Below, piece by piece: positions 1 to 37,036 of a stretch of 37,036 nt of DNA. A program made the translations under genes and the position numbers. This DNA comes from Bacteroidota bacterium (GTDB taxonomy: Bacteria > Bacteroidota > Bacteroidia > Bacteroidales > FEN-979): positions 1 through 37,036 of the forward strand of contig VGGL01000018.1 in the NCBI GenBank assembly GCA_016868575.1. Direction: 5' to 3'. Positions within the stretch are counted from its first letter, which is position 1; every line of letters begins with the position of its first letter. The notes beneath the pieces were generated by a model. It made no database searches, was not told where the DNA came from, and saw only the letters and a list, made by a program, of their open reading frames with translations.

Positions 1-1
1 T

Positions 2-2245
2 ACACAGGGCAGCGGCAAAAGTCTGACGATGGTCTGGATCGCCAAATGGATTCGTGAGTACAACCCCCATGCCCGTGTGCTCATCATCACCGACCGGGAT
101 GAACTGGACAAGCAAATCGAAAAGGTATTCAAAGGGGTTGATGAACAGATATTCCGCTGCAAACCCCAGGATGGCAAATCAGGCGGCACCATCCTGATTG
201 AAAGGCTGAATGATACCAAACCCTGGCTGTTGTGTTCGCTGATCCATAAGTTCGCCAACAAAGAAGAAGCTGATTACGAAACCTATATAACAGACCTGAA
301 GAATAGCCTGCCGCCGGATTTCAAAGCCAAAGGTGACTTCTATGTGTTCGTGGATGAATGTCATCGCTCCCAGAGCGGCGACCTGCACAAAGCGATGAAA
401 AAGATCCTTCCGGAGGCGATGTTTATCGGCTTTACCGGCACGCCCCTGCTGAAAACAGACAAGCAAACCAGTCTGGAAACCTTTGGCACCTACATCCACA
501 CCTACAAGTTCGATGAAGCCGTTGCAGACAAAGTGGTGCTCGATCTGAGATATGAAGCACGGGATGTTGACCAGAAGATCACCTCCATGGAACACATCGA
601 CCGGTGGTTTGAAGCCAAAACCAAGGGATTGTCCGACCTTGCCAAAACCGAGTTGAAGCAACGCTGGGGAACGATGAAAAAGTTGTTCAGTTCGTTATCC
701 CGCTTGCAGAAGATTGTAGCCGATGTGATGCTGGATATGGAGACCAGAGAACGGCTGCAAAACGGACGCGGTAATGCCCTGCTCATTTCCGGGAGCATTT
801 ACAATGCATGCAGATATTATGAGCTTTTCCAGAACGCCGGATTAAAGAGATGTGCCATCGTTACATCATTTGTGCCTACATACCACGATATCAAAGGAGA
901 GGAAACAGGAGAGGGGGATACCGAAAAGATCATGCAATATGAGGTTTATCAAAAAATGCTCGACGGAAAAACTCCTGAAGTATTTGAAGATGAAGCCAAA
1001 AAAACCTTTGTAGATCACCCTGCCCAGTTAAAGCTGTTGATTGTCGTTGATAAGCTGTTAACAGGATTCGATGCGCCGCCTGCCACCTACCTGTATATTG
1101 ATAAAAAGATGCAAGACCACGGTTTATTTCAGGCCATTTGCCGCGTCAACCGGTTGGATGGAGATGACAAGGAATACGGGTATATCATCGACTACAAAGA
1201 CCTGTTTAAAAGTCTTGAACAATCGGTTCAGGACTATACTTCCGGTGCGTTTGAAGGTTATGCGAAGGAAGATGTGGAAGGGTTACTGGGCGACCGCATC
1301 AAGAAAGGCAGGGAGCAGCTCGATGAAGCGCAGGAAACGCTCAAAGCGCTCTGTGAACCTGTGGAAATGCCCAGGGACACCCGGCAGTATATCCGGTATT
1401 TTTGCGGCAATACAGAGCTTCCCGGCGATATCAAGGACAAAGAACCACGGCGGGTTGCATTTTACAAGGCGGTGATCGCATTTATCCGAGCCTATGCCAA
1501 CATTGCTGAGTCTTTGGAGGAAGCGGGCTATACGCCAACCGAAATAGCTGCTCTGAAGACGGATTTGAAGCACTTTGAAAGCCTCCGGAAGGAAATCCGG
1601 TTAGCCAGCAGCGACTATGTCGACTTAAAGCAGTTCGAGCCAGCCATGCGGTATCTTATCGACACTTACATCGGCGCAGAAGAAAGCCGGATGATCTCGA
1701 ATTTCGATGACCTAAGCCTGGTGGAACTGATCGTTGAGCGCGGGATAGACGCGCTGGACAAAGTTCCTGAACGAATACGAAAGAACAGGGAAGCCATGGC
1801 TGAAACCATTGAAAACAATCTTCGCAAAGTGATCATTGAAGAATCCCCGGCGAATCCGATGTATTATGAGCGAATGAGCACCCTGCTGGATGAACTGATC
1901 AAGCTGAGGCGGCAGGATGCGGCAGCCTACGAAGAATACCTGAAGAAAATCGTTGGACTCACGCGATTAATCAAAAAGCCGGAAAAATCAGCCCAATACC
2001 CATCCACCATCAACACAAAACCCAAGCGTGCCCTTTACGACAACCTGAACAAAGACGAAGGAATTGCCATTGACCTGGACAATACGATCTTTCTGGCGAA
2101 GGATGATGACTGGCGCGGCACGATGTTAAAACGCCGGAAAGTGGAGATCATCATCAAACAAGTGCTGGAAAAGCACGGTATTACCGACCCAAATGAGGTC
2201 GCACGGATATTCGAACTGGTCTATAACCAGAAAACCGACTACTGA
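2..2245 (+). CDS. hsdR: Type I restriction endonuclease subunit R (HsdR), 5' partial
   Basis: This is the ATP-dependent translocase and nuclease subunit of a type I restriction-modification complex; it moves DNA and cuts it when the site is unmethylated. The frame is open from base 2, ahead of any ATG, and encodes TQGSGKSLTM, the Walker A motif, so the gene begins outside the window. Further on are the DECH box (VDECHRSQ), motif III (FTGTPL) and motif VI (QAICRVNRL), giving a complete superfamily 2 helicase core. A long helical C-terminal region follows, of the kind that contacts the specificity and methylase subunits. The N-terminal PD-(D/E)xK nuclease domain must lie upstream. The stop overlaps the next gene by one base (TGATG), which implies translational coupling. 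hsdM and hsdS are not in the window. Confidence 0.93.
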   Translation, partial: TQGSGKSLTMVWIAKWIREYNPHARVLIITDRDELDKQIEKVFKGVDEQIFRCKPQDGKSGGTILIERLNDTKPWLLCSLIHKFANKEEADYETYITDLKNSLPPDFKAKGDFYVFVDECHRSQSGDLHKAMKKILPEAMFIGFTGTPLLKTDKQTSLETFGTYIHTYKFDEAVADKVVLDLRYEARDVDQKITSMEHIDRWFEAKTKGLSDLAKTELKQRWGTMKKLFSSLSRLQKIVADVMLDMETRERLQNGRGNALLISGSIYNACRYYELFQNAGLKRCAIVTSFVPTYHDIKGEETGEGDTEKIMQYEVYQKMLDGKTPEVFEDEAKKTFVDHPAQLKLLIVVDKLLTGFDAPPATYLYIDKKMQDHGLFQAICRVNRLDGDDKEYGYIIDYKDLFKSLEQSVQDYTSGAFEGYAKEDVEGLLGDRIKKGREQLDEAQETLKALCEPVEMPRDTRQYIRYFCGNTELPGDIKDKEPRRVAFYKAVIAFIRAYANIAESLEEAGYTPTEIAALKTDLKHFESLRKEIRLASSDYVDLKQFEPAMRYLIDTYIGAEESRMISNFDDLSLVELIVERGIDALDKVPERIRKNREAMAETIENNLRKVIIEESPANPMYYERMSTLLDELIKLRRQDAAAYEEYLKKIVGLTRLIKKPEKSAQYPSTINTKPKRALYDNLNKDEGIAIDLDNTIFLAKDDDWRGTMLKRRKVEIIIKQVLEKHGITDPNEVARIFELVYNQKTDY

Positions 2246-2961
2246 TGCATACGATCTCGATCGGAAATATGACCATTGATGTTGTCAGAAAGGAGATCAA
2301 GAACATGCACTTAGCGGTATATCCGCCATATGGCAGGGTGCGGGTTGCTGCCCCTTTGCGCATGGATGATGAAGCAATAAGGTTATTCGTCCAATCGAAA
2401 ATCGGATGGATTCGCAGACAGCAATCCAGGTATAAGGGTCAGAACCGGGAAACACCGCGGGAATATGTCAACCGGGAAAGCCATTACTTTCAGGGCAAGC
2501 GATACCTGTTGCGCGTAAACGAACAGGATTCACCCCCCAGGGTCATCATCAAAAACAAAACCTACCTCGACCTGTATGTTAGACCAAATGCAACCGTTGA
2601 GCAGCGCAAATCGGTCTTGAATGAATGGTACAGGAAAGAATTGCGGGAATTGGCAATCCCGCTTGTCGCCAAATGGGAGCCCATCATTGGGATTGAAGTA
2701 AATGAGCTCGGCATCAAGTTGATGAAGACGAAGTGGGGAACCTGCAACATTGAAGCCAGGCGGATATGGATCAACCTCGAGCTGGCAAAGAAACCCGTAT
2801 CCTGTCTGGAATATATTCTGGTACACGAAATGATCCACCTTTTAGAACGGCATCATAACGACCGGTTTAAGGCATATCTAAAGAAATTCATCCCCAACTG
2901 GAAATTATTAAGAGATGAACTGAACCAGCTCCCTGCGAGTCATTGGGGGTGGAAGTATTGA
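2245..2961 (+). CDS. YgjP/DUF45-type zinc metallopeptidase linked to hsdR
   Basis: This 238-residue protein belongs to the YgjP-like metallopeptidase family (DUF45, SprT/WLM-related). It carries the family signature MKTKWGTC near residues 160-167, followed by the zinc site HEMIH at 194-198 and a second ERHH cluster at 201-204. The start codon shares a base with the HsdR stop, so the two genes are almost certainly in one operon. Members of this family are repeatedly found in type I restriction operons. Their substrate there is not established; turnover of R-M subunits is a reasonable inference, not something the sequence shows. No signal peptide is visible, so it is expected to be cytoplasmic. 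Confidence 0.88.
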   Translation: MHTISIGNMTIDVVRKEIKNMHLAVYPPYGRVRVAAPLRMDDEAIRLFVQSKIGWIRRQQSRYKGQNRETPREYVNRESHYFQGKRYLLRVNEQDSPPRVIIKNKTYLDLYVRPNATVEQRKSVLNEWYRKELRELAIPLVAKWEPIIGIEVNELGIKLMKTKWGTCNIEARRIWINLELAKKPVSCLEYILVHEMIHLLERHHNDRFKAYLKKFIPNWKLLRDELNQLPASHWGWKY

Positions 2962-3078
2962 TATAATTGTTTGCCAGATGGTAACCCACTGGTTGTATCT
3001 TGAACAAAAAATGCTCTTCATTTTAATAGTGACTGCTTCGACAATAAGCCCGTGATCCTTGCTCCATGATGCCTAATC

Positions 3079-3141
3079 CGCGTATCCCTCATCACGAATA
3101 ACCTATCGCGAACAGATGACCTTTTCGTGTTTTTCCGATTA
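3079..3141. repeat. 63-bp direct repeat, copy 1
   Basis: It aligns without gaps to 3941-4003, with 54 of 63 positions identical by hand count. The 5' half is made of short iterations such as TATC and CATCACG, and the 3' half (ACCTTTTCGTG then TTTTTCCGATTA) is invariant. The two copies bracket the ORF6N gene. A shorter, inverted match lies at 36415-36446. Confidence 0.75.
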
Positions 3142-3158
3142 AGCTATAAAACGGTGAC

Positions 3159-3275
3159 ATGAAAACGAACAAAAATCATCACGATCTTGACCTCTGGAAG
3201 GTGTCAATATCCTTTGACCGGATCCGGTCGATGATAGCGGGGTTGGTGAATGCCCTTCGGCGGCGTGAGGCGTGA
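3159..3275 (+). pseudogene. Remnant of a four-helix-bundle (S23/Avd-like) gene
   Basis: A reading frame starting MKTNKNHHDLDLWKVSISF resembles the N-terminus of Bacteroidota four-helix-bundle proteins (23S rRNA intervening-sequence protein or Avd family), which normally continue for about 115-130 residues. After roughly 19 residues the similarity is lost and the frame stops at codon 39. The downstream DNA (GATGCG, ATATCACCTATCACGG) resembles the low-complexity repeat next to it, which suggests that an internal deletion removed most of the gene. The assignment rests on a short N-terminal match from memory. I see no functional product. Confidence 0.5.
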
Positions 3276-3354
3276 TGCGTTGCATGATCTGCATATCACC
3301 TATCACGGCTCAATGACCATTTTAGTAAATCCTGATAAAGAAGCAGTTACAGTT

Positions 3355-3900
3355 ATGGATACAAGAATGAGTTTACCAGAAGAACTAATCATCAGGAATA
3401 TTTTCCTGATCCGTGATCTGAAAGTCATGATTGACCGCGATCTGGCAATGCTGTATGGGGTTGAAACAAGAATCCTAAATCAAGCAGTGAAGAGGAACAT
3501 CAAACGGTTTCCAATGGACTTTATGTTCCAAATGACAACAGCGGAAATGAAAGCATGGAAATCACAAATTGTGATATCCAACAGGGAGAGAATGGGTCTC
3601 CGGAAACCTCCTTATGTCTTTACTGAACTTGGTGTCGCAATGCTTTCAAGTGTATTGAATAGTGACAGGGCTATCATGGTGAATATTCAGATTATGAGGG
3701 TTTTTACCCGGATGAGGCAAATGGTGGCTTCTCATAAGGAGATATTAAAACAGCTTGAAGAGATAGTAAAAAAGGATATAGAACAAGACCGGAAGATATT
3801 ACAAATCTTTGAATACCTGAAGAGATTGGAGCAACTCCGGCAAGAGGAAGCATGCTTCCGGGAACGAAATCGAATTGGATTTAAGATCAAGGATAAGTGA
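3355..3900 (+). CDS. ORF6N domain-containing DNA-binding protein
   Basis: The product is about 181 residues from the ATG at 3355. It has the ORF6N (KilA-N related) core: IRDLKVMIDRDLAMLYGVET, then LNQAVKRNIKRFPMDFMFQ, then PYVFTELGVAMLSSVL. The C-terminus is a short, charged, probably coiled-coil helix. ORF6N proteins are common in phages and mobile islands and are thought to bind DNA. The frame is open back to 3250, but that stretch reads through repeat-like DNA (HDLHITYHG) and looks non-genic. I therefore prefer the ATG at 3355 or 3367; neither has a clear ribosome binding site, which is usual in this phylum. Direct repeats flank the gene. Confidence 0.85.
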   Translation: MDTRMSLPEELIIRNIFLIRDLKVMIDRDLAMLYGVETRILNQAVKRNIKRFPMDFMFQMTTAEMKAWKSQIVISNRERMGLRKPPYVFTELGVAMLSSVLNSDRAIMVNIQIMRVFTRMRQMVASHKEILKQLEEIVKKDIEQDRKILQIFEYLKRLEQLRQEEACFRERNRIGFKIKDK

Positions 3901-3940
3901 ACGGGCTCTTTGCGAAGCTGGTGAGAGTGGTGTTGTAACG

Positions 3941-4003
3941 CGCGTATCACGTATCACGCATCACCTATCATGAGCAGATTACCTTTTCGTGTTTTTCCGA
4001 TTA
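3941..4003. repeat. 63-bp direct repeat, copy 2
   Basis: This is the second copy of the element at 3079-3141 and has the same length. The last 25 bases are essentially identical, with differences concentrated in the iterated TATCACG-like half. It lies 41 bases after the ORF6N stop, inside a 278-base stretch (3901-4178) that holds no other gene. Confidence 0.75.
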
Positions 4004-4168
4004 TTCTGTACAGACAATGCCAGTGATTCTGGAGCAAGGTTGCAACTATTCTTATGCTATATGACTGTATAAAATTATTTCTTTCTCCTGATCCGGAATG
4101 GTGGCGCTATTGATCCAAAATAATTTTATATATTTATAACTAACACTTACTGTTAATCAAAATTATAT

Positions 4169-4176
4169 TACCTTTG
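4169..4176 (+). promoter_or_regulatory. Promoter -7 element of the higBA-type operon
   Basis: TACCTTTG is a perfect match to the Bacteroidota -7 consensus TAnnTTTG. It ends only two bases before the GTG at 4179, so the predicted transcription start falls on or next to the start codon and the mRNA would be essentially leaderless. Confidence 0.6.
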
Positions 4177-4178
4177 CA

Positions 4179-4520
4179 GTGAACATTACTTTTACTGATA
4201 AGAAGTTGGAGAAACTTGCAAACGATGACCGGAAGATGATTGCAGCGCTTGGCAAGGTTCGGGCTACCATACTCAGGCGAAGGCTTACCCAGTTGTTGGA
4301 TGCCGTCACCCTGGAGGATGTAAGGCACTTGCCCGGCAACTACCATGAACTCAAGAACGACCGGAAAGGGCAATGGGGCTGCGACTTAGACCAACCGTAC
4401 AGGTTGGTTTTCACACCTCATGAGGACCCCATCCCTACCAATGAAGACGGCCAGTACATCTGGTTAGAAATAACAGGTGTAGAAGTAATAGAGATTGTAA
4501 ACTATCACAAAGAGAATTGA
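4179..4520 (+). CDS. higB: HigB/RelE-fold mRNA interferase toxin
   Basis: This 113-residue toxin of the HigB/RelE (plasmid maintenance killer) superfamily is expected to cleave mRNA at the ribosome. The order of motifs is typical: KKLEKLANDDRK at the N-terminus, RRRLTQLLDAVTLEDVRHLP, YHELKNDRKGQWGCDL, DQPYRLVFTP and a C-terminal EVIEIVNYH. GTG at 4179 is the most likely start because the family alignment begins with this MNI segment. It lies directly upstream of its antitoxin, with the toxin-first order that marks HigBA modules. The -7 element almost touches the start codon. Confidence 0.88.
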   Translation: MNITFTDKKLEKLANDDRKMIAALGKVRATILRRRLTQLLDAVTLEDVRHLPGNYHELKNDRKGQWGCDLDQPYRLVFTPHEDPIPTNEDGQYIWLEITGVEVIEIVNYHKEN

Positions 4521-4522
4521 AC

Positions 4523-5614
4523 ATGGCAAAGCAAAATCAATACTTTCCACAATCAAGACCCCATCCGGGAGAATCCTTAGCGGAGAAGCTGGAAGAAATG
4601 GAAATGGGGCCAAAAGAGTTTGCCCTGCGTTCCGGCAAGCCGGAAAAAACCATTATTGCTGTGCTCAAAGGCGAAAGCTCCATTACTCCCGACATGGCAG
4701 TGCAATTTGAGAATGTTACCAAGATCCCTGCCCACTTTTGGATGAACCACCAAAGATCTTATGATGAGTACATTGCAAGAGAGAAACGCAAAATCGCCAT
4801 TGACGAAGCGGTAGCATGGGCAAAGCAGTTTCCTTTAGCCGATATGATCAACAAAGGTTGGCTGCCACGCGTTAGCACCATTCAGGAAAAGACTATGGAA
4901 ATGCTGGCTTTCTTTGGCTTCTCCAGCCATAAAGCTTGGGAAGATTATTATTTCAAACAGCAGCTAAAAGTGGCTTTTCGCATATCACTGGCTCAAACCA
5001 AAGAGCCTTATGCCATTTCTGCATGGCTTCGTAAAGGTGAATTGCAGGCAACATCGTTAGATGCAAACGACTATTCAGAAAAAAAGTTTAAGGAAGCCCT
5101 GCCGCAGATAAAGTCCATCATGGCCAATCACCCCAATGGATTCTTTAATCAGTTACAAAACATTTGCCTCGAAGCAGGGGTAAAGGTTATATGCACTCCC
5201 TGCATTGATAGAGCTCCCATCAACGGTTCTACCCGTTGGCTCAACGATACGCCATTTATTCAGTTAACAGGTCGTTACAAACGCAACGATATTTTCTGGT
5301 TCACTTTCTTTCATGAATCAGGTCATATACTCTTACATGGAAAAAAAGATATTTTCCTGGAGAATCTCGATTATTCCGATAAGGACATGAGGAAAGAACA
5401 GGAAGCCGATGAATTTGCCATAAAATGGACATTGACCGAAAACGAAGAAACAGAAATATTATCAGCAGCCCCTTTACGTGAAATCGATATAAGTGCGTTT
5501 GCGAAGCAATTCAATACTCATCCTGCCATCATCATTGGCCGGCTGCAACACAAGAGGCATATTCCATTTTCTGTGGGTAAACAATTTTTGGCACCAATTG
5601 AGTTTGATCAATAA
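4523..5614 (+). CDS. higA: HigA-type antitoxin with C-terminal ImmA/IrrE-like peptidase domain
   Basis: The product is about 363 residues from the ATG at 4523, two bases after the toxin stop; a TTG at 4517 is possible but less likely. Residues 10-85 form the XRE-type HigA helix-turn-helix domain (HPGESLAEKLEEMEMGPKEF, then KPEKTIIAVLKG), the usual HigA core. It extends into a long C-terminal region with HESGH at 264-268, the zinc site of ImmA/IrrE (COG2856) peptidases. The protein is therefore a repressor and antitoxin fused to a peptidase-like domain, far longer than minimal HigA (about 90-100 residues). It is expected to neutralise the upstream toxin and repress the operon. What the peptidase domain does is unknown. 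Confidence 0.87.
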   Translation: MAKQNQYFPQSRPHPGESLAEKLEEMEMGPKEFALRSGKPEKTIIAVLKGESSITPDMAVQFENVTKIPAHFWMNHQRSYDEYIAREKRKIAIDEAVAWAKQFPLADMINKGWLPRVSTIQEKTMEMLAFFGFSSHKAWEDYYFKQQLKVAFRISLAQTKEPYAISAWLRKGELQATSLDANDYSEKKFKEALPQIKSIMANHPNGFFNQLQNICLEAGVKVICTPCIDRAPINGSTRWLNDTPFIQLTGRYKRNDIFWFTFFHESGHILLHGKKDIFLENLDYSDKDMRKEQEADEFAIKWTLTENEETEILSAAPLREIDISAFAKQFNTHPAIIIGRLQHKRHIPFSVGKQFLAPIEFDQ

Positions 5615-5743
5615 AGGTTAACATCCCGACCTGGCTTAATCTATCTGTATATGCTGGTCTTGGAAAACACACGTCAAAGTTTTAGTCCGCGCGTTTGTCA
5701 TACTCCGACCTAAAGGCCGGTGTAACGAATGGGCTACCCAAAT

Positions 5744-5791
5744 TTCGTGCAATAAAATGTAATAACTCACACTTATTCGTGCGATATTATG
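5744..5791 (+). promoter_or_regulatory. Candidate operator: two 16-bp direct repeats upstream of the AAA ATPase
   Basis: TTCGTGCAATAAAATG (5744-5759) and TTCGTGCGATATTATG (5776-5791) share 13 of 16 bases and start 32 bp apart, about three helical turns. The second copy abuts the -7 box. The core GTGCAATAAAATG is also present upstream of hipB (9493-9505). This is a candidate binding site for a repressor, possibly HipB. Confidence 0.4.
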
Positions 5792-5799
5792 TATATTTG
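5792..5799 (+). promoter_or_regulatory. Promoter -7 element of the AAA/DUF4143 ATPase
   Basis: TATATTTG fits TAnnTTTG perfectly and lies 14 bases before the ATG at 5814. Sixteen bases here (GTATATTTGCACAAAA) are identical to the hipB promoter. Confidence 0.65.
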
Positions 5800-5813
5800 C
5801 ACAAAATAAACGT

Positions 5814-7109
5814 ATGGAACGGTTCGCATTAACATCTCTTTCGAAGTGGAAACAGTCAAAGAACAGAAAGCCTTTAATCATCCAGGGAGCCCGTCAGGTG
5901 GGCAAGACCTGGCTCATGCAGGAGTTCGGACGACGGGAATATGAGCAGGTCGCTTACATCAACTTCGAGTCTTCAGATTCCCTTAAATCAATCTTCAAGG
6001 AGAATTTTGATGTCAGCCGCCTGATCACCGCCTTTCAGATCGAGACCGGGATCCGGATACGCCCCGAAAATACCCTGCTTATTCTTGATGAGATACAGGA
6101 AGCGGAAAAGGGGATCACCTCCCTGAAATATTTCTGCGAGAATGCCCCGGAATATCATATCATGGCTGCCGGTTCATTGCTGGGGATCACAATACATCAG
6201 AAGACCTCCTCTCCGGTTGGCAAAGTTGATTTTCTGACCCTCTACCCTATGTCCTTCAATGAATTTTTACTGGCACTGGGTCAGGAACAACTGTATGAAC
6301 TGCTTAAGAGCAATGACTGGCCGATGATCACGAACTTCAAGGCAAAACTTATTGGCCATCTTCGTCATTATTATTTCATCGGAGGCATGCCCGAAGCTGT
6401 AAGCTCATTCATCAGTGAAAACGATTTTGATAAGGTCAGGTCTATCCAGAAAAGCATTTTATCGTCCTATGAGCATGATTTTTCAAAACATGTACCCGCG
6501 GAAATCATTCGCAGGATAAAAATGTTGTGGCAATCCATTCCTTCCCAACTATCAAAAGAGAATAAGAAATTCATCTACGGGGTGGTTAAACAAGGCGGCA
6601 GGGCCAAGGAGTTCGAGTTATCTTTAGCCTGGCTGACTGATTGCGGCCTGGTACATAAAATACATCGTATTTCGAAAGCAGCCATTCCACTGGTTGCTTA
6701 CCAGGATGCTTCCGCCTTCAAGCTGTTTATCCTCGATGTCGGGCTCTTGTCGGCCATGGGCGACCTGACCAAACAAACGATTCTCCAGGGAAACTCCATC
6801 TTCAGCGAGTTCAAAGGATCCCTCGCCGAACAGTTTGTCCTGCAACAGCTGAAAATACAGCAAAATATCCAGGTTTATTATTGGTCATCGGATACTGCCC
6901 GGGCTGAACTTGACTTTGTAATCCGGCACAATGACCGGATCATTCCGATCGAAGTAAAGGCGGAGGAAAACCTGAAAGCAAAAAGTTTGAAATCCTTTTA
7001 TGAAAAGTTCAATCCCAAAGTTGCAGTCAGGACTTCCATGTCGGATTACCGCAATGATGGCTGGCTGGTGAATGTGCCGTTATATGCTCTTGAATCGTTT
7101 CGGTTCTGA
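5814..7109 (+). CDS. AAA ATPase with DUF4143 C-terminal domain
   Basis: The protein has 431 residues. The N-terminal AAA_14 ATPase has Walker A GARQVGKT at 25-32 and Walker B LLILDEIQE near 88-96, and a GSLLG sensor-like segment follows. The C-terminal half is the DUF4143 domain, with an ELDFVI...IPIEVKA pattern that recalls a PD-(D/E)xK nuclease fold (DF...EVK). These ATPases are abundant in Bacteroidota accessory DNA, and their role is unresolved. It stands alone between the HigBA module and a decayed gene, with its own promoter. The upstream DNA shares motifs with the hipB regulatory region, so co-regulation is possible. No signal peptide is visible; it should be cytoplasmic. Confidence 0.88.
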   Translation: MERFALTSLSKWKQSKNRKPLIIQGARQVGKTWLMQEFGRREYEQVAYINFESSDSLKSIFKENFDVSRLITAFQIETGIRIRPENTLLILDEIQEAEKGITSLKYFCENAPEYHIMAAGSLLGITIHQKTSSPVGKVDFLTLYPMSFNEFLLALGQEQLYELLKSNDWPMITNFKAKLIGHLRHYYFIGGMPEAVSSFISENDFDKVRSIQKSILSSYEHDFSKHVPAEIIRRIKMLWQSIPSQLSKENKKFIYGVVKQGGRAKEFELSLAWLTDCGLVHKIHRISKAAIPLVAYQDASAFKLFILDVGLLSAMGDLTKQTILQGNSIFSEFKGSLAEQFVLQQLKIQQNIQVYYWSSDTARAELDFVIRHNDRIIPIEVKAEENLKAKSLKSFYEKFNPKVAVRTSMSDYRNDGWLVNVPLYALESFRF

Positions 7110-7178
7110 TTTCAAAATCGTGACGCATATACTTTGAGTGAAAAAATTGCTAATATTGCTTGACAAATTCCACCTCAT

Positions 7179-7760
7179 ATGAAGATTTATTAAATACATA
7201 TCTCACTGAGATATATCTCTCCAAAAATCCGGAGAAGACTGCTTGTTCCGGCCAATATTTCACTACAGGACTTTCACAAGGTCATTCAGAGCAGCATGGG
7301 CTGGTGGAACAGCCACCTTCATCAATTTATAAAAGGCGAGAAATTTTACCTTGAGAAAACCGAAGACGATGATTTTTGGGAGGATAAGATTCATGTCGAT
7401 TACTTAATGCTGAAACTATCCGATTTGCTTAAGAAAGAGAAGGACGAAATCGGATATGAGTATGATTTTGGTGATGGCTGGCTCCACAATATTGTCCTCG
7501 AGAAAATCCCGGTTTCGGATCCGGGTGTTAATAACCCTCAATGTACAGCCGGTAAGAGGAACTGCCCCCCGGAAGATTGCGGCGGACCCTTCGGCTATTC
7601 AAATTTGTTAACGGTCATTTCAAATCCCCGGCATGAAGAATACGAAGAAATGATGAAATGGACAGGTGGCAACTTTGATCCTGAATCATTCGACAAAGAG
7701 ACCATCAATGATTTACTGAAAAAAGAAGATTTTGGAATCGTACCGTTCAGATTATGTTAA
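7179..7760 (+). pseudogene. pRiA4b ORF-3-like protein gene with a nonsense codon at position 5
   Basis: The plasmid pRiA4b ORF-3 family is a small domain of unknown function common in mobile DNA. From the ATG at 7179 the frame reads M-K-I-Y-stop-I-H-I-S-L-R-Y and then continues open to 7760 through the whole domain: SLQDFHKVIQSSMGWWN, then YEYDFGDGWLHNIVLEK, then CPPEDCGGPFGY. Family members usually begin MKIYQI, so the TAA at 7191-7193 looks like CAA (Gln) changed by one base. The usually conserved Trp of the IWRR segment is also Arg here (cgg). Restart at the ATG at 7296 would drop the first strands and is unlikely to give a folded protein. A near-consensus -7 element (TAATATTG, 7151-7158) precedes it. 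Confidence 0.75.
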
Positions 7761-7889
7761 AGTTCCCATCAAAACCGACTTGTTATGTATTGACCATGAA
7801 TATAGAATTGTTACCAAAGAAAACGGCCGAATCAATCGGAATCTCCAGTTGAGAGATGGAGTTAATGCAGTCGGCTTTCCGTTGCTGAT

Positions 7890-8897
7890 CTACCCGGATA
7901 TTAATCGATTCAACCTGGTCCGGTAGTGAAGCAGGTAATCTCTTTTACTTTTTTCGTTAAGAAATGAGTTGTGAATGAGCTTGTCGACCCGGGGTTGATC
8001 TTCAAGGAAAGGGGCGCTGATCTTTTGAATCCTTGATTCATTCACCCCTATTCTTTTCCCGAATTCAACGAAATCAAGAAAAGTTGTATATCCTGTTTTT
8101 TGAAATTCATCCGATATGTAGTCATCGATGAACAATCCTTTATCCAGGGCGAAATCCGTATCATCCACATGGATCCGGGTATTGATAAGGTCATAGGCTG
8201 GACTTAGCAGGTAGTCTCCGCTATCGCTTTCAAGCAGGGCGAAATTCTTCAGATGAGCATCCCCGTTGGAGAACAGATAATTGAAAAGGACCATTGCAAA
8301 GAATTTCTCAATCTCGATTCTCCAGGCAGGCACATACCTGCGTATCAGGGCTCCGACTTCTTCATAACTAAAATCATATTTGAAGTTTGTTCCGGCATTG
8401 TCGGATGATTTACCGGCCAGTGAGGCAAAATCCTCCTTTCCCCGCCTGGAGCCATTTTCCTTTACATCAAAGCGCCTGGTAATATATGCCTGGGTGCCGT
8501 CCTTAAAAAAGATCAGAGCGTTTTCCGCCGTGTTGATGTTGAATACCTGCCTTGCGATTTGCATGGTCAGGTGTTCGTTCCCAGGAACCTGTCCGGGATT
8601 GCGTACATCTCTGGGAATGGGTTTCAGGATGTAGGTCCCTTGCTCCCCTTCAAGCGTCAACCTTAAAATATTTTTCTCCAGCAGCATGCTGAGCTTCTCC
8701 TGAACGCCGGAGATTGATATCCTTTTGCGGTTATCCATGAATTCCCTGGCGACTTCTTCATCATGATAAGGTGTGTCGTACTGAAGGAGATGGGATACCC
8801 TCTTCCCATTGAACATCCTTCGGAGACATACCGGGCTGTAAGTTGAAAAGCCTTCTGCAAGGGTTCCCGGACAATTTTTCAGCTCATTCAGTTTCAT
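7890..8897 (-). CDS. hipT: HipT-type serine/threonine kinase toxin (HipA C-terminal fold)
   Basis: This 335-residue kinase of the HipA family lacks the N-terminal coupling domain, which is encoded separately just upstream (hipS-like). Visible kinase parts are ILKPIP with the ATP-binding Lys near 92, NGDAHLKN with catalytic Asp 213, and SPAYDL with metal-binding Asp 236. The Gly-rich loop contains S-I-S-G (61-64), the Ser-x-Ser arrangement that HipT kinases autophosphorylate. The known E. coli HipT is a similarly short kinase that targets tryptophanyl-tRNA synthetase; whether this one has the same target cannot be read from sequence. Its start overlaps the end of hipS by 14 bases, so translation is probably coupled. 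It is last in the operon. Confidence 0.86.
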   Translation of the reverse strand: MKLNELKNCPGTLAEGFSTYSPVCLRRMFNGKRVSHLLQYDTPYHDEEVAREFMDNRKRISISGVQEKLSMLLEKNILRLTLEGEQGTYILKPIPRDVRNPGQVPGNEHLTMQIARQVFNINTAENALIFFKDGTQAYITRRFDVKENGSRRGKEDFASLAGKSSDNAGTNFKYDFSYEEVGALIRRYVPAWRIEIEKFFAMVLFNYLFSNGDAHLKNFALLESDSGDYLLSPAYDLINTRIHVDDTDFALDKGLFIDDYISDEFQKTGYTTFLDFVEFGKRIGVNESRIQKISAPFLEDQPRVDKLIHNSFLNEKSKRDYLLHYRTRLNRLISG

Positions 8898-9222
8898 CCT
8901 TCTGTATTGGTTTTATTGTAATTGCCCCGATCGTGTCATACCTCGCGGTTGCAATCAACAACCCGAAATAATCCTTTTCATCGATCTTCAGCATTTTACT
9001 TTGAAGCTTGTGATTGAATCCCTCGCTGAGCATATTAAAGAAGAACGGGAACAGGCTTTCATTGCTGTATTCCTGCCTGCTTTTCGGTAGCGTAAGACTG
9101 ACCGGCGGTTTCCGGTCATTGACGAACCAGGAATCGTCATAACGGAAACGATATTCATTGCGGGAAATCTCAGTAAGTACTCCTGCCAGCTCGCCGTTAC
9201 AAAATACTTCCACTGCCCTCAT
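8884..9222 (-). CDS. hipS: HipS-like antitoxin (stand-alone HipA N-terminal domain)
   Basis: This 112-residue protein corresponds to the HipA N-terminal 'couple' domain: VEVFCNGELAGVLTEI, PPVSLTLPKSRQEY, LFPFFFNMLSEG and an IGAITI ending. In long-form HipA this segment is fused to the kinase; here it ends before the kinase gene begins. This matches the tripartite HipBST arrangement, in which HipS is the protein that neutralises the HipT kinase. The start at 9222 lies three bases after the hipB stop, and its end overlaps hipT by 14 bases, so all three genes form one transcript. The short length and the separate start codon argue against a simple frameshift in hipA. Confidence 0.82.
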   Translation of the reverse strand: MRAVEVFCNGELAGVLTEISRNEYRFRYDDSWFVNDRKPPVSLTLPKSRQEYSNESLFPFFFNMLSEGFNHKLQSKMLKIDEKDYFGLLIATARYDTIGAITIKPIQKDETE

Positions 9223-9225
9223 CTT

Positions 9226-9438
9226 TTATGGATTTGTCTTTTTTACTTCCAGTTTCAACTCCATACCCAACACGTCGGCCAGCTTGTTCAGTGTTTCAAA
9301 TGTGGGATTTCCTTTGCCACTTTCAATGGCTTTCAATGTTCGGAGGCTCACTCCGGATAATTCTGCCAGGTATTCCTGGTTTACTTTCAACGCTTCACGG
9401 CGATCCTTCAGCGCTTTTATTAAATCTTCCTGGTGCAT
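9226..9438 (-). CDS. hipB: HipB-type XRE repressor
   Basis: This 70-residue helix-turn-helix protein of the XRE family is the first gene of the HipBST operon. The fold is clear in LKVNQEYLAELSGVSLRTLK, followed by AIESGKGNPTFETLNKLADV. The ATG at 9438 is preferred over a TTG at 9459, because the latter lies inside the -7 promoter element. It should bind operator DNA around its own promoter and repress the operon, alone or with HipS and HipT. Inverted copies of GCAATAAAATGC flank the promoter, one overlapping the start codon. The C-terminal tail (LKLEVKKTNP) is short, as in other HipB proteins. Confidence 0.88.
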   Translation of the reverse strand: MHQEDLIKALKDRREALKVNQEYLAELSGVSLRTLKAIESGKGNPTFETLNKLADVLGMELKLEVKKTNP

Positions 9439-9446
9439 TTTATTGC
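9435..9446. promoter_or_regulatory. Candidate HipB operator half-site overlapping the hipB start
   Basis: GCATTTTATTGC is the exact reverse complement of 9495-9506 (GCAATAAAATGC). Together they flank the hipB promoter, which suggests repressor sites on both sides. Confidence 0.45.
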
Positions 9447-9456
9447 TCTTTTTGTG

Positions 9457-9464
9457 CAAATATA
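9457..9464 (-). promoter_or_regulatory. Promoter -7 element of hipBST
   Basis: On the minus strand this reads TATATTTG, a perfect TAnnTTTG, 18 bases before the hipB ATG at 9438. It lies within a 16-base identity to the promoter of the AAA ATPase at 5791-5806. Confidence 0.65.
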
Positions 9465-9493
9465 CGGATAATAATTAGTAATGTTTCAAATAG

Positions 9494-9517
9494 TGCAATA
9501 AAATGCTCTTTATTGCA
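9494..9517. promoter_or_regulatory. Candidate HipB operator palindrome
   Basis: TGCAATAAA (9494-9502) and TTTATTGCA (9509-9517) are a perfect 9-bp inverted repeat around a 6-base spacer, placed about 30 bp upstream of the hipB -7 element. The position and symmetry fit a dimeric XRE repressor; binding is inferred. Confidence 0.55.
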
Positions 9518-9521
9518 AAAT

Positions 9522-9588
9522 CCGGTGATATTGACCACCTAAAACCGGGGGATGTTGATCACCTCGCTTCCGGAGTAGATTGACCACC
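9522..9588. mobile_element. Three tandem repeats resembling an insertion-sequence end
   Basis: Three imperfect units begin with CCGG and end in TTGA(C/T)CACC: 9522-9544, 9545-9569 and 9570-9588. Iterated repeats of this kind are a feature of IS21-family termini. No transposase is present, so this is a solo end or a scar. The hipA-like frame begins immediately after the third unit and lacks its N-terminus, so the element probably caused the truncation. The IS family is an inference. Confidence 0.5.
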
Positions 9589-10733
9589 CTCTCAGAGACC
9601 ATTTTTCTTAATGGGCGTATCTACAGTTTTCCGGACATCCCTGCTGAAACATTCAGAGGACTTCCCGGTCTGCTGTCCGATAGCCTTCCCGATAAATTCG
9701 GACAACAGTTGATCAATACCTGGTTGGCGATCCATGGTCGTAATGAAATTAGCATAAATCCTGTTGAAATGCTGTGTTATATGGGTAAACGCGGGATGGG
9801 GGCCCTCGAGTTTCGTCCGGCAACACGCATGGAAAGAGGATCTTCAAATGTGCTTGAAATTTCAGAGCTTGTGAACCTTGCTCAGCAGGCGGTCAACCGG
9901 AAAAGCGAGTTCAGCGCTAATATTTCAGAAGATCAAAAGCAGGGCATGCTCGATATCATCAGGGTAGGCACTTCAGCCGGTGGCGCCCGTGCCAAGGCTG
10001 TGATTGCAATCAACAGGCATGGGACGGTCAGGTCGGGTCAGCTCGACGCCCCTGATGGATATTCCCACTGGCTTATCAAGCTGGATGGGATTATGGATGA
10101 GCAACTGGGTGATCCCAAAGGTATGGCCGTATTGAGTATGCCTGTCACTTAATGGCTAAAGATTGCGGCATATCTATGACTGAATGCAGGCTCCTGGAAG
10201 AGAATGGACGGGCCCACTTCATGACCCGCCGTTTCGACCGTCCCGGTCGTAATTCAAAACTGCATATGCTCACCTTGTGTGGCCTTTGTCATTATGATTA
10301 CAACAATCCCCTGGCTTACAGTTATGAGCAGGCATTTCAGGCCATGCGCAGCATCAGACTACCTTACCCCGATGCCGATCGGCTTTACCGCAGGATGGTC
10401 TTTAATGTCATTGGCGTTAATAACGATGATCATGCAAAAAACATTTCATTTCTGATGGACAGATCAGGCCAGTGGAGGCTTGCGCCGGCGTACGATTTGA
10501 CTTATGCCTTCAAGCCATCTCATAAATACCTTGCACAACATCAACTTTCCATTAATGGAAAGCAATCAGAGATAAATCATAACGATTTAATGTTGGTGGC
10601 TGAACGGATGAATATCAGGAAGTCCGGAGAAATCATTGACCATATCTCCGATGTAATTGGAAGCTGGCCGAGATATGCTGCTGAGGCCGGTATCCCAAAA
10701 AGCCAGATTAAGGCGATTGGTAAAACCCATTAA
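9589..10733 (+). pseudogene. hipA: Long-form HipA kinase gene, 5' truncated and frameshifted
   Basis: Two consecutive frames together encode most of a long-form HipA Ser/Thr kinase toxin. The first (to 10152) has ETFRGLPGLLSDSLPDKFGQ, the Gly-rich loop VGTSAGGARAKAV and GYSHWLIKLDG. The second (10152-10733) has HFMTRRFDR, NNDDHAKN (catalytic Asp) and LAPAYDLTYAF. The break sits at 10122-10123: adding one T to GGT-ATGGC gives GGT-TAT-GGC and restores an unbroken DPKGYGRIEYA...LMAKDCG. About 50-60 N-terminal residues and the usual partner hipB are missing; the frame instead emerges from the tandem repeats at 9522-9588. The gene is of a different HipA type from the neighbouring HipT and is dead unless the frameshift is an assembly error. 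Confidence 0.82.
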
Positions 10734-10994
10734 GCCCCTATCCCCGGCTCTTCCCCCACTTGGAGCTATTATTTTTTACTTCCAATCTTACAGTTCACCA
10801 TTTCGCGTATCCAAGCCCGCACCCGCAATCTTATATTTCAGATTTTTCTGAAACAAATGCCGGTTGAGATTTCACAGGTGCCAGGAGTGAGGTAAAAGAT
10901 GGCGAACTGTAAAGTGTGGATTGATCTCTGACGGGATCAAGATGTGTACAAAGTGTAGTCCGTGTGGGGGAGGGCAGGGAGGGGGCTGCAAGTA

Positions 10995-11018
10995 AGATTA
11001 CCTTCGGTGATCTTTTTT
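10995..11018 (+). terminator. Rho-independent terminator
   Basis: AGATTACC, loop TTC, then GGTGATCT form an 8-bp stem with one G-U pair, followed by a six-T tract. It would end plus-strand transcripts coming from the hipA remnant. Confidence 0.65.
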
Positions 11019-11111
11019 GGGCGGGTCTAAATCAAAAGTCCTGATTCGCTTCGCTCATCATCTTTTTTTATTTTGCATCAGATCCAAGCAAGTTTGTCTC
11101 TTTTGCAAAAT

Positions 11112-11139
11112 AAAAAAAGTCTGTACTTCGTACAGGACT
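11112..11139 (-). terminator. Terminator of tRNA-Pro
   Basis: On the minus strand AGTCCTGTAC and GTACAGACT pair around a GAA loop with one bulged base, then seven T follow. It starts about 10 bases after the tRNA 3' end. Confidence 0.75.
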
Positions 11140-11148
11140 TTTGATTTG

Positions 11149-11223
11149 TCGGGGTAGTAAGATTCGAACTTACGACCTCCTGCTCCCAAAGCAGGCGCGC
11201 TAACCGGACTACGCTATACCCCG
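11149..11223 (-). tRNA. tRNA-Pro (anticodon UGG)
   Basis: The 75-nt cloverleaf is complete. The acceptor stem is CGGGGTA with TACCCCG, with discriminator A. The anticodon stem CCTGC/GCAGG encloses loop TTTGGGA with anticodon TGG and G37, and the T arm contains GTTCGAATC. CCA is not encoded. The 3' end faces the accessory region, so this tRNA could be an island integration site; I did not find a duplicated 3' end in the window. Confidence 0.95.
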
Positions 11224-11287
11224 ATTGCGCGGCAAAAGTACATAAAAATATCCAATCCCCAAAACATATAAGAAGTTCAATGTTTTG

Positions 11288-11295
11288 TACCTTTG
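11288..11295 (+). promoter_or_regulatory. Promoter -7 element of the secreted nuclease-fold gene
   Basis: TACCTTTG fits TAnnTTTG perfectly. The predicted start (about 11302) coincides with the beginning of the large palindrome, so the leader would be almost entirely hairpin. Confidence 0.55.
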
Positions 11296-11303
11296 TTGCT
11301 GAT

Positions 11304-11369
11304 AAACTCACCCCCGCCTTCGGCTTCCCCCTCTCTTTTTAAAGAGAGGGGGACCTAGGGGGTGAGTTT
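11304..11369. repeat. 66-bp two-tier palindrome (REP-like)
   Basis: The outer arms AAACTCACCCCC (11304-11315) and GGGGGTGAGTTT (11358-11369) pair perfectly. The inner arms CCCCCTCTCTTT (11327-11338) and AAAGAGAGGGGG (11341-11352) pair perfectly around a TT loop. Unpaired 11-base and 5-base segments separate the tiers. Similar C-rich palindromes recur in intergenic DNA of environmental bacterial genomes, so it is probably a dispersed REP-like element. It now lies in the 5' leader of the downstream gene. Confidence 0.8.
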
Positions 11370-11389
11370 GTCAGATATATCTTCTCGCC

Positions 11390-14071
11390 ATGAAAAAAAT
11401 TCTTGTAACGATACTGCTCATTGCTGGATTCACGTACTCCTTGTTTTCCCAGGATACATTGAAAATGATGGTCTATAATGTGCTCGCCTACTCTCCATCC
11501 AATCCGGCAAATACAGCCAACTTCAAAAAGATATTCAACTATTACCGTCCGGATATCCTGGTCGTTGTTGAGATCAACAATGTAACAGAATGTAATCACA
11601 TACTGACCTATGTGATCAACCAGGGAGGAGCGAACAATTACGCCAGGGCACAGTACATCAACGGACCGGACTCCGATAACATGGTGTTTTTCAACCTTCA
11701 AAAGGTCAATCTGAAGTCGCAGGATACCATCCAGACATCTTTGCGCAATATCAGCCGTTACCGGCTCTATGTTAACACCACCACCACTGACACAACCTAC
11801 CTGGATCTGTATGCTGCCCACCTGAAAGCAGGGGGCACAGGATCCAATGAATTGGATCGGTACCGGGAAAGTAAGAAGTTTAAAAACTACATTACCGCGC
11901 AGACTTCCGGAGAAAATATCATTTTCTGTGGCGATTTCAATCTTTATCATGGCGATGAACCGGCTTACAAGCTTTTGCTTGACTCTGGTACCATCCGGAT
12001 GAAAGATCCGCTGAATATGAGGGGGTACTGGAATGGCAATGCCACTTATGACCTTATTCACAGTCAGAGCACACGTACGAGAGCCTTTGGAGGTGGTGCC
12101 ACCGGCGGGATGGACAGCCGGTTCGATTTTCAACTGGTTACCAATGATATCCTTACCGGCACCAACGGAGCGAAATATGTTCCGGGAACCTATCTGGCAT
12201 TAGGAAATGATGGAAATCACTTCAATGACTCATTGACCAGATTACCCTTGTCTCCAACAGTCCCGGATAGCGTTACCTATGCCTTGTATTACCAGTCAGA
12301 CCATATACCGGTAGTGATGAAGATAGCCATCACCACGACAACGGGAATGGGATACCTGGACTTTGATAATTTCCCTTCATCGGGCACTGCCGGGGTCGCT
12401 GTAGCTCCTTTTACCGTCACAGCTTGCAAACCTGATCAGACCGTGAACACCTCTTTTACGGGAAATATCACACTAACCAAGTATACAGGGCCAGGAAATG
12501 TATCCGGCACAACAGTAAAAACGGCTGTTGCCGGAATAGCCGCCTTCAGCGATATTCAATTCAGCCAGGCGGGCGACTACCGGTTGATCTCTGCTTCTCC
12601 GGGTGTATTGAATGATACGAGCGGGATCATCTCCATCGCAGCGCCCTCGCAGCCAGTTATGACGGAGATGGTGGTGCCCAGGTATATGGGCAGCAAAACG
12701 GCGGCAAGCACCAATAATGCCAGAACTCCCTTTGCTGTGTGTGTCAGCTTTTCGAGCCTTACAGCCAACACGACCTATAACATACGTGCCGGACTTGGGC
12801 TTCTATCTGACGCTACTAATATTTATGGCGCCGGTAATGTGTGGACAGGAACAGAGTTCGCTTCAAATCCCATTTTGAACGCATTTACGACCAATGGTAG
12901 TGGAGAAAGCGGCCCGGTGTGGGTTTTTTTTCAGCCCACCGGAAACTCAACCCGGTTTGATGCCGGACAGGTTCATCAGGTAAGGTTATCTGTTTATACA
13001 GGTACCACTTCGCCGGGTTCACCGATGTTTATCGGAAGTAAAACCATTACGGCACTGGATATTGCCACAACACCCAGAACCACATCCACCCTCGATGACG
13101 GGGCATTTGTGAAAGGTTCTGCCAACATCCTTACATCGGGAAAATATGTTCTTTTGTTCGATAATGAGGGAGGAACCGGCGACCCTTTGTTCTGCTACCA
13201 AATCAGAACTGCTACACCGACAAACCCAACCCAGTCGCAGTTGCCTGTGAGCATTAATGATGTTTACATGCAGACAGGTTCGAGTGCAGTGGGTGATTAT
13301 CCGGCAGTAGTACCTATTGGTCAGAATAACCCCAATGGCATCCGGCGGATTGAAGCCCGGAATGCCGGAAACGAAATATCAGGATGTGCCTCTGATGCCG
13401 ATGGGATTTGGCCATCAGGCGCCAATACAACCAATTTGATCCGGCGGGGTGTAGCTTCGATCACTGCAACAGATGCCCCATTATCTGCATGCAACCACGA
13501 GTTGACCCTGAAATTTTTTATTGAAGGACTGTATGCCGGCAATGGCACCATGAATAAGGCTCAGGATGAAAATGGAGACAAGTTTTCCGGCTGTGTAGCG
13601 GATACATTCTCGCTGGAGCTGCGTCATTATTCGTCACCCTACAACAAGATCCACCAAATCAGCGGTATCTCCTTGAATGTAAATGGTGTAGCAGCCGTTG
13701 GATTACCACATGCCCTCACGGCGGATTATTACCTGGTCGTCAGACACCGCAATGGCATTGAAACCTGGAGTAGCTTGCCTGTCCCCTTTGCTCCCCTCTC
13801 CATTTCGTATGATTTTACCCCTTTATCCAGCCGGGCTTATGGAGATAACATGACGCCGGTCTCGGCAGGCACCTATGCCTTTTTTTCAGGCGATGAAAAC
13901 CAGGATGGCGTGGTTGACACGAACGATATGGGAGATGTGGACAACGATTCCGGTGCCTTCCTCATGGGCTACCTGGCGACAGATATCAATGGCGACGGGG
14001 TGATCGATACCAATGATATGGCCATTGTGGATAACAACGCTAACATGTTCATCGGCGTAATGAGTCCTTGA
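11390..14071 (+). CDS. Secreted endonuclease/exonuclease/phosphatase-fold protein with dockerin-like C-terminus
   Basis: This 893-residue protein has a clear signal peptide (MKKILVTILLIAGFTYSLFS). Residues 24-310 form an endonuclease/exonuclease/phosphatase (DNase I-like) domain: Glu61 in VVVEINN, His144 in AAHLKAGG, Asp182 and Asn184 in CGDFNLYHGD, and a C-terminal SDHIPVV. An Ig-like or invasin-like segment follows (about 315-425), then a beta-rich region found in other secreted Bacteroidota proteins. The C-terminus holds two Asp-rich calcium-loop repeats, DENQDGVVDTNDMGDVDND and DINGDGVIDTNDMAIVDNN, resembling dockerin type I. An extracellular nuclease or phosphodiesterase role is likely; the substrate is unknown. 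No type IX sorting domain is obvious. Confidence 0.85.
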   Translation: MKKILVTILLIAGFTYSLFSQDTLKMMVYNVLAYSPSNPANTANFKKIFNYYRPDILVVVEINNVTECNHILTYVINQGGANNYARAQYINGPDSDNMVFFNLQKVNLKSQDTIQTSLRNISRYRLYVNTTTTDTTYLDLYAAHLKAGGTGSNELDRYRESKKFKNYITAQTSGENIIFCGDFNLYHGDEPAYKLLLDSGTIRMKDPLNMRGYWNGNATYDLIHSQSTRTRAFGGGATGGMDSRFDFQLVTNDILTGTNGAKYVPGTYLALGNDGNHFNDSLTRLPLSPTVPDSVTYALYYQSDHIPVVMKIAITTTTGMGYLDFDNFPSSGTAGVAVAPFTVTACKPDQTVNTSFTGNITLTKYTGPGNVSGTTVKTAVAGIAAFSDIQFSQAGDYRLISASPGVLNDTSGIISIAAPSQPVMTEMVVPRYMGSKTAASTNNARTPFAVCVSFSSLTANTTYNIRAGLGLLSDATNIYGAGNVWTGTEFASNPILNAFTTNGSGESGPVWVFFQPTGNSTRFDAGQVHQVRLSVYTGTTSPGSPMFIGSKTITALDIATTPRTTSTLDDGAFVKGSANILTSGKYVLLFDNEGGTGDPLFCYQIRTATPTNPTQSQLPVSINDVYMQTGSSAVGDYPAVVPIGQNNPNGIRRIEARNAGNEISGCASDADGIWPSGANTTNLIRRGVASITATDAPLSACNHELTLKFFIEGLYAGNGTMNKAQDENGDKFSGCVADTFSLELRHYSSPYNKIHQISGISLNVNGVAAVGLPHALTADYYLVVRHRNGIETWSSLPVPFAPLSISYDFTPLSSRAYGDNMTPVSAGTYAFFSGDENQDGVVDTNDMGDVDNDSGAFLMGYLATDINGDGVIDTNDMAIVDNNANMFIGVMSP

Positions 14072-14092
14072 TTAAAGCCTTTCAGAATTTAT

Positions 14093-14746
14093 TCAGCCCA
14101 TTTCCTTCATCTTCCGGATCACCTCCACGGGGGAGGGATCTCCGAAAATGGCATTGCCGGCAACGAGCGAATTGACGCCGTGGTGAAGGAGGGCAGGGGC
14201 ATTGTCAAGATTCACACCGCCATCAACCTGAATGATCGTATTCAGTTGGCGGACATCAATCATATTCCGCAGACGGGTGATTTTTTCATAGGTATGCTCG
14301 ATGAAGGTCTGACCTCCGAATCCAGGGTTGACAGACATAACCAAAACCATGTCAAGGAACGGCAGGATGTCTTCCAGCAGTTCAACAGGGGTATGGGGAT
14401 TGAGCGCCACGCCGGCTCTCCTTCCCGTCTGCCGGATCAGTTGGATCGACCGGTGGAGGTGTGTGACCGCTTCGTAATGGATGGTGATCCGGTCGGCACC
14501 TTCGGCGGCGAACTTTTCAATGTACCGGTCAGGCTCTGCGATCATCAGGTGAACATCAAGGGGCTTTGAAGCGTACTTGCGAACAGCCTTTAATACCGGG
14601 AAACCAAAAGAGATATTGGGAACAAACACCCCATCCATTACATCGATATGGAACCAGTCGGCTTGACTGGCATTTATCATCTCAATGTCCTTCTTCAGGT
14701 GACTGAAGTCAGCAGAGAGGAGAGAAGGTGAGATGATGGGTTTCAT
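14093..14746 (-). CDS. rpe: Ribulose-phosphate 3-epimerase
   Basis: This enzyme interconverts ribulose 5-phosphate and xylulose 5-phosphate in the pentose phosphate pathway in the cytoplasm. The product has 217 residues, normal length for the family. It has the TIM-barrel motifs ISPSLLSADF, WFHIDVMDGVFVPNISFG, LDVHLMI, VLVMSVNPGFGGQ and QVDGGVN; His and Asp metal ligands lie in these segments. It follows rpoD by 11 bases on the same strand, so the two are probably cotranscribed. Confidence 0.96.
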   Translation of the reverse strand: MKPIISPSLLSADFSHLKKDIEMINASQADWFHIDVMDGVFVPNISFGFPVLKAVRKYASKPLDVHLMIAEPDRYIEKFAAEGADRITIHYEAVTHLHRSIQLIRQTGRRAGVALNPHTPVELLEDILPFLDMVLVMSVNPGFGGQTFIEHTYEKITRLRNMIDVRQLNTIIQVDGGVNLDNAPALLHHGVNSLVAGNAIFGDPSPVEVIRKMKEMG

Positions 14747-14757
14747 GATGGATGAAT

Positions 14758-15621
14758 TTACCCGAGGTAGGTCTTCAGGATCTTGCTTCTGCTGGTATGT
14801 TTGAGCCGGCGGATCGCTTTTTCCTTGATTTGGCGGACCCGCTCGCGGGTGAGTTCGAATTTTTCCCCGATCTCTTCGAGGGTGAGGGGGTGGCTGCCAT
14901 TGAGTCCAAAATAATCTCTGATCACGTCAGCTTCGCGGTGGGTAAGGGTCGAGATGGCACGTTCAATCTCTCTCCTGAGGGATTCATATAACAACCCGGA
15001 TTCTGGCGTGGAGATGTCCTCGTTGCGCAACACATCGTACATGTTGGTCTCCTCGTCCTGGATCAGCGGGGCATCCATGGAAACATGGCGACCGGAGTTG
15101 CGAAGGCTTTCGCGCACCTCATTTTCTGAAATTTCGAGGAGCTTGGCGATCTCTGCTGCATTGGGTTCCCGTTCGAAGCGCTGTTCCAGGGCTGCAAAAG
15201 CTTTGTTGATCTTATTGATGGAGCCGATTTTGTTCAGCGGGAGACGGACGATCCGTGATTGTTCAGCCAGCGCCTGGAGGATCGACTGTCGGATCCACCA
15301 TACGGCGTAGGAGATGAACTTGAATCCGCGGGTTTCGTCGAAACGATGAGCTGCTTTGATGAGTCCCAGGTTGCCTTCATTGATCAGGTCGGGCAGGCTC
15401 AGCCCCTGGTTTTGGTATTGCTTCGAGACCGAGACCACAAACCGGAGGTTGGCTTTGGCCAGTTTTTCCAGGGCCGTCTGATCGCCCTGCTTGATGCGCT
15501 GTGCAAGGGCAACCTCTTCTTCAGCGGTAATGAGTTCCACCCTCCCGATTTCCTGGAGGTATTTGTCAAGGGATGCGGTTTCGCGGTTGGTAACCTGTTT
15601 GACGATCTTCAGTTGCCTCAT
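14758..15621 (-). CDS. rpoD: Primary RNA polymerase sigma factor (sigma-A, Bacteroidota type)
   Basis: This 287-residue sigma-70 factor directs transcription of housekeeping genes. Region 1.2 begins [18 protein letters not shown]. Region 2 is complete ([20 protein letters not shown], then [17 protein letters not shown]). Region 3 and the region 4.2 helix-turn-helix ([20 protein letters not shown]) follow. It lacks the acidic region 1.1 of proteobacterial RpoD, as is typical of the phylum, and reads the TAnnTTTG promoters seen across this window. It lies between pnp (112 bases upstream) and rpe. Confidence 0.96.
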
Positions 15622-15733
15622 GGCTTCAGTATATGATCAACATGCAGATAAACTTGCCATATGATTTTCATCCCTGCAAAGGAGAGGAAAACGGCAGTTT
15701 TACGAAAGCCGCAATCAATGGTTTCAAAAATGA

Positions 15734-17860
15734 TCAATTATTTGGCTTGGGCATCAACACTTTTCTTGAGAGCTTGATCTTTCCGTCCTTGTCGATAGCC
15801 ATCAACTTCACGGTCACTTCATCTCCCACGTTGAGCACATCGCGGATGTCTTTGATCCGGTCCCAGCAGATCTCAGAGATATGAACCATTCCGTCGGTAC
15901 CCGGCATGATCTCCACAAATGCGCCGAAGGAGGTGATATTTCTTACTTTTCCGGTATAGATCTCACCCACTTCCGGTACGGCCACAATCCTTTTGATCTT
16001 TGCTTTCACAGCTTCAATCGACTCCAGGTCAACGGCGGAGATATCAATGATGCCAAATTCGCCAACTTCTTCGATGACGATGGTGGATTTGGTCTCTTTC
16101 TGCATCTCCTGGATCACTTTTCCGCCGGGGCCGATGACGGCGCCGATAAATTCGCGCGGGATCTTGATCTGGACGATCCGCGGGACAAATGGTTTGTAGT
16201 CATCCCGTGGCTTGGAGATCGTTTCTTCAATTTTTCCGAGGATGTGCAGGCGACCTATACGGGCTTGTTCCAGCGCTTGTTCCAGGATCTGGTAGGAGAG
16301 TCCATCGGTTTTTATATCCATCTGGCAGGCGGTAATCCCGTCACGGGTGCCGCAAACCTTGAAGTCCATGTCACCCAGGTGGTCTTCATCACCCAGGATG
16401 TCGGAGAGGATGGCATATTTTCCGGAAGCCGTGTCGGTGATCAGCCCCATGGCGATACCCGATACCGGTTTCCGCAGTCTGACGCCCGCATCCAGCAGCG
16501 CCATGGTTCCCGCGCAAACGGTGGCCATGGAAGAGCTCCCATTGGATTCGAGTATATCGGAGACGACGCGGATGGTGTAAGGGTTATTTTCTTCGGCTGT
16601 CGGGATCATGTTTTTCAGGGCACGGAGTGCAAGGTTTCCGTGACCGATCTCCCGGCGGCTGGTACCCCTGTTGGGTTTCACCTCACCGGTGGCAAAGGGC
16701 GGAAAGTTATAATGGAGTAAGAAGTTCACCTTGCCTTCAATAAAGGCGCCATCGATCACCTGTTCATCCAGCTTGGTACCCATGGTAACCGTGGTGAGGC
16801 TTTGGGTTTCACCCCTGGTGAAGATGGCTGAGCCGTGAGTGGCAGGGAGGTAATCCACCTCGCACCAGATGGGCCGGATTTCATCCAGGTTTCGTCCATC
16901 GACACGCTTTTTATGGTCAAGGGTAGCATTTCTCACGGCATCTCTTTCGAGGGCGTGGAAGTAGCGCTTGATCAGCGGTTTTTTCTCTTCCTGTTCTTCT
17001 TCGGAGAATGAGGCGATAAACTCATCCCTGACCAGTTCGAAGGCATCATGCCGTTCATGTTTGTTGCTGATACCTTTGGAAGCGATCTCGTAAAGTTTGC
17101 TGTAAAGGCTTTGTTGCATCTGATCCTTTAGTGCGGGATCATTCGTTTCGTGGTCATAGGTACGTTTGGGGGTGGCTTTTTCAACTTTGGCAGCCAGCTC
17201 CAGCTGTCCCTTGCATTGCAGTTTGATATAGTCATGTGCAAATTTGAGGGCTTCCAGCATTTCCGTTTCGCTGATCTCTTTCATTTCGCCTTCCACCATC
17301 ACGATGTTATCCATGGTTGCGGCCACGATGATGTCGAGGTCTGACCCCGGGATGGCGTTGATGTTGGGATTAATGACCAATTTCCCTTCGATTTTTCCAA
17401 TGCGGACTTCAGAGATGGGCCCATTGAAAGGGATATCGGATACGGCGAGGGCGGCAGATGCGGCCAGGCATGCCAGGGCATCCGGAATCTCTTGCTTATC
17501 CGAGGAGAGCAAAGATATCAGCACTTGTACTTCTGCGTGAAAGTCGTCGGGGAAGAGGGGGCGCAGGGCGCGGTCGACAAGCCGGGAGATGAGGATCTCA
17601 TATTCTGACGGCCGGGCTTCGCGTTTGAAGAAACCGCCGGGAAAGCGTCCGGTGGAAGCGTATTTTTCCTTGTATTCCACCGTGAGGGGCATGAAGTCGA
17701 CATTTTCGCCCGCCTCCTTGTTGGCCACTGCGGTAGCCAGCAACATGGTGTCGCCCATTTTCACGACGACCGAACCATCGGCTTGTTTGGCAAGTTTACC
17801 GGTCTCTATGGTGATGACCTGTCCATTTCCCAGGTCGATTGTTTGTGTAATTCCAGTCAT
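15734..17860 (-). CDS. pnp: Polyribonucleotide nucleotidyltransferase (PNPase)
   Basis: This 3'-5' phosphorolytic exoribonuclease takes part in mRNA decay. The 708 residues contain two RNase PH domains (about 1-225 and 310-540) joined by a helical linker. The active-site region includes [24 protein letters not shown] and [23 protein letters not shown] domain ([19 protein letters not shown]) and a C-terminal S1 domain ([20 protein letters not shown]) follow, giving the full canonical length. It lies 74 bases after rpsO, with a terminator hairpin between them, the classic rpsO-pnp arrangement. Read-through from the rpsO promoter probably supplies some of its expression. Confidence 0.97.
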
Positions 17861-17883
17861 GTTTTTTCCTTTCTGTTAATATG

Positions 17884-17913
17884 AAAAAAGGCAATTCGAT
17901 TAAATTGCCTTTT
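17884..17913 (-). terminator. rpsO-pnp intergenic terminator or attenuator
   Basis: On the minus strand AAAAGGCAATT and AATTGCCTTTT form a stem around a six-base loop, ending in a six-T tract. It lies just after the rpsO stop and should partly terminate the rpsO transcript before pnp. Confidence 0.8.
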
Positions 17914-17934
17914 CTCGCCAGTTGTTTACAAATT

Positions 17935-18204
17935 TTATTTTCTGATCTTTAGTTTCTTGATGATGCTCCGGTACCTGGTGATGTCTTTTTCTTTCAGGTA
18001 GTCAAGGAGTCTTCGCCGTTTGCCTACGAGCCGGACCAATGAGCGCTCGGTAGCCAGGTCATTTTTCATCGATTTCAGGTGTTCGGTCAGCCGTTTGATC
18101 CGTTCGGTGAACATAGCGATCTGACATTCTGCAGTGCCTGAGTCAAACTCTGATTTTCCAAAATCCTTGAAGATGGCCGTTTTTTCCTGGGTTGATAATT
18201 TCAT
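17935..18204 (-). CDS. rpsO: 30S ribosomal protein S15
   Basis: This 89-residue 16S rRNA-binding protein is part of the central domain of the small subunit. Family motifs are ATG-initiated MKLSTQEKTAIFKDFG, SGTAECQIAMFTERI, LTEHLKSMKNDLATERSL and the basic GKRRRLLDYLKEKD. The start at 18204 is chosen because the standard S15 N-terminus begins there and a perfect promoter lies about 40 bases upstream. A longer upstream frame exists but runs through promoter DNA. It is followed by the terminator and pnp. Confidence 0.97.
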   Translation of the reverse strand: MKLSTQEKTAIFKDFGKSEFDSGTAECQIAMFTERIKRLTEHLKSMKNDLATERSLVRLVGKRRRLLDYLKEKDITRYRSIIKKLKIRK

Positions 18205-18245
18205 GCTTGTTAGCCTTTTGCTGATTAACGTTCTTTTTAGGGCTG

Positions 18246-18253
18246 CAAAAGTA
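18246..18253 (-). promoter_or_regulatory. Promoter -7 element of rpsO
   Basis: The minus strand reads TACTTTTG, a perfect TAnnTTTG, giving a leader of about 35 bases before the ATG at 18204. Confidence 0.7.
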
Positions 18254-18294
18254 ATAATTTTTTTATTAAGATGAAGACGGAGGAATATATTTTC

Positions 18295-18302
18295 TACATT
18301 TG
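18295..18302 (+). promoter_or_regulatory. Promoter -7 element of the DUF4342 gene
   Basis: TACATTTG fits TAnnTTTG perfectly, 20 bases before the ATG at 18323, and is divergent from the rpsO promoter. Confidence 0.6.
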
Positions 18303-18322
18303 GATGGCAATAAGAGAGAACC

Positions 18323-18595
18323 ATGGAAAATTTTTCGAATGAATTCAGGGTACGCGGTGAGGAACTCCTCCAGAAGATCAAGGATCTCGTCCACGAAGGC
18401 AATGTGCGTCGCATCATCATCAAGGATGAAGAGGGCAAGACGTATATCGAGATCCCGGTGATGGTCGGAATAGTGGGTGCCATTCTGGCGCCTATTCTGG
18501 CTGCTGTGGGGGCGATCGCTGCACTGGCTGCCAACTTCAAGGTAGAGGTGATCCGGTGTGAGGAAAAGAAACCGGATGATCAGAAGAAGGAGTGA
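18323..18595 (+). CDS. DUF4342 domain-containing small membrane protein
   Basis: This 90-residue protein starts with a helical segment (RGEELLQKIKDLVHEGNVRR). It has the DUF4342 core IIIKDEEGKTYIEIPVMVGI, and then an alanine-rich hydrophobic stretch (VGAILAPILAAVGAIAALAA) that could be one membrane helix. It ends in a charged tail. The function is unknown. It has its own promoter, and its last 16 bases overlap the convergent aroE. Confidence 0.8.
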   Translation: MENFSNEFRVRGEELLQKIKDLVHEGNVRRIIIKDEEGKTYIEIPVMVGIVGAILAPILAAVGAIAALAANFKVEVIRCEEKKPDDQKKE

Positions 18596-19332
18596 CGCCA
18601 TATCCGCCAGGATTCGTCCGCCTGGCTAACCAGCATGGGGTATCCGTTGAGGATGACGGCCCCACGCTTTTCACCTTCCTGCAGAAAAACTGTTTTTTCA
18701 GGGTTGTATGTCAGATCATAGAGGATATGATGAGGAGAGATATGTTCATAGGGGATGGGCGGTTTCCCTGTTGTGTCAGGAAATGTTCCGAGCGGGGTGG
18801 TCTGGATAATGCATGGGTGCTGATCCATCACTTCGCTGGTGATTTGCCCATACGTGATGACGCCTGAGCCACCTGGCTTTCTGGATACCAGGGTAAAAGG
18901 GATATTTCTCTTTTGCAGCACGAAAGCAACTGCTCTGGCGGCGCCGCCCGTACCGAGGATCAAGGCATTGCAGAACCCCGGGAGTTTGTCCAGCGTCTTT
19001 TCAAAACCCACCACATCGGTGTTGTATCCGGTAAGGATCATCTTGCCCTTTGCCTTGGTGATACAAATGGTATTCACGGCGCCCACCGCATGCGCCACGG
19101 GATCAATATGGTGCAAATAACGCAAAACACTGATCTTATATGGGATGGTGACATTCAATCCGCACACCTCCGGGTGGTTTTCCAACCATTGCGGTAACTC
19201 GGAAATATCTTCGAGCGGATAGGTTTTATAGGATGCTAAATCTGAAAGGCCTTTTTCCCGGAAAAGGTCGGTGAAATATTTTTCGGAAAAGGAATGGGTA
19301 AGAGGAAATCCGATCAACCCGAAACATCTCAT
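18580..19332 (-). CDS. aroE: Shikimate dehydrogenase
   Basis: This enzyme reduces 3-dehydroshikimate to shikimate with NADPH in aromatic amino acid synthesis. From the ATG at 19332 it has 250 residues: MRCFGLIGFPLTHSFS at the substrate-binding N-terminus, NVTIPYK at 60-66 with catalytic Lys66, the NADP-binding loop GTGGAARAV and a C-terminal QADESWRIW. The start at 19332 overlaps the DUF368 stop as ATGA, which shows coupling; the longer frame upstream runs inside DUF368. Slightly short for the family (about 270), as is common in Bacteroidota. Confidence 0.93.
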   Translation of the reverse strand: MRCFGLIGFPLTHSFSEKYFTDLFREKGLSDLASYKTYPLEDISELPQWLENHPEVCGLNVTIPYKISVLRYLHHIDPVAHAVGAVNTICITKAKGKMILTGYNTDVVGFEKTLDKLPGFCNALILGTGGAARAVAFVLQKRNIPFTLVSRKPGGSGVITYGQITSEVMDQHPCIIQTTPLGTFPDTTGKPPIPYEHISPHHILYDLTYNPEKTVFLQEGEKRGAVILNGYPMLVSQADESWRIWRHSFF

Positions 19333-20252
19333 ATATTTCTGATCTCCACGATTTTTTCTATGGCCCAGATGCTCAGGATACCGGCCAGGATCAAGGCGAG
19401 GGCAATCAGCAGGGGGGTGTCGAACTGGGTGGGAAAGTAGATCTGCCATTTGGCAATGACAGGTTGATCCCCATTAAAGACGAGATTGCCCATCCGGTCG
19501 GTGAGTTGTACCATCTCTTTCCATGGCCAGAGGGCACGCAGAGAGCCAAGGACGAACCCGGCCAGCAGCGCAGTGGTTTCGTTGTGGTATTTCTTGTACA
19601 ACCAGGAAAGGAACATGGAAAACAAAATCAGTCCGATGAAACACCCAATGAGAAAGGGGATCAGGATATCGAGGTTAAAGTTTGCCAGGGCTTCCATGAT
19701 TAGCGTGTAGTTTCCCAGCAGGAGCAAGGCAAAAGAGCCCGACAGCCCTGGCAGGATCATGGCACAGGCCGCAACCGTTCCATTGAATCCCAGGTAGAAG
19801 AAGTTGGTGTTCTCCGTAAGTGGATTGAGAAAAGATATACTTACAGCAATGGCTGTCCCGACAAAGAAAAAAAGGTAAACCATCGGATTCCACTTGCGGA
19901 TCGTTTTACTCACAAAATATACTGAAGCAGCAATGAGCCCGAAAAAGTAAGCGCTGATGAAAACCGGGTAGTTTCTAAACAGAAAGGCCATTACTTCTGC
20001 CAGGGAGAAAACCGCAATAACGACACCCAGCAAGACCTGCGCCAGAAAGACCAGGTCGGTATGCCTGGCAAATTCCTTCCATTTTCCGGTGAAGAACAGC
20101 ACCATCGCCTGGAAGTCAAATTTTTTCAAGGCGTTGAGGAGCCGTTCGAGGATATTGGTAATGAGTGCAATCGTACCTCCTGATACCCCCGGGATCACAT
20201 TCGCCGTTCCAATGGCGAGGCCTTTTAGTACAAGAATGATCATTGCCTTCAT
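19329..20252 (-). CDS. DUF368 (PopT-type) polyprenyl-phosphate transporter
   Basis: This 307-residue integral membrane protein has about eight hydrophobic segments. The DUF368 hallmarks are the duplicated glycine-rich motifs IGTANVIPGVSGGTIALIT at the N-terminus and AAC-AMILPGLSGSFALLLLG in the middle. DUF368 proteins of the PopT type have been shown to recycle undecaprenyl phosphate across the cytoplasmic membrane for cell-wall synthesis, and that is the likely role here. It lies three bases after the upstream TPR gene and overlaps aroE by four bases, so it is in the middle of a three-gene operon. Confidence 0.88.
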   Translation of the reverse strand: MKAMIILVLKGLAIGTANVIPGVSGGTIALITNILERLLNALKKFDFQAMVLFFTGKWKEFARHTDLVFLAQVLLGVVIAVFSLAEVMAFLFRNYPVFISAYFFGLIAASVYFVSKTIRKWNPMVYLFFFVGTAIAVSISFLNPLTENTNFFYLGFNGTVAACAMILPGLSGSFALLLLGNYTLIMEALANFNLDILIPFLIGCFIGLILFSMFLSWLYKKYHNETTALLAGFVLGSLRALWPWKEMVQLTDRMGNLVFNGDQPVIAKWQIYFPTQFDTPLLIALALILAGILSIWAIEKIVEIRNI

Positions 20253-20255
20253 GGG

Positions 20256-21680
20256 TTAAAGCTTATCCCTGTTTTGCTGTTTCCGCTCAATGAGGGCCGG
20301 AAACTCAGGAAACTGAAGGATATCCGGATAGTATTCCCAGAGCTGAAAATGGAGCAGGTAGTTGATCGACAAAGCTGTTTCCAGCGCTTCCATGGCTTGT
20401 TTGACCTTCAGGGCTTTGATCAGGTAGACGGTCAGGCGGTAGTAAAGAGATGCATCTTCCCCTACGATGGCGATCCCATCCTGGATGATGCGGATCGCTT
20501 CTTCAAACCGGTCTCTCACCGCATATAGATGAGAAAGGTCAAGGTATGCCTGAACATTGCCCGGCTCCAGCTCCACAACCTTGTTGTAAAGGTCTTCCGC
20601 CTCATCATACTTGTCAAGTTCGTAGTACGAGTCGGCCAGTTCAAATAAAGCAAGCGTATTCGAAGGATTAAGCTCCGAAGCTTTCTTCAGAAAGGGCAAT
20701 GATTCCCTGAATTTGCCCATTTCCTGGTAGGAGATGCCAATGTTTGACCAGGCATCTTCAAAAAGCTCGTCAATCCGGATCGATTTCATGAAGTAATCGA
20801 TGGCTTTGTTGTAATCTTCCAGGTTCTGGTAACACTCCCCGATATAATAGTAGGTAAGCGGCTCGTAGGTGGTGTGGGGGAGGGCTTCCCGGTAGACGGA
20901 GATGGCTTTATGGTAATCTTCCGTTGCCGTGTAGGCATTGGCTTTCCCAAAGTAGGCAGAAACGAAGGTTTCGTCGAGGGCCAGGGCATAATCATAGGCC
21001 ATGATCGATTTATCGAATTGCCGGATACCATGATAAGCGATACCCAGACAAAACCAGGCCGGGGCTGAAAATGGATTCTTATCTGTATATTCAGTGAAAA
21101 AGGTGACCGCTTCTTCCTGCATGTCTCCCACTTCATAGGCCATGCTGATGTCATCAAGAAGGTAATCCCTTTCCGGATCATCCTGCAGCGCCCATTTCAG
21201 GAAAGCAATGGCTTTGGCATAATCCCCCATGCCCTCATATTCGTAAGCAATCTGGATATACGCGTCGACTTTCTCTTCGGGGCTGCCGTACTTCACAGCG
21301 TGTTTGTAATGTTTTACCGCTTCCTCGTATTTTCCCAGCCGGGAGTAAGCAGTGCCCTGGGTCATGTATAACTCATAGCTGCCTGCGGCGAGGCTTCTGA
21401 TGTCTTGCAGCAATGCCAGGGCTTCCTGTGCCTTATCGCTGCTGATCAGGTACATGGCTTTCCGGAGAAGGATCGACGTATTACGGGGATGTTGAAGCAG
21501 GGCATGCCGGATGGTCTGCCGGGTTTTATTCAACAGGTTTTTATGGAGGTAATAATCGATGATCTCCTCAAATTCTTCCACATCAAAAAAGAAATGTTCC
21601 TTCCGCTTCAGCATCCGCTCGTAGCGTCTGACCAGTGAAACGGTTTCATCATCCGGAAATGGATCTTGTTGCCTGCCCAT
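20256..21680 (-). CDS. Tetratricopeptide repeat protein
   Basis: This 474-residue soluble protein has about ten TPR units from residue 35 onward, for example GKYEEAVKHYKHAVKYGSPE, GDYAKAIAFLKWALQDDPE, FDKSIMAYDYALALDETF and YNKAIDYFMKSIRIDELF. No signal peptide or membrane segment is visible. TPR proteins act as scaffolds; no partner can be named. It heads the operon with DUF368 and aroE, and a perfect promoter element lies 21 bases upstream, divergent from the phosphohexomutase gene. Confidence 0.88.
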   Translation of the reverse strand: MGRQQDPFPDDETVSLVRRYERMLKRKEHFFFDVEEFEEIIDYYLHKNLLNKTRQTIRHALLQHPRNTSILLRKAMYLISSDKAQEALALLQDIRSLAAGSYELYMTQGTAYSRLGKYEEAVKHYKHAVKYGSPEEKVDAYIQIAYEYEGMGDYAKAIAFLKWALQDDPERDYLLDDISMAYEVGDMQEEAVTFFTEYTDKNPFSAPAWFCLGIAYHGIRQFDKSIMAYDYALALDETFVSAYFGKANAYTATEDYHKAISVYREALPHTTYEPLTYYYIGECYQNLEDYNKAIDYFMKSIRIDELFEDAWSNIGISYQEMGKFRESLPFLKKASELNPSNTLALFELADSYYELDKYDEAEDLYNKVVELEPGNVQAYLDLSHLYAVRDRFEEAIRIIQDGIAIVGEDASLYYRLTVYLIKALKVKQAMEALETALSINYLLHFQLWEYYPDILQFPEFPALIERKQQNRDKL

Positions 21681-21700
21681 CGTGTGCTCAAATAGTGCTA

Positions 21701-21708
21701 CAAAGTTA
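21701..21708 (-). promoter_or_regulatory. Promoter -7 element of the TPR-DUF368-aroE operon
   Basis: The minus strand reads TAACTTTG, a perfect TAnnTTTG, 21 bases before the ATG at 21680. Confidence 0.65.
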
Positions 21709-21717
21709 CAAAAATCC

Positions 21718-21725
21718 TATATTTG
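21718..21725 (+). promoter_or_regulatory. Promoter -7 element of the phosphohexomutase gene
   Basis: TATATTTG fits TAnnTTTG perfectly. It is back to back with the minus-strand promoter at 21701-21708. Confidence 0.65.
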
Positions 21726-21772
21726 TGGCGTTTTCTGTTTATCTGTATAACGAAAAAACATGGTGAGATAGT

Positions 21773-23164
21773 ATGGTATTGATAAAATCGATTTCTGGGA
21801 TCCGGGGTACCATTGGAGGAGCGGTTGGCGAAGGCCTGAATCCGCCTGATGTGGTAGGATTTGTAACGGCTTATACGTTACATCTTTCGCAGGGTGGCAG
21901 CAATAAGCCTCTCCGGGTGGTGGTTGGAAGAGATGCCAGGATATCCGGGCAGATGGTCGGCAAGATCGTTTCCGGAACCCTGATGAGCCTGGGCGTGGAA
22001 GTTATTGATCTCGGACTGGCCACAACGCCGACTGTTGAGATAGCTGTTCCCTTCTTCCAGGCCGATGGCGGTATCATCCTCACCGCAAGCCATAATCCGA
22101 AGCACTGGAATGCCCTCAAATTGCTTGATCACCAGGGGGAATTTCTCTCGGAGGAAGCGGGGAAGCAAATCCAGGCATTTGCTGAAGCCGGCACGTTTGT
22201 TTATCCCGGAATAGAGCAGGTTGGGTCATACAGGATGGATGATACGTTGCTGGATTTTCATATTCAGCAGATCCTTTCCCTTGACCTGGTGGACGTTGAA
22301 GCGATCCGCAAAAAGAAGTTCTGCATAGCGGTGGATGCGGTGAACTCTGTCGGGGGTATCGCCGTTCCAAGGTTGCTGAACGCATTAGGGGTAGCAGAGA
22401 TCCACGAACTCAACTGCATGCCCGATGGCCATTTTGCCCACAACCCGGAGCCTATACCGCCTTACCTGGATGACCTGGCCAAGATGGTTATAGATAAGGA
22501 TGCCGACCTGGGCATCGCTGTCGATCCGGACGTTGATCGGCTGGCACTGGTAACAGAAGAAGGCGAGCTGTTTGGTGAAGAGTACACCCTGGTGGCTGTG
22601 GCCGATTACATCCTTCAACATACCCCAGGAAATACCGTCAGCAACCTGTCGTCTTCAAGGGCTTTGAAAGAGGTGACGGAGAAATATGGTCAAACGTATG
22701 AGGCATCGGCAGTTGGAGAAGTCCATGTGGTGAAGAAGATGAAGGAGATCGGAGCCATCATCGGCGGAGAAGGCAACGGGGGTATTATCTATCCTGCCCT
22801 GCATTATGGCCGGGATGCGCTCGCCGGCATCGCCCTCTTTCTCACCTGGCTGGCAAAGTCGGGCAAGAGCTGTGCCGCCCTGCGGGATCTCTACCCAAAA
22901 TATGTGATCGCCAAATCGAGGATCGAATTGCAGCCGGGCATTGACCTTAACAAGATACTCCATCTGATCAGTGAGCAATACAAGAACCACCCTCAGAACA
23001 CTGTTGACGGGCTGCGGATTGAGTTTGGCCGGGAGTGGGTTCATCTGCGAAAGTCAAACACCGAGCCGATCATCCGCATTTATGCTGAAAGTGATGCGTC
23101 CACCAAAGCGGATCACCTGGCCCGCAAACTCATTGCCGACATCGGAGCGTTGATAAATAAATAA
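21773..23164 (+). CDS. glmM: Phosphoglucosamine mutase / phosphomannomutase family enzyme
   Basis: This 463-residue alpha-D-phosphohexomutase interconverts the 6-phosphate and 1-phosphate of a hexose or glucosamine. Domain 1 starts with KSISGIRGTIGG and carries the phosphoserine loop TASHNPKHWNALK with Ser106. The metal loop DPDVDRLALV, the sugar-binding loop GGEGNGGII and the phosphate-binding RKSNTEPIIRIYAE complete the active site. In Bacteroidota this type is usually annotated GlmM, which makes glucosamine 1-phosphate for UDP-GlcNAc; phosphomannomutase activity cannot be excluded. It is followed three bases later by a small basic protein. Confidence 0.87.
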   Translation: MVLIKSISGIRGTIGGAVGEGLNPPDVVGFVTAYTLHLSQGGSNKPLRVVVGRDARISGQMVGKIVSGTLMSLGVEVIDLGLATTPTVEIAVPFFQADGGIILTASHNPKHWNALKLLDHQGEFLSEEAGKQIQAFAEAGTFVYPGIEQVGSYRMDDTLLDFHIQQILSLDLVDVEAIRKKKFCIAVDAVNSVGGIAVPRLLNALGVAEIHELNCMPDGHFAHNPEPIPPYLDDLAKMVIDKDADLGIAVDPDVDRLALVTEEGELFGEEYTLVAVADYILQHTPGNTVSNLSSSRALKEVTEKYGQTYEASAVGEVHVVKKMKEIGAIIGGEGNGGIIYPALHYGRDALAGIALFLTWLAKSGKSCAALRDLYPKYVIAKSRIELQPGIDLNKILHLISEQYKNHPQNTVDGLRIEFGREWVHLRKSNTEPIIRIYAESDASTKADHLARKLIADIGALINK

Positions 23165-23167
23165 GAT

Positions 23168-23476
23168 ATGGTCATCAAAAAACGTCGTAAAAAAGCCCGT
23201 AAAGTCCGCTACAAGATAGTCAAGCTCAAACTGACTTCAGGACAGAAAACTGCGTTGGATAAATTCTGCCGGGCCAACCATACCACCCCGGTCAGGGCTA
23301 TCAAGAAAGCCATCCAGCCGATCTTTAAACGGTATCAAAAAGATGTACCGCCTCCTACCTATGTTTCAGAAAACCAGATTGACCTGTTCCAGATGATCGA
23401 GGAGGTGGAAATGGTGGCTACGGATGCAGGGAATGTGCATATGGCTGACGGTTCAGGATGGAACGACCGAGGGTGA
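23168..23476 (+). CDS. Small basic hypothetical protein downstream of glmM
   Basis: I do not recognise the family. The 102-residue product is strongly basic at the N-terminus (KKRRKKARKVRYKIVKLKL). A helical segment TSGQKTALDKFCRANHTTPV resembles a short helix-turn-helix or ribbon-like region, and an acidic tail includes QIDLFQMIEE. The composition suggests nucleic-acid binding. It lies three bases after glmM and is probably translated from the same mRNA. Its last 59 bases overlap the 3' end of convergent recR. Confidence 0.65.
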   Translation: MVIKKRRKKARKVRYKIVKLKLTSGQKTALDKFCRANHTTPVRAIKKAIQPIFKRYQKDVPPPTYVSENQIDLFQMIEEVEMVATDAGNVHMADGSGWNDRG

Positions 23477-24038
23477 CCTCATCCGTGTATTCCAGGTCGT
23501 CGCCAAAAGAGATTCCCCGGGCGATAATGGTTAATGCAATCCCTTTCCCGTCGAGCTTTTTCGAGATATAATAATTAGTCGTGTCCCCTTCGATCGTGGC
23601 AGGGAGGGCCAGGATGATTTCCCGGATTTGGCTCGTGCCGCAACGGGTTACCAGGCTTTCGATGGTCAGGTCGGCAGGCGCGATCCCCTCCATCGGGGAA
23701 ATGATCCCGCCCAGCACATGGTAGAGACCGATGAACTGTCCGGTCTTTTCAATGGCGATCACATCCCTGATATCCTCCACCACACATAGGATGTCGCGCA
23801 CCCGTTTCGGATTCGAGCAAATGTGACAGATCTCTTCATCCGAAATGCAATGACATTCGCTGCAGAACTTAATCTCTTTGGCCATCATACTGATCGACCC
23901 GGCCAGGGCTTCCACCTCTTCAGGATGTTTCTTGAGCAGATGAAGCGCCATCCGGAGTGCGCTTTTCCGGCCAATACCGGGCAGTTTGGAGAGTTCATTG
24001 ACAGCCGATTCGAGTAACTTTGACGGATATTGTTCCAT
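23418..24038 (-). CDS. recR: Recombination mediator protein RecR
   Basis: RecR works with RecO and RecF to load RecA at gaps during recombinational repair. The 206 residues have the helix-hairpin-helix LSKLPGIGRKSALRMALH, a four-cysteine zinc finger (C59, C62, C71, C74), and a Toprim domain with CVVEDIRDVIAIE and YHVLGGIISPMEGI. The end (DDLEYTDEVTLGRSILNR) is conserved. The tail extends about six residues past the usual end and overlaps the convergent basic-protein gene by 59 bases. Confidence 0.96.
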   Translation of the reverse strand: MEQYPSKLLESAVNELSKLPGIGRKSALRMALHLLKKHPEEVEALAGSISMMAKEIKFCSECHCISDEEICHICSNPKRVRDILCVVEDIRDVIAIEKTGQFIGLYHVLGGIISPMEGIAPADLTIESLVTRCGTSQIREIILALPATIEGDTTNYYISKKLDGKGIALTIIARGISFGDDLEYTDEVTLGRSILNRQPYAHSLHP

Positions 24039-24085
24039 GGATGATGTCAGGTAAAAAGAGCTATTCTTCCCATTGCGAAGTTATG

Positions 24086-24093
24086 TATTTTTG
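24086..24093 (+). promoter_or_regulatory. Promoter -7 element of the YwqK/MORN-repeat gene
   Basis: TATTTTTG fits TAnnTTTG perfectly. The predicted start near 24100 leaves a leader of about 17 bases before the TTG at 24117, which supports that start. Confidence 0.6.
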
Positions 24094-24116
24094 TTTCAGT
24101 CAAATTCACTACACCA

Positions 24117-24827
24117 TTGCGAACCATCATTTCATTCCTGTTATTGCCTGTTCTTTGGATGCAGACCGCCCTGGCTCAATCTGATACACTGAACAAGACT
24201 GATGAGCAAGGGAAGAAACAAGGCTACTGGGTCAAATATACAGCCTCAGGAAATAGGATATATGAAGGCCGGTTTTTTCATGATATACCCACGGGAGAGT
24301 TCCGGTATTACCATGAGAATGGCAAGCTCAAAGCCATTTCGGTTTTCACTGATTCTGGACAACATGCGCGTACCCGCCTTTTCAATACCCAGGGTAAAAT
24401 GATTGCCGAAGGGAACTACCAGGGAGAAAAAAAGGACAGCCTGTGGCGCTACTGTAACGGCGCAGAAGGATACTTGGTCTCCGATGAGCAGTTTCATGAC
24501 GGGTTAAAACATGGTATCTCCCATACCTATTATCCTGACGGGAAGGTGATGGAAGTCATCTCCTGGGTTCAGGATCTTCAGCATGGGGAGTGGATCCAAT
24601 ACCATTCCGATGGCTCCATGAAGCTCAAAGGCCATTTTGAATATGGCCTGAAGCAGGGTCCTTTTGAGGTTTTTGACCTGGATGGCAGCAAGCTGATCAC
24701 AGGCGCTTATGCAGATGGACTAAGCGATGGTGAATGGCGCTATTACGATGAATCAGAAAAGCTGATCCAGCGGGAAGTTTATGATAAAGGCGCCCTGGTA
24801 ACTACGGAAGTTTTTGAGAACCGTTAA
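24117..24827 (+). CDS. Exported YwqK/MORN-2 repeat protein
   Basis: The product has 236 residues from a TTG start, chosen because it gives an intact signal peptide (RTIISFLLLPVLWMQTALAQ) and fits the promoter; no upstream ATG is in frame. The mature part has about six MORN-variant repeats: YEGRFFHDIPTGEFRYYHEN, DGLKHGISHTYYPDG, LQHGEWIQYHSDGS, LKQGPFEVFDLDGS and LSDGEWRYYDES. Such proteins are often called YwqK-family antitoxins by homology, but here the protein stands alone and is exported, so an envelope role is more likely. Two bases separate it from convergent rny. Confidence 0.82.
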   Translation: MRTIISFLLLPVLWMQTALAQSDTLNKTDEQGKKQGYWVKYTASGNRIYEGRFFHDIPTGEFRYYHENGKLKAISVFTDSGQHARTRLFNTQGKMIAEGNYQGEKKDSLWRYCNGAEGYLVSDEQFHDGLKHGISHTYYPDGKVMEVISWVQDLQHGEWIQYHSDGSMKLKGHFEYGLKQGPFEVFDLDGSKLITGAYADGLSDGEWRYYDESEKLIQREVYDKGALVTTEVFENR

Positions 24828-24829
24828 TC

Positions 24830-26374
24830 CTATTTCGCGTAGTTTATCGCTCTTGTTTCCCTGATGACGGTGATCTTGATCTGCCCGGGGTAAGTCATTT
24901 CGCTTTGGATCTTCTTGGAGAGGTCGAAGCTGATCTGGGCTGCTTCCGAATCAGATACTTTTTCAGCTCCCACGATGACCCGCAGTTCACGGCCGGCCTG
25001 GATGGCATAGGTTTTCACCACGCCGGGGTAGGAGAGGGCGATATCTTCCAGCCGTTTCAAGCGTTCGATATAGGCTTCCACCACTTCTCTCCGGGCGCCG
25101 GGGCGGGCTCCCGAGATGGCATCACACACCTGCACGATGGGAGAGATCAGATTGTCCATCTCGATTTCATCGTGGTGTGCCCCGATGGCGTTGATGATCT
25201 CAGGTTTTTCCTTGAATTTTTCAGCCAGCTTCATCCCCAGCAGGGCATGCGGCAGGTCGGGTTCATTATCGCTTACCTTGCCAATGTCGTGCAGCAACCC
25301 GGCCCGTTTCGCTTTCTTGGGATTCAGTCCCAGCTCTATGGCCATGGAAGCGCTTAGCTTGGCAACTTCAACGGAATGTTGTAACAGGTTTTGTCCGTAA
25401 GAGGAACGGTATTTCATCTTACCGACGAGCCGTACCAGTTCATGGTGAACATTCAGGATGCCGAGGTCGATGGTTGTCCGTTTTCCGATCTCAACAATTT
25501 CCTGTTCGATCTGTTTTCTGGTTTTGGTCACTACTTCTTCAATCCTGGCGGGGTGGATTCGGCCATCGGTGACCAGTTTATGCAGGGAGAGGCGGGCAAT
25601 TTCACGCCGCACCGGGTCAAAGCTGGAGAGGATGATGGCATCGGGAGAGTCGTCGATGATGATCTCCACGCCGGTGAGGGATTCCAACGTCCGGATATTT
25701 CTTCCTTCCCGGCCGATGATCCTTCCTTTCATTTCCTCGTTGTCGATGTTGAAAACGGAGACGGTGTTTTCAACGGCATGCTCAACAGCGGTGCGTTGAA
25801 TGGCTTCGATGACGATCTTCTTGGCTTCCATTCCGGCGGTCATCCTGGCTTCTTCAACGATTTCGCGGGATTGGGTGATCGCATCGGCTTTGGCTTCTTC
25901 TTTCAGCGACTCGACCAGCTGTGCCTTGGCTTCATTGGCTGAGATATTGGCAATAACCTCCAGCTTATCGACCTGTTCCTTATGAATACGCTCCAAGTCT
26001 TGTTGTTTCTTGGTCACGATTTCCATCTGATGTGTGAGGTTTTGCTTGATGGTCTCGAGTTCCTTTTGCTTTTTGCTGTTTTCTTCCAGTTTTTGGCTGA
26101 AAGCAGTTTCCTTTTGTTTCAGTTTATTTTCATTCCGTTGGATCTCTTCATTTTTCTCCTGAACAATTTTTTCGTGTTCTGCTTTCAATTGGAGAAATTT
26201 CTCCTTGGCTTGCAACATCTTCTCTTTCTTCATCATCTCGCCTTTTTCTTCGGCATCGAGAAGGATGGCTTTTCGTTTCTTTTCAACGGATTTCCGCAGG
26301 ATCGTGCTGGTCAGTAATCCGCCAACCACCATGCCCGACAGGGCGAAGATGGCAATGTAAATGGGGTCCCACAT
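24830..26374 (-). CDS. rny: Ribonuclease Y
   Basis: This membrane-anchored endoribonuclease initiates mRNA decay. The 514 residues show the family order: an N-terminal membrane helix ([20 protein letters not shown]), a long coiled coil (about 30-190), a KH domain ([20 protein letters not shown]) and an HD domain with [11 protein letters not shown] and LLHDIGKV, followed by AHHDEIE. It lies downstream of zapA and the 6S-like RNA on the same strand. Confidence 0.96.
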
Positions 26375-26416
26375 AGTAAATAGTTGTTATTTGGTAAATA
26401 ATCCCGGGGAGAAGAT

Positions 26417-26614
26417 AAAAAAGAAACCCGCTGAAGTTTAGAATTTAAGGTAAACCTCAAATGACACGGATAGGGTTGCCAGCCATTTCGAATTTCCACT
26501 GACCCGTTGAAGGATACCCGTCGGAGACGGGGCGAGGCCTGTCCTACGTGACTATGAGCGTAACCCTAAATGTAAATATGTTAGGTTTACAAACGCGTTA
26601 AACTAAAGCGGGTT
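26417..26614 (-). ncRNA. ssrS: Probable 6S RNA between zapA and rny
   Basis: On the minus strand four nested pairings make a long rod: AACCCGCT/AGCGGGTT at the ends (26607-26614 with 26425-26432), AGTTTA/TAAACT, GTAAACCT/AGGTTTAC (26583-26590 with 26450-26457), and TAGGGTT/AACCCTA. A central open region and an apical hairpin CCCGTC-TCC-GACGGG lie inside. The last arm runs into a six-T tract (26417-26422), a built-in terminator. The folded part is 190 nt, the size of 6S RNA, which sequesters RNA polymerase by mimicking an open promoter. The location next to zapA matches the zapA-ssrS linkage in proteobacteria. An unrelated structured RNA remains possible. Confidence 0.7.
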
Positions 26615-26654
26615 AAATCTTAAATGTTTTCAAAGAACGTCTGGCATCTGCTTC

Positions 26655-26942
26655 TTATGCATCCATCGTGATCATCTGTTCCAATTCCTGCAACTGACCT
26701 GTCAGCTCCCCTTGTTTCTCTTCGGTCTGTCCATTCATCAAAATAACCTGAGCGGCATATTCCAATGCTACCATCGCCAACAGGTCTTGTTTGTCTTTGT
26801 AAGCGTACACATCTCTGTAATTGACCATGCGCTGCTCAAGCTGCTGTGCCGCCTGCCTGAACACCATTTCCTGCCCCCGCTCAATCGTTAGCCTGTATGG
26901 CTTTTCTCCAATCTTGATCGTTATGGTCAATTCTCCCGACAT
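26655..26942 (-). CDS. zapA: Cell division protein ZapA
   Basis: This 95-residue protein bundles FtsZ filaments at the division site. The N-terminal beta-strand segment (SGELTITIKIGEKPYRLTI) and the helical RQAAQQLEQRMVNYRD are followed by DLLAMVALEYAAQVILM and a coiled-coil C-terminus, the ZapA plan and length. It lies eight bases after a coiled-coil gene and is followed by the 6S-like RNA and rny. Confidence 0.88.
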   Translation of the reverse strand: MSGELTITIKIGEKPYRLTIERGQEMVFRQAAQQLEQRMVNYRDVYAYKDKQDLLAMVALEYAAQVILMNGQTEEKQGELTGQLQELEQMITMDA

Positions 26943-26950
26943 CGTGGATG

Positions 26951-27238
26951 TTATTTATTAAGAAGTCCGATGCACTTGTCGATTTCCCGCACCATTTCAT
27001 TTATCTTCCTTCTGGCATCTGTTCTGCCTTCCCGGCTGTCAATTATCTTGTTTAAAGTTAATATTCGGTTTTTTTCAGTTAGTTCGTTGTTTATATCTGT
27101 TTGTTTATCAATTACTTCCTTTAATTCGTTGACCTTTTCTGTGGCTTTTTTCAGTTCTTCCTTCAACTGTTTATTCTCTTTTAATAAACGTGAGATCTTC
27201 TTCTTTATTCTATCGATGATGACCTCAACCTCACCCAT
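26951..27238 (-). CDS. Coiled-coil protein upstream of zapA
   Basis: This 95-residue protein is almost entirely coiled coil (IDRIKKKISRLLKENKQLKE, then KATEKVNELKEVIDK) with a short C-terminal EGRTDARRKINEMVREIDKC. It precedes zapA by eight bases, an arrangement conserved in Bacteroidota as far as I recall. A role in division, comparable to ZapB, is plausible but inferred from position and shape only. Confidence 0.75.
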   Translation of the reverse strand: MGEVEVIIDRIKKKISRLLKENKQLKEELKKATEKVNELKEVIDKQTDINNELTEKNRILTLNKIIDSREGRTDARRKINEMVREIDKCIGLLNK

Positions 27239-27258
27239 GCATGATTCAGTTCAGTGTG

Positions 27259-27266
27259 CAAATATA
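27259..27266 (-). promoter_or_regulatory. Promoter -7 element of the coiled-coil/zapA operon
   Basis: The minus strand reads TATATTTG, a perfect TAnnTTTG, 21 bases before the ATG at 27238. Confidence 0.65.
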
Positions 27267-27370
27267 CAAAGAAAAGCAAGTGGTGGCAATTTTTTCCTCT
27301 TGATAATCATTCATTGAAAAAAAACTTTATGAGAATAGGTGACTTTTCAGGATTTTCCGGATTAAGCGTT

Positions 27371-28666
27371 ATGACAGAGCAGTTTTTACATCACATTTGG
27401 AAATACCGTTTGCTGCGGGGGCCGTTGTTCACTACTGATGGTAAGCCGCTTCAGGTGATCCATCCTGGTCTTCATAATACCAATGAAGGGCCAGATTTCC
27501 TGAACGCCAGGATCCGGATGGATCAAACCCTCTGGGCAGGGAACGTGGAAATCCATTTGCTGGCATCGGATTGGTACCGGCACAGGCATCACCAGGACAA
27601 GGGGTATGGGAATATTATTCTGCATGTGGTATTTATGAACGATACCCATGTAAGGGACGAACAGGGCAAGGAGCTGCCGGCGCTCGAACTCAAATCACAT
27701 CCCGGGGTCTTGCTCCGTTTCGAGAAATACGAAGCATTGACGGGCAACAAGCGTTGGGTAGCTTGCGAGGGGATGATCGCAGGAGTGGAGCCGGCGATTC
27801 TCACATCCTGGTTTGAGCGGCTATGTGCGGAAAGAATGGAGAAGCGGAAAAGGGGCATCGGTGAGTTCCTGGATGAATTGAAAGGGGATTGGGAGACGAT
27901 GTGTTTCATTTTGCTGGCCGAAAGCTTCGGCATCCGGCAGAATACTTTTCAGTTTGAACAACTTGCCCGGTCGCTTCCCCTGAAAGTCATCCGGATGCAC
28001 CACAGTGACCTGTTCCAATTGGAGGCGCTGATGTTTGGACAGGCGGGATTTTTGGAGGATGAGATCACGGATGAATATCATCAGCAGCTGAAGAAGGAGT
28101 ATCAATATCTGATGTTGAAATATGCCCTTCAAAAGCCGCAACCGGGTCAGTGGAATTTTCTCCGGTTACGCCCATCTGGTTTTCCAACCATTCGAATGGC
28201 TCAATTGGCCATGCTCTGCGTCAGGCATGGGAACCTGTTCAGGAAGTTGCTGGATACGGAGCATCTCCATGAGGTTTATTCCCTCTTTGATGTGGGTGTC
28301 TCACCCTATTGGGAAACCCATTATTTATTTGGAAAGCCGGTCAAGAAGGCGCCCCGGCGTTTGGGTGCGGACGCTTGCCTGACGATACTGATCAATGCAC
28401 TCATTCCCTTGCGGCTTTTATATGCTGACTATACCGGAAAGGAAGGAGAGAAGGGGAAGATATTCGAGCTCCTTCATGCGCTCAATCCCGAGGACAATCT
28501 GGTCATCAGGAGGTGGAAAATGGCCGGCATCACCCCGCGGTCAGCCATGGATACCCAGGGTCTGTTGGAATTGAAAGCGTTTTACTGTGACCGGATGGGA
28601 TGCCTGGATTGTCCTGTAGGGCAGAAAATCCTTGACCGGACTTCGTCATCAGTGGTGGTTAGATGA
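27371..28666 (+). CDS. DUF2851 family protein
   Basis: The product is about 431 residues from the ATG at 27371, chosen because family members begin with the MTEQFLHHIWKYRL-like segment; an ATG at 27329 is possible. The conserved block LQVIHPGLHNTNEGPDFLNA, then WAGNVEIHLLASDWYRHRH and NIILHVVF, is characteristic of DUF2851. The C-terminus has CDRMGCLDCPVGQKIL, a Cys-rich motif that may bind metal. The family is nearly restricted to Bacteroidota and has no established function. The N-terminal DxE/H pattern recalls a nuclease fold, but I cannot confirm that. Confidence 0.88.
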   Translation: MTEQFLHHIWKYRLLRGPLFTTDGKPLQVIHPGLHNTNEGPDFLNARIRMDQTLWAGNVEIHLLASDWYRHRHHQDKGYGNIILHVVFMNDTHVRDEQGKELPALELKSHPGVLLRFEKYEALTGNKRWVACEGMIAGVEPAILTSWFERLCAERMEKRKRGIGEFLDELKGDWETMCFILLAESFGIRQNTFQFEQLARSLPLKVIRMHHSDLFQLEALMFGQAGFLEDEITDEYHQQLKKEYQYLMLKYALQKPQPGQWNFLRLRPSGFPTIRMAQLAMLCVRHGNLFRKLLDTEHLHEVYSLFDVGVSPYWETHYLFGKPVKKAPRRLGADACLTILINALIPLRLLYADYTGKEGEKGKIFELLHALNPEDNLVIRRWKMAGITPRSAMDTQGLLELKAFYCDRMGCLDCPVGQKILDRTSSSVVVR

Positions 28667-28730
28667 AGCGAAATCCGCACCCAGCCTGGTTTCTGTGACA
28701 GATCACCACTGTTGATGAGATCAGTGCCGG

Positions 28731-31298
28731 TCATTCAATTTTCGTTGCCCTGTTGATCTGGATAAATGACACTTCGATGTCACCTCCCTGTGGATAGACG
28801 CTGATCCAGTTGTTGTCCTCCCGGTACCAGGTATCTTGTTCCCTGACGCTCACCAGCCGTTCTGTGGCGGTTTCCCCTGGTGGGAAGCTGCGCATGACAA
28901 TCCCTCCGTTGATCTGTCCTTCCTTGCCGTAACGTAGCATCACGTTCAGGTCTTTCGTACTTAGATTCCTGATCCGGATGAAGACATAATTGTTTTTTCG
29001 GGCGGCCACATTGATCGGACTGAATTCGAACTTCCTCTCATTGTTCGAACTGATGTTAACCGGGCTATCCAGGATATTGACCAGGGCGTTTTCCCTGAGA
29101 TATTTCTTGATTTTCCGGATCCTTTCCTTGGGATAAGGTTCATAAGGAAGATAACCGGAGGCAAGCTCATACGACTCAATGGCTTTGTCGAATATTTCGT
29201 TGTTATAGAATCCATCGGCTTCCGCAATGGCTTTGTTGTATTTTTCCCGGTTAAGGCGTTCCATTTCCGCCATGATCCGCTCGATCTCCGCAATCTTGTT
29301 CTTCGGATAAGATTCATCCGGCAGGAGGTTGCCGGCCTGAACAAAGAAGTCTTTGGCTTCAGGGTAATCCTTTCGTTCCAGCGACTGATTTCCTTTGGTA
29401 ACCAACTCTTCATACATCTGTTGCCTGCCTCGCAGATCGGCAAGCAGGTTGTTCAGTTCCTTGATCTTTTGTTGCGGATAGGTTTCTGCAGGTTTGATCT
29501 GCGAAGCTTTTCTGAAATAGACCAGGGATGAATCATACGACTTTTCTGACATCAGTTTGTCACCAGATGCAATCGCGGCAAGATACACTGCATCCCGTTG
29601 TCTGATCTCAGCCAGGATCCCATTGATCTCGGTGATCTTCGTCTTGGGATACGCTTCCTCCGGCTTGATGGTGGAAGCAGACTGATAAGCAGCCAGGGCT
29701 TCCATGTACGATTGTTCCCCAAACAGCCTGTCAGCACGGGTAATGGCTTCATTGTAGGCGTCGTCTTTGGCTTTGAGGTCAGCCAGGAGCTTGTTGATCT
29801 CGGCGATCTTCTCTTTCGGGTACTGTTCCGCAGGCTTGATGGTGGAGGCGCGCTGGTAGGCGGTCAGGGCTTCTGCATAAGCTTTCTCGGTCATCTTCGC
29901 GTCTCCGGTGGAGATTGCAGTGGTATAGTCATCTTCTTTTTTCTTATTGGCAGCCAGCAGATCGTTGATCTCTTTGATCTTTTGTTTGGGATAACTTTCT
30001 GCCGGTTTCAGGTTACCGGCCTGCTGGTAGGCTTCCAGCGCTTTCGACCAGGATTGTTCTCCAAATAATTTGTCTGCTTCGGCGATGGCCGCCAGGTAGC
30101 TTTCCAGGAGGATCTTGGCTTCCTCTTCACTGTTGCTGAGCAGTTTGGAGGCTTTTTCGATCATTTGCTGCGGATAGGATTCTCCAGGTTTTACACCCAG
30201 TGCATTCCGGTAGTTTCGTAATGCTTCTGCAAAATCTTTCAGGATGTACAAGCTGTCGGCCAGGTTAATATATTGGTCGTAGCGCAGCTTGATATTGGCC
30301 TGACTGGTCAGCAGGTCATCAATCTTCCGGATCTGTTGGACCGGATAAGCTTCTGCCGGCTTGATACCGGATACTTTGACATATTCACTCCGTGCATTCG
30401 GATATGACTGATCCCTGAAATATTTATCCGCCAGTGCAATTGCCTGGTTATAGGCATCTTCAGTCCCCTTTTGTGCTGCCAGCAGGGCATCTATCTCCTT
30501 GATCCTTTCTTTGGGGTATTTCTCTTCAGGCTTCAGGAGAGCGGCTTTTTGGTATTCCGTCCGGGATGCCGGGAGGATTTTCTCTTCAAAATATTGATCT
30601 GCTTTGGCAATGGCCTGCTTGTAAAGATCCTCCTTCACCTGGGCATCAATCCGGATTTTGGTGATCTCATTGATCTTATCCTTCGGATACTGGGCGCCAG
30701 GTAAAATATTCAAGGCATTTTGGAACTCGGTCTTGGCCTTTTCATAATCCTTATTTGCCAGAAATTTTTCAGCATTTGCAATGGCCACATCATACAGGAT
30801 GTTTTGTGCTTTTTGCGACCGGATGACCTCCATGACCGCTGCCAGCTGTTGCTTTGGATAGGATTCGTCGGGTTTGATCTCAGTGGCGAGCTGATAGGCT
30901 GCCTTGGCATTGAGGTAATCCTTGGCTGCATAGTACTTGTCGGCAGATGCAATGACCGACTGGTAATCCTCCTGTTTTTTCACCGTTTGCCCCGGCAGCT
31001 GGTTAATTTTCCGGATCTGTTCTTTAGGGTATTTCTCTAGGGGTTTAAGTTGGGCCGCTTTCTCGTATTCACTTTTCGCTTCCGCATATTGCGCCACAAA
31101 AAACAAATTATCTGCCTTGGAGATGATCCGGTTGTACAGGGAATCGTCCTGGACAATGTTGATCCCTGCTGAATGAGCTGTTTCAGGGGCAGCCAGGAAA
31201 GCGTGCCGGATGGCCAATCCTGATGCCGTGATAAGCAAAGCAAGGAAAAACAAGAGGAGGGTAGCGGAGGATATTTTTTTTCGGTGTCTGGATATCAT
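28731..31298 (-). CDS. Membrane-anchored protein with twelve 57-residue TPR-like repeats
   Basis: The protein has 855 residues. An N-terminal hydrophobic helix (ATLLLFFLALLITASGLAIR) probably anchors it in the membrane with the rest outside the cytoplasm. Residues 55-740 are about twelve consecutive units of about 57 residues, each with the pattern Y..AI..AD..F....Y..A...Y..A...KP.E.YPK..I.EI. An example is YNEAITRADRLFGEQSYMEA. The final 115 residues (from VNILDSPVNI) form a beta-rich domain with no repeats. Large TPR-like arrays act as scaffolds; the partner is unknown. It lies 53 bases downstream of the LolD-type gene and may share its transcript. It starts at 31298, and no promoter is evident. 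Confidence 0.85.
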   Translation of the reverse strand: MISRHRKKISSATLLLFFLALLITASGLAIRHAFLAAPETAHSAGINIVQDDSLYNRIISKADNLFFVAQYAEAKSEYEKAAQLKPLEKYPKEQIRKINQLPGQTVKKQEDYQSVIASADKYYAAKDYLNAKAAYQLATEIKPDESYPKQQLAAVMEVIRSQKAQNILYDVAIANAEKFLANKDYEKAKTEFQNALNILPGAQYPKDKINEITKIRIDAQVKEDLYKQAIAKADQYFEEKILPASRTEYQKAALLKPEEKYPKERIKEIDALLAAQKGTEDAYNQAIALADKYFRDQSYPNARSEYVKVSGIKPAEAYPVQQIRKIDDLLTSQANIKLRYDQYINLADSLYILKDFAEALRNYRNALGVKPGESYPQQMIEKASKLLSNSEEEAKILLESYLAAIAEADKLFGEQSWSKALEAYQQAGNLKPAESYPKQKIKEINDLLAANKKKEDDYTTAISTGDAKMTEKAYAEALTAYQRASTIKPAEQYPKEKIAEINKLLADLKAKDDAYNEAITRADRLFGEQSYMEALAAYQSASTIKPEEAYPKTKITEINGILAEIRQRDAVYLAAIASGDKLMSEKSYDSSLVYFRKASQIKPAETYPQQKIKELNNLLADLRGRQQMYEELVTKGNQSLERKDYPEAKDFFVQAGNLLPDESYPKNKIAEIERIMAEMERLNREKYNKAIAEADGFYNNEIFDKAIESYELASGYLPYEPYPKERIRKIKKYLRENALVNILDSPVNISSNNERKFEFSPINVAARKNNYVFIRIRNLSTKDLNVMLRYGKEGQINGGIVMRSFPPGETATERLVSVREQDTWYREDNNWISVYPQGGDIEVSFIQINRATKIE

Positions 31299-31351
31299 TT
31301 TATTCGTTGGATGACATAAGATAAGAAACGGAATAGCGGTCGAAAAATTTT

Positions 31352-32005
31352 CTAGGTCACAATAATCCCGTCGCGGATGGTTAATATCCGGTCTGACATG
31401 GCGGCCAGTTCCTGGTTATGGGTGGCGATGACATAGGTCTGATGGAACTGTTCACGGAGTTCAAAGAACAATTTGTGAAGTGCCACGGCAGCAACAGAAT
31501 CCAGGTTTCCGGATGGCTCATCTGCCAGGATCAGCGCCGGGTCGTTGATCAGTGCACGGGCCACTGCGACCCGTTGCTGTTCGCCTCCCGACAAAGCGGA
31601 AGGTTTGTGGCCGGCCCGCTCGCGGATACGAAGTATCTCCATGATTCCGAGCGCTTTTTGCTCACTCTCTTTTTTTGATTTTCCAAGGATGAAAGCCGGG
31701 ATACAGATATTCTCGAGCGCAGTGAACTCAGGCAGCAGGTGGTGGAACTGGAAGATGAAACCGATCTGGCGATTCCGGAAGTCGGAGAGTTTTTTTTCCC
31801 TGAGTCGGTGAACGTTGGTACCCTGGATGATCACCTCTCCGCGGTCGGGCTGATCAAGAGTGCCGATGATGTGCAGGAGTGTTGACTTTCCGGCTCCCGA
31901 CGCGCCGACGAGACTGATGATCGCTCCTTGTTGCACATCGAGGTTGATTCCTTTCAGCACTTCGAGGGTGCCGAATGACTTGTGGATGTCTTTGATTTGC
32001 AGCAT
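31352..32005 (-). CDS. lolD: LolD/MacB-type ABC transporter ATP-binding protein
   Basis: This 217-residue ATPase subunit belongs to the family that drives lipoprotein release or MacB-type export. It has Walker A GASGAGKS (34-41), the Q-loop [15 protein letters not shown], the signature [15 protein letters not shown], Walker [14 protein letters not shown] and the switch ATHNQELA. The ATG at 32005 is preferred over a TTG at 32017, because the predicted transcription start (about 32016) falls between them. The permease gene is not adjacent, so the exact substrate is inferred from the family only. Confidence 0.85.
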
Positions 32006-32022
32006 ACGCCTGAACAAGGGTG

Positions 32023-32030
32023 CAAAAGTA
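32023..32030 (-). promoter_or_regulatory. Promoter -7 element of the LolD-type gene
   Basis: The minus strand reads TACTTTTG, a perfect TAnnTTTG, 18 bases before the ATG at 32005. Confidence 0.65.
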
Positions 32031-32065
32031 CGAAAACGATGTGTTCCGGTTATAAAATATTTATC

Positions 32066-32073
32066 TACTTTTG
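32066..32073 (+). promoter_or_regulatory. Promoter -7 element of sucC
   Basis: TACTTTTG fits TAnnTTTG perfectly, 25 bases before the sucC ATG. It rules out the in-frame TTG at 32071, which lies within it. Confidence 0.7.
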
Positions 32074-32097
32074 GCCAACGCCAATCTGTATATCGCT

Positions 32098-33288
32098 ATG
32101 AATCTGCATGAATTCCAAAGCAAAGGCTTGTTGAAGAAGCATGGTGTGGCTGTTCCCGAGGGGATGATGGCTCGCACGGTGGATGAGGCCATCAAGGCTG
32201 CTGAACTGATCCGTGAGAGTGCGGATGTTGAAAAATGGGTGGTCAAGGCCCAGATCCATGCCGGAGGCAGGGGCAAAGGGGGAGGGGTGAAGGTTTGTCA
32301 TACCCTGGAAGAGGTGAAAAAACATGCCGGAAATATCCTCGGGATGACACTGGTAACACCTCAGACTGGCCCTCAGGGGAAGCTGGTCAGGAAAATATTG
32401 GTGGAGCAGAATATCTATTATCCCGGCGAATCGGAACCGGCGGAGTACTATCTCAGCATCCTGCTGAACCGGATGAAAGGCCAGAATATGATCATGTATT
32501 CTCCCCGCGGAGGGATGGACATTGAACAGGTTGCCGAAGAAACCCCTGATCAAATCTTCACTGAACTCGTCGATCCGAAAGTGGGTCTTCAACCCTTTCA
32601 ATGCCGTAAAATTGCCTTCAACCTGAACCTGAAAGGCGAAGCTTATAAGAACATGCTGAAATTCATCTCAGCGGTCTACAACACATACGTCGATTGCGAT
32701 GCTTCGCTCATCGAGATCAACCCGGTGATCAAAACTTCTGATTACAAGATTCTGGCGGCTGACACCAAAATGTCCATCGACAACAATGCCCTTTACCGGC
32801 ATCCCGATATTGAAGCCATGCGCGACCTGGGTGAAGAAGATCCCATCGAGGTGGAAGCAGGCAAATTCGACCTGAATTACGTCAAGCTCTATGGCAACGT
32901 CGGATGCATGGTGAACGGCGCCGGACTGGCGATGGCAACCATGGATATCATTAAATTATCCGGCGGCGACCCGGCCAACTTCCTCGATGTGGGTGGTTCC
33001 GCCAATGCCAAAAGGGTAGAGGAAGGTTTCCGCATCATCTTGAAAGATCCGAATGTGAAAGCCATCCTGCTGAATGTTTTCGGCGGTATTGTCCGGTGCG
33101 ACCGGGTAGCGCAAGGGGTAGTTGATGCCTACCGCAACATTGGCGAGATCCATGTGCCGATCATCGTACGGCTGCAGGGTACCAACGCCGAAGAGGGTAA
33201 AAAGATCATCGATGAGTCGGGACTCAAAGTCAAGTCAGCTATCACCCTGGAGGATGCGGCCAAACTGGTCACAAATGTGTTGAATTAA
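32098..33288 (+). CDS. sucC: Succinate-CoA ligase (ADP-forming) beta subunit
   Basis: This ATP-grasp subunit binds nucleotide and succinate in the TCA cycle enzyme that interconverts succinyl-CoA and succinate. It has 396 residues from the ATG at 32098: MNLHEFQSKGLLKKHGVAVP at the N-terminus, KAQIHAGGRGKGGGVK, SLIEINPV and the C-terminal CoA-side motif LNVFGGIVRCD. sucD, often the next gene, is absent; the next gene is a convergent peptidase. The alpha subunit must be encoded elsewhere, as is known in several Bacteroidota. Confidence 0.95.
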   Translation: MNLHEFQSKGLLKKHGVAVPEGMMARTVDEAIKAAELIRESADVEKWVVKAQIHAGGRGKGGGVKVCHTLEEVKKHAGNILGMTLVTPQTGPQGKLVRKILVEQNIYYPGESEPAEYYLSILLNRMKGQNMIMYSPRGGMDIEQVAEETPDQIFTELVDPKVGLQPFQCRKIAFNLNLKGEAYKNMLKFISAVYNTYVDCDASLIEINPVIKTSDYKILAADTKMSIDNNALYRHPDIEAMRDLGEEDPIEVEAGKFDLNYVKLYGNVGCMVNGAGLAMATMDIIKLSGGDPANFLDVGGSANAKRVEEGFRIILKDPNVKAILLNVFGGIVRCDRVAQGVVDAYRNIGEIHVPIIVRLQGTNAEEGKKIIDESGLKVKSAITLEDAAKLVTNVLN

Positions 33289-33313
33289 AAATGAACGCTG
33301 TTGATCCCGCGAC

Positions 33314-34909
33314 CTATTTGCTGATCAGGTAAGAGGTGTAATCAGGTCCTTTCAACAGGTCAATGGCACGCAGGAACTCGTTGTCAATCTCCAGTGCGAT
33401 CTCGAAGAATGCATTGTAATCCCACAGCTTCTGGGCAGTAAGCGCTTTCAACTGGTTGGCAATCAGTTGTTTGGAGATGTGATAATCTTCTTCCTTGAAG
33501 GGTACACCTTCCTTTTCTCCAAGCGCAATGAAATCCTTCAGCATCTCTTCATCAACCACAAAGTCTTTCTTAAACCTCAAAAATTCAGGATATTTTTTCA
33601 GGAGGTCGGCCCGTTGATTATCCACAAATTGGGTTACAAAGCCATTGATGACATCTTTCCTGCGGAGATCGGTATAATAATCGGTATAGATGGTGGAGTC
33701 CCATGCGACAAAAACATCGGGCATGATCCCGCCGCCGCCATAAACGGTCCGCTTGTTATTGGTGAAATATTTGAGTGAATCGTTCATATGAATGCTGTCG
33801 GCACTGACCAGTTCACCATGCCTGACACGGTTCCGGAAATCTGACATATAATCATCAAATCCTTCCGTATAGGGTCGCTGGATGCACCTTCCGCTGGGTG
33901 TGTAATAGCGGGCGGTAGTTAGCCGGAGCTCGGAACTATCAGGAAGCATGAATGGGCGCTGTACAAGCCCTTTTCCGAAGGAACGGCGACCCAGAATGAT
34001 ACCACGGTCCCAGTCTTGTACCGAACCGGAGACAATCTCGCTGGCCGAAGCCGAGCCCTCGTTGATCAGGATCACCAGCTGGCCTTGCTCAAAGTTGCCA
34101 CGGGCCGAGGAAACAAACTTTTCCGAAGGAGCCCGCATACCCTTGGTATAAACCACCAGCTTGCCGGAGGGCAGGAATTCATCGGAGAGTTCAACCGCTG
34201 TATTCAGATAGCCCCCGGAATTTCCCCGCAGGTCGAGGATGAGCTTTTTGATACCCTGGGCTTTCAGCTTATCCATGGCGGTGCGGAATTCATTCATGGT
34301 AGTCTGCGAAAACCGGTTCAGGTTGATGTATCCCACCTCTTTATCAAACATAAAGGCCGCATCAATGCTGTTGATGGGAATTTTATCCCGGGTGATCGCA
34401 TATTCCAGCAGATCCTTGTTACCCCTCCGGAGGATGCTGACATTCACCTTTGTCCCCTTCTTTCCGCGCAACCGGTCGAACACAAATTTGTTGCTGATCT
34501 TCTTTCCGGCTACCTCCTCTTCATTGATCCTGATGATCTTGTCGCCCGACTGAATACCCAGTTTATAGGAAGGCCCGCCGGGGATGGGATGGACAATCAG
34601 GATCGTATCTTTAAAGATCTGGAATTGAACGCCAATCCCTTCAAAATTCCCAACCAACGGCTCGTTGGCCTGGGCTAGTTCTTTTTTTGAGATATATTGG
34701 GAATGCGGGTCGAGTTCTTTAAGGGTTTCAATAAGGGCGGTTTCTACCAGTTTTGATTCTTTCACGGTATCAACATAAGCGAATTTGATCAACTGCATGG
34801 CAGCAATGTACTTGTCAATGCCGGCATTGGGATCTTGTTTCGACTGGGAAAATAAGATGAATGGAAAGGTGAGTAACAGGATGGCCAGGATGAGCGAACG
34901 GATTTTCAT
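33314..34909 (-). CDS. S41 C-terminal processing peptidase (CtpA/Prc family)
   Basis: This 531-residue exported serine peptidase has a signal peptide (KIRSLILAILLLTFPFILFS). A PDZ domain (GIGVQFQIF, GPSYKLGIQSGDKIIRINEE) precedes the S41 core with LILDLRGNSGGYL, the nucleophile segment GSASASE (285-291) and the general-base Lys in SFGKG (310-314). A roughly 120-residue C-terminal extension (DVFVAWDSTIYTDYYTDLRR onward) is typical of Bacteroidota members. It should act in the periplasm, trimming or degrading proteins by their C-termini. It is convergent with sucC and has its own promoter. Confidence 0.92.
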   Translation of the reverse strand: MKIRSLILAILLLTFPFILFSQSKQDPNAGIDKYIAAMQLIKFAYVDTVKESKLVETALIETLKELDPHSQYISKKELAQANEPLVGNFEGIGVQFQIFKDTILIVHPIPGGPSYKLGIQSGDKIIRINEEEVAGKKISNKFVFDRLRGKKGTKVNVSILRRGNKDLLEYAITRDKIPINSIDAAFMFDKEVGYINLNRFSQTTMNEFRTAMDKLKAQGIKKLILDLRGNSGGYLNTAVELSDEFLPSGKLVVYTKGMRAPSEKFVSSARGNFEQGQLVILINEGSASASEIVSGSVQDWDRGIILGRRSFGKGLVQRPFMLPDSSELRLTTARYYTPSGRCIQRPYTEGFDDYMSDFRNRVRHGELVSADSIHMNDSLKYFTNNKRTVYGGGGIMPDVFVAWDSTIYTDYYTDLRRKDVINGFVTQFVDNQRADLLKKYPEFLRFKKDFVVDEEMLKDFIALGEKEGVPFKEEDYHISKQLIANQLKALTAQKLWDYNAFFEIALEIDNEFLRAIDLLKGPDYTSYLISK

Positions 34910-34940
34910 AAATAAGGTGAATTTAGGCTTTAAACGGCTG

Positions 34941-34948
34941 CAAAGGTA
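34941..34948 (-). promoter_or_regulatory. Promoter -7 element of the S41 peptidase gene
   Basis: The minus strand reads TACCTTTG, a perfect TAnnTTTG, about 32 bases before the ATG at 34909. Confidence 0.65.
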
Positions 34949-35020
34949 AATTATTTTACCCCCGCGAAGTCCGTGGATGCTTTATTTAACTATTTTTAAC
35001 GGCTTAATTTTCAAGTGGTC

Positions 35021-35680
35021 ATGCCATACTCGTTCAATTTGCTCCGACACCGGCTTTGGTTTCCCATCTTCTTCCTGTTTCTCCTTTGGGTGATCATGAT
35101 CATCGATCTTCATTTCCATCTTGAATTACCCCAATATGGCTTGTACCCGCTTCAGAAGAAAGGGTTGATCGGCATTTTAACCATGCCGCTGCTTCATGCC
35201 AACCTGTCGCATCTGATGGCGAACTCCATCCCGGTACTTGTGCTAAGTGCAGCTCTTTTCTTTTTCTATGAAAAGATCGCATGGCCGGTCTTTTTCTGGA
35301 TATACCTGCTGAGTGGTCTTTGGACCTGGTTTCTGGCACGGAGCGACGCACCTCATGTCGGCGCCAGTGGCTTGATCTATGGGCTGGCTGCTTTTCTCTT
35401 CACCAGTGGCGTCATCCGGCGTGATAACCGCTTGGCCGCCCTCTCGCTCCTGGTGGCTTTTCTGTATGGCGGACTGCTCTGGGGTGTCTTCCCCCAATTT
35501 TTCCCGATGGAAAGAATCTCCTGGGAAGGCCATTTGATGGGACTTGTAGCTGGCTTTGTCATCGCCCTGTTCTATAAAAACCAGGGGCCTCAACGGAAAC
35601 AGTATGAGTGGGAGGAAGAAGAGAATGAAGAGAATGAAGAGAATGAAGTGAATGAAGTGAATGAAGATAAGTTTCAGTAA
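35021..35680 (+). CDS. Rhomboid-family intramembrane serine protease
   Basis: The product is about 219 residues from the ATG at 35021; a GTG at 35015 is an alternative. It has six hydrophobic segments, an N-terminal HANLSHLMAN (59-68), the catalytic GASGLIYG with Ser116, and the partner His171 in EGHLMGL, so both dyad residues are present. Rhomboids cut substrates within the membrane. The C-terminus is an acidic tail encoded by tandem 9-base units (EENEENEENEVNEVNE). Its end overlaps the convergent helix-hairpin-helix gene by seven bases. Confidence 0.9.
   Translation: MPYSFNLLRHRLWFPIFFLFLLWVIMIIDLHFHLELPQYGLYPLQKKGLIGILTMPLLHANLSHLMANSIPVLVLSAALFFFYEKIAWPVFFWIYLLSGLWTWFLARSDAPHVGASGLIYGLAAFLFTSGVIRRDNRLAALSLLVAFLYGGLLWGVFPQFFPMERISWEGHLMGLVAGFVIALFYKNQGPQRKQYEWEEEENEENEENEVNEVNEDKFQ
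35620..35668 (+). repeat. 9-bp tandem repeat in the rhomboid 3' end
   Basis: About five units of GAGAATGAA or GTGAATGAA encode the repeated E-N-E / V-N-E tail. The units are in frame, so copy-number changes would alter tail length without a frameshift. Confidence 0.75.
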
Positions 35681-36405
35681 AGGTAGGGCTGGAGCTTACG
35701 GTAAAGCATTTTTCCAACGATTGGCTCCAGATCAGTTTTATTTTTCAACTTCTTTTTGTCCCTCAGCCGGCAGATCTCTTTCACCTGATCGTACTCCAGG
35801 TACGGATGATTCAATAATTCCTTGAATGTGGCTTTTTGAATATCAAGCCGACGGATCAGGGTCGTATCTGCCCGCACATATTCACAAACACCCGCATAGC
35901 GTGTGGAATCCATCCCATAAACCTCCAGCAGTTGGGAAGTTGCATAATAGCCTCCAAGTTTTTCCCGGTATTTGATGATCCGCCGCGAAAAAGAAGCGCC
36001 AATGCCGGGTAGTTCAAGCAACAAGATCGTGTCGGAAGTGTTCAATTCAATCATTGGAATGTCCCGCCTGGAGGATCCTTTCTCTGTTTGCCCAACCGCT
36101 ATCGGTGGAGGTGTTTGGGAGTACTGTGGCTTCATCTCTTTGATGGTGATGCCTGTGGTTGTGGAATCAGCCAGTTGCGCTTCAAATAGCGCAATTTCTT
36201 TTTCAAACTGGCTGAAGTCGGTCGGCTTCTGGGGGAAGAGGTAAGGAATGAGCATATTAAAGCCCAATACAAGGAATATCAACGATAATAAAACCAGGAT
36301 CCCTCGCTGCTCTCCCCGGTTGAAGTACATCAAATCCTTTAGATAGGCGATCATCCGGATACGTGCCGAGTACTTGTCTTGATGACGTTTCACTGTCGAT
36401 TTCAT
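35674..36405 (-). CDS. Helix-hairpin-helix (ComEA-like) membrane-anchored protein
   Basis: This 243-residue protein has a hydrophobic segment near residues 35-55 (GILVLLSLIFLVLGFNMLIP) after a charged N-terminus, then a low-complexity linker. Two helix-hairpin-helix units follow: IELNTSDTILLLELPGIGAS, then RRLDIQKATFKELLNHPYLE with VKEICRLRDKKK. ComEA-type domains bind DNA; in this phylum such proteins are common but their role, perhaps DNA uptake, is unproven. It is convergent with the rhomboid gene. Its leader carries a partial copy of the repeat seen at 3079-3141. Confidence 0.85.
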   Translation of the reverse strand: MKSTVKRHQDKYSARIRMIAYLKDLMYFNRGEQRGILVLLSLIFLVLGFNMLIPYLFPQKPTDFSQFEKEIALFEAQLADSTTTGITIKEMKPQYSQTPPPIAVGQTEKGSSRRDIPMIELNTSDTILLLELPGIGASFSRRIIKYREKLGGYYATSQLLEVYGMDSTRYAGVCEYVRADTTLIRRLDIQKATFKELLNHPYLEYDQVKEICRLRDKKKLKNKTDLEPIVGKMLYRKLQPYLY

Positions 36406-36414
36406 AGGATATCA

Positions 36415-36446
36415 TTTATTGCTTAATCGGAAAAGAGTCAAAAGGT
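36415..36446 (-). repeat. Partial third copy of the 3079-3141 repeat
   Basis: The minus strand reads ACCTTTT, five unmatched bases, TTTTCCGATTAAGC, one mismatch and ATAAA. Bases 3122-3149 downstream of copy 1 show the same order and spacing (26 of 32 identical by hand count). In both places the block ends about 10-12 bases before an ATG, so it might be a leader element and not a mobile repeat. Confidence 0.4.
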
Positions 36447-36473
36447 TACTATCTTCGCTAAAAATTTTTCCAT

Positions 36474-36737
36474 ATGAAAAGCAATGTTTACCTGAATGTC
36501 ATCCTGACGGTGATAGCCGCCTGTCTGGTGATCTTAACCCTTAGAAACCTGAGTATCATCCCGAAGGCTATGGCGGAGCAAAAATCGCCCCCTCCCAATG
36601 GATATACGATGGTTCCTGTAAATGCAGATGGTCAGGTGGAAGTCGTGGTCAAATCATTTGATGACAGGCTCGACGTTAACCTCGAACAAGTCGGAGGGTA
36701 CGGGTGCTATAATGGGATTCCGGTGATTCAGAAGTAG
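36474..36737 (+). CDS. Small membrane-anchored hypothetical protein
   Basis: I do not recognise a family. The 87-residue product has one N-terminal membrane helix (VYLNVILTVIAACLVILTL), a short linker with KSPPPNGYTMVPVNADGQVE, and a beta-like segment ending in two Gly-rich turns (GGYGCYNGIPV). A near-consensus -7 element (TATCTTCG, 36450-36457) sits 17 bases upstream. A tail in the periplasm or at the membrane surface is likely. Confidence 0.7.
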   Translation: MKSNVYLNVILTVIAACLVILTLRNLSIIPKAMAEQKSPPPNGYTMVPVNADGQVEVVVKSFDDRLDVNLEQVGGYGCYNGIPVIQK

Positions 36738-37036
36738 CGTGCTGCGCCAATTCCCGGGCATTCATCCATTCGTGAGTCCGTCATCCGGTTGATTCGGGGA
36801 ATTTGCCTTGATAGAACGCCGATGACGCAGATGTAACAGATCTTCACAGGTTTTTTCGGTAGTCAACATCCCTCCTCCGTGTTTCCCCGTGCCTACTCTG
36901 TGGTTCTCTGTGGTTATTAAGAAAGATCTCTTTTTACCACGGAGATCCACAAAGAAAAACCGAGTTCCACAGAGGGTTGTCAAGGTAATAACATCTCCAC
37001 AATCTTTAATCGGCTAATTCAATCAAAAATCAAAAA
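36738..37036. other. Gene-free end of window with intergenic repeats
   Basis: No credible gene is visible. Bases near 36811-36845 (GAACGCCGATGACGCAGATG, then AACAGATC) look like a degenerate copy of an intergenic sequence common in environmental genomes, and an inverted repeat follows at 36896-36954. Confidence 0.55.
36896..36954. repeat. Inverted repeat CTCTGTGG... / ...CCACAAAG
   Basis: The left arm 36896-36916 (CTCTGTGGTTCTCTGTGG, then TTA) pairs imperfectly with the right arm 36934-36954 (TTACCACGG, then AGATCCACAAAG) around a 17-base centre. It resembles the dispersed CTCTGTGG-type intergenic palindromes seen in many environmental genomes. Confidence 0.6.

Follow-up and report, generated by a model that had tools for sequence, protein, structure and literature searches.

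The window, a 37,036-nucleotide stretch of DNA that makes up a complete contig of a 2.84-Mb, 224-contig Bacteroidota genome, carries a locus that we read, with a probability of roughly 80%, as an intact tripartite toxin-antitoxin module, type II and of the HipBST kind, belonging to a Bacteroidota-centred lineage apart from both the E. coli O127 and the Legionella types. HipBST modules were first described mainly in Gammaproteobacteria (PMC6581861), and a second report describes Legionella-type homologues as widespread across the FCB superphylum, with a Bacteroides HipBA located near one of them (PMC10653801). HipBST is thus already known in Bacteroidota, and the lineage described here is a variant of it. 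Within the accessible portions of the HipBST literature we found no description of its combination of an S-psi-S loop without the HipS Trp, a short HipB and a 61-bp operator ladder over the start codon, and in that literature we found no experimental work on Bacteroidota Hip modules. The features of the locus are collected in Table 1.

Table 1. Features of the hipBST locus and of the adjoining DNA, in window coordinates
Feature	Position	Strand	Description
hipT	7890..8897	-	335-aa HipA-like Ser/Thr kinase without N-subdomain 1, putative toxin; Pfam HipA_C E 5e-37
S61-I62-S63	8709..8717	-	Gly-rich loop of HipT; two predicted autophosphorylation serines
hipS	8884..9222	-	112-aa stand-alone HipA N-subdomain-1 protein, putative antitoxin; Couple_hipA E 1.6e-20, NCBIfam TIGR03071 E 2.8e-27
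hipS stop/hipT start overlap	8884..8897	-	14 bases, ATGAAACTGAATGA, read from sequence
hipB	9226..9438	-	70-aa XRE/Cro-type helix-turn-helix repressor, ATG 9438-9436; Pfam HTH_3 E 3.9e-15, TIGR03070 under cut-off
candidate operator O1	9433..9448	-	GAGCAATAAAATGCAC; hipB start codon inside
promoter-like element	9457..9464	-	TATATTTG; fits TAnnTTTG, lineage consensus keeps TA..TTT here
TTTG	9487-9490		possible -33 box
candidate operator O2	9493..9508	-	GAGCATTTTATTGCAC; 60 bases upstream of O1
junction	9518..9589		hipBST upstream DNA stops just above O2; unrelated sequence with TTGACCACC repeats starts
decayed full-length-type hipA	9580..10733	+	N-terminus missing, frame broken near 10152

On re-reading the sequence, the open reading frames, their coordinates, the hipB-hipS-hipT order and the 14-base overlap proved to be as given in a preliminary description of this DNA; within ATGAAACTGAATGA the hipT ATG lies at 8897-8895 and the hipS TGA at 8886-8884. 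The XRE repressor that it had placed ahead of hipS is confirmed by the HTH_3 match, with a refined start: the ATG at 9438 is most likely used rather than an in-frame TTG at 9459, from which hipB would encode 77 amino acids instead of 70. The only HipA_C genes in this genome are hipT and the adjoining hipA remnant.

The separation of hipS from hipT holds throughout the loci examined. Both genes stand apart, in the order hipB-hipS-hipT, in the window and in 99 of 99 relatives (100/100 loci, 0 fused); the fused hipST frame in close relatives that the preliminary description had named as contrary evidence was searched for and not found. One survey took in 61 genomes from the family and order, in which all fetched HipT relatives carry separate hipB-hipS-hipT. 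Another 80 loci, 55-76% identical, came from scanning 84,980 species genomes; they belong to Bacteroidota, Ignavibacteria, Balneolia and Delongbacteria, and each of them has the genes split and arranged in this way. The genes are likewise split in additional lineage members drawn from a phylum sample and from plasmids (of Bacteroides thetaiotaomicron, Parabacteroides, Flammeovirga, Runella and Arcobacter); 50,697 phage records gave 0 matches. Apart from an occasional HipA, no conserved partner genes were found around hipBST loci. Two sets of candidate exceptions were rejected. A 434-aa open frame in genome G195 is not a fused HipST, its N-terminal part not being readable as HipS in that frame, and has the appearance of a GC-rich gene extended from stop to stop; three full-length HipA proteins of 414-418 aa that match the HipT profile (L121, L122 and L125) fall outside the HipT clade in the tree.

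The hipS/hipT overlap is 4 bases long, an ATGA, in 66/89 lineage members, and the 14-base form is shared by four, including the window. The earlier statement that the overlap is not that of a frameshift is upheld by the 99 split relatives, but the 14-base form is a minority form and not the typical one. A frameshifted hipA or an assembly error might well leave an overlap of this appearance; such an artificial split is nevertheless refuted by the survey and retains virtually no probability, since 99/99 relatives are split, the HipT start and the HipS end are conserved, and overlaps of 4, 8 and 14 bases recur. In comparisons of the window with three of its nearest relatives, hipT shows a pN of ~0.15 against a saturated pS of 0.79-0.88, which indicates strong purifying selection on hipT. 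The presence of 99 related loci split in the same order, with none fused, thus identifies a HipBST-type module rather than a broken hipA, and the separate genes of a tripartite locus proposed at the outset are borne out.

A tree built from 54 concatenated HipS-HipT and HipA proteins unites the window lineage in one clade (support 99/93), apart from both the Lp/TVT clade and E. coli-type proteins; all split HipTs lie apart from HipA (89/85). The free tree places the window lineage beside the E. coli type (95/91), and AU tests reject neither its union with the Legionella type nor that with HipA (p 0.27-0.36). The Lp clade is represented in this tree by its Bacteroidota members (397 bits to Legionella HipT), which take the place of the Legionella protein. 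In a PDB sequence search, Legionella HipT is the best match of the window HipT (110 bits, 1.5e-30), followed by E. coli HipT at 59 bits (3.5e-15). Membership of the Lp HipT clade, as the best PDB match would suggest, is rejected on the grounds of the separate clade (99/93) and of these 110 bits as against the 397 bits with which the other HipBST type of the same bacterial family (L013-L015, L018, L019; L014 tested) matches Legionella HipT. An Aliivibrio plasmid HipT gives 318 bits to E. coli HipT. The window lineage is present in 14 of 296 evenly sampled Bacteroidota genomes (>300 bits, own genome counted), and the other lineage in more of them. Judged by these sequence relationships, the window HipBST belongs to a distinct and widespread Bacteroidota-centred HipT lineage outside the Legionella and E. 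coli types.

HipT has the sequence features expected of a HipA-like kinase without N-subdomain 1. The S-I-S Gly-rich loop and both catalytic Asp residues of the preliminary description were located at positions 61-63, at Asp213 (NGDAHLKN) and at Asp236 (PAYDL), the latter two corresponding to the catalytic and Mg-binding residues in conserved motifs. The E. coli-type S-psi-S double serine is thus present as SIS 61-63; it is kept in 89/89 lineage HipTs, and S61, S63 and G64 are invariant in A1. The AlphaFold monomer has a pLDDT of 83 and a best Foldseek PDB match to the HipT crystal structure 7wcf (TM 0.79), with residues 61-66 of the Gly-rich loop as the only listed stretch with a pLDDT below 50. 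E. coli HipT is phosphorylated at both equivalent serines (PMC6581861, PMC10627512), whereas Legionella HipT has only one of them (PMC10653801). By phosphorylating its own S61 and S63, HipT probably adjusts its kinase activity and its binding to HipS. The KMSKS/KLSKR-type loops of TrpS and GltX are known Hip target loops (PMC6581861); the host genome's own TrpS carries KMSKS and its own GltX carries KLSKR. The KMSKS of the host TrpS shows only that a candidate site exists, not the identity of the target, and the caution first voiced over TrpS was right. The lineage stands as a warning that Bacteroidota HipT should not be annotated as a TrpS kinase.

HipS is by domain, PDB and fold matches a stand-alone homologue of HipA N-subdomain 1. 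It matches Legionella HipS (1.7e-13) and E. coli HipS (2.9e-9) in the PDB sequence search, and its AlphaFold monomer (pLDDT 88) fits the HipS crystal structure 7vkb_B best (TM 0.82); HipS and HipT are about 23-36% identical to the solved structures. E. coli HipS requires Trp65 for the neutralisation of HipT (PMC10627512). The corresponding position is occupied by F69 in the window HipS, which thus lacks the E. coli-type wedge, and among 89 lineage HipS proteins by Val in 63, Ala in 11, Thr in 5, Phe in 3 and other residues in 7, with Trp in 0/89. The flanking residues E67, G68 and N70 are invariant (89/89). A TVT group of Bacteroidota HipBST retains the HipS Trp (6/6), so the serines and the Trp vary independently, and the E. 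coli wedge is not to be assumed for the window lineage. The locus had been likened to the E. coli system: gene order and the S-x-S double serine agree with that, but the lineage (by tree and PDB scores) and the HipS Trp do not.

It is reasonable to infer from both studied systems that HipS, not HipB, blocks HipT; the small separate HipS probably restrains HipT, a putative growth-stopping kinase. By homology, HipS as the missing HipA N-subdomain would dock on HipT at the same site and hold the Gly-rich loop away from the active site, a task that a smaller residue (Phe69 here, mostly Val) and the invariant E67-G68-x-N70 turn may perform in place of a Trp wedge. Alternatively, the locus could be a HipA-like two-component system in disguise, in which the kinase has HipS as its constitutive structural half and the real antitoxin is HipB. 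We consider this improbable. The Trp to which E. coli HipS owes its inhibitory action is indeed missing, and Legionella HipS-HipT is described as shaped almost like one HipA chain; the same report, however, has Legionella HipS neutralising HipT though it too lacks the Trp (PMC10653801). Furthermore, HipB, at 70 aa as against 107 aa in E. coli HipBST (PMC6581861), consists of little beyond its helix-turn-helix domain. We therefore retain the tripartite reading, with HipS as the putative antitoxin.

The hipB promoters of the lineage carry palindromic 16-18-mers near -11, -72 and -133 relative to the aligned hipB start, that is, in 61-bp steps. A palindrome score of at least 7/9 is reached at these positions in 24/89, 64/88 and 39/88 loci, respectively, as against 3/263 at control offsets. 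Across both lineages together, 51/99 loci have two or more additional copies of the best palindromic word, as against 9/495 Markov-generated sequences. The candidate operators fall into two sequence classes, AGTGC-N8-GCACT in the window and ATCAC-N8-GTGAT in most loci, and in 79/89 lineage members an ATG falls within the right half of O1. Between O1 and O2 lies an element fitting TAnnTTTG, the Bacteroidota -7 promoter form. In the proposed scheme these evenly spaced palindromes, the first of which covers the hipB start codon, would be bound by HipB together with HipS and HipT, and the operon thereby repressed. A perfect inverted repeat with 9-bp arms, TGCAATAAA-N6-TTTATTGCA (9494-9517), overlaps O2 with a different centre and is absent from the nearest relatives. 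TVT-type loci (L016, L017, L020 and L022) carry TATACCC-N4-GGGTATA operators upstream of hipB in 40-41 bp steps.

The window retains O1 and O2. By comparison with L004, L023 and L024, the junction falls on the O3 position, which now scores 2/9 as a palindrome and has been replaced by other DNA; with its third operator lost, regulation of this locus may differ. This loss, and the decay of the adjoining hipA to a pseudogene, would suit a decaying or silenced locus in which frames are intact and regulation was broken after the adjoining rearrangement. That all three genes are intact with full motifs and under strong purifying selection against nearest relatives, and that the promoter-like element, O1 and O2 remain, makes such a locus very improbable, and we keep to the reading of an intact module. 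The junction sequence, with its TTGACCACC / TTGATCACC repeats, is present in a single copy in this genome, is absent from 40 family genomes and has no plasmid match; that it is the end of a lost insertion sequence is perhaps the case, but with no other copy in these sets this stays a guess.

The hipA remnant matches Couple_hipA at 48-98/99 only, continues with HipA_C in the next frame and groups with Bacteroidota HipA; it is probably associated with, and not part of, the hipBST module. A HipA-type gene lies within a few kb of hipBST in five other loci of 100 (L023, L025, L034, L039 and L064), a proximity that looks greater than scattered hipA genes would give. At 4140-5614 (+), 2.3 kb from hipBST, a HigB-like toxin gene (weak Pfam match) precedes one for a HigA-type antitoxin that carries a fused IrrE/M78 peptidase-like domain, a HigB/HigA-type toxin-antitoxin pair. 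A truncated type I restriction R subunit with a YgjP metallopeptidase and ORF6N-domain, AAA_14/DUF4143 ATPase and PRiA4_ORF3-like proteins are encoded at 2-2961, 3250-3900 and 5814-7760 (+), which gives the left quarter of the window the look of a cluster of defence or mobile genes. Doubled hipT genes occur elsewhere: Aliivibrio fischeri plasmid pCG103-32 (L104) carries an E. coli-type hipB-hipS-hipT and, directly after it, a second hipT without its own hipS, with SPTGQQ versus SISGYQ in the Gly-rich loop region of this second hipT, and a Saprospiraceae genome (L096, 4986-7855) has a pair of hipT genes, related in type, within 2 kb.

E. coli has both the double serine and the Trp wedge of HipS, and Legionella has neither. 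A lineage with the serines and without the Trp separates two features whose roles have so far been argued only from E. coli, and, being unlike both laboratory-studied versions, it does not simply allow the E. coli mechanism to be transferred. Tentatively, and at somewhat less than even odds, it may represent a third functional HipBST type of Bacteroidota and their neighbours, with both serines, Trp-free neutralisation, probably a target of its own and a HipB acting on a three-operator ladder over the hipB start. The ladder offers a concrete, testable regulatory model for Bacteroidota Hip modules.

Legionella pneumophila HipBST (lpg2368-2370; PDB 7vkb, 8ezr) is the best sequence and fold match for the window HipS and HipT, and shares with the lineage the gene order, a HipS without the Trp wedge and three evenly spaced operators upstream of hipB, but HipT is only ~30% identical and has S-psi-S here versus S-psi-Q there. 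The three Legionella operators have 53-bp gaps, with O1 24 nt upstream of hipB (PMC10653801); the ladder is thus common to both, whereas the layout differs, with 61-bp steps and O1 on the start codon in our lineage. E. coli O127:H6 HipBST (PDB 7ab3-7ab5) agrees with the window module in gene order, in having HipA split, in the S-I-S double serine and roughly in HipT length, but differs in its HipS Trp65, its clade and a HipT only ~23% identical by fold alignment. E. coli K-12 HipBA shares the kinase fold and motifs and an XRE HipB; unlike in HipBA, the N-subdomain is here a separate protein, and the HipT match is much weaker (27 bits). Finally, the second Bacteroidota HipBST lineage, of Lp/TVT type (e.g. 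L012-L022), has the same gene order and occurs in the same bacterial families, but is 30-35% identical to the window HipT and carries an SPsiQ, TPsiT or APsiT loop (SPsiQ, TVT, AVT), a HipS with PEGW or PEGI, and other operators.
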